A DNA stretch of 45,137 bases from Thermoplasmata archaeon. GTDB lineage: Archaea; Thermoplasmatota; E2; DHVEG-1. The translations under genes were made by a program, and so were the position numbers. Numbering within the stretch: position 1 is the first letter of the stretch; each line of letters begins with the position of its first letter. A model generated the notes under the pieces. It did no database searches and was not told where the DNA came from. It saw nothing but the letters and a program-made list of their open reading frames with translations. The DNA lies in the NCBI GenBank assembly GCA_003942085.1, contig DQIQ01000011.1:1-45137 (forward strand), in the 5' to 3' direction. Positions 1 through 45,137 of the stretch are shown one piece after another.

Positions 1-507
1 GCAAGCTACGATCCCGATGGAACCATCACCTCATACGAATGGGACTGGAACAACGATGGCACCTACGAGGAGAGCCATACCACACCAGCTGCAGCTCATT
101 CGTGGGCAGATATGGGGAACTATCCCGTAACATTACGTGTCACCGATGATGATGATGCCACAGACACCATCACCAAGACAGTCGAGGTGAGTGGGGCGGT
201 CAACTTTACCATTGACATCACCGGAGGGTTCGGGGTCACCGCCGTCATCACAAACACCGGTACTATCAACGCAACCGATATCCAATGGACATTGACCTTG
301 ACCGGTGGTTTAGTCCTGCTTGGAAAGACGAAGAATGGCACGATCACATCGTTATCAGCGGAAACACCATCAACCGTCATAGATAAACCGATCTTAGGAT
401 TTGGTAAAACAACTATACAAGTGGATGTCACCTGTGCCGAAGGAGTATCGGTCACAAAATCGGTGACTGGAACCGTCTTTGTGTTCTTCGTCCTCGGAGT
501 AAGATAA
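1..507 (+). CDS. PKD-domain surface protein, C-terminal part (5' truncated by window edge), with shared ~95-aa C-terminal domain
   Basis: Frame open from base 1 (ASYDPDGTITSYEWDWNNDGTYEE...HSWADMGNYPVTLRVTDDDDATD is PKD-like); C-terminus GGFGVTAVITNTG...ILGFGKTTIQV...FVLGVR matches the C-termini of 24240..25496 and 35866..37698. Confidence 0.85.
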   Translation, partial: ASYDPDGTITSYEWDWNNDGTYEESHTTPAAAHSWADMGNYPVTLRVTDDDDATDTITKTVEVSGAVNFTIDITGGFGVTAVITNTGTINATDIQWTLTLTGGLVLLGKTKNGTITSLSAETPSTVIDKPILGFGKTTIQVDVTCAEGVSVTKSVTGTVFVFFVLGVR

Positions 508-643
508 TTTACTCCACCTTCCTTTTTTTTCCATCTGGTTCGCCTAAAAGACATGCGGTTCATAGGATACGTTTTTAAGGAGGAAAAGAGAAGAACGGAA
601 TCAAAAAGTTTATATGTACACAAGCAAACAAGATGTACTGATT

Positions 644-838
644 ATGATAAGATTCGTGAAAATAATACTCATCACCTTTGGTGTAATGACTCTGAGTTTT
701 CTCTGTATCCTCTCATTAGCATACCTCGGCATACAGATACCCTTCCTTTTTCTTCTGTATCTTCTGTTCTTTGAAACAACGTTAATCTTCGTGCTAACCG
801 CAGTAGTCGTAAGGCATGCTCGTTCTGTACGGTCATAA
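644..838 (+). CDS. Small two-TM membrane protein, probably leaderless
   Basis: TATA-like AGTTTATATG ~30 nt upstream of ATG 644; hydrophobic product MIRFVKIILITFGVMTLSFL... Confidence 0.4.
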   Translation: MIRFVKIILITFGVMTLSFLCILSLAYLGIQIPFLFLLYLLFFETTLIFVLTAVVVRHARSVRS

Positions 839-955
839 AGAAAGAACAAACAGGGTTCTCATTCCTCCCATTTTGAATTTTTATCAATTCCAAACATTTA
901 AATGAATCCACAGGATAACAATTCTACCTGTGTTTAACAGGAGAGGATTTCTACC

Positions 956-2611
956 ATGAAAAAGAAAATACTTGGTATTTTTGTTGGTATGCTGCTGATA
1001 GCCACTGCTGTTCCAGCAATCGGGTCTCAGAACAATACCCTGAAAAACGCAACGACCCCAAGCATCGCTCCACCGGGGCTAAGAGCGGAGTGGACCCAGG
1101 CGCAGAAGCTTTTAGCCTCAGACGGCACATTCGGAGACTGTCTTGGTTATTCTGTTTCCCTGGATGGAGACACCGCCCTAATCGGTGCATTCAACGATAA
1201 TGCAGATGCAGATCTCTATGGCTCTGTCTACATATTCACTAGATCTGGCACCACCTGGACCCAGCAAGCCAAACTCATACCCACCGCTGGAGGATACTAC
1301 GATTATTTTGGATACGCGGTCTCTCTTGACGGTGATACCGCCCTCATCGGTGCACCTGGAAACTCGTTTAACCCGATCTATCCTGGGGCAGCCTATGTGT
1401 TCACCAGGACGGGGACGACGTGGACCCAGCAAGCAAGACTCGACCCCTCAGACGGTCAAGATGGCGATTATTTTGGAAACTCTGTCGCTCTTGATGGCGA
1501 TACCGCGATCATTGGATCAGAGTATTTCTCAGGCACAGGCTCTGCATATGTGTTTACTCGTAGCGGTATCACCTGGACACAGCAAACAAAGCTGATACCA
1601 CCAGATGGTTTCAATGGAGAATTGTTCGGTTTGTCTGTTTCTGTTGAGGGTAATACTGCTCTCATCGGAGCTCTCCTGGATGATGACAACGGACCTGGCT
1701 CTGGTTCAGCATATGTGTTTTCCCGTAGCGGCACCACCTGGACCCAGCAGGCTAAGCTGCTTGCCACTGACGGTGCATCCTTGGACTCGTTTGGTATCTC
1801 CGTTGCTCTTTTCGGTGACAACGCGCTCATCGGAGCTGAATGGGATAATGACAACGGAGAAAAATCTGGTTCAGCGTACGTGTTCACCCGTGCAGGTGCC
1901 ACATGGACCCAACAAGCAAAACTCCTACCCTCAGACGGGACGACACAGGATCTTTTTGGCCATTCTGTTTCTCTGGCCAATGACACCGCTCTCATAGGAG
2001 CAAACGAGGATGATGCTACCGGGAACTATTCTGGATCTGCTTACCTCTTCACCCGCAGCGGCACCACCTGGACCCAACAAGAAAAACTCCTGCCTGCAGA
2101 CCCCACAGAACAGAAGCTCTTTGGTGAGTCTGTCTCACTTGATGGTGACACCGCACTCATCGGAGCATACGGCGACGGGACCAACGGACCAGGTTCTGGC
2201 TCCACGTACGTGTTTACCAAAGCACCTGAAAACCAACCACCAGAAACACCAACTATACAGGGGCAAACCAACGGAAAAATAAAGAGATCATATACCTACA
2301 CGTTTGTCAGCACAGACCCTGACGGAGATGACGTGTTCTACTGCATCAACTGGAGCGATGGGACGGGGGAAACCTGCATTGGGCCTTATGATTCAGGAAA
2401 AGAAGTAAAGATAGCGCATATCTGGACGGAGAAGGGAACCTTCATCATCAAAGCCAAAGCCCAAGACGGGTTTGGTGGTGAAAGCCACTGGGGGACACTG
2501 AGTGTGACCATGCCCTGCTCATATACCATACCATTGATTCGGTTCTGGGAACAATTGTTCGTAAGATTCCCCGAGGCGTTTCCAATCTTACGGCACCTTA
2601 TGGGATACTAA
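956..2611 (+). CDS. Secreted FG-GAP-repeat beta-propeller protein with Ig/PKD-like domain and short C-terminal FPILRHLM tail
   Basis: Signal peptide; seven ~52-60 aa repeats of type FGxSVSLDGDTALIGA...GSAYVFTRSGTTWTQQ; TDPDGDDVFYCINWSDG domain; GAGAGG-type SD upstream. Confidence 0.9.
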   Translation: MKKKILGIFVGMLLIATAVPAIGSQNNTLKNATTPSIAPPGLRAEWTQAQKLLASDGTFGDCLGYSVSLDGDTALIGAFNDNADADLYGSVYIFTRSGTTWTQQAKLIPTAGGYYDYFGYAVSLDGDTALIGAPGNSFNPIYPGAAYVFTRTGTTWTQQARLDPSDGQDGDYFGNSVALDGDTAIIGSEYFSGTGSAYVFTRSGITWTQQTKLIPPDGFNGELFGLSVSVEGNTALIGALLDDDNGPGSGSAYVFSRSGTTWTQQAKLLATDGASLDSFGISVALFGDNALIGAEWDNDNGEKSGSAYVFTRAGATWTQQAKLLPSDGTTQDLFGHSVSLANDTALIGANEDDATGNYSGSAYLFTRSGTTWTQQEKLLPADPTEQKLFGESVSLDGDTALIGAYGDGTNGPGSGSTYVFTKAPENQPPETPTIQGQTNGKIKRSYTYTFVSTDPDGDDVFYCINWSDGTGETCIGPYDSGKEVKIAHIWTEKGTFIIKAKAQDGFGGESHWGTLSVTMPCSYTIPLIRFWEQLFVRFPEAFPILRHLMGY

Positions 2612-2682
2612 AAAAATCCCCTCTATTCCTTTTTTTATCAATTCATACCATCTATGATATATTTACTCAAGAGACAGATTTT

Positions 2683-3645
2683 CTAAGGAATGTTGTAACG
2701 CAGATCCGCAAGGAGTCCGTCGTCCAGATCATGCTGGGCATCAGCACCAAAAATGTAGGTGCCATATTCGCTCAAATGTTTGAGATGGTACTGGAACCAT
2801 GCCGTGAAGTACCTGCGAGAGATATTATGCTGCAGCTCAACAGCGATTTCAGCTGGCTTGTCAACGCCAAACCGCTGACCGAACCTGGCGTAAAACTCAT
2901 CGATGAACCCGATATGGTTCCCCCCAGTGATCGCCACATACTCTTTTATCGTACCATTCGAAAGAAACGATGTGTACATCTTCACCACATCCTGCGGAGA
3001 AACCAACCCGTCGAGCGTGCCTACCTGCAACTGAATAGGCACCGTGATATTCCGCGCAGCAGACATCACCGACGGAAATCCTGCTGGAGCAAGACCGACC
3101 GCAGCATCGATACATGCGCCCGGGGTCCCGGTCGCTTCAACGCATCCCCCGCCACCCATGGAAAGACCGATCGCGCCCCGTGTTCCATTGTCAAACGCAC
3201 CGAAGATCGGTGAAAGACGACTGCTGTTCTGGGCCAGTAACGCATCAAACCCGCCGCGAAAACCAGACGCCCATTGGGTCGCATCCCAGGAGAGCTTATG
3301 CGGTGGTGTAAAACAAATCGTCACATATCCGTAAGAAGTCAGATGCTGGGGGATCCATTTGATGTTCCATGAAGACCCGGCAAACCCGTTCGCAACCACG
3401 ATCCCCGGGTAAGGCGCTCCAGAGGTATCGACCGGTGCACGCCACCCGTCACGGGTAGCTGGATAGCGGATCGTCGCCCGATAGATCCCATAGGGAGGCA
3501 CCAGGTACCACACCGTAAAAGAGCCGGTATGGAACGGCCCTGGTTGGTCAGGCGGTGGCACTGCAAGTGCACCAACCGAAGGAACCGAGAAACACAACAG
3601 CAGAACAACAGCAGCACCTCCAAGGATCATTTCACGCTTCTTCAT
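2683..3645 (-). CDS. Secreted alpha/beta hydrolase, dienelactone hydrolase / cutinase (polyester hydrolase)-like
   Basis: Signal peptide; nucleophile elbow GLSMGGGG, acid GTLDGLVSP, His GGNHIGFID, C-terminal FTAWFQYHL...YGTYIFG. Confidence 0.8.
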   Translation of the reverse strand: MKKREMILGGAAVVLLLCFSVPSVGALAVPPPDQPGPFHTGSFTVWYLVPPYGIYRATIRYPATRDGWRAPVDTSGAPYPGIVVANGFAGSSWNIKWIPQHLTSYGYVTICFTPPHKLSWDATQWASGFRGGFDALLAQNSSRLSPIFGAFDNGTRGAIGLSMGGGGCVEATGTPGACIDAAVGLAPAGFPSVMSAARNITVPIQLQVGTLDGLVSPQDVVKMYTSFLSNGTIKEYVAITGGNHIGFIDEFYARFGQRFGVDKPAEIAVELQHNISRRYFTAWFQYHLKHLSEYGTYIFGADAQHDLDDGLLADLRYNIP

Positions 3646-3926
3646 ACCAACACCATATTTTCAGAGATACATTAGATATTATCGCTGGTATTTAATATAT
3701 TCTCATCCGTTGGAATATCCTTCATCCCCAGTAATACCGCACTTAGAAACATCACAGACCCCTTCATGGCTCTCTGCTTCTTTGGCCCACCTCCGTGTTT
3801 TCATTCCTTTTTTTTACTGATCATCGGCAGTACACATCATGAAGTATCCAAAAAGGGAACATTTTAATAAAGAGCGAAAGGTTATTATTTTCATTGACTA
3901 AACAAAGAATGGAACGGTAAAAAAAA

Positions 3927-4541
3927 ATGACGCAAACCCCTGAGTTCACACAACCCCCGTGGGTGATCGGCTCCCAAAAAGAAGAAATGGCGTGGATAGA
4001 AGCAACCCATCCAAGTAAAAAAGGAAGAAACAACCGATCACGGCCGCAACAAAAATACTTACGAAATCTCCGCATTCAATTTGATTTCAATGTACCCTAC
4101 ACAAACAAAGGACCAACAACTGCTTGGTCAAAAATGATGCGGAAACTCACACGGACGAGCCTTGTCGAAGAAGGATTTGATCTGATCCCAACCATCGAAG
4201 TGCTCCTACGGGGGCTCACAAAAATCAAATTCAGGTATCTGGAAACCCTGACGATAGACAAAACGCCCTTTGAACCGTTCCCTGATGCGACGCATGATAT
4301 CCGAAAAACGATCGATGCACTTGAGCACTATTCAGGGGACAAACCAAGCGGTACTATCGTCGAAATAAAAGCAAACATGCCTCAAGGGAAAAAATGTAGG
4401 GCGACGATCACCCTTAAAAAGATTCATACCACAAAAGAGCACTCGGTCAACATTCAGATAAAAGGGGGAATACCGGAAGAGCTCTATCACGAGTTCCGGA
4501 ATTATTTAGATAAAAAACTAGGCGTAAAAGAGCTCGAGTAA
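3927..4541 (+). CDS. Conserved-looking hypothetical protein
   Basis: 204 aa ORF with plausible composition; no family recognised. Confidence 0.65.
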   Translation: MTQTPEFTQPPWVIGSQKEEMAWIEATHPSKKGRNNRSRPQQKYLRNLRIQFDFNVPYTNKGPTTAWSKMMRKLTRTSLVEEGFDLIPTIEVLLRGLTKIKFRYLETLTIDKTPFEPFPDATHDIRKTIDALEHYSGDKPSGTIVEIKANMPQGKKCRATITLKKIHTTKEHSVNIQIKGGIPEELYHEFRNYLDKKLGVKELE

Positions 4542-4644
4542 TGTTTTTTCATTTTGTCATTTTTTCTCACCAAATATATAAAGCAAGATGAAGAGAGTAC
4601 ATGATGGAAAAAGAAAAAAAATAGAGATAGGGAGGCGGTCGAAA

Positions 4645-4719
4645 ATGGAAATAATACTCATCGGAGCAACAGCAGCGTTGGGTGCTATGTATCCTTATTT
4701 TCGTTCTCTGATAGGATAA
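4645..4719 (+). CDS. Possible 24-aa hydrophobic micropeptide MEIILIGATAALGAMYPYFRSLIG
   Basis: GGAGG at 4631-4635 with 9-nt spacing to ATG; isolated short ORF below the ORF-track cutoff. Confidence 0.35.
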   Translation: MEIILIGATAALGAMYPYFRSLIG

Positions 4720-4788
4720 GCATCCATTTTTCCTCATTTTTTTTTAATGAGGCAGGAAAACAAAAGCATCATAAATTATTCGTCGTGC

Positions 4789-5760
4789 TTAGGCTTCAGG
4801 GAGGCATCGAAGTTTATGGATCTGTTGTATACTGATATATTCATATTTTCGGATGGCCCCCGGGAACTTTTCATTGATGTCCTCAAGCATATAATGGATC
4901 TGGTCTGAATCCTTTAGATCGGGTTCTAATTCAAGATCAGACACACCCGCCGAAGTACCAATGAAAACCAAATTGGGATTATATTTAATATATTCCATGA
5001 TGGCTTTTCGCTGGGTATGTTCTTTCAGATAGACGTCGACCTTAAACGGCTTGAGCCCTAATTTTGAGATATCGATACCAACCCGGAACCCCTGAATGAC
5101 TCCTTTTTTGATGAGATTCTTAAGCCTGTTGTGGACCATCTGCGTTGAACAATCAAGTTCTGATGCGAGGTCTACGAGGGGAATTCGAGCGTTTTCTACG
5201 ATGAGATTCAATAAACGGATGTCATAGTCATCGGTTTTTACCTCGGTTCCCACCCCGGTTATCTCGTATTTCAGTCGGTCTGATTTCTTATATTCGTTCT
5301 CAAGTAGATACGAACAGGGATAGGAATAGGCTTGGATGTAAATCGAGAAGATCTTTTCTGATAAATAATCCCCATACTTATCTAAGAGTTTTTCCCAGAA
5401 CTGATAGAACTCGGTGATGTTCCTCACCCAGACAAAAACCCCTAGATTATATCTTCCGATTATTGATTCAACGACCCATGTTCGCTTATCCTTGACAAGA
5501 TAGGTGATAATTTCGTTTTTGATTTCAGGGGTGACATATTGGTAGACCAGGTAGAATCGGAAGGCGATGTAGCCAAGCTTATAGGCGTCAATATGTGTCC
5601 AAAAACCAGTGATGATGCCATCCTGCTGCATGCGTTTTATCCGATAGGCGACCACATCCTTGCGCAGTCTGACTTTTTTCCCTATCTTGATTAACGATTG
5701 GCGGGAGTTAAGGTCTAGCTGGTAGAGTATTCGGCGGTCTTTGATATCGAGGTTGTTCAT
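4789..5760 (-). CDS. Lrp/AsnC-family transcriptional regulator with two HTH-RAM-like halves
   Basis: LDIKDRRILYQLDLNSRQSLIKIGKKVRLRKDVVAYRIKRMQQDGII and DIRLLNLIVENARIPLVDLASELDCSTQMVHNRLKNLIKKGVI are both AsnC-type HTH. Confidence 0.85.
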   Translation of the reverse strand: MNNLDIKDRRILYQLDLNSRQSLIKIGKKVRLRKDVVAYRIKRMQQDGIITGFWTHIDAYKLGYIAFRFYLVYQYVTPEIKNEIITYLVKDKRTWVVESIIGRYNLGVFVWVRNITEFYQFWEKLLDKYGDYLSEKIFSIYIQAYSYPCSYLLENEYKKSDRLKYEITGVGTEVKTDDYDIRLLNLIVENARIPLVDLASELDCSTQMVHNRLKNLIKKGVIQGFRVGIDISKLGLKPFKVDVYLKEHTQRKAIMEYIKYNPNLVFIGTSAGVSDLELEPDLKDSDQIHYMLEDINEKFPGAIRKYEYISIQQIHKLRCLPEA

Positions 5761-5868
5761 TTTCTTACAAAAATGTAAATGAAGTTTAGTATTTCATTGT
5801 TTTGCTAGATTTTTTTTGTATATAAGCTTATATTTCTTGTTTTCTTTGGAGGTTTTAGTGGGGAGTGT

Positions 5869-5946
5869 ATGTATTACAAACCAGGACCAAACCATTATCT
5901 CATCGAGCCCTGCATCGAACAAGACGAGGTGACCGCCAGTGTTTGA
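5869..5946 (+). CDS. Short ORF (MYYKPGPNHYLIEPCIEQDEVTASV) overlapping the GTG start of the glycosyltransferase; leader peptide or frameshifted N-terminus
   Basis: ATG 5869 preceded by GGAGG...GGGGAG; stop TGA 5944-5946 lies inside GTGTTTGAG at the downstream start. Confidence 0.4.
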   Translation: MYYKPGPNHYLIEPCIEQDEVTASV

Positions 5947-7153
5947 GATACTGAACTGGTATGGACTGCTGACACTGACGCACCTTTTTGCCCAGATCAA
6001 CTTCGGACATCGCGATTACCTCAATTCCGTCAAGGAATCAGAACGCTTGGAATCACCCGAGATTCAAAAGCTTCGGAAATCATCCTATTTTTCCCAGAGC
6101 GTCGCCATCCTCATCCCGACCTACAACGAAGAACCAGTGGATCTGGAGCGATGCGTTCATTCCGCGCTCTCCCAAGAATACGGTGCGCCGGTCTTGGTGA
6201 TGGTCATCGATGACGGCAGTAAAGACAAACGCGGGATAAACCATATTAAAGAAAAATTCCGTGATACACCTGGCCTATCCATCCATGTGTTTGAGACAAA
6301 CAAAGGAAAACGACACGCGCAGAAATATGGATTCGATTTCTACGGCGACTCCGTCGATATCATCGTGACCATCGATAGCGATACGGTCCTTGCCGCTGAT
6401 AGTGTTTCTCAGCTTGTTCTCCTCTTTGCGGACCCTAAGGTCGGTGCAGTCACCGGTGATGTGCGGGCGATAAAACAGAATTTTTTAAGCACGCTCATCG
6501 ACGCACGATACTGGACTGCATTCAACCAGGAACGAGCAGCACAAAGCCTGTTCGGAACGGTGCTGTGCTGCTCAGGCCCGCTTGCCGCGTACCGAAATAC
6601 CATCATTCAAAAAATAAAAGAAAAATATGTCTCACAACGGTTCCTTGGCCAATACTGCACCTACGGCGATGACCGTCACCTGACCAACCTTATCTTAGAA
6701 CAAGGCTACACGGTCCACTATGAACGACGGGCGAAGGCATGGACATATGTCCCGCAGAAGATCAAGCCCTGGCTGAAACAACAGACACGATGGAACCGCA
6801 GCTTCTACCGAGAGCTTTTGTGGACGTTGAAACGAGTAGTGTTCAGACGGAAATATCAGAACATCTACATGGTCTATGATCTCTCCATGCAAAGCGTGCT
6901 GCCCATCCTACTGCTGGGGTCCCTCCTGTTTGTCTGCATCAAATCAGTGACGGAGAGCCCGCTGTACCTCTTTGGATATCTGACCATCCTTGTCGGCGTC
7001 GCACTCCTCCGAGGAAGCTATGCGTATCTGCGGACGCACGAAAAAATGTTCTTTCTATTTCCCTTGTATGCGTTTTGCCATATCTTTCTGTTAATACCAG
7101 TGAGGGTGTATGCGTTATGTACGTTAAAGACAACAAAATGGGGCACACGTTAG
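5939..7153 (+). CDS. Family 2 membrane glycosyltransferase, hyaluronan/chitin-synthase-like
   Basis: PTYNEEP, DDGS, DSDT, CSGPLAAYR, GDDRHLTN and QQTRWNRSFYRE motifs; C-terminal TM helices. Confidence 0.9.
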   Translation: MFEILNWYGLLTLTHLFAQINFGHRDYLNSVKESERLESPEIQKLRKSSYFSQSVAILIPTYNEEPVDLERCVHSALSQEYGAPVLVMVIDDGSKDKRGINHIKEKFRDTPGLSIHVFETNKGKRHAQKYGFDFYGDSVDIIVTIDSDTVLAADSVSQLVLLFADPKVGAVTGDVRAIKQNFLSTLIDARYWTAFNQERAAQSLFGTVLCCSGPLAAYRNTIIQKIKEKYVSQRFLGQYCTYGDDRHLTNLILEQGYTVHYERRAKAWTYVPQKIKPWLKQQTRWNRSFYRELLWTLKRVVFRRKYQNIYMVYDLSMQSVLPILLLGSLLFVCIKSVTESPLYLFGYLTILVGVALLRGSYAYLRTHEKMFFLFPLYAFCHIFLLIPVRVYALCTLKTTKWGTR

Positions 7154-7653
7154 ACATCGGCCTACGGGCATCAATAATCCTTGCCTGTGTCGCGTATCTC
7201 ATCATCGGATATCCATCCTACGAGCCGTTACCGAAAATCACCGCGACTGCAGATACGTTCTTTCTGAACACCATAGGCATCCATACCGTCAATACCGGGC
7301 GTTTCATCGTCGTGTCATTCCCCGGGGCAGACCGCATCTATGAGCTCTCCTCGGAATGTTGCGGACTGATCCTTTTTGAGATGTTCTTTATCGCGGTCTT
7401 CCTCGTTCCAAGCTTCTCCTACAAACATCGCTTCATCGCAGTTCTCTTCCTGCCTTTACTGTTCATCGGCAACATTGTCAGGATTGCATTGGGTATCATC
7501 ATCGGATATCAGATCTCCGCTGATGCATCGGTGTTCTTCCATGACACCTTCGGCCAAATCCTGATCTTTATCTGGGTCATTGTGTGTTTTCTCGTCTGGT
7601 TGAAGATTACGAAGAATTTCCCACAGGAAAGAATAGAGGTGAAAAGGATATGA
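7117..7653 (+). CDS. Exosortase/archaeosortase-family protein
   Basis: Multi-TM; Cys motif SSECCGLILFEM, Arg motif GNIVRIALG, His motif FFHDTFGQILIF; GAGGGTG SD before ATG 7117; overlaps upstream GT. Confidence 0.85.
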   Translation: MYVKDNKMGHTLDIGLRASIILACVAYLIIGYPSYEPLPKITATADTFFLNTIGIHTVNTGRFIVVSFPGADRIYELSSECCGLILFEMFFIAVFLVPSFSYKHRFIAVLFLPLLFIGNIVRIALGIIIGYQISADASVFFHDTFGQILIFIWVIVCFLVWLKITKNFPQERIEVKRI

Positions 7654-8132
7654 AGAAAAAACAACGAATGATGATGTGTATGCTGCTGCTGATGATAGGA
7701 CTCATCACACTAGGAATAAATACAGCCACCGCCACGGCTCTGGGGCAGACCACCCTGTTGGTGACCACGGATTCCGCCTGGGAACATGCTCACGAGGGGG
7801 ATACGTTTGTCGTCAGAGCCGATGTGAAGAATATCGGTGATCAGCCCGCGTTAATAACCCAAGTAAGTCTGGAGAACATCCCTGATAATTGGATAGTACG
7901 ACCGCATCAACAATTGATCCTCACTCTCATACCAGGACAGGTAAAGGCAAGATTCTTTGTCGTCGAGCGAGGAGCGACAGATTCGACTATTTACGCAACA
8001 GCACAGGCGTACAATGCTCCACTGGTTCAATCAAACAGGATCGCGATTCCAATCAATGTGTGGATGGTAGCAGGTCTCTTCCTTGTTTGCGGAATGGTGC
8101 TGTACCGAGAGACGAAAATTCGGAAGAATTAG
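7650..8132 (+). CDS. Small secreted/membrane protein with CARDB/NEW3-like Ig domain and C-terminal TM
   Basis: ATGA overlap with exosortase stop; signal peptide; GDTFVVRADVKNIGDQPALITQVSLENIPDNW; TM WMVAGLFLVCGMVLY. Confidence 0.75.
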   Translation: MKKKQRMMMCMLLLMIGLITLGINTATATALGQTTLLVTTDSAWEHAHEGDTFVVRADVKNIGDQPALITQVSLENIPDNWIVRPHQQLILTLIPGQVKARFFVVERGATDSTIYATAQAYNAPLVQSNRIAIPINVWMVAGLFLVCGMVLYRETKIRKN

Positions 8133-8165
8133 GAAAAATATCACCGGATGATCTGAGGAAAACCC

Positions 8166-8270
8166 ATGGTAGAAATTGTTCGAATATCCAAGGAGGGGCT
8201 AGTCCTGAACATCAAAGAAGTGTCTGATCGGTATAGAGATTCACCATACCTCTGGGATGAGAACGAATAA
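8166..8270 (+). CDS. Possible 34-aa small protein MVEIVRISKEGLVLNIKEVSDRYRDSPYLWDENE
   Basis: Short open frame downstream of the exosortase cassette. Confidence 0.3.
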   Translation: MVEIVRISKEGLVLNIKEVSDRYRDSPYLWDENE

Positions 8271-8337
8271 ACCTTTCTCATTTTTTTTCATCATCCTCAG
8301 ATACAACCGTTTCTGCTTCTCCCGCTCCCTGATTTTA

Positions 8338-8673
8338 TCATCCCTGGTTCTTACTACGTTTTGAAGACATGTCTTTCGATCCTTCCTCTGAAACCTTACT
8401 ACGATAACTGTCATCCTCCTTTTTTTTAAGGACAGCAGCCCAGGTCTCAAAATCCGCGTTTATCCAATCCTTAACCGTAATCAACTGCGGTGTCTCTTGC
8501 GCAACCTCGGTGCTATGTCTCTGCCGCATCAGGTCCTGTAAACCCTTGGTCGTACCAGAAATGCTCCTGCTACGCTGATGATCCGTACACAGAGCCCTGT
8601 TATACCGATTCATCGAATAGAAGAACTCATCATCCGAAATGGTCTTTTTACATTCATTGCAATAATATTCCAT
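8338..8673 (-). CDS. Small zinc-finger-like protein
   Basis: MEYYCNECKKTISDDEFFYSMNRYNRALCTDH: CxxC...CxxH. Confidence 0.6.
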   Translation of the reverse strand: MEYYCNECKKTISDDEFFYSMNRYNRALCTDHQRSRSISGTTKGLQDLMRQRHSTEVAQETPQLITVKDWINADFETWAAVLKKKEDDSYRSKVSEEGSKDMSSKRSKNQG

Positions 8674-8745
8674 ATACTCCCAAAAGACGATAGCATAGGT
8701 CTCCTATTAAGAGGATGCCCCGCACCATCCCCTCTGCGTTGTCAT

Positions 8746-9168
8746 CTAGGTCTCATCCAAAGCGTCATTGACCAATTGATCAGCTGCCACCTGGAATGCC
8801 GTATTTCTCGATACATTGGTATAGACCACTTTACGAAAGATTCGTTCGCACTTTTTTGCTTCCTCAAAAAAAGCAAGCAGATGAGACGCCTTGACCCTGT
8901 AATGACCTTTCATTTGTTTTATCACGAGTTCCGAATCCATAAACACGTGGACCTCGTCTCGCGTATGGTTCGCGGCAAGTTGAAGTGCTTTGATCAAGGC
9001 CATGTACTCGGCAACATTGTTTGTCGTCTCCCCGATATATGCTTTATAGCACTCCACCAGGTTCTTCTGTTCATCATAGATAACGATCCCGACGGCAGCA
9101 GGACCAGGGTTGCCTCGTGCTCCACCGTCAGCATTCACAAATATTTTCTGCATCATGAAAGTATGCCT
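8746..9168 (-). CDS. Ribonuclease HI-family protein (archaeal/Sulfolobus type)
   Basis: NADGGARGNPGPAAVGIVI, ETTNNVAEYMALIKAL, VFMDSELVIKQMKG, AADQLVNDALDE; exact start within MRHTFMMQ uncertain. Confidence 0.9.
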   Translation of the reverse strand, partial: RHTFMMQKIFVNADGGARGNPGPAAVGIVIYDEQKNLVECYKAYIGETTNNVAEYMALIKALQLAANHTRDEVHVFMDSELVIKQMKGHYRVKASHLLAFFEEAKKCERIFRKVVYTNVSRNTAFQVAADQLVNDALDET

Positions 9169-9198
9169 CATTTTTTTTTGATACGTTGCCCATACGTA

Positions 9199-9255
9199 CT
9201 ATTCCTCGTTATCATCTGAAATCGCTGTTTTACATTCATTGTAATAATAGCCCAT
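9199..9255 (-). pseudogene. Remnant of a duplicated zinc-finger gene (MGYYYNECKTAISDDNEE*)
   Basis: Matches N-terminus of 8338..8673 product (MEYYCNECKKTISDDEFF) with first Cys lost and an early stop. Confidence 0.5.
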
Positions 9256-9478
9256 GAGCCTCGAGCGGAAATCTAAAGGATCATAACAGATATTTTTTTA
9301 TAAGCATATCTTCAATACTAAAAAGTCAAGCGTTAAAACCGGATCAATACTTCTGATTCCAGAGATAAGTTAAAAAAAAAAATTTGCTCATTAAGCGAAT
9401 TGAACAGCTTGAAAAAGTAAAATATGAAAAATAGCTAGAGAAAAGTAAAAAGTATATTAGCATATATCGGTGTATTAG

Positions 9479-10189
9479 ATGACCATGAAACACGAATTTT
9501 TGGATGCATTAGGAGGATACAAATATCATATTATTTTCTTAATATGTGTTTGTATTGGTGGAGTTTATGGTTTAATCTTTACTTTTAAAAATAATGAATG
9601 GCTCGCAATCTTTTTCATTATTATCATATCGGTGGTTGTTATTGTTATAGTTTTAAAAATAGTAAACGATAGAAAGAAAATGATAAAGAGACAAGAATTG
9701 GATAGAATACTAGCGGAAGAAAAAGCTAAAAAAGAACAAGCAGAAGCGGAAGAGCGAACCAGAAGAGATCGGGCTGAAGCGGAAGAAAAAGCTAAAAAAG
9801 ATAAAATAGAAGCGGAAAAAAGATCCAGAAGAGAGCAATCAGAAGCAGATGCAAAAACTAGAAAAGAACAAGAAGAATCGGGTAGAACATCCGAAAACTG
9901 GATGAAAAAAGATGTTGGAACTTTAATTGAGGAACTAGGTAGTCCTAATGCTACCAATAGGTTTCATGCAGCATTTTTTTTAGGAATCAAGAAAGAAAAG
10001 GGAGCGGTAAACGCATTGATAGAAGCTCTGCAGGACGGAGATAGTAATGTCGTTGCAAATGTAATCTACGCTCTTGGTGAAATTGGCGATCCTCAAGCAC
10101 TAGAACCTCTGCGGAAACTGAATGATGCTGGCGTTGAAAAACTACGAAGAATGGCGATTGAAAAACTCAGACAAATCAAAGGATCATAA
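9479..10189 (+). CDS. Membrane-anchored hendecad coiled-coil protein with C-terminal HEAT/PBS-lyase repeats
   Basis: Two TM helices; EEKAKKEQAEA-type 11-residue repeats; NRFHAAFFLGIKKEKGAVNALIEALQDGDSNVVANVIYALGEIGDPQALEPL. Confidence 0.8.
   Translation: MTMKHEFLDALGGYKYHIIFLICVCIGGVYGLIFTFKNNEWLAIFFIIIISVVVIVIVLKIVNDRKKMIKRQELDRILAEEKAKKEQAEAEERTRRDRAEAEEKAKKDKIEAEKRSRREQSEADAKTRKEQEESGRTSENWMKKDVGTLIEELGSPNATNRFHAAFFLGIKKEKGAVNALIEALQDGDSNVVANVIYALGEIGDPQALEPLRKLNDAGVEKLRRMAIEKLRQIKGS
9716..9880 (+). repeat. Five 33-bp (11-aa) coding repeats
   Basis: EEKAKKEQAEA/EERTRRDRAEA/EEKAKKDKIEA/EKRSRREQSEA/DAKTRKEQEES. Confidence 0.85.
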
Positions 10190-10298
10190 TGTAGATATTC
10201 AATTAATTACCACAGATGAACTGGATATTTAATCCTACAATTAAAAGTCTTCGGCCGTACATCAACTATTTTTTTTCTCCCTTCATTGGACCAGCATA

Positions 10299-10937
10299 TT
10301 ACTTTTTACTCAAGGATACAGTCCCCTGCAGCCCCTGACAGCCCACATCATTGCTTCCAACTGTTCCCTGGCAGTTATTGCTCAGAAAATTAAGCGTCCA
10401 GATGTTCCCGCCCAGATCCGCAAACGTAAGACGGTTGCCACTGAGTACCCCGTTATAGATCTCACTGACCGAGTTATCAAACCCGCTGCACCCCTGACCA
10501 GCAATAAGGGTCTGAACCTGGGATGCAGGGATGTTTATCGTAACCGTACCAAACACCATGTTCCCGTTCTGCTGTAGATCAAGGATCACCGACGGAGGAT
10601 TCAGGGTGCCGACATACCGACACGCGGGGTTGTCACAGTTGTTCGTAAACGTTCCACTGCCTTCCCAGCCCCCTGACAAGCTGCCTGTGGGAGACAGGAT
10701 CCCATCAAAGTTAACATAGGTGTACGCCACATACGCAAAACCAAGAATCGCGAACACAAAAATAATGACCATTATTGGATTTTTAAACCCGATCTTCCCT
10801 GATCGGTTTCTGACGACCACACCAACAGGCACGTCTTGAGTTTTTACCGGCTGCATCTCTCTTTGCTTCCCACAGGCAGGACAGAACCTGGCATCATCAA
10901 GCAGCTCACCTCCGCATCCGGAACAATACGCTGGCAT
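10299..10937 (-). CDS. Zinc-ribbon, single-TM protein with extracytoplasmic domain
   Basis: MPAYCSGCGGELLDDARFCPACGKQ ribbon, one TM; SD AGGAGGAAAG before ATG. Confidence 0.75.
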   Translation of the reverse strand: MPAYCSGCGGELLDDARFCPACGKQREMQPVKTQDVPVGVVVRNRSGKIGFKNPIMVIIFVFAILGFAYVAYTYVNFDGILSPTGSLSGGWEGSGTFTNNCDNPACRYVGTLNPPSVILDLQQNGNMVFGTVTINIPASQVQTLIAGQGCSGFDNSVSEIYNGVLSGNRLTFADLGGNIWTLNFLSNNCQGTVGSNDVGCQGLQGTVSLSKK

Positions 10938-10974
10938 TTTTTCTTTCCTCCTTTAAACCATACAGTTGACATAA

Positions 10975-11466
10975 TCAAGTACGTTGGATCTTATCATGGA
11001 ACTCTTCCTTCGTGATCTCCCCACGAGCCAACCTCTTTTTGAGGATATCATCAGCGTTTTCCTTGTTTTGTGCTTGTTCGATGATGACGGTCTGAGCAGA
11101 GATGGTCTCTTTTTCCTTATACTCGTTTTTGGCGCCGAGTAATTTCTGACAGACGACTTCGACATCATCTTTTGATCCTACCCCGAACTGATAGATTTGA
11201 AATGCTGACTGTTCATTTCTGATCTGAACATTTAACAACTTTGTAAGAAGACCTGTAGTGGTGACGCTGACGATAACACCAAGGGAACATTCAAAGAACA
11301 GATGATACCCTTTGGAAAAAAACCCTGGTTTCTGTAAAAAAAGCAACCGCTTGTTCGTAATCACAAACACCCCGGGTCCTTTCGTAGACATGCTCCCAGG
11401 TCTTGCTTCAAGTAGCTCTTCGCTCTTCGCTAAAATACCTGATGAATAGATCTGTGATGTATCCAT
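10975..11466 (-). CDS. PH-like/SHOCT-domain protein
   Basis: GVFVITNKRLLFLQKPG and C-terminal ILKKRLARGEITKEEFHDKIQ (SHOCT). Confidence 0.75.
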   Translation of the reverse strand: MDTSQIYSSGILAKSEELLEARPGSMSTKGPGVFVITNKRLLFLQKPGFFSKGYHLFFECSLGVIVSVTTTGLLTKLLNVQIRNEQSAFQIYQFGVGSKDDVEVVCQKLLGAKNEYKEKETISAQTVIIEQAQNKENADDILKKRLARGEITKEEFHDKIQRT

Positions 11467-11569
11467 CTTTCCTCACCACATCCCGTCGTTTGATAACAAG
11501 TATTCATTTATAAACCCTCAGCTAAACGAAGTCACCAAAAGGTGAAAAAGAAGAAAAGAAAAGAAAAAT

Positions 11570-11953
11570 TCAATTATTTTCTCTGCAATAAATGATGTTT
11601 AACCAAGAGTGATTATAACCAAGTTTTTGTTCAAGTAAACTATATGCTTTCCCGCTTTTCTTAGAAAATTCTTTATCATCGGTGTAGAAGTCAATCATGA
11701 AATTTGTTGAAAGGTTTACTACCATTTCACAAAAAATTTGGTAATCCATAGTATCTTTAAAATGAACTGAGGACGAATGGGTTTTAATCTCTGATAATTT
11801 ATCGCCAACGTCACTCTTTAAAACAATAATCTTGATAGAGGAATAGATAATTATTTTTTTTAATTCAGAGTTGGACTTACTTTTCTTATTCAATTTATTA
11901 ATAAATTTACTCCAGTCTTCCTCAAAGGGAACCGCGACAAAATCTGAAAACAT
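11570..11953 (-). CDS. Hypothetical protein
   Basis: 127 aa ORF in AT-rich segment, 3 nt from upstream ORF. Confidence 0.5.
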   Translation of the reverse strand: MFSDFVAVPFEEDWSKFINKLNKKSKSNSELKKIIIYSSIKIIVLKSDVGDKLSEIKTHSSSVHFKDTMDYQIFCEMVVNLSTNFMIDFYTDDKEFSKKSGKAYSLLEQKLGYNHSWLNIIYCRENN

Positions 11954-11956
11954 ATC

Positions 11957-12145
11957 TTATAACTTATCTTGTTCGTCATGGTTTAAGTTTATGATTTTAT
12001 CAATAGTTTTTAACGAAAGTGTAACGGATGTCCTTTTCACAATTTGACGACCTGAGATAATTGGTTTATAAATTCTCAATAGTATCGGTGAATATCTCGC
12101 TTGAAAAATCATTGAGGACTCCCAGACCCGAAGAATAGTCATCAA
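11957..12145 (-). CDS. Hypothetical protein, probably operonic with 11570..11953
   Basis: 62 aa ORF, same strand, 3-nt gap. Confidence 0.4.
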   Translation of the reverse strand: MMTILRVWESSMIFQARYSPILLRIYKPIISGRQIVKRTSVTLSLKTIDKIINLNHDEQDKL

Positions 12146-12518
12146 ATGAATCTCTATGCGGCATTATTACACTACTCTCAATATATTTTATCTTTTGTTT
12201 TTATACAGATAATGATTACATCCTACATATTATAGAATTTCTATTCAGTATAATAATACATCCCGTTTTTCTGTAAAAGGATCGATTGAAACCATTACAA
12301 TCCTCTTTCTCTTTCAAATGACATCACCATTGGTAATCGTTCCATCAAACCTTTTTCCTATTTGTATTAACAAGCTCGTCACCTCGCGGATCTATCATTT
12401 ACGAGTATACCATCTACGATATTTCACCAAGAAACAAAAAAAATTTCTGTAATCATAAAAAAAACGTTTCTTCTGTAAGAGTTGGTAAATAAAAAAAGAA
12501 AGAGAGAGAACGTTCTCT

Positions 12519-14915
12519 CTATGACGGATACCCGCCGATCAGCAGGCTTGGGTCACCAATCAACACCCATTGTTCCACGGTCTTTTGATGCGCGCTGTCC
12601 CAGCCTTCTGCCTTGAAATGACTGATGTACTCGGTCAGCGTCCCTGCGTAGGCATCTCCAAGGATATGGTGTCCATCGGTCCCATACTGGACGAAGAACT
12701 CTGTGGTGATGTAGTTATCCAGACCACCGGTCGTGCAAAACTCGTTGAGGATACCGTACCCGTACCCGGTGTTCCCCATCGTCGCGATCGCGCCAGTCTT
12801 GGGCAGTCTTACGAACCGCTCGCTCCAACTCTCAGCAGTCGGACTCCCATAACAATGGGTCGAATGCACGTTCTTCCGATCCAGAAGAGTCTTAATTATT
12901 GATACATTAAACATGCTGTTATGACAGCCGCCGACGACCACAACAGGGTTCTTGTAGGTATTGGATATTTTATCCATAGGTAAGACCGGCAGACCGATGT
13001 TAAAAACGGAGAGTCCAAGTATCTCAGCACCCTTCCGATTCCCAGGTATACCAGGGTAGTGGTTCGCCCACACCGCGGGGCTCCCATGACCGGAGAAGAA
13101 CACAAAGCCAGCGCCCTGGCTGATGGTGTCGATCACCTCTTTCTGACCGGTCCACTTTCCATTGGAGCTGAAGAGGAATATCTTCTCAATCTCTGAGGGC
13201 ATGTAGTACGCTGCCCCTGCCCGTCCCAGTAACAGTTGATCTCCGCAGGTCCATTCTCCTTCCCAATACATCTTAAAGCCGGTTTTCGTCATGGTGAACA
13301 CGGTGGCTCCAGCGCTGTTGTTGACCCAGACATGGATTTCGGTCTCAACACCATACGGCCGGGGGTCGTAGGTCTTCCCACGGATCGAAAGCACACCGCT
13401 GACGTATTTCATGTCTGCCCAGTGTAACTGACTGTTGAGGTACGCTTCCCGTTCTGTCGGAGCATACGTGAAGTCTGTGTTCCCAAGGATGTTGCCTTCG
13501 GAGACGGACACGATTTCAGCAACAGGGGGAAACGGATATTTCAACCCGGTGATCAGATTGTCATCATGGTTGAAGGTAAGAATGGTCGCCTTTGTCTTAT
13601 CAATGGTGATATTTAATACATCATGGGGTCCGTAGACATTATTGACATTCTTGCTTTGGGCATAAATGGTGTACGCCCCATTGGGGAGCGCGTTCGTATT
13701 CCAGGTAATGCCCAGATCTTCTTGATCCAAGAAGCCATCTCCTGAAACAAGTACCATCTTATTGAACCAGGCAGGATCCGCAGGACCGCTTTCATACGTC
13801 ACAATTTTATCAACTACACCTTGGACTTCTTTGACGCTTCTACAGGGCAGCCTTCCTAACGCAACATCAGGATACAGATCGAGTTTATCGGCACTTATGC
13901 CGCCAAACTCAGCATAGATATGGTTCCCGTTCGAATCCCAGCTACAGAAATCACCGGTCGCATTATAGATGTCCGCGTAATACAGATCACTGATGTATCC
14001 TGGGTCGTCATCCGGGCTTGTCATCAAACTTGAGTATCGCACGGGTAAATACCAGCCCTTTGATCCGAGGCTGGCGCTATCTCTTGGGACTGCGTACAAA
14101 CGTGATTTTAATCCACCAACAAGCAAGATATAGGAGGTATTATAGGTCTCCAGGGCATCCTTGATGAAATATTTTATCTGCTCTGCTGTATCGTACCCGG
14201 TATATTCCGCGTAGATATCCTCAGTGGTCTTCAGCATCGTTGAGACCCCTTTTGAGATCTTATGGTCAACGAGTGGTTGTAGAGCACTGGAGAACTTCGA
14301 GGGGGCGATGATGACTAATTTATACTCGGTGTTTGCTGGGAACGGGGTACTATCACGGACTTTGTAGGTGATGGTCACATCGATGGTGCTAGCGTAATAG
14401 ATCGTGTCAAGCCCTGGTTCATACCGAACCGGATAAGTGTTAATGGTCAAGAACGTCTTATGCAGATTGTTCTCATCCAACCCAGCACCGACATGATAGC
14501 TCATCCAGTCACTGGGGAAGAGGTTTTCTGAGCCATAGATCTCAGGGTTCATCTGCGGTTCACTGGATAGTGCCACGTCACTGCTCAGCGGCATCGGCTG
14601 CGGAGCAGGCATAACCTTCTGTGACAATACCATGGACTTGACGCCGGAGGCGACACAGACGACATCCTGTATCGTCGCACCAAACGGCAGGTTCAACGTT
14701 TCAATGCGTCGGGGAAGCATCGGGCTTCCTGCATCGAAAATCCATGAATCTGTCCCGGCAGATTGTAATTCGACAAAGATTTCTTTTTCGATAATGGTCG
14801 GTTCTGAAAAGGAAAAACTGAGGTTTCCTTGTTTTTCACTAGCGTTTCCCATACCTAGGGCGGTAAATCCACTAAGTACAAGTACTCCTACTACAAAATA
14901 TATGGTGTGTTTCAT
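12519..14915 (-). CDS. Secreted peptidase C25 (gingipain-like)
   Basis: Signal peptide; C25 N-terminal propeptide-like region; YKLVIIAPSKFSSALQPLVDHKISKG; His motif FFSGHGSPAVW; Cys motif VVVGGCHNSMFN. Confidence 0.9.
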   Translation of the reverse strand: MKHTIYFVVGVLVLSGFTALGMGNASEKQGNLSFSFSEPTIIEKEIFVELQSAGTDSWIFDAGSPMLPRRIETLNLPFGATIQDVVCVASGVKSMVLSQKVMPAPQPMPLSSDVALSSEPQMNPEIYGSENLFPSDWMSYHVGAGLDENNLHKTFLTINTYPVRYEPGLDTIYYASTIDVTITYKVRDSTPFPANTEYKLVIIAPSKFSSALQPLVDHKISKGVSTMLKTTEDIYAEYTGYDTAEQIKYFIKDALETYNTSYILLVGGLKSRLYAVPRDSASLGSKGWYLPVRYSSLMTSPDDDPGYISDLYYADIYNATGDFCSWDSNGNHIYAEFGGISADKLDLYPDVALGRLPCRSVKEVQGVVDKIVTYESGPADPAWFNKMVLVSGDGFLDQEDLGITWNTNALPNGAYTIYAQSKNVNNVYGPHDVLNITIDKTKATILTFNHDDNLITGLKYPFPPVAEIVSVSEGNILGNTDFTYAPTEREAYLNSQLHWADMKYVSGVLSIRGKTYDPRPYGVETEIHVWVNNSAGATVFTMTKTGFKMYWEGEWTCGDQLLLGRAGAAYYMPSEIEKIFLFSSNGKWTGQKEVIDTISQGAGFVFFSGHGSPAVWANHYPGIPGNRKGAEILGLSVFNIGLPVLPMDKISNTYKNPVVVVGGCHNSMFNVSIIKTLLDRKNVHSTHCYGSPTAESWSERFVRLPKTGAIATMGNTGYGYGILNEFCTTGGLDNYITTEFFVQYGTDGHHILGDAYAGTLTEYISHFKAEGWDSAHQKTVEQWVLIGDPSLLIGGYPS

Positions 14916-15077
14916 ATTTTTATTAGTCCCCCTTGAGTGACTTGTGTATAAGAATATTGATATTGTCTTATTTATTTATACCTTTGTATGAATCTAAGAT
15001 GTGATAAAAAAACCTTCTATCCCACCGCATCACAGCTTATTTATATACTCCCGTGTTAAAACCCCGGTTGGATCCCT

Positions 15078-15935
15078 ATGGACCTGTGGTTCCTCTTTAG
15101 CATACTTGGGTATACGATCGGTGCGGTCGCAGGCATCCTGGACAAGTATATGATGAACCGGCTGTACCACCCGGTGACCACGGTTCTGCTGCGAACATTG
15201 TTTAACGCAATCTTCCTGGGCACCGCAGGAATACTTTTCCTTCAACTCAGCATCACCCCCTCGCTGCTGATGCTTGCAGCAATCCCGGCATTCCTCCTGG
15301 CCATCAGCTTCGTCGTGTACCTTCGCGTGCTGCAGAAAAAGGACGCCAGCGAGATCCAACCGTTCTCCCAATCACTTGACACCCTGTTCATCTTCCTTGC
15401 CGCAATCATACTGCTCCACGAGCCAGCACGACTGGAAAACTACATAGGAATCCTGGTCATCGTCATCGGCGTCTACCTGGTCCTCACCGAACACATAACC
15501 AAAGTACCACGTCTAGATCGCAATCTTTTGATCATCGCCGCACTCGTCCCCATCGACATCGCCTACGCGCTCCTCGTCAAAACATTCCTTGGAACTGCGG
15601 ATCCCATAGCACTTGCGGTTTCCATCTACCTGATGGCGTTTTTCATGCTTGGGATCATCTCCCTTCTCATGCGACGACACATACACCGACCTGCTGGTTC
15701 CCTCAAACCACAGATGCGCATTGTGCTTGTTGCATCCCTCTGTGCAGCGACCGCCGCAGCATTCCTATACACCGCTCTCTCCCAGGCAGCCGCCTCAAAG
15801 GTCTATCCCATGGCAGGCATCAGCTCCGTTATGGTCTTTTTACTTGCCACCGTGTTCCTCAAAGAAAAGTTCCACAAACACCGATTCATCGGCACCATCA
15901 TTGTAGTGTTCGGCATCTACCTCATCTCGCTGTAA
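15078..15935 (+). CDS. EamA/DMT-superfamily transporter
   Basis: ~10 TM in two halves; LLHEPARLENYIGILVIVIGVYLV and FLKEKFHKHRFIGTIIVVFGIYLI. Confidence 0.85.
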   Translation: MDLWFLFSILGYTIGAVAGILDKYMMNRLYHPVTTVLLRTLFNAIFLGTAGILFLQLSITPSLLMLAAIPAFLLAISFVVYLRVLQKKDASEIQPFSQSLDTLFIFLAAIILLHEPARLENYIGILVIVIGVYLVLTEHITKVPRLDRNLLIIAALVPIDIAYALLVKTFLGTADPIALAVSIYLMAFFMLGIISLLMRRHIHRPAGSLKPQMRIVLVASLCAATAAAFLYTALSQAAASKVYPMAGISSVMVFLLATVFLKEKFHKHRFIGTIIVVFGIYLISL

Positions 15936-16022
15936 AAAAGTGCTCGATGATTCAAACCTGGATCTATGATTATGTCGTTTTTATGAATAGATTTTACAGG
16001 AGCAAATATGAACGAAACAAAG

Positions 16023-16052
16023 CATTTATATATATTGTAAGACATATCTTAC
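16023..16052 (+). promoter_or_regulatory. TATA box plus inverted-repeat operator of the toxin-antitoxin operon
   Basis: TTTATATATA followed by GTAAGA-CATA-TCTTAC (16037-16052), 11 nt before ATG 16064. Confidence 0.6.
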
Positions 16053-16063
16053 ATTGTGATTCT

Positions 16064-16330
16064 ATGGAAATAGCACTCACAAAAATCAGCTCAAAAGGAC
16101 AAATCGTGATTCCTGCGCATTTACGAAAAAACTTCACGCAAGGGGAAGAGTTACTTATTATCAAAAACAAAGATCAAATGATCCTCCATCGCCTCAAAGA
16201 CATGGATAAAAAATTCAAAGAAGATTTAGCACTTGCAAATGAAACCGAAAAAATGCTGCGAAAATACGAACGAGGGGAGTTTAAAAAGAAATCCGCAAAA
16301 GAATTTCTTACAGAGCTGGATAAATGGTAA
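16064..16330 (+). CDS. AbrB/SpoVT-family antitoxin
   Basis: MEIALTKISSKGQIVIPAHLRKNFTQGEELLIIKNKDQMIL. Confidence 0.9.
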   Translation: MEIALTKISSKGQIVIPAHLRKNFTQGEELLIIKNKDQMILHRLKDMDKKFKEDLALANETEKMLRKYERGEFKKKSAKEFLTELDKW

Positions 16331-16584
16331 CGGTCTATTATCATCCTCATTTTGAAAAACAAGTAAAAAAAATCAAAGACGGAAAAGTGAAACAACAAAT
16401 AAAACAACAAATAAAACAACAAATTCAAAAGATTATCGAAGAGCCCGAAACAGGAAAACCAATGAAATTTGGACGAAAGGGCACTAGGGAACTCTATATT
16501 TCTCCCTATCGACTTTCCTATTTATTTGAGAAAAATAACGATGCAGTCATTCGGTTATCGCTTTACCATAAAGACGAACAATAA
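16324..16584 (+). CDS. RelE/ParE-family toxin
   Basis: YYHPHFEKQVKKIKDGKVKQQI...GTRELYISPYRLSYLFEKNNDAVIRLSLYHKDEQ; overlaps antitoxin 3' end. Confidence 0.85.
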   Translation: MVTVYYHPHFEKQVKKIKDGKVKQQIKQQIKQQIQKIIEEPETGKPMKFGRKGTRELYISPYRLSYLFEKNNDAVIRLSLYHKDEQ

Positions 16585-16769
16585 ATATGATGCTGCACTC
16601 TTGTTAGTTACCAGGTACTATTAATTTTTTCAGATTACCTTTTGAATAGCACCTCCTTCATTTATTATCTATACAAAAAACATAATGAAACATTATTTAT
16701 CCTTCGCTTTCCTTGTATCGACGTGACCTCGTCACGCAGAACTCCCAAAAAAAAATTCCTCAATACGAG

Positions 16770-17132
16770 TTACTTCCTTGCGCCCTCTCCTTCCAAATGA
16801 AAATGATGCAGGAAACGATGATAAATAGGAGCGAGGAAAACAGCGACCGATACAATGAGGATGAACCCACAATACAACGCGTACACCCCAGCAAACACCT
16901 TCCCTGCGTCGGTGTGTAAAACCGTGACCTGTCCCATCCCGCCCATCAGCATCGCAGCATTCAGAAACGCATCAACCCAGGACATGCCTTCAGACAGCTG
17001 ATACCCCAGCATCCCTATGACCAACGAAAGAGCAATAAGCCCGATAGAGAGGAGCGCGAACTTCAAAAGCCGCAGAAAAAACCTAGAACGCGGAAGAAGG
17101 GATTCATGACGTTTCTCAAATTTTTCAAGCAT
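16770..17132 (-). CDS. Two-TM ion-channel-like membrane protein lacking a canonical K+ selectivity filter
   Basis: SWVDAFLNAAMLMGGMGQVTVLHTDAGKVFAGVYALYCGFILI resembles pore helix/TM2 layout with MGGMGQ at the filter position. Confidence 0.65.
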   Translation of the reverse strand: MLEKFEKRHESLLPRSRFFLRLLKFALLSIGLIALSLVIGMLGYQLSEGMSWVDAFLNAAMLMGGMGQVTVLHTDAGKVFAGVYALYCGFILIVSVAVFLAPIYHRFLHHFHLEGEGARK

Positions 17133-17326
17133 TTCCTATTAATCACTGTTCCATTATTAAAAAGTAATCCAGTTCTCACCTTTTTCTTGAAAAAATAATG
17201 AACAGTCCAAACAAAAAAACTCATCAGCTATTACACAATGGGTGAAAATCTTATCATTTTTCAAAATTTCCTCCTGACAACAATCGATATAAACCAGTAT
17301 TTCATCTATAAAGACAGGGGAATGTT

Positions 17327-18967
17327 ATGAACAGGAGAGCAAAACTACTGACAGGAATTATTGTAGTAATCTTCCTTAATACGACTTTTTTTGTTGCGAA
17401 CGGAAAATATTTGGATACGGGAACGCCGAACGAAACAAGTCTCTTAATACATTCACTGAATATTCAAACGAACCTGACCGTAAAAATCGTCAAGCCAATC
17501 GCAGGTCATCTCTATTTTTCAGATAAGGAAAAAGCTGCCTTAGCATTGGGTGGAACACGGATCTTTGGGAAAATAACCATCAGGATCGATGCCTCTGACA
17601 ACATATCAAAAATAGAGTACGTCGACATCTACGTCGATGACGCATTGAAGGCACGTCTCCCTGGACCCTATTATGAATGGATGCTGGATGCACCGCTCTT
17701 CGGCAGACATACAATAAAGGCTGTCGCGCATAACACGATCGGTGATAATGCTAGCGATGAACTCACTTTCAATATTCTATGCCTTGGACGTTTACCAAAA
17801 GCCCCGTCCTCCCCGGAAGTTGGCGTCGCTACTCAAAGCAACACGGACGGATACAATTATTACAATTATAAAGACCACGTGGGGGACTTCGTGTACAATC
17901 AACTCTGGTACTTTAATTTCCTCGACGACCGGGGGACCAGCGACCCATCAGATGACATCGCAGGGGTTGCCGCGTACGGCTTGGCAAACCCGGAAAACCT
18001 GCTCACTGGAGGAGGTCTTACCAACGCGTTCGGGATGATCATACGAGACCCTGCTGAAGGAGCCTCATTTCCTCTGTTTAGTGTAAATTACGATCCGACC
18101 AATCCAGCTAATTTCTCTGCCTCCAGGACCTTTGAATCAGGGCCTGGGCCTGAGCTGCAGAATCCGAGCGGCACCATCGATGTGATAACCCCTGATCATT
18201 ACCACATCACCGGTGACGTCATCAACGGGGACAAAGAGATCAGATGGGACCTTCATTATCAGCGGGGTCTTGGCCAGCGGTGGCTTCCCTGGGTGAATTG
18301 GCCGGTCCCCAAAACATTAGATGTCATACCAGCCTGGATAACCTACCATATGCAGATGGCCAACGCCATCGTCAACGGAACATACTACGTCCGCGATGGG
18401 ACAAACGAGACGACCTATGAGCTGGTCAATACGAGAGGCTATCATGATGGGTTTTACAGTGAGTTCGTGTTTTCGATCTTTGAATGGAACTGGATCGACT
18501 TCAAACAAGACAATCTCTCGGTCCACCTCCTCTATCCGCATGCCCCAGTCTACTCCTGCCAGGACGGATGGGAGACCTGCACACCAGGGAACCTCCGGGT
18601 CGTTGTCAACACCAGCGGAGAAGCAAAAGAATACAATTTTTACCGCAGATGCGACCTGGGCAAAGATGAGATAGCAATCTCCTACGGAGCCCTGGCAGTC
18701 GACCCGAAGTATCCTGCAGTAAAGTATCCGACCAGCGCCAATGTCACCGCAGAGGATGACGCCGGAAACAAATTAGTGCTGCAATGGTCCCTGCTGAGAT
18801 ATATGATCGTGTACTTCGACGTGCCAGACCCGTTTTATGATACAGTCACCTTTGAGATCATCGCGAGTTTCTCAGGGATGTTCTATGAAGCAAGTACTGG
18901 AATCACCGTGCCGATCGCAGGACCTGGCTGGTCAGACTGGTCAGGACAAGCGTTCCCCGGACAATAA
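17327..18967 (+). CDS. Secreted AttH/CrtC-like lipocalin-fold protein with N-terminal Ig-like domain
   Basis: Signal peptide; Ig-like KIEYVDIYVDDALKARLPGPYYEW; EIRWDLHYQRG...WITYHMQMANAIVNGTYYVRDG...RGYHDGFYSEFVFSIFEWNWIDF. Confidence 0.6.
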   Translation: MNRRAKLLTGIIVVIFLNTTFFVANGKYLDTGTPNETSLLIHSLNIQTNLTVKIVKPIAGHLYFSDKEKAALALGGTRIFGKITIRIDASDNISKIEYVDIYVDDALKARLPGPYYEWMLDAPLFGRHTIKAVAHNTIGDNASDELTFNILCLGRLPKAPSSPEVGVATQSNTDGYNYYNYKDHVGDFVYNQLWYFNFLDDRGTSDPSDDIAGVAAYGLANPENLLTGGGLTNAFGMIIRDPAEGASFPLFSVNYDPTNPANFSASRTFESGPGPELQNPSGTIDVITPDHYHITGDVINGDKEIRWDLHYQRGLGQRWLPWVNWPVPKTLDVIPAWITYHMQMANAIVNGTYYVRDGTNETTYELVNTRGYHDGFYSEFVFSIFEWNWIDFKQDNLSVHLLYPHAPVYSCQDGWETCTPGNLRVVVNTSGEAKEYNFYRRCDLGKDEIAISYGALAVDPKYPAVKYPTSANVTAEDDAGNKLVLQWSLLRYMIVYFDVPDPFYDTVTFEIIASFSGMFYEASTGITVPIAGPGWSDWSGQAFPGQ

Positions 18968-19331
18968 AAACATCAGCTGAGTGACCCTAGAGTACTGAGC
19001 AGATACTCTCACGCTCACACTTGAATAGCGTAGCGCACACCATCTCTTGTTAAAAAAATGAAAAATGATTTCCTGTGATTTTCAGAAAAAAATCTTGCAG
19101 TATCGCTCTTCATAATCATTTTCCCGTACACATTCTCTTCCTTTTTCCCACCTGTTAGGAATGAATAAAAAGATGCCACTCTTCTTCCATTGTCACTTCA
19201 ATACATAGCTATATAAGATACAGGGTGTTGGTGGTAATAGAAAGGAAATGGGATGAAGGTTTCATAATTTCGTTTTTTTACGGATTTTTGAGATTTTTGT
19301 TTGGATTCTTTATTTGTGTTGGTGATATAAC

Positions 19332-19604
19332 ATGGTCGACTGTGAAGAATGTGATAAGAAAATAGGTATTCTCGGGGGATATCGTCACCCTGTACTAGGA
19401 ATAAGATTTTTAGTCTGTGGGACTTGCTTTGATAAAGTAAACAGAGATATGAAAAAATGGAGCGAGTTTTGCATCTCAGACTCATTCGACGCAGAATCAA
19501 CCAAAACCGACATCCAAGAGGCATGGAATAAGAACATATCCAATGACCCTCCGCTACAAAAATGGTTCAGGAATCTTTGGTTAAAGGAAGAATTGCCGAT
19601 ATAA
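19332..19604 (+). CDS. Small zinc-binding hypothetical protein
   Basis: DCEECDKK...CGTCFDKV (two CxxC); TATA-like and leaderless context. Confidence 0.6.
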   Translation: MVDCEECDKKIGILGGYRHPVLGIRFLVCGTCFDKVNRDMKKWSEFCISDSFDAESTKTDIQEAWNKNISNDPPLQKWFRNLWLKEELPI

Positions 19605-19804
19605 TACTAGTAAGACAAAAAACCTTCAGAGGGTTTTTACACCAATCCGATTTATCCAACATATCATTTATAAACCTAAAAATAACAGACCTCTTTTTTC
19701 TACGACTTCTTCAAATCTGCAAAGTCAGCGCGGGTTAACCTTCTAGTGAATCGGGAAAAAAAAAAACAAAAATTATTATAAACATATATTTCTTGATAGG
19801 ATAC

Positions 19805-22285
19805 ATGAAACAAGCATATTACACATTGAAAAACATGCTCTATGTAATGCTAGTAATCGCACTCTCTTTATTCCTATTGATCCCAGCAAACAATACTTCA
19901 CTTGCCGCCAACCCTTCACAGGTAAACCAAATAACCATGGACGACGGCGAGATCATCGGCCTTGGTCTCTTACTCAACAAAGGGCAATCTATCATCCAAA
20001 ACCAAGTTGAACCCTACAATATCGAATTCATCTACGGAGACCAGACAGACAACTACCTCCACCTCACCATCTACTTCTACACCACTGATCAGACGTCAGA
20101 CTTCCAGAATGAAAGCCTGTTTCTGCAAAGCAACATTGTCGAAAATACGGTAAATTATCGGATCATTACCTGGGACAGTCAGACCACCCGCCGTGAGCTT
20201 TTATATGCGAACCAACCACAGCTCGGCACCAAAAAATATGGCACCATCGCGTTCCTTGATGGAACCACCCTGATCGGGGTCGGTGGAACACTTGACAGCA
20301 ACACCTATTCCGATGCACAGCTCGTAGACCTGCTCAGCAGGGTCGAGGCAAAGGCACGGGAGCTTCTGTCCCTACAAACCATGGAAGGAATCCACGGGCA
20401 GATCACTGGGTTCACCAGGCCGATGAAACACATCAAGGTCTTCCTCTCAAACGGTGAAGCCATCAATGAGACGACCACCGATGCAGACGGAAACTACGAC
20501 TTCATCAGACCCATCAACAAAGGAACGCAATACACCCTCACCGTCACTTTTTCCTATGCCCTCAACATAACGACGTATTTTTCCCTTCATTACGGTGAGA
20601 AGAACGCAAGCGTCGTCTCCTTTAGTCGCAGCTTTACCCCAACATCCACAAGCGATCTCACCCAGAACATCGCGCTTGACTCCGAGATGCCGCAATACTA
20701 CGGCGGAGACTGGGCTAAGACCTTCGCAAGCATGTATGTCCATTTCACCGAGGCTCTTGAATTCTACATGATCGGTTTAAACGTGAATGTGAACTATCAA
20801 CTTCCCCTGGATGTGTATACGTTCGCATCTCAGAAAACCGGGACGCGGTACTGGTACGACACTCCTGGGAAAAGCTATATAACCATCGATGCTGAAAAAT
20901 CAATCCATGAAAGCGTGTACCGGCCCATGAACCGGGAGTATCACGAGTTCTCCCATTACATCATGTATACATTGTATCAGAAATGGCCTGCACCAGCGCC
21001 TGGTCTACCTGACTCTATCGAAGAGCGGAACCATGACGGGTACCTTAACCCGAGCACCTCTGATTCTTATGTCGAAGGGTTCGCGGAGTTCCTGTCCGCG
21101 GTGATGCTGGAAACCTATGAACAAGCAGAAACAACCATCCCGATAACCCAACCAGATATTGAAGACATGAACCAGATCCGTGGTCTAGATTACATGATCA
21201 ACACCCAGTGGAGCGCAAAAGAGCTCAATTTTCCCGCATGGGCAGATAATGGCAGATCGGAGGAAGATGCGATCGCAGGAATCCTATGGGATCTCTACGA
21301 CGATCCCACGGACTACTCTGATAAGACCCCTGAAGAGATGTACCAGCTCTATCAACAACAGTTACCGGACATTCAAAATGAATACGAAAAAATGAAAGCT
21401 TCATACGAAGAAGATGCGCGCGACCAAAATGTGACAGGCACAAACGCGACGCTTGCACCACCAAAGATCCTGACGCTTGATGATTTTAAGAGTTACAAAT
21501 ACGATGATGATAACGTCAGCACCATTCTGCTTAAAGGAGTCTGGGATGTGATCAAAAATTTCCATAACGATTTTACCTCGGTCTACGACGATTTTGTGAC
21601 GAAATACCCTGCTCAGAAAAAGGCGATCGACGAGGTGTTCATTGCTCATGCATTCTACATGGACACAGACCCAGGGAATGGGGTCTATGACCCGCATGAT
21701 ATCTATCGTGACGAGAACCATAATAAGCAGTATGACTCCGGAGAATATTTTGTAGACTATCCTCTCAATGGGTTTAAGTACACATTGGGGGAGACCATTG
21801 GTCGGGCAACCAACTACAACCGACTCTGGAGGCAGAGCGTCCAAGAGATCCCCGGCTATTTCATCAAGGTCGACAACACGGTGCCTTTCTACCTGATCAA
21901 AGTCTCATTTCCCAACAAATTCTATCTTGACTACGTAGTCCGCGCTTGGAACGCAAACGGCCTGGTCAACATCCCGGTCCCACCGCAGGGATATAACGCG
22001 TTAATAACGATTATTCCGGAAGGCGTTCAGAGTAGCGAACCGTTGAATTTCTCTTCTGAGGTCTTCCAGCATCATTACGATACATCCCTTGCGCAAGGAT
22101 ACTATGTTGCCCATGATTTCCAGATCACTGGACCGATCCCGCCGCTGCCGTCGATGCCAGGTAGTACCGATGGCACGAATAACGGGCCTGGGCAGACAAC
22201 AAAAACCCCTGGGTTCGAAGCAATAATATTTCTTGTGGCATGTGCAATGATCTGTCTTTTGTTGAAGAAAACAAAGAGAACATAG
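19805..22285 (+). CDS. Secreted metallopeptidase-like protein with carboxypeptidase-regulatory-like domain and PGF-CTERM-like tail
   Basis: YHEFSHYIMYTLY (HExxH); GQITGFTRPMKHIKVFLSNGEAINETTTDADGNYDF; C-terminus KTPGFEAIIFLVACAMICLLLKKTKRT; ATG 19805 preferred over TTG 19793. Confidence 0.8.
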   Translation: MKQAYYTLKNMLYVMLVIALSLFLLIPANNTSLAANPSQVNQITMDDGEIIGLGLLLNKGQSIIQNQVEPYNIEFIYGDQTDNYLHLTIYFYTTDQTSDFQNESLFLQSNIVENTVNYRIITWDSQTTRRELLYANQPQLGTKKYGTIAFLDGTTLIGVGGTLDSNTYSDAQLVDLLSRVEAKARELLSLQTMEGIHGQITGFTRPMKHIKVFLSNGEAINETTTDADGNYDFIRPINKGTQYTLTVTFSYALNITTYFSLHYGEKNASVVSFSRSFTPTSTSDLTQNIALDSEMPQYYGGDWAKTFASMYVHFTEALEFYMIGLNVNVNYQLPLDVYTFASQKTGTRYWYDTPGKSYITIDAEKSIHESVYRPMNREYHEFSHYIMYTLYQKWPAPAPGLPDSIEERNHDGYLNPSTSDSYVEGFAEFLSAVMLETYEQAETTIPITQPDIEDMNQIRGLDYMINTQWSAKELNFPAWADNGRSEEDAIAGILWDLYDDPTDYSDKTPEEMYQLYQQQLPDIQNEYEKMKASYEEDARDQNVTGTNATLAPPKILTLDDFKSYKYDDDNVSTILLKGVWDVIKNFHNDFTSVYDDFVTKYPAQKKAIDEVFIAHAFYMDTDPGNGVYDPHDIYRDENHNKQYDSGEYFVDYPLNGFKYTLGETIGRATNYNRLWRQSVQEIPGYFIKVDNTVPFYLIKVSFPNKFYLDYVVRAWNANGLVNIPVPPQGYNALITIIPEGVQSSEPLNFSSEVFQHHYDTSLAQGYYVAHDFQITGPIPPLPSMPGSTDGTNNGPGQTTKTPGFEAIIFLVACAMICLLLKKTKRT

Positions 22286-22487
22286 GATAAAAAAGAATAC
22301 AAAGAACTAGTCTAATAGTGACTCCATAACATGTAGAATCAGCTGAGCAATGTCGGATGGATTAAGTGTTCGAACTCAGCCGGATTTACCTTCCTTTTTT
22401 CTCCTTTTTTTCCTCATTGATCCCAGCAAACCATTGATCTTTCCGGATAATAAAATATTTATCTACAAATCCAATATATATTTCCGT

Positions 22488-22548
22488 GGGGTTCTGGTTG
22501 TTTATTCTTTTTGAATAGGAACCTTTCCTCTCCTGCATCCCAGACCCC
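22488..22548 (+). ncRNA. Candidate small structured RNA, copy A
   Basis: TATA-like ATTTATCTAC centred ~27 nt upstream; GGGGTtCTGG...CCAGACCCC stem (one bulge); inner hairpin TATTC/GAATA; loop CCTTTCCTCTCC; followed by TTTCCTTTTT. Confidence 0.6.
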
Positions 22549-22574
22549 TTTCCTTTTTAACAAGGGTCCTAGGG

Positions 22575-22590
22575 ATATGTTTTTAAAGGG
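22575..22590 (+). promoter_or_regulatory. TATA-type promoter (ATATGTTTTTAAAGGG) for collagen-like gene
   Basis: Same TATGTTTTTAA motif occurs upstream of the genes at 26963 and 27937. Confidence 0.55.
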
Positions 22591-22629
22591 GATGGTCGTT
22601 ACAAAATTATATGATGTGGAGGATTTAAA

Positions 22630-24015
22630 ATGCGACAAAAATTTTATAGAAAGCTAAAGCTGGTGCTCTGCATAGGGATTTGCGCACTTTTCATGGTGAC
22701 GGCATTTTCCGCCGTGACCGCAACTTCGACGAACACACAGGGAAACGGAACAGGAAACGAACAAGGTGCTACAACAAAAGCCACTCTTTTTAAAGGTCTG
22801 TCTGCTTTTAAGCTATTCAGCTGGGATTTCTGGTCTAACCCACCGCATATCTTCACGAGAAACACTGGCAATGTCGGGATTGGTACGACTAACCCAGTCG
22901 CGAAACTAGATGTCCTGGGAAACATTGCAATCAACGGTATGGAGATCATCGACACATCGGGGAGATGGGTCGGAGACCTTACCGGAATGCAAGGACCACA
23001 AGGACTACAAGGTGAACAAGGACCAACCGGACCACAAGGACCACAAGGAATCCAAGGACCAGCTGGACCGCAAGGACCACAAGGACAACAAGGTGAACAA
23101 GGGCCTCAAGGACCACCGGGACAAGACGGATCAGAAGGTGCACAGGGTATACCAGGAATACAGGGTGAACCAGGAGTACAGGGACAACCTGGGCCGCAAG
23201 GGGAACAAGGTCCTCAAGGTGAAATAGGGTCACAAGGCATCCCAGGTTTATCACCCGCCTACGAATGGTTCGGAACAATGCTCAGATTCCAGAATCCTGA
23301 CGGTACTTGGGGAAGTTTTATTGATTTACTCGGCCTACAAGGACCGCAGGGCGAACCAGGATCTCAAGGGGAACCAGGACCTCAAGGAATCCCTGGAGAA
23401 CAGGGAATGCCAGGGGATTCACAGTGGGGATTGAACGGGATGAACACCTATTACATCAATGGCAGTGTCGGCATTGGTACGAAAAATCCTTCAGCTAAGC
23501 TAGAGATAAATGGGACGGTTGCTGCCAGCACCTTTGTCGGTGATGGCTCGTTGCTGACGAATCTTCCTGGAATGCCCCTCATCATTTTAAATGGTAATTA
23601 TGGTTGTAATCACTCTGGGCCCTACAACTACTACTATGAATTGTCACCCATCGCTTCGACCTATCTGACAGGAGATTATTTGAAAATAGAGATAACCGCG
23701 TATAGCAACGTCCATGTCATACAGAACAACAATGGTGGTTCAGATATCGATATTCGGACCAAACAACTCGGCGGCTCCTATGCAATCAGTATGCCTGCGC
23801 AACACTTCCTGCGCGTCAAACCTGTCTCGATTACCACCGCAACAGATTATGAAAATGTAGGTCAGACAAGCTCGCTCACCTGGTACCATACTCTTACCCC
23901 TGGCGAAAAAACCAATGGAGTCCAGATACAAATACATGTGTACCTCTACAGCCTTACCTCGTCAAACCAGTTCGCAGAATTCGAAAACATCCAGACTATC
24001 GTAAGTTCGATATAA
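22630..24015 (+). CDS. Secreted collagen-like protein with tail-fibre-type GIGTxNP motifs
   Basis: Signal peptide; 30 + 10 GXY triplets; [17 protein letters not shown] and [17 protein letters not shown] flanking; SD GGAGG. Confidence 0.9.
22984..23253 (+). repeat. Collagen-like GXY block 1 (30 triplets)
   Basis: [18 protein letters not shown]...GIPGLS. Confidence 0.95.
23332..23421 (+). repeat. Collagen-like GXY block 2 (10 triplets)
   Basis: [30 protein letters not shown]. Confidence 0.95.
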
Positions 24016-24024
24016 TGATCCACC

Positions 24025-24064
24025 CCTGAGGAAATAATTTCCCCAGGATTTCTTCTTTTTTTTG
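24025..24064 (+). terminator. Hairpin plus T-tract terminator after collagen-like gene
   Basis: CCTGAGGAAATAATTTCCCCAGG followed by ATTTCTTCTTTTTTTTT. Confidence 0.6.
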
Positions 24065-24239
24065 TTATTTTTTATTCACGCAAACCATACGGTAAACAAT
24101 TTTTTTCCTGACTAACCAATTGAAAATGATACGATAAAAAATATTAATATTGAATTTTTATCTTTACCAAACATTTAAATCAAAGTAACAGTATTTCATA
24201 TCTGGAAGTATAGATAGAATATAAGGAGGCATTATAAAA

Positions 24240-25496
24240 ATGGAAAGAAGAAATAGTAAAAAAATGTTGGTAATAGGATTAGTACTCCTATTCCTTGGAG
24301 CAGGTGCCACACTCGTAGTCAGCGCGAATCGAGCATGGGCTGATAATTTCGACTCATACACTGACGGACAACTTTTAGATGGAACATCAGATGACGGAGG
24401 ATGGAAAGGGTGGGGTAACGCTCCTGCAGCCGCTGGAATGGTAACCAGTGCCCAATTCCGAAGCGCCCCGTTTTCGAACCAAATATGGGTGGTGAGTGAC
24501 AACGTCCATGAATATGATGGGTACACCTCAGGACACTGGGTGTACACTGCTTGGCAATACATCCCGAATGATTTTACTGGCATGTCATATTTCATCCTGT
24601 TAAGTGCCTACGATGACGCTGGTGCGACAAACGTATGGAACGTCCAAGTAAATTTTGATGCTGATACAAATTTAGTGACATCAGAAATGGATTCAAACAC
24701 AGTACCCCTCATCAAAGGGCAATGGAATCAAATCCGCTGTGATATTGACCTCGATAGCGATTATTTAGCGATCTACTATGCAGATATGCTAATTGTCGAA
24801 AAAACATGGAGCGAAACCTATGACGGCACCGGTGGCGGACCAATGGAAATTGCTGCAGTTGACCTCTGGTCAAATGGTGCATCGCCAGTATATTATGACG
24901 ATATGTCACTTTCACCAGCTGGAGCAGAATTAACATGTGACGCAGGCGGACCATATTCTGGTGAAGAAAATCAAGCGATTCAGTTCACTGGTTTTGCCTC
25001 TGGTGGATCAGAGCCTTACACATGGTATTGGACCTTTGGTGACGGCGGTTCCTCAACAGTTCAAAACCCAACCCATGCCTATACCACACAGGGCACCTAC
25101 AATGTCTCCCTGATTGTCACCGATGGAGCCTCATCCACAGCCACTGACATAGCAACCACGACCATTACCGAACCTCAACCCTTGCCATTACTAGAAATTG
25201 GGACGATCACCGGCGGGTTCGGTGTCACAACATCAGTGAAAAACACCGGAGAAGCAGATGCGACCAATGTCGTCTGGACGATAAACCTTGACGGAAAATT
25301 AGTCTTCCTGGGAAAATCATCCACAGATACGATCGCAACTCTCGCATTTGCAGGTGACGAACAAATTAAAGCAGGATTCATCCTTGGTTTCGGTAAAACC
25401 AATATCGTAGTATCCGCAACCTGTGATGAGGGTGTCACCGCAGAGCTCACCAAATCAGCGTTTGTTCTCGGGCCAATAGTTCTTGGAGTAAAATAA
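24240..25496 (+). CDS. Secreted LamG-like/PKD-domain protein with shared C-terminal domain
   Basis: Signal peptide; WADNFDSYTDGQLLDGTSDDGGWKGWGN; PKD CDAGGPYSGEENQAIQFTGFASGGSEPYTWYWTFGDGG; ILGFGKTNIVV...VLGVK C-terminus. Confidence 0.85.
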   Translation: MERRNSKKMLVIGLVLLFLGAGATLVVSANRAWADNFDSYTDGQLLDGTSDDGGWKGWGNAPAAAGMVTSAQFRSAPFSNQIWVVSDNVHEYDGYTSGHWVYTAWQYIPNDFTGMSYFILLSAYDDAGATNVWNVQVNFDADTNLVTSEMDSNTVPLIKGQWNQIRCDIDLDSDYLAIYYADMLIVEKTWSETYDGTGGGPMEIAAVDLWSNGASPVYYDDMSLSPAGAELTCDAGGPYSGEENQAIQFTGFASGGSEPYTWYWTFGDGGSSTVQNPTHAYTTQGTYNVSLIVTDGASSTATDIATTTITEPQPLPLLEIGTITGGFGVTTSVKNTGEADATNVVWTINLDGKLVFLGKSSTDTIATLAFAGDEQIKAGFILGFGKTNIVVSATCDEGVTAELTKSAFVLGPIVLGVK

Positions 25497-25612
25497 TCAC
25501 TCCCCCCTCTCTTTTTTTTCTTTTTTTTGTCATTGATTTGTATAAAAAACATAAGCCATTATGGAGGATAAGTTTTTAAAAAAGGATAATAAATAAACAG
25601 TCACATGATGAT

Positions 25613-25804
25613 TTATTCATCTGGATTGGAGTATTGTCTGCCGTGGTCTTTTTTTTGTTTTTGCGTTTTATGAACAAGCATTGCTTTAGGATCATCAAAT
25701 TCGTTGCCACAGTCTTTACACACATATTTTGGTGTCTTTCTTTTTCTAATGGAAATCTTAACACCATCGCATTTTGGGCACATTTCAAAAAAATCCTTAG
25801 CCAT
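25613..25804 (-). CDS. Small zinc-ribbon protein
   Basis: CPKCDGVKISIRKRKTPKYVCKDCGNEFDD. Confidence 0.7.
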   Translation of the reverse strand: MAKDFFEMCPKCDGVKISIRKRKTPKYVCKDCGNEFDDPKAMLVHKTQKQKKDHGRQYSNPDE

Positions 25805-26105
25805 CTGAGAAAATTTATTATGAGATCGTACAACACATTCATTTTCGTCTCTGATTAAGATACAATCACCAATCTTGATATATTTTAATATCCTTATAAA
25901 GAAATCCTTATGGGATGTTATCAGAAATAGTAACCCTAATCAAAAAACCAGGATTACTAAGATTATTTTTTTATATTAACGAAGATTATTTCTAAGATCG
26001 AACCCTTTCTAAATTATAGTAAGAATGTGAGGCGACAGTGACTCCTGCATCATTATCTGCCAATCATGTTTTATAAATTATCATGCACATTCTTCTAAGC
26101 AGAGG

Positions 26106-26369
26106 ATGTGGACTTGGATGCACAAAAATATACAGAGGATAAATGCTCCCTCTATACCGAAAGGGCCATGTCGTGAGAATTGTCAACAGCATGTTGGTAT
26201 TACTCAGATGGTTGCAGATGCTGTTGCGGACTATAATGCGATGTTGCCGTTGTTGGAGCATTTTGAAAGCAAGGATGTGAATGAACGGTTGATCAAAGAG
26301 GCAGAAGAGGAAGATGCTAAGGTGTTCTTGGATGGTATATTTGACATGATGGAACGAATGAATAGTTAG
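26106..26369 (+). CDS. Hypothetical small protein
   Basis: 87 aa ORF; acidic C-terminal half; start uncertain. Confidence 0.45.
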   Translation: MWTWMHKNIQRINAPSIPKGPCRENCQQHVGITQMVADAVADYNAMLPLLEHFESKDVNERLIKEAEEEDAKVFLDGIFDMMERMNS

Positions 26370-26519
26370 AGCGATTTTTTCAGATGATGAGATGCAGGTA
26401 ATTGATGGTATTTGGTGATAGTGTTTTTCAAAGCAGAAAGTAGGTATTTTTCGAAAAAAAAAAGTGTAATAAGCACATTATTAAAGAAAGAATTGTTATA
26501 AATTTCCACGTAGTCGTCT

Positions 26520-26864
26520 ATGGTAGATATGATGATGGACTGGGACCAAATGATGAACTGGTGGGGATTTCCCTTTGTGGGATTCTGGATGGTCGGCCTG
26601 TGGCTTTTCTTTGTCATCATCGCATTTTTGATCTATAAAGATGCCAAGCAAAGAGGAATGAACGAGTTGCTATGGTTCATCTTGGTCATCTTACCATGGA
26701 TAGGGATCCTGTTTCTCATACTCTACCTGATTCTCCGCCAAGAAAAACAACCGGATATTTCCATTCAAAAGAACGCGCAGCATATCATTGGTGAGCGATA
26801 TGCCAAAGGGGAGATAACCAAAGAAGAATATAAACAAAAGAAAAAAGACCTTAAAAATCAATAA
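26520..26864 (+). CDS. Two-TM membrane protein with C-terminal SHOCT-like motif
   Basis: Two TM helices then GERYAKGEITKEEYKQKKKDL. Confidence 0.75.
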   Translation: MVDMMMDWDQMMNWWGFPFVGFWMVGLWLFFVIIAFLIYKDAKQRGMNELLWFILVILPWIGILFLILYLILRQEKQPDISIQKNAQHIIGERYAKGEITKEEYKQKKKDLKNQ

Positions 26865-26962
26865 TCAATCATCATCTTTTCTCATTTATTAGCACAAAAC
26901 ATGAGCTACCACTCATTAGGTATGTTTTTAAAGATGTTCAAGTTGTAAAATTGTAGTAATAG

Positions 26963-27499
26963 ATGAGATATATGGAAAATGATGAAAGCGAGCAGATTAC
27001 TAAAGATGAGCTAGAAATCCTTACAGAGCTTCAGAAAAACTCAAACGAAAGTGTTGATGCCATCGCAAAACACTGTGGTTTCTCAAGACAAAAAGTGTGG
27101 AGGAGTATTAAGCGATTAGAAGAAAATCATTTGATCTGGGGATATACCGCTGTTGTTGATGACGAGATGAAAGGGCTCAAGCACTTCACGCTTTTAATTA
27201 AACGATCCTATAGGCCGCTGGAAGAAAAAACAGCAGATGTTATTATAAAGCGAAAACTAGACGACTTAGCGTCAGAAATGGGAATCACCATTGAAAACAG
27301 TTACTACGTTCACGGCAAGTATGATTGGATTATTACCTTTCCCGCCCAGGATATCAGATATGCGAAAAAGTTCTCTGAGGTCATCCTCAATCTGCATCCC
27401 GGCATAATCAAGGAGATTGAACTCATGCAGACACTCTATTTTGTGAAGAAATACCAAGCATTGAATCCCAATGCAAAGAAGTTAAAAGAAATTATATAA
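26963..27499 (+). CDS. Lrp/AsnC-type transcriptional regulator
   Basis: LTELQKNSNESVDAIAKHCGFSRQKVWRSIKRLEENHLIWGYTAVVD; TATGTTTTTAAA promoter ~34 nt upstream (leaderless-type). Confidence 0.75.
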   Translation: MRYMENDESEQITKDELEILTELQKNSNESVDAIAKHCGFSRQKVWRSIKRLEENHLIWGYTAVVDDEMKGLKHFTLLIKRSYRPLEEKTADVIIKRKLDDLASEMGITIENSYYVHGKYDWIITFPAQDIRYAKKFSEVILNLHPGIIKEIELMQTLYFVKKYQALNPNAKKLKEII

Positions 27500-27534
27500 A
27501 CAATGTTTGGACTGAAAATAAAACTGACAATGAA

Positions 27535-27756
27535 TTATGTGTTCGGTTTCGATGATTTACAATGGATGCACTCTGTAAAATAATCTAGATTTCCATATTT
27601 ACATGCTGGACAGATCCATGCCATGAGGTAACCTCCGAACCACCAATCAGACATCCAACAAACGGGATGAATGTTGCACATAATCTCTTTAGTCCCCTGT
27701 AGCACACAATAAACTGTATCATTTTTCTCACATATTAGGGTTTTGGAGGATAACAT
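27535..27756 (-). CDS. Small Cys-rich zinc-finger-like protein
   Basis: WICPACKYGNLDYFTECIHCKSSKP; start may be internal because the annotated ATG overlaps the TATA-like box of ncRNA copy B. Confidence 0.5.
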   Translation of the reverse strand: MLSSKTLICEKNDTVYCVLQGTKEIMCNIHPVCWMSDWWFGGYLMAWICPACKYGNLDYFTECIHCKSSKPNT

Positions 27757-27785
27757 TTATCTACTAGTTATACATATAATATTAT

Positions 27786-27865
27786 GGGGGTCTGGACTTT
27801 CCGAAAAAGAAAGCTTTTACATTTCAAACCTTTCCTCCCAGAATTTTGAATACACCGGACCCCCC
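27786..27865 (+). ncRNA. Candidate small structured RNA, copy B
   Basis: ATTTATCTAC ~27 nt upstream; GGGGGTCTGG...CCGGACCCCCC stem (one G-U); inner hairpin CTTTC/GAAAG; loop CCTTTCCTCCCAGA; followed by TTTCCTTCTT. Confidence 0.65.
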
Positions 27866-27936
27866 TTTCCTTCTTCAAAATAGTCTTTCAGAGGTATGTT
27901 TTTAAGAAAGAAAGTACTACGGGGTCTATCATAGAA

Positions 27937-28338
27937 ATGACGACGAGTCCCATAAAAAAATCTTTACACGAACGGATTATTGAAATTACCTTACTGCAAA
28001 TCATCGGGATAATTATTATCGGAATCAGTGACCTGGTCTTCAATTGGGTAGCATTTTGGTTAACATGGACATCAACCACCATACTGACGTTAATAATTTG
28101 GCAACTTTTGGCAAAATCGATTCTGAAGAACAGAGAGAAAGTCCCAGGAAGAGCGTTTGAATTTTTGTTTTTCCTGTTTTTGTTTTTATCCTCATATGCT
28201 ATAACGTTCATCGCCTCGTTTGTAAACGAGCCTTCTAAGATCATCGACTCCGTTTTTATGTATATTTTATTTATCCCCTCCTTTGTCAGTTCGGTCTATT
28301 GCGGATGGCTGTATTACATCAAAGGCGTATACAACTAA
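27937..28338 (+). CDS. Four-TM membrane protein, unknown function
   Basis: Hydrophobic 133 aa; promoter TATGTTTTTAAG ~36 nt upstream. Confidence 0.65.
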   Translation: MTTSPIKKSLHERIIEITLLQIIGIIIIGISDLVFNWVAFWLTWTSTTILTLIIWQLLAKSILKNREKVPGRAFEFLFFLFLFLSSYAITFIASFVNEPSKIIDSVFMYILFIPSFVSSVYCGWLYYIKGVYN

Positions 28339-28546
28339 AGGTTATGAATCATCGGTAAAAGGCATATTTTTCAGAGAGAGATATTTATTAGAGATGCGAT
28401 TCGTATAAAAAAAGGACCCCACCGTCGAGATGAAGCAGTCTTGTCATCCTTTATTCCCATTGTTGACGTTAAATATCGATGATAATATTTAAATATAACT
28501 TTTTTGTTGTTAATATGAAGGAAAATATTTTTTGAAGGGAAGGAAA

Positions 28547-30484
28547 ATGATAAAGAAATTAGCAGGATTGTTTGTATGTTTGATACTAATAATTGGTATT
28601 TTTCCTCTGACTGCAAATATCGGATACTCCCATATCGAACACCATACTTCTTCATACGATTTCAAAATAGTCGATGCAAGAGAACAAAATTATCTGAAAC
28701 TCCACCATAACGTCCTGATATTCGGTTGTTCAGGCGATGTCGATAAATTAGATCCTGCTGATGTTACAGATCAGGAGTCTACCGCGAGAACCGATAGTAT
28801 CTTTGAAGGATTGGTCGAATATAAATCAGGGACTACTGAGATACAGCCGTGTCTGGCGACGTCATGGAACTTTTCAACAGATGGAAAAAATATTACCTTT
28901 ACCCTGAGACATGATGTAGAATTCCATGATGGAACTGATTTTAACGCCGATGCTGTCGTCTTTTCATTTGAAAGACAATACAACACCAGCCATCCCTATC
29001 ATCAATATGGCGAGTGGGCGTATTGGGGATACATGTTCAGTGATATTACGAAAGTCAAAAAAATCGATACCTACACCGTTACCATAATGTTACAGAAACC
29101 AAACGCAGCGATTATGACAAGTCTTGCCATGTTTACAGTTTCTATTGTCAGTCCAACGAACGCAGCAAAATGGGGAGCAGACGCGTTCAAACACCCCTGC
29201 GGTACCGGTCCATTCAAGTTTGTTGAATGGGTAAAGGATGACCATATCACCCTAGAAGCAAATAAAGAGTATTGGCGGGGAAGACCAAAAATAGATACTG
29301 TGATCTTTAGAGTAATGAAGGATCCCTATCCACGATTACTTGCGTTACAGGCCAATGAGATTCAAGGGATGGAATTTCCAGATCCAGCATATTTTGATGT
29401 GATAAAAGCAGATAGTAATTTAACATTGCTCGCAGAACCAGGACTGAATATCGGTTATCTAGCAATGAATAATGGGTATGGGTATAACGATACAAACCAT
29501 AATGGTGTTCGTGACCCCGATGAACCATGGGTACAAACCCCGGGCTACTTCGCTCCGTTTACGAACAGAACAGTGAGACAGGCGATTAATTATGCTATCA
29601 ATAAAACCGCGATCGTCCAGAACTTCTACAAGGGAACCGCAATCGTTGCAAAGAACGGGATGCCACCGTTTATGCTAGGCTATAACGACAATATTACTGA
29701 CTATTCCTATGATCCTGAGAAAGCTAAAGAGCTCCTCACCGAAGCAGGATATCCAAACGGATTTAACACCACCCTGTGGGTCATGCCGGTGAGCCGGCCG
29801 TATATGTTCGATCCGACAAGGATCGGGGAAGCTATTCAAAGTTATCTAGCAGCAGTCAATGTCACTGTACAAATATTTATGATCGATTGGGCGACCTATC
29901 TGGCAAAGATCCAGGCAGGGGAACACCCCATGTGCCTGCTTGGATGGACCGGAGATAATGGGGACCCTGATAACTTCATGAACGTGCTGTACGGCGCGAA
30001 TCAATGCACACTGGGAACCGCAGGAAATGTAGCATTTTACAACAACACCCAAGTACAGAATTTATTCACCGCCGCACTAGAAACGTATAATGACACCGAG
30101 AGAGCAGAGCTCTACAAGGATGCACAAGAAATCATCCACGAGGATGCACCGTTTGTCTATCTGGCTCATGCGAACCAACATATGGTATTCCGATCCAACG
30201 TCAAAGGCTACGTAATGAATCCTGCAGGAAGGATGTTTTTCTACCCGGTGGACATCGAAAACATACCAAGTGAGCTCAAAGCTGCATTTATTTTTGGAAA
30301 AATCACGAATCGATCAACTATGGATGATGCTATTACATTTCAAGCAGTAAAAACCCAAGTGATCATGTTTTTCCCGTTCAGTTATACCGTCTATACATCT
30401 GATGAACGACTCACCATCTCCAAAGAACATATCGGATTGGTAGGTGATCGGTACATCTTTGCACTATGTAAGATTAAAATCTAA
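28547..30484 (+). CDS. ABC-type peptide/solute-binding protein (family 5) with extra C-terminal domain
   Basis: Signal peptide; ATSWNFSTDGKNITFTLRHDVEFHDGTDFNADAVVFSFER, VRQAINYAINKTAIV, EAGYPNGF; C-terminal IFGKITNRST...VGDRYIFALCKIKI. Confidence 0.9.
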   Translation: MIKKLAGLFVCLILIIGIFPLTANIGYSHIEHHTSSYDFKIVDAREQNYLKLHHNVLIFGCSGDVDKLDPADVTDQESTARTDSIFEGLVEYKSGTTEIQPCLATSWNFSTDGKNITFTLRHDVEFHDGTDFNADAVVFSFERQYNTSHPYHQYGEWAYWGYMFSDITKVKKIDTYTVTIMLQKPNAAIMTSLAMFTVSIVSPTNAAKWGADAFKHPCGTGPFKFVEWVKDDHITLEANKEYWRGRPKIDTVIFRVMKDPYPRLLALQANEIQGMEFPDPAYFDVIKADSNLTLLAEPGLNIGYLAMNNGYGYNDTNHNGVRDPDEPWVQTPGYFAPFTNRTVRQAINYAINKTAIVQNFYKGTAIVAKNGMPPFMLGYNDNITDYSYDPEKAKELLTEAGYPNGFNTTLWVMPVSRPYMFDPTRIGEAIQSYLAAVNVTVQIFMIDWATYLAKIQAGEHPMCLLGWTGDNGDPDNFMNVLYGANQCTLGTAGNVAFYNNTQVQNLFTAALETYNDTERAELYKDAQEIIHEDAPFVYLAHANQHMVFRSNVKGYVMNPAGRMFFYPVDIENIPSELKAAFIFGKITNRSTMDDAITFQAVKTQVIMFFPFSYTVYTSDERLTISKEHIGLVGDRYIFALCKIKI

Positions 30485-30558
30485 AAAAGAGAAATCAGGA
30501 CCAAGAATGCTTTTAAGGATAAGAATGATTTCCAAATACAATGGTAGGGAGGATTTTC

Positions 30559-30804
30559 ATGACACCATTAAAAATCAAAGTAGCAGGCTATTATGAATTG
30601 AAAATCAGTCCTGACCTTACTATAGCGTTTGCGGTCATGTACGGTTTTAAGGACGGGAAAAACAAGGATGTCTACGCATTAATGATGTACACGCCTGAGA
30701 AAGTCTTTGAGTTTCCCATTCATGAGCAACTGTTCAAACAATGGGTTGATGACGGGAGAGTGCGCGAAATAACCAGCGATGAAGCGTTCGCGTACATCTT
30801 ATAA
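30559..30804 (+). CDS. Hypothetical small protein
   Basis: GGAGG at 30547-30551 before ATG 30559; 81 aa. Confidence 0.55.
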   Translation: MTPLKIKVAGYYELKISPDLTIAFAVMYGFKDGKNKDVYALMMYTPEKVFEFPIHEQLFKQWVDDGRVREITSDEAFAYIL

Positions 30805-30889
30805 AAAAATACCGCTTACGTAAAAGTAAACACCTCAACCTCAGATGTTTCAACAATTTTTTTATACTGGTATTTTCTATTAATAATAT

Positions 30890-31003
30890 ATGGAGATGGT
30901 TCCCCTTCCCGAGGTCGAAGAAACATTACAAGCCTGGAAAAAGAAAAAACAAAAACCAAAAAAGAAAGAAACCGACGATGAAGAAGACCTGGAGAAGAAA
31001 TAA
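30890..31003 (+). CDS. Possible 37-aa highly charged protein MEMVPLPEVEETLQAWKKKKQKPKKKETDDEEDLEKK
   Basis: TTTATACTGG TATA-like box ~28 nt upstream (leaderless-type); below ORF-track cutoff. Confidence 0.45.
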   Translation: MEMVPLPEVEETLQAWKKKKQKPKKKETDDEEDLEKK

Positions 31004-31050
31004 CCGCATTTTTGCTTTTTACGCATCTATTTCTTCCGTAATGGGCATTA

Positions 31051-31620
31051 CTATCCGTCCTCTTCTTTTTCCTTTATCGTAATCCGATGTTTCTCGACAA
31101 ATTGCTTCGCATCACCTAACCAGAACTTTGCCGACGACTTCCGCTCGATCAATCCTGCGGTCGCAATCCGGGCAAAATCCTTATCATAGGTGATGATCCC
31201 CCGAACCTCCGGATGCTCACAGGCAGCCTGAACCAATGACAGATCCGCGATAGACGGTTGTTTTAAAAAATTCGTTTTGATCTCTGTCAGGTCACCAGAG
31301 ATCAGTCCAATATTGAAAATCAACAAACCCTCAGGAAGCTGCTGTGCAACCACGGATCCTACCTCATCGATGATCTGCCGGGTCGTCGCAACATACAAAG
31401 AAGATGCATGCATCCCAAGGATGGCCTGGCAATATTTCCGACGCGCACTCCTGCTCTCAAAAGCATAAATCAAAATGTTCGCATCGACCAGAAACACGTC
31501 ATAGGCGATTTTCTCATGAAGGAAATGCTGATAATTCAAAGTCTTCCCGCACGCACAAGCATTTTTTCGTCTCCGATTAATATGGATTCTCCGTTTGCAG
31601 TGCGGGCAGGTTATTTTCAT
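31051..31620 (-). CDS. PIN-domain protein with N-terminal zinc ribbon
   Basis: CPHCKRRIHINRRRKNACACGKT; VFLVDANILIYAFES...SIADLSLVQAACEH...ITYDKDFARI. Confidence 0.8.
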   Translation of the reverse strand: MKITCPHCKRRIHINRRRKNACACGKTLNYQHFLHEKIAYDVFLVDANILIYAFESRSARRKYCQAILGMHASSLYVATTRQIIDEVGSVVAQQLPEGLLIFNIGLISGDLTEIKTNFLKQPSIADLSLVQAACEHPEVRGIITYDKDFARIATAGLIERKSSAKFWLGDAKQFVEKHRITIKEKEEDG

Positions 31621-31827
31621 AGCACAATAAGGTAATCAACAACACTTTTATTTACTAATCCCTTCAAAATCATCGTTTCAGTGTAATAACCGGTGCAGAA
31701 ATATAACAGAACATACGTCTTTGCAGATCACGGCAAGACTATCGGTTATCGATTGTTTGAATTTCATAGCTTGCCAAACCCTATTATGAGTACGACGATA
31801 AACGGATTTTACGTTTATCTACAGTGT

Positions 31828-32358
31828 TCAGAGCCGGAGATCATATCGCTCTTCGACTACTGTTTTTCCCCAAATCTCATGTGTGATATCCTCGGTTTTA
31901 CTAAAACCCGCTTCTCTGTAGAGATGATGAGCGGTGGCTAATTCATTTGTCGTCCAAAGAGATATGGTTTTATATTTGTGTTTTTTGCAGAACAATACAA
32001 CCTCCGTAAGAAGCTGTTTTCCGATGCCACGACCACGAAAATCAGGATGAACGAAGAACCAGCGCAACTGAGCCTCTTGGACCGACAGACAAACAATGGC
32101 GACGAAACCGACGATCTGACCACGCATCTCAACGACCCAGAGTCTCTCTTTTTCCGGGTTGAACGAAACAACGAACTCCGCAAGGCCTTTTGCGACATAC
32201 GCCTCAAAGGTTTGATCATACCCATATTCCTTTGAATAAACGGTCCCATGAAGATACGCAAGATACCCGATGTCACCAGACTGCAAACAATTTCGAATTG
32301 TCCAGCTGTTCGACACATCGTTTTTATTTTTCTTAGATTTTCTTTCCATAGTACACAT
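31828..32358 (-). CDS. GNAT-family acetyltransferase
   Basis: LRWFFVHPDFRGRGIGKQLLTEVVLFCKKHKYKTISLWTTNELATAHHLYREAGF. Confidence 0.85.
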   Translation of the reverse strand: MCTMERKSKKNKNDVSNSWTIRNCLQSGDIGYLAYLHGTVYSKEYGYDQTFEAYVAKGLAEFVVSFNPEKERLWVVEMRGQIVGFVAIVCLSVQEAQLRWFFVHPDFRGRGIGKQLLTEVVLFCKKHKYKTISLWTTNELATAHHLYREAGFSKTEDITHEIWGKTVVEERYDLRL

Positions 32359-32830
32359 GACCGATGAGATTTCCGTTTAACTCGGCCGCCTCTGGTATTA
32401 ACCCCCATATCTTAAAACCATTTTTCTCAAGCAATCTGATGCTGGCAATATTTTTATCAAGCAAGATGGCACATATTGTTCTATATCCCAAATCATTTGC
32501 TTTACTCAGCATATGGCGCAATAATTCGTTTCCGATGCCCTTCCTTTTAAAATCGTCGTGGATATAATAATCGACCTCTACTGTTTTTTTAAAAGCATCA
32601 CGGCCTATCCTGTACGGACTAATGCTGATCCATCCAACGACCTTTCCGTCTTCTTCAGCAACGAAGAGCGGATATCTCTCTTTCGCATGACCCAAGAACC
32701 ATTCTTTCCGTCCCTCAACAGAAAATTCGTGGACAAACCCCGTCGATGCTTTCGAGCGAATCGCCTGATTATGGATATCGACGATTTCCTGGAGATCCTT
32801 TTCAAGTGCGTATCGAATAGATATGCTCAT
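32333..32830 (-). CDS. GNAT-family acetyltransferase (phosphinothricin-acetyltransferase-like)
   Basis: IRYALEKDLQEIVDIHNQAI...VDYYIHDDFKRKGIGNELLRHMLSKANDLGYRTICAILLDKNIASIRLLEKNGF; start at MSISIRY assumed. Confidence 0.8.
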   Translation of the reverse strand: MSISIRYALEKDLQEIVDIHNQAIRSKASTGFVHEFSVEGRKEWFLGHAKERYPLFVAEEDGKVVGWISISPYRIGRDAFKKTVEVDYYIHDDFKRKGIGNELLRHMLSKANDLGYRTICAILLDKNIASIRLLEKNGFKIWGLIPEAAELNGNLIGHVYYGKKI

Positions 32831-33049
32831 AGTCATTAACCATTTTAGATTATTTTTTCCAACCATTTTTTTTTAAAGATGTATCTGAGGAGGCAGCTTT
32901 TCCAACAAGGTCCAAGAGCGCCACAATATATTTTCATAATACCTTGATTTATTTAAACCCTTTTTTTCTTACCCCTACCACTGATGACCATCTTAATAAA
33001 AGGATTGCATACTTCGTCTTAAGATAGATCTAGCCTAAAAATAAACCTT

Positions 33050-34078
33050 CTATTGAAAGAGCGAAAATTTCGTGCGGTCCATAATACCTTTCGAATCTAT
33101 CAGTTCATCAACCGCTCCCTGTATTTTTACCTCCCCTAGTATCTGAACATTGTATCTCCAATACTGTTTTGTAAGAAATTGTATGTGTTGGTAATTTATC
33201 GAAGTCATCATCGCAGAATAATCTATGGTGTCATTGTGGATCTTCAGCTCAAACACCGAAGGGATTCTCTGAAATAACCCGGGTTCGTATTCAAGGACGG
33301 TTAAGGTAAAATCATCTTCTTCGATTTTCATATACTCGTCGTTGCCGATGTTCAGAACAGCAAGCACCCTTTTTTCACTGAGCCTTGGATAGATCTCAGT
33401 CCAGACAAGACTAGTGTTGTTGCTCAGAATCCGTCCCCAGTAATCTCCCTTGTTTTCTGATGCAAACGTGATCGGCATGTCCCATTTATGCTCATGATAA
33501 CCTTCGCCTTCGACGAAGAAAACTTGGTTATTATAAAAAATCATGCCCGACACAACAGCCTTTGGCATGATGATCGCCCAAGAATCTGTTTTCCAACCTC
33601 GCGCCGTACCGTTAAAGTGCAACGAAACAGCAGCTTCACCAAACGATAAGTCCACATGATAATCAGCAATACCGGTTTGCGCGTTGATGGTCCCATTGAT
33701 GTAGGGTGTATTCCTAAAATAGATGAGTGGTTTTTCCTCTGAACCAGCAAAGGTTCCAAATGAGCAGACCTCCCTTCGATGATAGACATTTTTTCCATGA
33801 TCGTAGATATTTATGGCAGGGAGAACCAACCCTCGGGACTGAATCGAGAGTATCATTAAACCAATATGGACGCTTATATTGTTATTCAAATTCGCATCAA
33901 AATACCACCATTCAACCCCTAGCTTCTGGGCTTTATGATACCCTCCATCCTGCATGATGATATCTTCTATGATAAACTCATCAGGTAAATCCAAATGTTT
34001 TTGGGGCGTTTGGCATGGTACGGTCGACGACAAGGCCACCAGAAGAATGATCATGACAACAATGCATCGTATGTTCAT
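33050..34078 (-). CDS. Secreted AttH/CrtC (hydroxyneurosporene synthase)-like protein
   Basis: GVEWWYFDANLNNNISVHIGLM; GEGYHEHKWDMP...YWGRI; ATGA overlap with upstream gene. Confidence 0.75.
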   Translation of the reverse strand: MNIRCIVVMIILLVALSSTVPCQTPQKHLDLPDEFIIEDIIMQDGGYHKAQKLGVEWWYFDANLNNNISVHIGLMILSIQSRGLVLPAINIYDHGKNVYHRREVCSFGTFAGSEEKPLIYFRNTPYINGTINAQTGIADYHVDLSFGEAAVSLHFNGTARGWKTDSWAIIMPKAVVSGMIFYNNQVFFVEGEGYHEHKWDMPITFASENKGDYWGRILSNNTSLVWTEIYPRLSEKRVLAVLNIGNDEYMKIEEDDFTLTVLEYEPGLFQRIPSVFELKIHNDTIDYSAMMTSINYQHIQFLTKQYWRYNVQILGEVKIQGAVDELIDSKGIMDRTKFSLFQ

Positions 34079-35511
34079 ACCATCTCACCTATCGCCCACG
34101 GCCCACCCCGTATAGTTGAAAAAAATATTCTTGAAGCATTTTCTTTTACGACAACAGGAAACTGACCAAATGGGAAATCCAGGGAATAAAGGGCGCCCTC
34201 CGCGACCTTCACTTTCCACAACAGCGAGTTATGATCGATCAGATCAATAGCAATGACATAGGTGCTGAAATGGTTTGAAAAGATTGCTTTGGCTGCGATG
34301 ATCAAAATTGGACGGGTTTTATTTTCACAGATTGTGATAACTGAACATGGCTGATGTTTTCCAGTTTCATTGATTAAACCGTCGATATCGACCTGTTCGA
34401 GTATCTCACCGCTCTCAAAGCTAGTCCTGTACAATTTTGCATTGGCGTTATCGATGATCCAGAAACTTTCCCGCGGGTCTTTTGCAAAAGAGCCGTAGAC
34501 GACATTTGGGATCCTTTTCACCCATTTTACTTCATAGGTGTCACCCTTGTCGATGACCGCACGAGCCTGCGGGTTTTTACCAGATGATGGAGTTAATCTA
34601 TCACTATCAAAGTAGATGGTGTCGTTAATCAAGAGCGGTGAGCCGCCACTCGGCCCGCCAAAATCGTAATGCCATGCAATCGTTATTCTTTCATCATCCA
34701 CTGATGCATCAGGGGATATATCTACAGCAATAAGGCTTCCGAATCTTTTAAAAAGAGAAAGGATCCCTCCGGTCGTAAACTGTGCAAGAACGTAAACCCT
34801 GTTCCCCTGCACACATGGTGTATTTATCGTCTCATAAAAACCATTCAATCTCGTTAAAATTCTAATCAAAAACGGATCATTTCCGTCATGCGTTTGGAGG
34901 ACTTTTGATGAAATCAGCCGACCGTCTGAAGAATTATACGCATAGATCGGACCGTTTTTTGTCGCGAGAACAAGTGAGCCGTCTTTTGTGATAACCGGGC
35001 TAATGACCAAGCCTCCGTACGGAAGAGGAGACTCCCACTCAAGGATGGTACCGTCTGCATCATAGTCGAAAGGATCCACAAGTACGATTTTTTTGTCGTC
35101 ACAAGCAATAATCCGATCATGGATATCGACCATTGGTGCTGATAAAAAAGAGAACGTGTCTAAAAGATGCCCTGATGACCAGAGGATGTCTCCCTCATAA
35201 TCATAGATGACGAGGTTATCTTTTATCCCCTGATACGTACACGCAACGATGCGACCGTTTCCCGAGAACCCCAGACCTAGAGATCCTGCTCTTTCGCTTT
35301 CTAATTTCTGATTATGCCAAACGATGCCGACATTATATTTAGGGACCGGTAAAAAGCAGTTATCAGACATGTTGCAGTCAGCATGCGCCATAGGACAGCC
35401 GACATCGGGGATCTCAAAAGGAACCTGAATAGCTGCAATCGTCGGATGAACAAGCAAAGATGTAAACACAAAGAGCAACAGGAGCTGATACGCCGAGAAA
35501 TATTTATTCAC
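34075..35511 (-). CDS. Secreted PQQ-like beta-propeller protein
   Basis: Repeated blades (YDYEGDILWSSGHLL, ITKDGSLVLATKNGPIYAYNSSDGRLISS, TFESGEILEQVDIDG). Confidence 0.75.
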   Translation of the reverse strand: MNKYFSAYQLLLLFVFTSLLVHPTIAAIQVPFEIPDVGCPMAHADCNMSDNCFLPVPKYNVGIVWHNQKLESERAGSLGLGFSGNGRIVACTYQGIKDNLVIYDYEGDILWSSGHLLDTFSFLSAPMVDIHDRIIACDDKKIVLVDPFDYDADGTILEWESPLPYGGLVISPVITKDGSLVLATKNGPIYAYNSSDGRLISSKVLQTHDGNDPFLIRILTRLNGFYETINTPCVQGNRVYVLAQFTTGGILSLFKRFGSLIAVDISPDASVDDERITIAWHYDFGGPSGGSPLLINDTIYFDSDRLTPSSGKNPQARAVIDKGDTYEVKWVKRIPNVVYGSFAKDPRESFWIIDNANAKLYRTSFESGEILEQVDIDGLINETGKHQPCSVITICENKTRPILIIAAKAIFSNHFSTYVIAIDLIDHNSLLWKVKVAEGALYSLDFPFGQFPVVVKENASRIFFSTIRGGPWAIGEMV

Positions 35512-35865
35512 GCTATTAACTGATACATTATCACATATAAATATTACCCTCGGGCTAAAAATCGCTCATTCATGATATGATGACAGAAAAAAAATAAACT
35601 TTCATCATAGCAAATAAGCAGTGAGCGAAATAAATCGGTACGACGTTGGGCGAGCAGAATTCCATTAGGAAATGGTTGCACCACTCATTCTCAGGCATAA
35701 TATACCGCCATTCAGTAAGAATTCCTCTGGATACCTTATGTTATTCCTTTTTTTCTTTCAGTAATATTCGTATTAAAGTTTCTCGATTTTCCTTTTTCTC
35801 CTGTTTTTATCCCTTACAAAATATTAAATAATGAATCGTGGATTGGTATAAAGGGAGTATAATCA

Positions 35866-37698
35866 ATGATGAAAAAATTGATAGGCCTCATACTGTGCAT
35901 GCTGTTGATGTTCACGCCAGTTGTCCTTGCTAGTTATACCGGAATTGAAAAAAACATTCATCCTGACATTTCTGATCAGCAACCCTCTTTTTCCTCAACG
36001 TTGCCGAAGGTAAACTCCAAAGATGGCTGGGAATTGCAATGGAGCCATGCCTATGGTGGTATGGGTCATTCCCAGCTGGCACAACCGGTCGGGGATCTTG
36101 ATGCAGATGGTGTCAACGAAATCATTGTCGGCGGCTACGAAAACACAGGGATGTGCAGAATTCTCTCCTACGATGCTGTGCAACAAACCTATGTCGAGGA
36201 ATATTCATGGTACATCCCGGGGGGTTCCTATCAGATTCCAACCGGGGCATGCATTTTTGACCTCAATGAGGACGGAGTCCTTGAATTAGTTGTTGCATGG
36301 GGATACACTGGTGCAGATGGGGTCTACGCGTATACTTGGGATGGGACTACACTTACGACCCTTGATTGCTACAATGGTGTCGGTGTCGATTTCCTCTACG
36401 ACATCTTAGCCTGTGACTATAACGACGACGGTCACGTCGAGGTGATCGTCTCCAACGCACCAAACATGGGGACAAGCCCATGGCATGTCTATGCACTCCG
36501 CTGGGAGGCGAACCATTTCGTCGCAGAGGCGTTCTGGGCATGCCCCAATGGAGCGAGCTGCGAATGTCCCATGGCCTGGGGTGGTGATGTCGATAACGAT
36601 GGTAAAACCGAGATCATCGCAGACGTATCTAATGGTGGTTCTTTTACCGCAGGAACCTGGGTGTTAAATTGGATTGCTGACACAGAAGATTGGGATGCGG
36701 TACCGGTCTGGACGGACTACGGGGACGCAACGGTCTACGGTGACGGGATAGCGGACATAGACGCCGACGGCACACCAGAAATCGGTGTCGGAAGCTACGG
36801 CGGCACCCCCTCCGGATGGCTCTTCGAATGGAACGGGACCGGCTACGAAATGGTCTGGCATGGAGAATATCCTGGCGGAGAGCCGGTGATCGAATCGGTC
36901 GCACTCGGGGATGCGGACAACGATGGATCACAAGAGTTCGTCTTCGGCACCCAACAGGTCCATATCATCGGATGGAACGGAGACGCCTATTATGAAAAAG
37001 CGACCCTTACCGACCCGCAGTCCATGCTGGCTGGAATGAACATTGGCGACTTCGATACCGACGGGTCCAACGAACTAAAAGCATGTGAAATCATAAGCGG
37101 GACCGGAAGCGAATTCATCTGGAAATATCATGTCACCGATACCAATCCACCGGTCACTACCTGCACCTTAACAGGAGAACTGGAAAGCGACATCTATGTC
37201 AGCAATGTGACCGTCACCTTGACTGCGACCGATAATGGGTCAGGTTTAGATTACACGACATATAAACTCGACGCCGGTGCGTGGATAACGTATATCGCAC
37301 CATTCATCGTCGCAGACGATGGGAACCACACCCTGCTATTCTACTCCGTAGATAGAAACGGAAATACAGAACAACAAAAAACCAGCATGTTTACCATCCA
37401 ACAACATCCCCTGATTAATATCACATTACAAGGCGGCAAAGGTATCTCGGTAATCATCGAAAACAAAGGTCTGCTGCCGTTGAACAAAGTACCCTGGAAC
37501 ATCAGCCTCAACGGTGGTATCATCCTCAAAGGAAGCTCCAAAACAGGACTGATCCCTCAGCTCATCCCAGGCCAACAGAAAACCCTGACCTCATCAATCC
37601 TAGGATTCGGCAGGACAACCATTACGGTTTCTGTTGGTGAAACAAAAACAACCGCAAAAGGGTTCATCATTCTGATGTTCATAATCAGAGTACAATAA
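35866..37698 (+). CDS. Secreted VCBS/FG-GAP-type protein with OmpL47-like domain and shared C-terminal domain
   Basis: PVGDLDADGVNEIIVGGYENTG, CDYNDDGHVEVIVSN repeats; TATDNGSGLDYTTYKLDAGAWITYIAPFIVADDGNHTLLFYSVDRNGN; SSILGFGRTTITV C-terminus. Confidence 0.85.
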   Translation: MMKKLIGLILCMLLMFTPVVLASYTGIEKNIHPDISDQQPSFSSTLPKVNSKDGWELQWSHAYGGMGHSQLAQPVGDLDADGVNEIIVGGYENTGMCRILSYDAVQQTYVEEYSWYIPGGSYQIPTGACIFDLNEDGVLELVVAWGYTGADGVYAYTWDGTTLTTLDCYNGVGVDFLYDILACDYNDDGHVEVIVSNAPNMGTSPWHVYALRWEANHFVAEAFWACPNGASCECPMAWGGDVDNDGKTEIIADVSNGGSFTAGTWVLNWIADTEDWDAVPVWTDYGDATVYGDGIADIDADGTPEIGVGSYGGTPSGWLFEWNGTGYEMVWHGEYPGGEPVIESVALGDADNDGSQEFVFGTQQVHIIGWNGDAYYEKATLTDPQSMLAGMNIGDFDTDGSNELKACEIISGTGSEFIWKYHVTDTNPPVTTCTLTGELESDIYVSNVTVTLTATDNGSGLDYTTYKLDAGAWITYIAPFIVADDGNHTLLFYSVDRNGNTEQQKTSMFTIQQHPLINITLQGGKGISVIIENKGLLPLNKVPWNISLNGGIILKGSSKTGLIPQLIPGQQKTLTSSILGFGRTTITVSVGETKTTAKGFIILMFIIRVQ

Positions 37699-37714
37699 TC
37701 CCTGGCTCCTCTTT

Positions 37715-38920
37715 TTATTTCTCTTTCAACGCACTGAGATACAACCGTTTCGAGCTCTCCAGTTCCACATACCTTTTAAGGGCATTCAGCACCTCGGGAT
37801 CCCATCGGTTCTCTTGGATCACCCTCCCAAGAGCGGTCGTATCCAATTGACGCACTTCCTCCAGTTTTCCATACTTTCTCAGAACCAGTTCAAGTTCTTC
37901 CCGTTCCTTGCTGTTTTTCGCTGGAAACAAAAAACGCTCACTGGATGTGATTCTTATTTTGTTCTTCGATCCGAACACAACATCAGCTTTTTCTTTCTCT
38001 GCAAACGAAACAAGCGCTCCCTCCAGTTTTGCTAACTCAGCATCACATTGCAGATTGGCAAGCTTCTGAGCGTTCTTGACCTCTGCGTATCGATTCACCA
38101 GGACGACGCCAGAATCCTTCAGATATTCATTCGCAGGCTTTTCCTTGATCTTATACAGATGGGCCCACTGTGGACAACACGATTTATACTCGCACCACTC
38201 ACAGAGGAACCCGGGACTTGCCACAAAGCGTTCATCCTGCTCGATCATCTTTATCAACTGGATGGTATCCTGTTTTAACCGCTCCAGCTCTTTATCGGTA
38301 CGCGTCGAGTCGATCTCTTTATCGAACTTCAAGAAATGCCAGATCAAATGCACGTCCTTGACATCAGGATACTGATTCTTCACTCCAATCATGTAGAGCG
38401 CGAGCTGACGGTCCGAGCGAATATAGTCGACCATCGGCAACCGCGAATTCGTCTTATAGTCATGGATCTCATAATATCCATCTCTTGTTTCCGAAAGCCT
38501 ATCAATATACCCCTGTAACTTGTAATCTCCCTCACTATCAAGGGTTATACGGATCAACTCTTCCAAGGTAACTGTTTTTCCTTGATTGAACGGATGATAC
38601 CGCTGATAATAATCAGTGAGATATTTCTGAGCCATTTTCAAATAATTCTCAGGCCTGTAGTCTCCCTTTACAATGATGATGTCATTGCTCCAGTTTGCGT
38701 TCCACTCGTCCCTTAAAAAAACTAGCAGGTCTTCCAGGGTGTTTTCTTTCTGATGCTGAAGATCGCGATAGAGTTTTTCGAGAGCCTCATGCACACGAAT
38801 ACCAAGGAACGCTTCGACTGTCTGTTCTTCTTCTGTTTCGACCTTATCGATATAATGTAACTTGAATTTCTGTGGACACTGCTCATAACAGCTGAGACGG
38901 GAATGCGAGTAAACGGTCAT
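37715..38920 (-). CDS. PD-(D/E)XK nuclease with Cas4/AddB-like Fe-S cysteines
   Basis: YSHSRLSCYEQCPQKFKLHYIDKV; LQGYIDRLSETRDGYYEIHDYKTNS; CEWCEYKSCCPQW. Confidence 0.85.
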   Translation of the reverse strand: MTVYSHSRLSCYEQCPQKFKLHYIDKVETEEEQTVEAFLGIRVHEALEKLYRDLQHQKENTLEDLLVFLRDEWNANWSNDIIIVKGDYRPENYLKMAQKYLTDYYQRYHPFNQGKTVTLEELIRITLDSEGDYKLQGYIDRLSETRDGYYEIHDYKTNSRLPMVDYIRSDRQLALYMIGVKNQYPDVKDVHLIWHFLKFDKEIDSTRTDKELERLKQDTIQLIKMIEQDERFVASPGFLCEWCEYKSCCPQWAHLYKIKEKPANEYLKDSGVVLVNRYAEVKNAQKLANLQCDAELAKLEGALVSFAEKEKADVVFGSKNKIRITSSERFLFPAKNSKEREELELVLRKYGKLEEVRQLDTTALGRVIQENRWDPEVLNALKRYVELESSKRLYLSALKEK

Positions 38921-39035
38921 AAAAACAGAAAACAGCAATACTGGTTTAATGGTATCGAGCGTCTCATAACTTTTCTAGAGAATATAACCAAGAAAAAAAC
39001 CTTTGCACCCATAGTCCTGACAATTGATGTACCTC

Positions 39036-40145
39036 CTAGATTTCTTTGCTTTTCTCTGCAAGCCAGTCGTAGATCTTTGGATAGACTTCCTCTCGCGCAT
39101 GAATCCCTAAATTAAGATCAAGATGTCCGTAATCTGCACGATATCCCGCGTCTTTGGAAAACTCTAGATACGTCACATCTGAACTGCCGACATGGTCCTT
39201 CACATACAGCATATCTGTCTTTGGCGCCATCTTGTCATGACCACCCCCGATCACCAGCAGTGGGGCAGAAAAACGATACAGATTCTCCGTGTAGCTATAC
39301 GGGGTCAGCACTTTCTTCATCCCAGGGACTCGTCCGAAGATATCATACAACCACGGGTACCGCGGATATCGACAGAACGTCATATGCTTAAAGAACAGTG
39401 AAAACTGAGAGAGGACCTTTGAGGAAAGAATTCCAGAAAGTCCCCCATGCATATAGGTGTGCAACACTGCTGGGTCGACATTCTCAAGGTTCACCCCCAT
39501 ACCCTTGAAATGATGTGCAATCTCATTTGATCTCTCCATTATTTCCGTGATTCGAATCGGAATGGATATATTGCGCGGGGTGACCCTGGTGATGAACTCA
39601 AGGAACACGCTACTCTTCCCAAAGACGACCGGGGAACCTATCGTGACGACCCCCCTCAGGTTCCTCTTGGCCTCCATGGTCTGACCGTACGCATAAGCAA
39701 TCATCCCGCCCATGCTCTTCCCCACCCAGAAAACCGGTGGTGCGTCCTGTTTTTTCTCCTTGTACCAATGTTGCACACGGTCAACGATCGCGGGGACGTC
39801 TTTGTCGATGTAGTCATCGACACACCAGCGGTACCGCTCAGGATTCTGTCGAGGGTCAAATGTAGGCTGTCCGCCTCCTCGCAGCTCCGGCACCCAGACA
39901 TCAAAGTTTGGTCTGCCGTCAGGTCGCTGCTGTGCGAGGAACGCCGCAAGGCTATACCGTTCCCATTCGCTTGTGCCTGGCTCCCCGAAATCACAACTGT
40001 TTTTATTCGCAGCAAGACCATGGCACAGGATGACCGGAAACCGGGCGACATCCGTGCCTTCAGGAAGATAGTGAAAAACCTGAAGATTCCACCCGTCAGA
40101 GGTCCTCGCCGTCACGATCTCCCGGTGTATCTCCTTTTGTTCCAT
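39036..40145 (-). CDS. Alpha/beta hydrolase
   Basis: VILCHGLAANKNS, VGKSMGGMIAYAYGQ, VIGGGHDKMAP, YGHLDLNLG. Confidence 0.85.
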   Translation of the reverse strand: MEQKEIHREIVTARTSDGWNLQVFHYLPEGTDVARFPVILCHGLAANKNSCDFGEPGTSEWERYSLAAFLAQQRPDGRPNFDVWVPELRGGGQPTFDPRQNPERYRWCVDDYIDKDVPAIVDRVQHWYKEKKQDAPPVFWVGKSMGGMIAYAYGQTMEAKRNLRGVVTIGSPVVFGKSSVFLEFITRVTPRNISIPIRITEIMERSNEIAHHFKGMGVNLENVDPAVLHTYMHGGLSGILSSKVLSQFSLFFKHMTFCRYPRYPWLYDIFGRVPGMKKVLTPYSYTENLYRFSAPLLVIGGGHDKMAPKTDMLYVKDHVGSSDVTYLEFSKDAGYRADYGHLDLNLGIHAREEVYPKIYDWLAEKSKEI

Positions 40146-40295
40146 ACTTCCCTAAAACACGTCGCCATAGAAAAATTCGACCTTCCTTCTTCTCTTCTAA
40201 AGATTCCTGTCCATCCACGATCTGCTATCAAGAAAAGAATAAATGTTCTCTTGCCTAAAATCCAGCACCTTATATTCACAAGATGCTAGCCTTTC

Positions 40296-40448
40296 TTATC
40301 GTTCATCGTCGCAGTGAAAACAATAAAACCGTTCGAAATCGTAGCTTACCTTCATTTCGTTCTGACCGAATGTCTTTCCACAACTGGCACAATTATTTTC
40401 TTTTTGCTTTTGAGTAGTTCTTGATTTGTTCTGCATCTCCCTCACCAT
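40296..40448 (-). CDS. 50-aa zinc-binding protein (not in ORF track)
   Basis: MVREMQNKSRTTQKQKENNCASCGKTFGQNEMKVSYDFERFYCFHCDDER; two CxxC; TATA GATATATAC upstream. Confidence 0.6.
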   Translation of the reverse strand: MVREMQNKSRTTQKQKENNCASCGKTFGQNEMKVSYDFERFYCFHCDDER

Positions 40449-40657
40449 CCATGTTGGTTTCTTGGTAGAAGTTCAGCATGTATGGAGATGCTGTATATAT
40501 CCCTTTTCATCTGGTTTGTACCACAGTGCCATCAAAAACAATAAGCTGCCCGTAGAAAAAAAAGGTTTCTTGCTGTTTGTTTTTTTCCACATCTTTTTCC
40601 TCTTCTTCTTTCCTGCCCTGTCTTGTTTTGACCTGATTTTTTTCGTATCAAAATGAA

Positions 40658-40722
40658 GGGTCTGGGCTTAAAAGTCTGGGAGGAAAGAATGCAAAAAAAA
40701 ACATTCATTAAGGCCCAGACCC
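40658..40722 (-). ncRNA. Candidate small structured RNA, copy C
   Basis: Minus strand: ATTTATCTAC ~27 nt upstream; GGGTCTGGGC...GCCCAGACCC perfect 10-bp stem; inner hairpin GAATG/CATTC; loop CTTTCCTCCCAGA. Confidence 0.65.
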
Positions 40723-40915
40723 ACTTATTAATATAGATATCAAGTAGATAAATTTATCTGTGAATCCAACGGTGTTGATTGATTCTTCTTTATAGTCCCT
40801 CTCGAGGGTTTGCAGAACTATTTGAGGATAAAAAACAAAAAAAGACCAATGACATTGTCTACGGGTCTCTCATGATCATTTTTCACTGACCTTACGGCAG
40901 TGAATGAAAAAGCAA

Positions 40916-41050
40916 TTACCAGTCAAGAGGTCCCCAGTTACGACTTTGGCACTTCGGGCACACATAGGTCGTCGCACCCTTGTTATCCTGGATTTTCACC
41001 GGTGCGATAAATTTCGTTTCGCATTTTTTGCATTTGTAAAAGTTCACCAT
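40916..41050 (-). CDS. 44-aa zinc-ribbon protein (not in ORF track)
   Basis: MVNFYKCKKCETKFIAPVKIQDNKGATTYVCPKCQSRNWGPLDW. Confidence 0.7.
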   Translation of the reverse strand: MVNFYKCKKCETKFIAPVKIQDNKGATTYVCPKCQSRNWGPLDW

Positions 41051-41181
41051 TCTAAAAAAAAAGAACGAGTCCGACTTAAAAAACCTTTTTTATGCACAAC
41101 CGACCACCGCATGAAACAAAAACAGACTCTTTTTCAAACATTTTTTAAATAGATAACTCCCTTACGATATGACATGGAACG

Positions 41182-41730
41182 GTGAATCACTTGCCAAAAA
41201 AGACGACCTTACAACCCAATACCCCTGAAGAAAAAAATATCGGACAGCGGGAGATAAAAATATTAAACGTGCTCTGCAACACCTCCCTTTTACTCATGGC
41301 TGCGATGACCGAAGCATTTTCAGAGATGTTTACCGACCTTTCAAAAGAAATGGTCACTGCTCTAACCGCAAGTCTTGGCACAGCAGAGAACAGCGTAAAA
41401 GACAGCACAAGAAATATCGACGTACTGCAAAAAAAACTCCCGCAGCATCTGAGAAAAGAGCTTATTACGATGAAAAAAGAGTTTACCACCCAGCTTAAGG
41501 AAAAAAGAGACGAAATCGGACTACTCCTCGCAGATCCGCGGTTCGACCGCGGCATTACCATCGTTGAACGCACACCACTCAATCTCCCCAAACTAACTCA
41601 AGACCTTGACGAACGCTCGCTTCTTGGTTACCTTGCTCTCCTGCAAGCAAGCGACCCACGGTTCACCACGATGATCCAAGAACTTTTCGAATGGATGAAG
41701 ACCCTACCCCAACCAGAGATAAAAAAATAA
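41182..41730 (+). CDS. Hypothetical protein, coiled-coil-rich, GTG start
   Basis: 182 aa ORF, long amphipathic helices; no family recognised. Confidence 0.65.
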   Translation: MNHLPKKTTLQPNTPEEKNIGQREIKILNVLCNTSLLLMAAMTEAFSEMFTDLSKEMVTALTASLGTAENSVKDSTRNIDVLQKKLPQHLRKELITMKKEFTTQLKEKRDEIGLLLADPRFDRGITIVERTPLNLPKLTQDLDERSLLGYLALLQASDPRFTTMIQELFEWMKTLPQPEIKK

Positions 41731-41759
41731 ATAAAAAAAAGAAAAAAGGTGATGAGTCC

Positions 41760-43637
41760 TTAGAGTGTCATCCTCATCAGATGTTGAAGCACTGGGTGGT
41801 TCTGGATAAACATGTTAAAAAGATTCAACGATTGAGATTTCATTGACATCAGGTCCACCGGTGTTTTCAGATACACGGTGATATCCTCGTAATCCCCGGC
41901 ATCATGGATATTGACGACCTTCACGGTCCCGTTGAACTCATTTTTTTCTGATGGAGCGACGACCTGCACCTGTACTGTGATTGCCCCCTGCTCTGGAGTA
42001 AGACCAGTACCACTCAGAGGTGTGAACGTCCAATTCCCCCAGGCTGGCCATTCGGTGATCTCCCAGTCAAGCTCCGAAGATGGTTCCCCTATATTTGCGA
42101 CTGTAAAGTTCCCGATAATGGTCGCACCCGGTTTTACCTTAGCCCAGCTCAGACTTCCTTCGCAGCTCAAATCAGGATGCAGAGGCGTCCAGCCGGTGGT
42201 GAACCCTTTGATGCAGAAGTTCGCGGTATGATCCCATGTCGGGTCGCTGAATACATAGTCGTAGAGATCAAGCCAGGACGACCCGCTTCGATAGTAACTC
42301 TCCCCTGCATGAGCAGCGGATTTAACCACTGTTCCCCGATCTTGTCCGCCCAACAGCACCGGCACTTCTGAGGTACGGTCGATGGGCTGCCCACCGGAAA
42401 AGAGTTTCACATAGATATAGAAATCATCGTTTGTCCCGAACCCAACAGGATCTGGAAGGGTAATTGTATGATATCCCTTGTATGTAATTGTCCCTGTTAC
42501 CGTGGAGCGTTCGTCTAAAAGGGTGCCTCCTTCGAAACGATCGTACGCCGTCACCAGGAAGTCGACATTATCCGTTGCGGTGTAGAAACTGACTGCTTTG
42601 AGCGACTCGTTGCCGTTTGAGACAAACTCATTAAAAGCCTCTGTGACGCCCGTAAGTGTGTCTCGCCACCCGTGATAATCATAAAAGTACGTGAAATTGT
42701 ACGGCTTGAGTTCGACATCCTGGAATGATACTGCGCCCATCTCTGGGTGTTGACAACACCATTTATCATAATATGAAACCCAGAAATAACCGCCTTCAGG
42801 ACCCCAACCGGAACCCCAGCTGTTCTTACAAATCCATGCACCTGGTAATGGTGCTTGAGTGACTTTAGTATCATCCCAGCCTACGATAGCGACGGAATGG
42901 TTCGGATCAGTAGAAGACGTCGATGGTTGATAAAAAGCATAGTAACTCCCATAGTTATAAATGAACTGAGACTCGTAATCAATGCACGTTCCCATAACTC
43001 CATTTGTCATGAGTGTCTCCTTGATCGCGTTGATGTTACTCAGATCTGACCCGGCAACAAACCATTCAATGTCATTGGGATAAAAGATTTGATAGGAGCT
43101 GTCATAACGAGCTGGTGCTGAATAATACCAGTTGTCATCTAATTCTGTTGGGTCATTTGCAGCTTCACTATACACCGCTCCATCCCCGCGGGTAATGTAC
43201 GCAGAAGAAATGAGATAATCTCCCCCATAATGAACATCAAGACCACTGCCCGGGAAGTCATCGTTGTTAAAGGTATTAAATCCATTCCACCAGTCGAGAT
43301 GGTATTCGGCGAGATTTGCCTCTTCGGTATGTCCAGTTGCATTCCAGTTCCCGGTCATCAAGAGATTGCCCTCGAGTGCGGCCATCGTTCCATGGGTCCA
43401 ACATGTACCTCCGGATTGAGACTTCACCGAGGTCACATAATTGACACCATTCACGTCACGTAAATCAAAAGAACTCGGAGGATCTGTCAGAGGATTACTA
43501 AGCGTAGTTTGTGGAGATGGTGAGATGAGTTGCAGAGATGTTTTTGTCCCATAGCTGAGAGCACCTGCGGGCGCGACAACAAGAACTGTTGTCAACGACA
43601 CAATCAATAACCTTAACCATATTTTATTTCCAAACAT
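41760..43637 (-). CDS. Secreted peptidase C1A (papain-like) with lectin-like C-terminal region and short HPVLQHLM tail
   Basis: VTSVKSQSGGTCWTHGTMAALEGNLL (Cys), DPNHSVAIVGWDD (His), WICKNSWGSGWG (Asn). Confidence 0.92.
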   Translation of the reverse strand: MFGNKIWLRLLIVSLTTVLVVAPAGALSYGTKTSLQLISPSPQTTLSNPLTDPPSSFDLRDVNGVNYVTSVKSQSGGTCWTHGTMAALEGNLLMTGNWNATGHTEEANLAEYHLDWWNGFNTFNNDDFPGSGLDVHYGGDYLISSAYITRGDGAVYSEAANDPTELDDNWYYSAPARYDSSYQIFYPNDIEWFVAGSDLSNINAIKETLMTNGVMGTCIDYESQFIYNYGSYYAFYQPSTSSTDPNHSVAIVGWDDTKVTQAPLPGAWICKNSWGSGWGPEGGYFWVSYYDKWCCQHPEMGAVSFQDVELKPYNFTYFYDYHGWRDTLTGVTEAFNEFVSNGNESLKAVSFYTATDNVDFLVTAYDRFEGGTLLDERSTVTGTITYKGYHTITLPDPVGFGTNDDFYIYVKLFSGGQPIDRTSEVPVLLGGQDRGTVVKSAAHAGESYYRSGSSWLDLYDYVFSDPTWDHTANFCIKGFTTGWTPLHPDLSCEGSLSWAKVKPGATIIGNFTVANIGEPSSELDWEITEWPAWGNWTFTPLSGTGLTPEQGAITVQVQVVAPSEKNEFNGTVKVVNIHDAGDYEDITVYLKTPVDLMSMKSQSLNLFNMFIQNHPVLQHLMRMTL

Positions 43638-44065
43638 AGTTTTTCCCCTTATTCTTAAAATTAGATATAGGTATCAATACAGGTTTTATATATATAAAGA
43701 TTAGTAAAGGAGGTGGTTTAAAAAAAAATCTACGAAAATATGAACAGATAGGACTTCATAATAAATCCACCTGAAGAATTCTTTCCAGGATTTTTGAATA
43801 TCCTCTGTTTTTGCTGTCGTCATCGACTATAAGATAAAATCCAAGTTACTCAGATTCCTACATATTATCAATAATAAATGGTTTTTTTTAACGTTTGTTG
43901 AAAATTTTAGTATCTTTTTTTGGACGTTCTGACCTGCGAAGTTATTAAGAAAATCAACATTACCCTCCGTTCTCTTCTTATGTTGTTATCTTTTTGTTTG
44001 GAACATCCCAAACGTTTTCTTACGGTATATATATTTTCAACGTCCATAACCGTCCTTGATGATCT

Positions 44066-44497
44066 ATGAAAACGAAAAAAAGTTTAATAATCATAGGGCT
44101 AGTATCAATCGCTGCAATTGCAGCAGGGACCGTCATTGGAGTAAACCTCACCGCTGAAAAACAAAAGAACGCACAGATACCTGCGATCTTTTCTCTTTCC
44201 GCATCTGATCACAACTCGACCGTGGCGATAAAGAAAGGAGACAATGTGAACCTTACATTACACGATTATGGTGATGGCGGTTATATCTGGAATGTGACGC
44301 AGTGTGATAATAACATCCTTCGTCAAACCGATCGGTTCACCTGGGGCAGTTCCGGGATGCTTGGTGATTTCGGCAAAGACACATGGGTCTTCACTGCATT
44401 GAACACTGGCAGTACCACCCTTGAGTTAAAATGCCAACGATCGTTCGGAGAGCAAGATATCTGTCAAACGTTCAAAGTAACACTGAACATCCTATAA
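44066..44497 (+). CDS. Chagasin-like (I42) cysteine-protease inhibitor, membrane-anchored or secreted
   Basis: N-terminal hydrophobic segment; LTLHDYGDGGYIWNVTQCDNNIL...GDFGKDTWVFTALNTGSTTLELKCQRSF layout; TATA GGTATATATA upstream (leaderless-type). Confidence 0.75.
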   Translation: MKTKKSLIIIGLVSIAAIAAGTVIGVNLTAEKQKNAQIPAIFSLSASDHNSTVAIKKGDNVNLTLHDYGDGGYIWNVTQCDNNILRQTDRFTWGSSGMLGDFGKDTWVFTALNTGSTTLELKCQRSFGEQDICQTFKVTLNIL

Positions 44498-44710
44498 AGA
44501 GACTCTCACCTCTTTTATTTTTTTTATGTGGCAAGATGCTTATAGAAAGAAATCCTCTTCTCGTTAACGCCTATTTTTTATAAATGTTGTTCATATCGTC
44601 ATTTTACTTCTCTATTTCTTTTCGTTCGGTAGAAAATATCAGGAATACTTTAATAAATAATCAGGACCTCATATACTTACTAAAGGAAAGGACATTAGCT
44701 CAGGATTGAT

Positions 44711-44968
44711 ATGAAAAACAAACTTATCGGAAGAATAATTCACCTATCGGCCGCAAGGTATGCCGGTGGGCATATCACTGTTCTTCCAACCGAAACAATG
44801 TCCAAGATTCACGATTCAGTCATAGTATCTACACTAGAGGTGAAGGGATATGGGAAAAGCCTCCTTATCAAACTTCCAGAGGCGACATCATGGCTTGTAA
44901 CGCCTGGAAATACGTTACTTCCCGCGATTCCGCGTGTATTTCCAGTGCGCGAGATGTCTGTCTCATAA
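44711..44968 (+). CDS. Hypothetical small protein
   Basis: 85 aa ORF; no family recognised. Confidence 0.45.
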   Translation: MKNKLIGRIIHLSAARYAGGHITVLPTETMSKIHDSVIVSTLEVKGYGKSLLIKLPEATSWLVTPGNTLLPAIPRVFPVREMSVS

Positions 44969-45137
44969 CGCCTTCTCCCACCTTCACCCCTTCCCCTATC
45001 TAACCTAATCAATGATGATGAAAAAGTGACGTCATTCGCAGCTATTCTTTTCTTCACATCCTATGAACTAAAAATCGATATACCCCGCAGAGACTTGCTA
45101 CGGCCTTCTTTCGTTTTCCTTTTTTTCGTACCATTTT

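Follow-up and report, generated by a model that had tools for sequence, protein, structure and literature searches.

A multi-copy family of candidate structured RNAs with a predicted anti-Shine-Dalgarno loop in uncultured Thermoplasmatota archaea

To our knowledge, few archaeal small RNAs have known targets. The archaeal sRNAs best characterised in a review are those of Methanosarcina (PMC5867862). Among them, sRNA154 of Methanosarcina mazei is a single intergenic, nitrogen-regulated RNA with two stem loops that is conserved in Methanosarcina; a loop carrying an anti-ribosome-binding-site sequence masks the ribosome-binding site of glnA2 (PMC5867862). In alphaproteobacteria, the alpha-r14/cuckoo RNAs (NfeR1 and its relatives) present an ultraconserved, unpaired anti-Shine-Dalgarno motif, CCUCCUCCC, within very different stems, once in each of three adjacent hairpins, and pair with translation initiation regions (PMC10746234). 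We analysed a stretch of 45,137 nucleotides of a Thermoplasmata archaeon (the window; contig DQIQ01000011.1, assembly GCA_003942085.1) in which three intergenic elements with a similar loop had been noticed. Comparative sequence analysis confirmed the three elements as members of a larger, previously unnamed multi-copy family of predicted structured RNAs in uncultured Thermoplasmatota archaea.

The three elements lie where the sequence-only reading had placed them: copy 1 at 22488–22548 and copy 2 at 27786–27865 on the forward strand, and copy 3 at 40658–40722 on the reverse strand. Each is preceded by the same TATA-like promoter box, ATTTATCTAC, at 22457–22466 (+), at 27755–27764 (+), where it is part of the motif GGATAACATTTATCTACTAG, and at 40744–40753 (−). 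The window contains exactly three instances of the decamer, one for each copy. From the end of the box to the first base of the G-run the distance is always 21 nt, which puts the centre of the box about 26–27 nt upstream, in agreement with the promoter spacing proposed for these elements. A closing stem can be drawn in all three copies: GGGGUUCUGG/CCCAGACCCC with a bulge in copy 1, GGGGGUCUGG/CCGGACCCCC with one U-G pair in copy 2, and GGGUCUGGG/CCCAGACCC in copy 3, where it can be lengthened inwards. The copies fold better than their dinucleotide shuffles (z = −2.6, −2.8 and −5.3 for copies 1, 2 and 3). The predicted anti-Shine-Dalgarno loops are CUUUCCUCUC at 22523–22532 (+), CUUUCCUCCCAGA at 27830–27842 (+) and CUUUCCUCCCAGAC at 40674–40687 (−), and the loop consensus CUUUCCUC(U/C)C is matched exactly at the three copies and nowhere else in the window. 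Copy 1, a candidate small RNA running from GGGGUUCUGG to CCAGACCCC, has an altered loop, CCUUUCCUCUCCUGC. The inner hairpins that had been described as covarying (UAUUC/GAAUA, CUUUC/GAAAG and GAAUG/CAUUC) are all present, but they occupy non-homologous positions, touching the loop in copy 3 and sitting about 15 nt further 5' in copy 2. They do not represent compensatory changes within a single stem, and the three sequences alone are therefore no proof of covariation. The T-rich tracts on the 3' side are modest, that of copy 3 being weak.

A pattern combining the loop with the 3' arm recovered copies in seven of eight congeneric genomes. We aligned the orthologous groups of copy 3 (type a) and copy 2 (type b) and built a covariance model, R1, of the closing stem only. 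Copy 1 was left out because MAFFT alignment of the three copies alone misplaced it. The model nevertheless recovers copy 1 with E = 0.001; copies 2 and 3, whose sequences are part of the model, score E = 3e-18 and 8e-19, all covariance model E-values being rough. R1 finds members in all nine congeners, with 3–11 per genome at E ≤ 1. In the source genome it gives at least five to six copies, located on contigs C3 (three), C75 and C79, so that a family of three copies was too low a count; a pattern search adds another element, which follows this design but has diverged more. Orthologues of copy 3 were found in seven congeners, in most of them at the syntenic position, and copy 1 is so far known from one species only.

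The strict loop pattern, applied to 59 relatives, suggested a family restricted to one genus. This restriction reflected the strictness of the pattern: a second covariance model, R2, run over 52 genomes of the order, placed members in 9 of 27 genera, all belonging to one Thermoplasmatota family, and found none in seven genomes from two sister families, with 75 candidates scored per genome in either case. Copy numbers beyond the genus are accordingly lower bounds, and the genomes are incomplete MAGs. A simple stem-loop script yielded two candidates (shuffles 0–1) in an evenly spaced 400-kb sample of one genome (G014); it was judged too strict, since the covariance model finds five matches there at E ≤ 0.05, four of them family-like. 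The contigs matched in a pattern scan carry congener names such as Thermoplasmatales archaeon SM1-50 (Thermoplasmatota), UBA33 and LacPavin, among others, and four carry other record names (Deltaproteobacteria, Armatimonadetes, Ruegeria and an Aenigmatarchaeota bin). The sequence-only reading recognised no named family, and Rfam agrees with it. The window has no Rfam 15 match at gathering thresholds, and around the copies the only match at E ≤ 1 is a sub-threshold MIR396 (E = 0.52; 23.8 bits against 80), which is not credible. A literature search conducted largely outside the subscription journals found no description of the family.

Several subfamilies (a, b, d, e, f and g) share a common plan, consisting of a TATA box, a G-run, the closing stem, a U-rich middle or hairpin, a CUU(U/A)CCUCCCAGA loop and the 3' arm. 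The main types have one closing stem and one loop with a single motif. The arms are GGGAGUCUGG...CCAGACUCCC in type d, GAGGGGGUCUAAA...UUUAGACCCCUUCUC in type e and GGGGUCUAGC...GCUAGACCCC in type f (genome G002). Strong members in another genus, g7, have other stems (for example AGGGGUCA...UGACCCCU) with the same UUUCCUCCC loop; members in this genus sometimes stand in tandem. A TATA-plus-loop pattern or weak covariance model matches led to elements that have diverged further but retain the loop core. Type h has a palindrome, TTAACAATTGTTAA, between its TATA box and the start, and in some members a second CUUUCCUCCC directly follows the stem on its 3' side.

Changes of the closing stem are visible by eye (compare GGGAGUCUGG/CCAGACUCCC, GGGGUUCUGG/CCAGAACCC and GGGGUCUAGC/GCUAGACCCC), while the loop, CUUUCCUCCCAGA or CUUACCUCCCAGA, is near-constant. 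In alignments fitted to the model, which lean towards the stem, 96.9% of closing-stem cells are paired among 45 members from the genus, with 39 cells changed on both sides against 6.8 in shuffled alignments, and every slid control performs worse. Among 31 members from other genera 96.3% of cells are paired, and 94 are changed on both sides against 28.7 after shuffling. Covariation of the closing stem thus stands above its controls within the genus and beyond it. Intergenic alignments show that pairwise conservation from the TATA box to the 3' end of the stem is 0.64–0.97 for type e and 0.74–0.95 for type a; the flanks on both sides mostly lie at 0.25–0.45.

The family members hold defined genomic positions. 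Type e adjoins an HTH gene in 9/9 congeners, and on its other flank tandem TBP genes are found in all eight congeners where that side is present. This location is shared with another genus, whose TBP and HTH proteins show 96% and 79% identity, respectively. The gene families on either side of type a are also the same in most congeners. In the window, copy 2 comes after a gene for a winged-helix regulator of the Lrp/AsnC type (26963–27499, +), and in three or more genera homologues of this gene sit beside the RNAs at several separate loci. Regulator and RNA are no more than about 400 nt apart at window copy 2, at L018, L024 and L089, at the type e loci of two genera and, in genus g7, at L238/L239, L248, L250 and L259; at L248, L250 and L259 there are RNAs on both sides of the regulator. 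L259 comes from the 400-kb G014 sample, which contains two such HTH genes in all, the other having an RNA about 0.9 kb away. Extrapolation from this sample gives about a dozen HTH homologues per genome, an estimate rather than a formal test, and at such a density chance adjacency to the RNAs would be rare.

The complement of the loop CCUCCCAGA(C/U) is (A/G)UCUGGGAGG. We searched the genus for UCUGGGAGG at 3–12 nt before a start codon and read each ORF, which left three conserved gene families; since they were picked by complementarity, their number carries a selection effect, and conservation of the block alone is independent evidence. A 150-aa Ig-like membrane protein with a pilin-like signal has a GUCUGGGAGG leader in all seven species that possess the gene, with the 10-mer invariant and most neighbouring positions variable. 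The divergent gene, which encodes a 168-aa pilin-like protein, has a AUCUGGGAGG leader in four of six species; one base of the motif is changed in G008 and the motif is absent in G002, and this leader is conserved around the motif as well. In G004, where these genes are on separate contigs, each of them retains the motif. The third family encodes a helicase, which from our reading of its motifs appears to be of the SF1 type and whose N-terminal part has no Pfam match. Its leader contains UUGUCUGGGAGGACAAUG (GUCUGGGAGG) in 6/7 species, inside a self-complementary hairpin (UUGUC/GACAA) that could by itself account for the conservation of the motif there. Two genomes (G003 and G005) contain the RNAs, but no pilin-like or helicase target was detected in them. 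Other matches to the complement, within coding sequence or without an ORF (for example G008:C33, G005:C30 and G000:C84), were set aside as chance.

The 3' end of the 16S rRNA is canonical (GGAUCACCUCCU), so that ribosome binding explains the GGAGG of these leaders only, and not the UCUG upstream of it. The TBP genes also have GGAGG as their Shine-Dalgarno sequence, yet the preceding bases vary. Predicted duplexes between loops and leaders reach about −18 to −31 kcal/mol; over 244 leaders the median is near −9.5. The conserved complementary leaders lend support to the anti-Shine-Dalgarno reading of the loop. A 12-nt complementarity links type b loops (CCUCCCAGAUUU) to the pilin-like leader (AAAUCUGGGAGG), and one of equal length links type d loops (UUUACCUCCCAGAC) to the Ig-like leader of the source genome (GUCUGGGAGGUA). 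This pattern, spotted after the fact, suggests that the types may divide their labour between leaders. Copy 1 and types h–k do not have the CAGAC extension, and such divergent members would need other targets.

On the main points that could have refuted it, the sequence-only reading came through: additional copies exist in the source genome and in all congeners, the closing stem covaries, Rfam offers no match and the copies are syntenic. Sequence comparison establishes the family, its closing stem and constant loop, the promoter position, the synteny, the conserved complementary leaders and the link to the regulator. With a probability of roughly two in three, the family consists of trans-acting anti-Shine-Dalgarno sRNAs from independent genes that most likely control translation. 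These genes would produce structured non-coding RNAs of about 60–95 nt, with transcription starting at the G-run about 21 nt past the TATA box and ending after the GC-rich closing stem; the position of the promoter and the conservation footprint are what speaks for a discrete transcript. The stable stem would protect the RNA and display the near-constant single-stranded seed CUUUCCUCCCAGA(C/U), which in the cell may pair in trans with certain mRNAs, namely those of the type IV pilin-like membrane genes and the SF1 helicase gene, at the (G/A)UCUGGGAGG around their Shine-Dalgarno sequence. Pairing with GGAGG would most likely block ribosome binding, leading to repression rather than activation, and CAGA(C/U) would narrow the choice of mRNAs. 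The adjacent Lrp/AsnC-type regulator probably controls some of the copies. Since the paralogues differ in stems and promoters, each could bring the common seed into play under conditions of its own.

Numerous copies that repeat almost the same unpaired motif within changing stems would also be expected of decoy RNAs, whose constant loop binds an RNA-binding protein in the way CsrB-type RNAs titrate CsrA; the leader motif GUCUGGGAGG would then be separate or secondary. A decoy should resemble the mRNA site, whereas here loop and leader motif are exactly complementary instead of alike over 9–10 nt, also beyond the Shine-Dalgarno core. In one gene the leader motif does not vary among the species (7/7), and we consider decoys unlikely. 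That the elements are cis-acting leaders (riboswitches or attenuators) of downstream genes is quite improbable, although copies 1 and 2 sit 73–81 nt upstream of codirectional ORFs: a second promoter-like sequence, GGNTATGTTTTTAA, lies between these copies and the ORF, and some type a copies are followed by antisense genes. The HTH gene after type e is convergent in 9/9 congeners, and with its synteny this context excludes a leader role for type e.

The same synteny counts against mobile or palindromic DNA repeats of the MITE or REP kind without an RNA function, which the terminal inverted repeats and the presence of several copies in each genome might otherwise bring to mind. Orthologous copies keep conserved syntenic positions, unlike those of a MITE, in one case across genera, and most subfamilies keep their position. 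Conservation extends beyond the repeats to the loop, the TATA box stands at a fixed distance, no similar DNA was found in phage and plasmid records, and viral contigs gave no pattern match; this origin is very improbable. Scarcely credible are short coding genes on the opposite strand, for which GGGAGGAAAG-AATG would resemble a Shine-Dalgarno sequence and start codon. Copy 3 does read GGGAGGAAAGAATG followed by a 15-codon frame on the forward strand, but the frame is not kept, because orthologues have between 6 and 9 T in a homopolymer within it, and the arrangement is missing in types b, d and f.

Pairing in trans with Shine-Dalgarno regions, the reading we prefer, could tentatively be extended to a proliferating module. 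The unit, an Lrp/AsnC-type regulator flanked by one or two anti-Shine-Dalgarno sRNAs, may have been duplicated across the genomes of this Thermoplasmatota family; a shared seed might control mRNAs for pilin-like surface proteins and the helicase through a dedicated 10-nt (G/A)UCUGGGAGG leader code, and paralogues with altered loops might gain other targets. If the reading holds, shared-seed sRNA control of translation in archaea becomes directly testable by reporter assays in tractable archaea, on predicted targets whose interacting 10-mer is conserved in RNA and leader alike.

Like the alpha-r14/cuckoo RNAs, the archaeal family combines a constant motif with variable stems. Its loop is complementary to translation initiation regions, with both partners conserved in sequence. 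Unlike those RNAs, it does not contain CCUCCUCCC, its loops being CUUUCCUCCCAGA or CUUACCUCCCAGA; in place of three hairpins it has one long closing stem and one large loop, and the CAGA(C/U) part is proposed to add target specificity. It differs from sRNA154 in having many paralogues per genome. It also resembles sRNA41 and sRNA162 of Methanosarcina mazei, which are archaeal, intergenic and trans-acting, as the Thermoplasmatota RNAs would be; those are single sRNAs from a distant lineage, with which sequences were compared via Rfam only. The likeness to the cuckoo/alpha-r14 RNAs and sRNA154 would thus lie in the way of working, as motif and architecture differ and homology is not implied. If the proposed function is correct, these RNAs give a further archaeal phylum its own anti-Shine-Dalgarno sRNA family with multiple paralogues, an apparent parallel to the cuckoo RNAs of bacteria.

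In copy 1 the loop is altered (UCCUCUCCUG, window 22523-22536) and has 10 nt of perfect complementarity to the Shine-Dalgarno region of a secreted-protein gene at window position 956 (leader AACAGGAGAGGATTTCTACCATG), the top match for this loop among the 244 leaders compared. Judged from base complementarity, copy 1 and the gene at 956 may form a private sRNA-target pair. The gene lying 3' of copy 1 (window 22630-24015) has a secreted product that contains collagen triple-helix repeats, matching Pfam PF01391 at E = 3e-20; such repeats are unusual in an archaeal protein. Between the RNA and the next gene, another conserved motif that resembles a promoter, GGNTATGTTTTTAA(A/G), follows copy 1 (window 22576-22592), copy 2 (window 27890-27906) and one copy resembling the type d subfamily (locus L072).

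The leader of the helicase mRNA, a predicted target of the family's loop, is itself structured (L213-L219): a GUUCA/UGAAC hairpin, found in most species, is followed by UUGUC-UGGGAG-GACAA, which places the Shine-Dalgarno sequence inside a hairpin loop. This latter part is lost in the congeneric genome G007. Two species have GUCUGGGAGGUGGUA in a stretch that resembles a leader, with a perfect hairpin, UUGUAGUGAGC/GCUCACUACAA, after it (L198:~2200, minus strand; L199:1797). No long conserved ORF is present there, and the stretch may be either a sponge or a further structured leader. In other intergenic stretches (L184:~1550 and L186:~1690, minus strands), GGGAGGAAAGG and CCUUUCCUCC co-occur; by their sequences, the two would be able to pair with each other within one transcript.

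Next to the RNA of the type e subfamily, two genes for TATA-binding proteins of about 183-186 aa lie in tandem (L060:4068-5363); most of the genus's genomes share this arrangement, and genus g3 has it too. An additional conserved RNA-like element, the more divergent type h (L113:645-760, L102, L105, L107, L121), has a long stem that covaries (GUUGAUGAG/CUCAUCAAC, GCUGAUGAG/CUCAUCAGC) and the loop CUUUCCUCCC. Its palindrome, TTAACAATTGTTAA, lies between the TATA box and the start, a placement like that of an operator.
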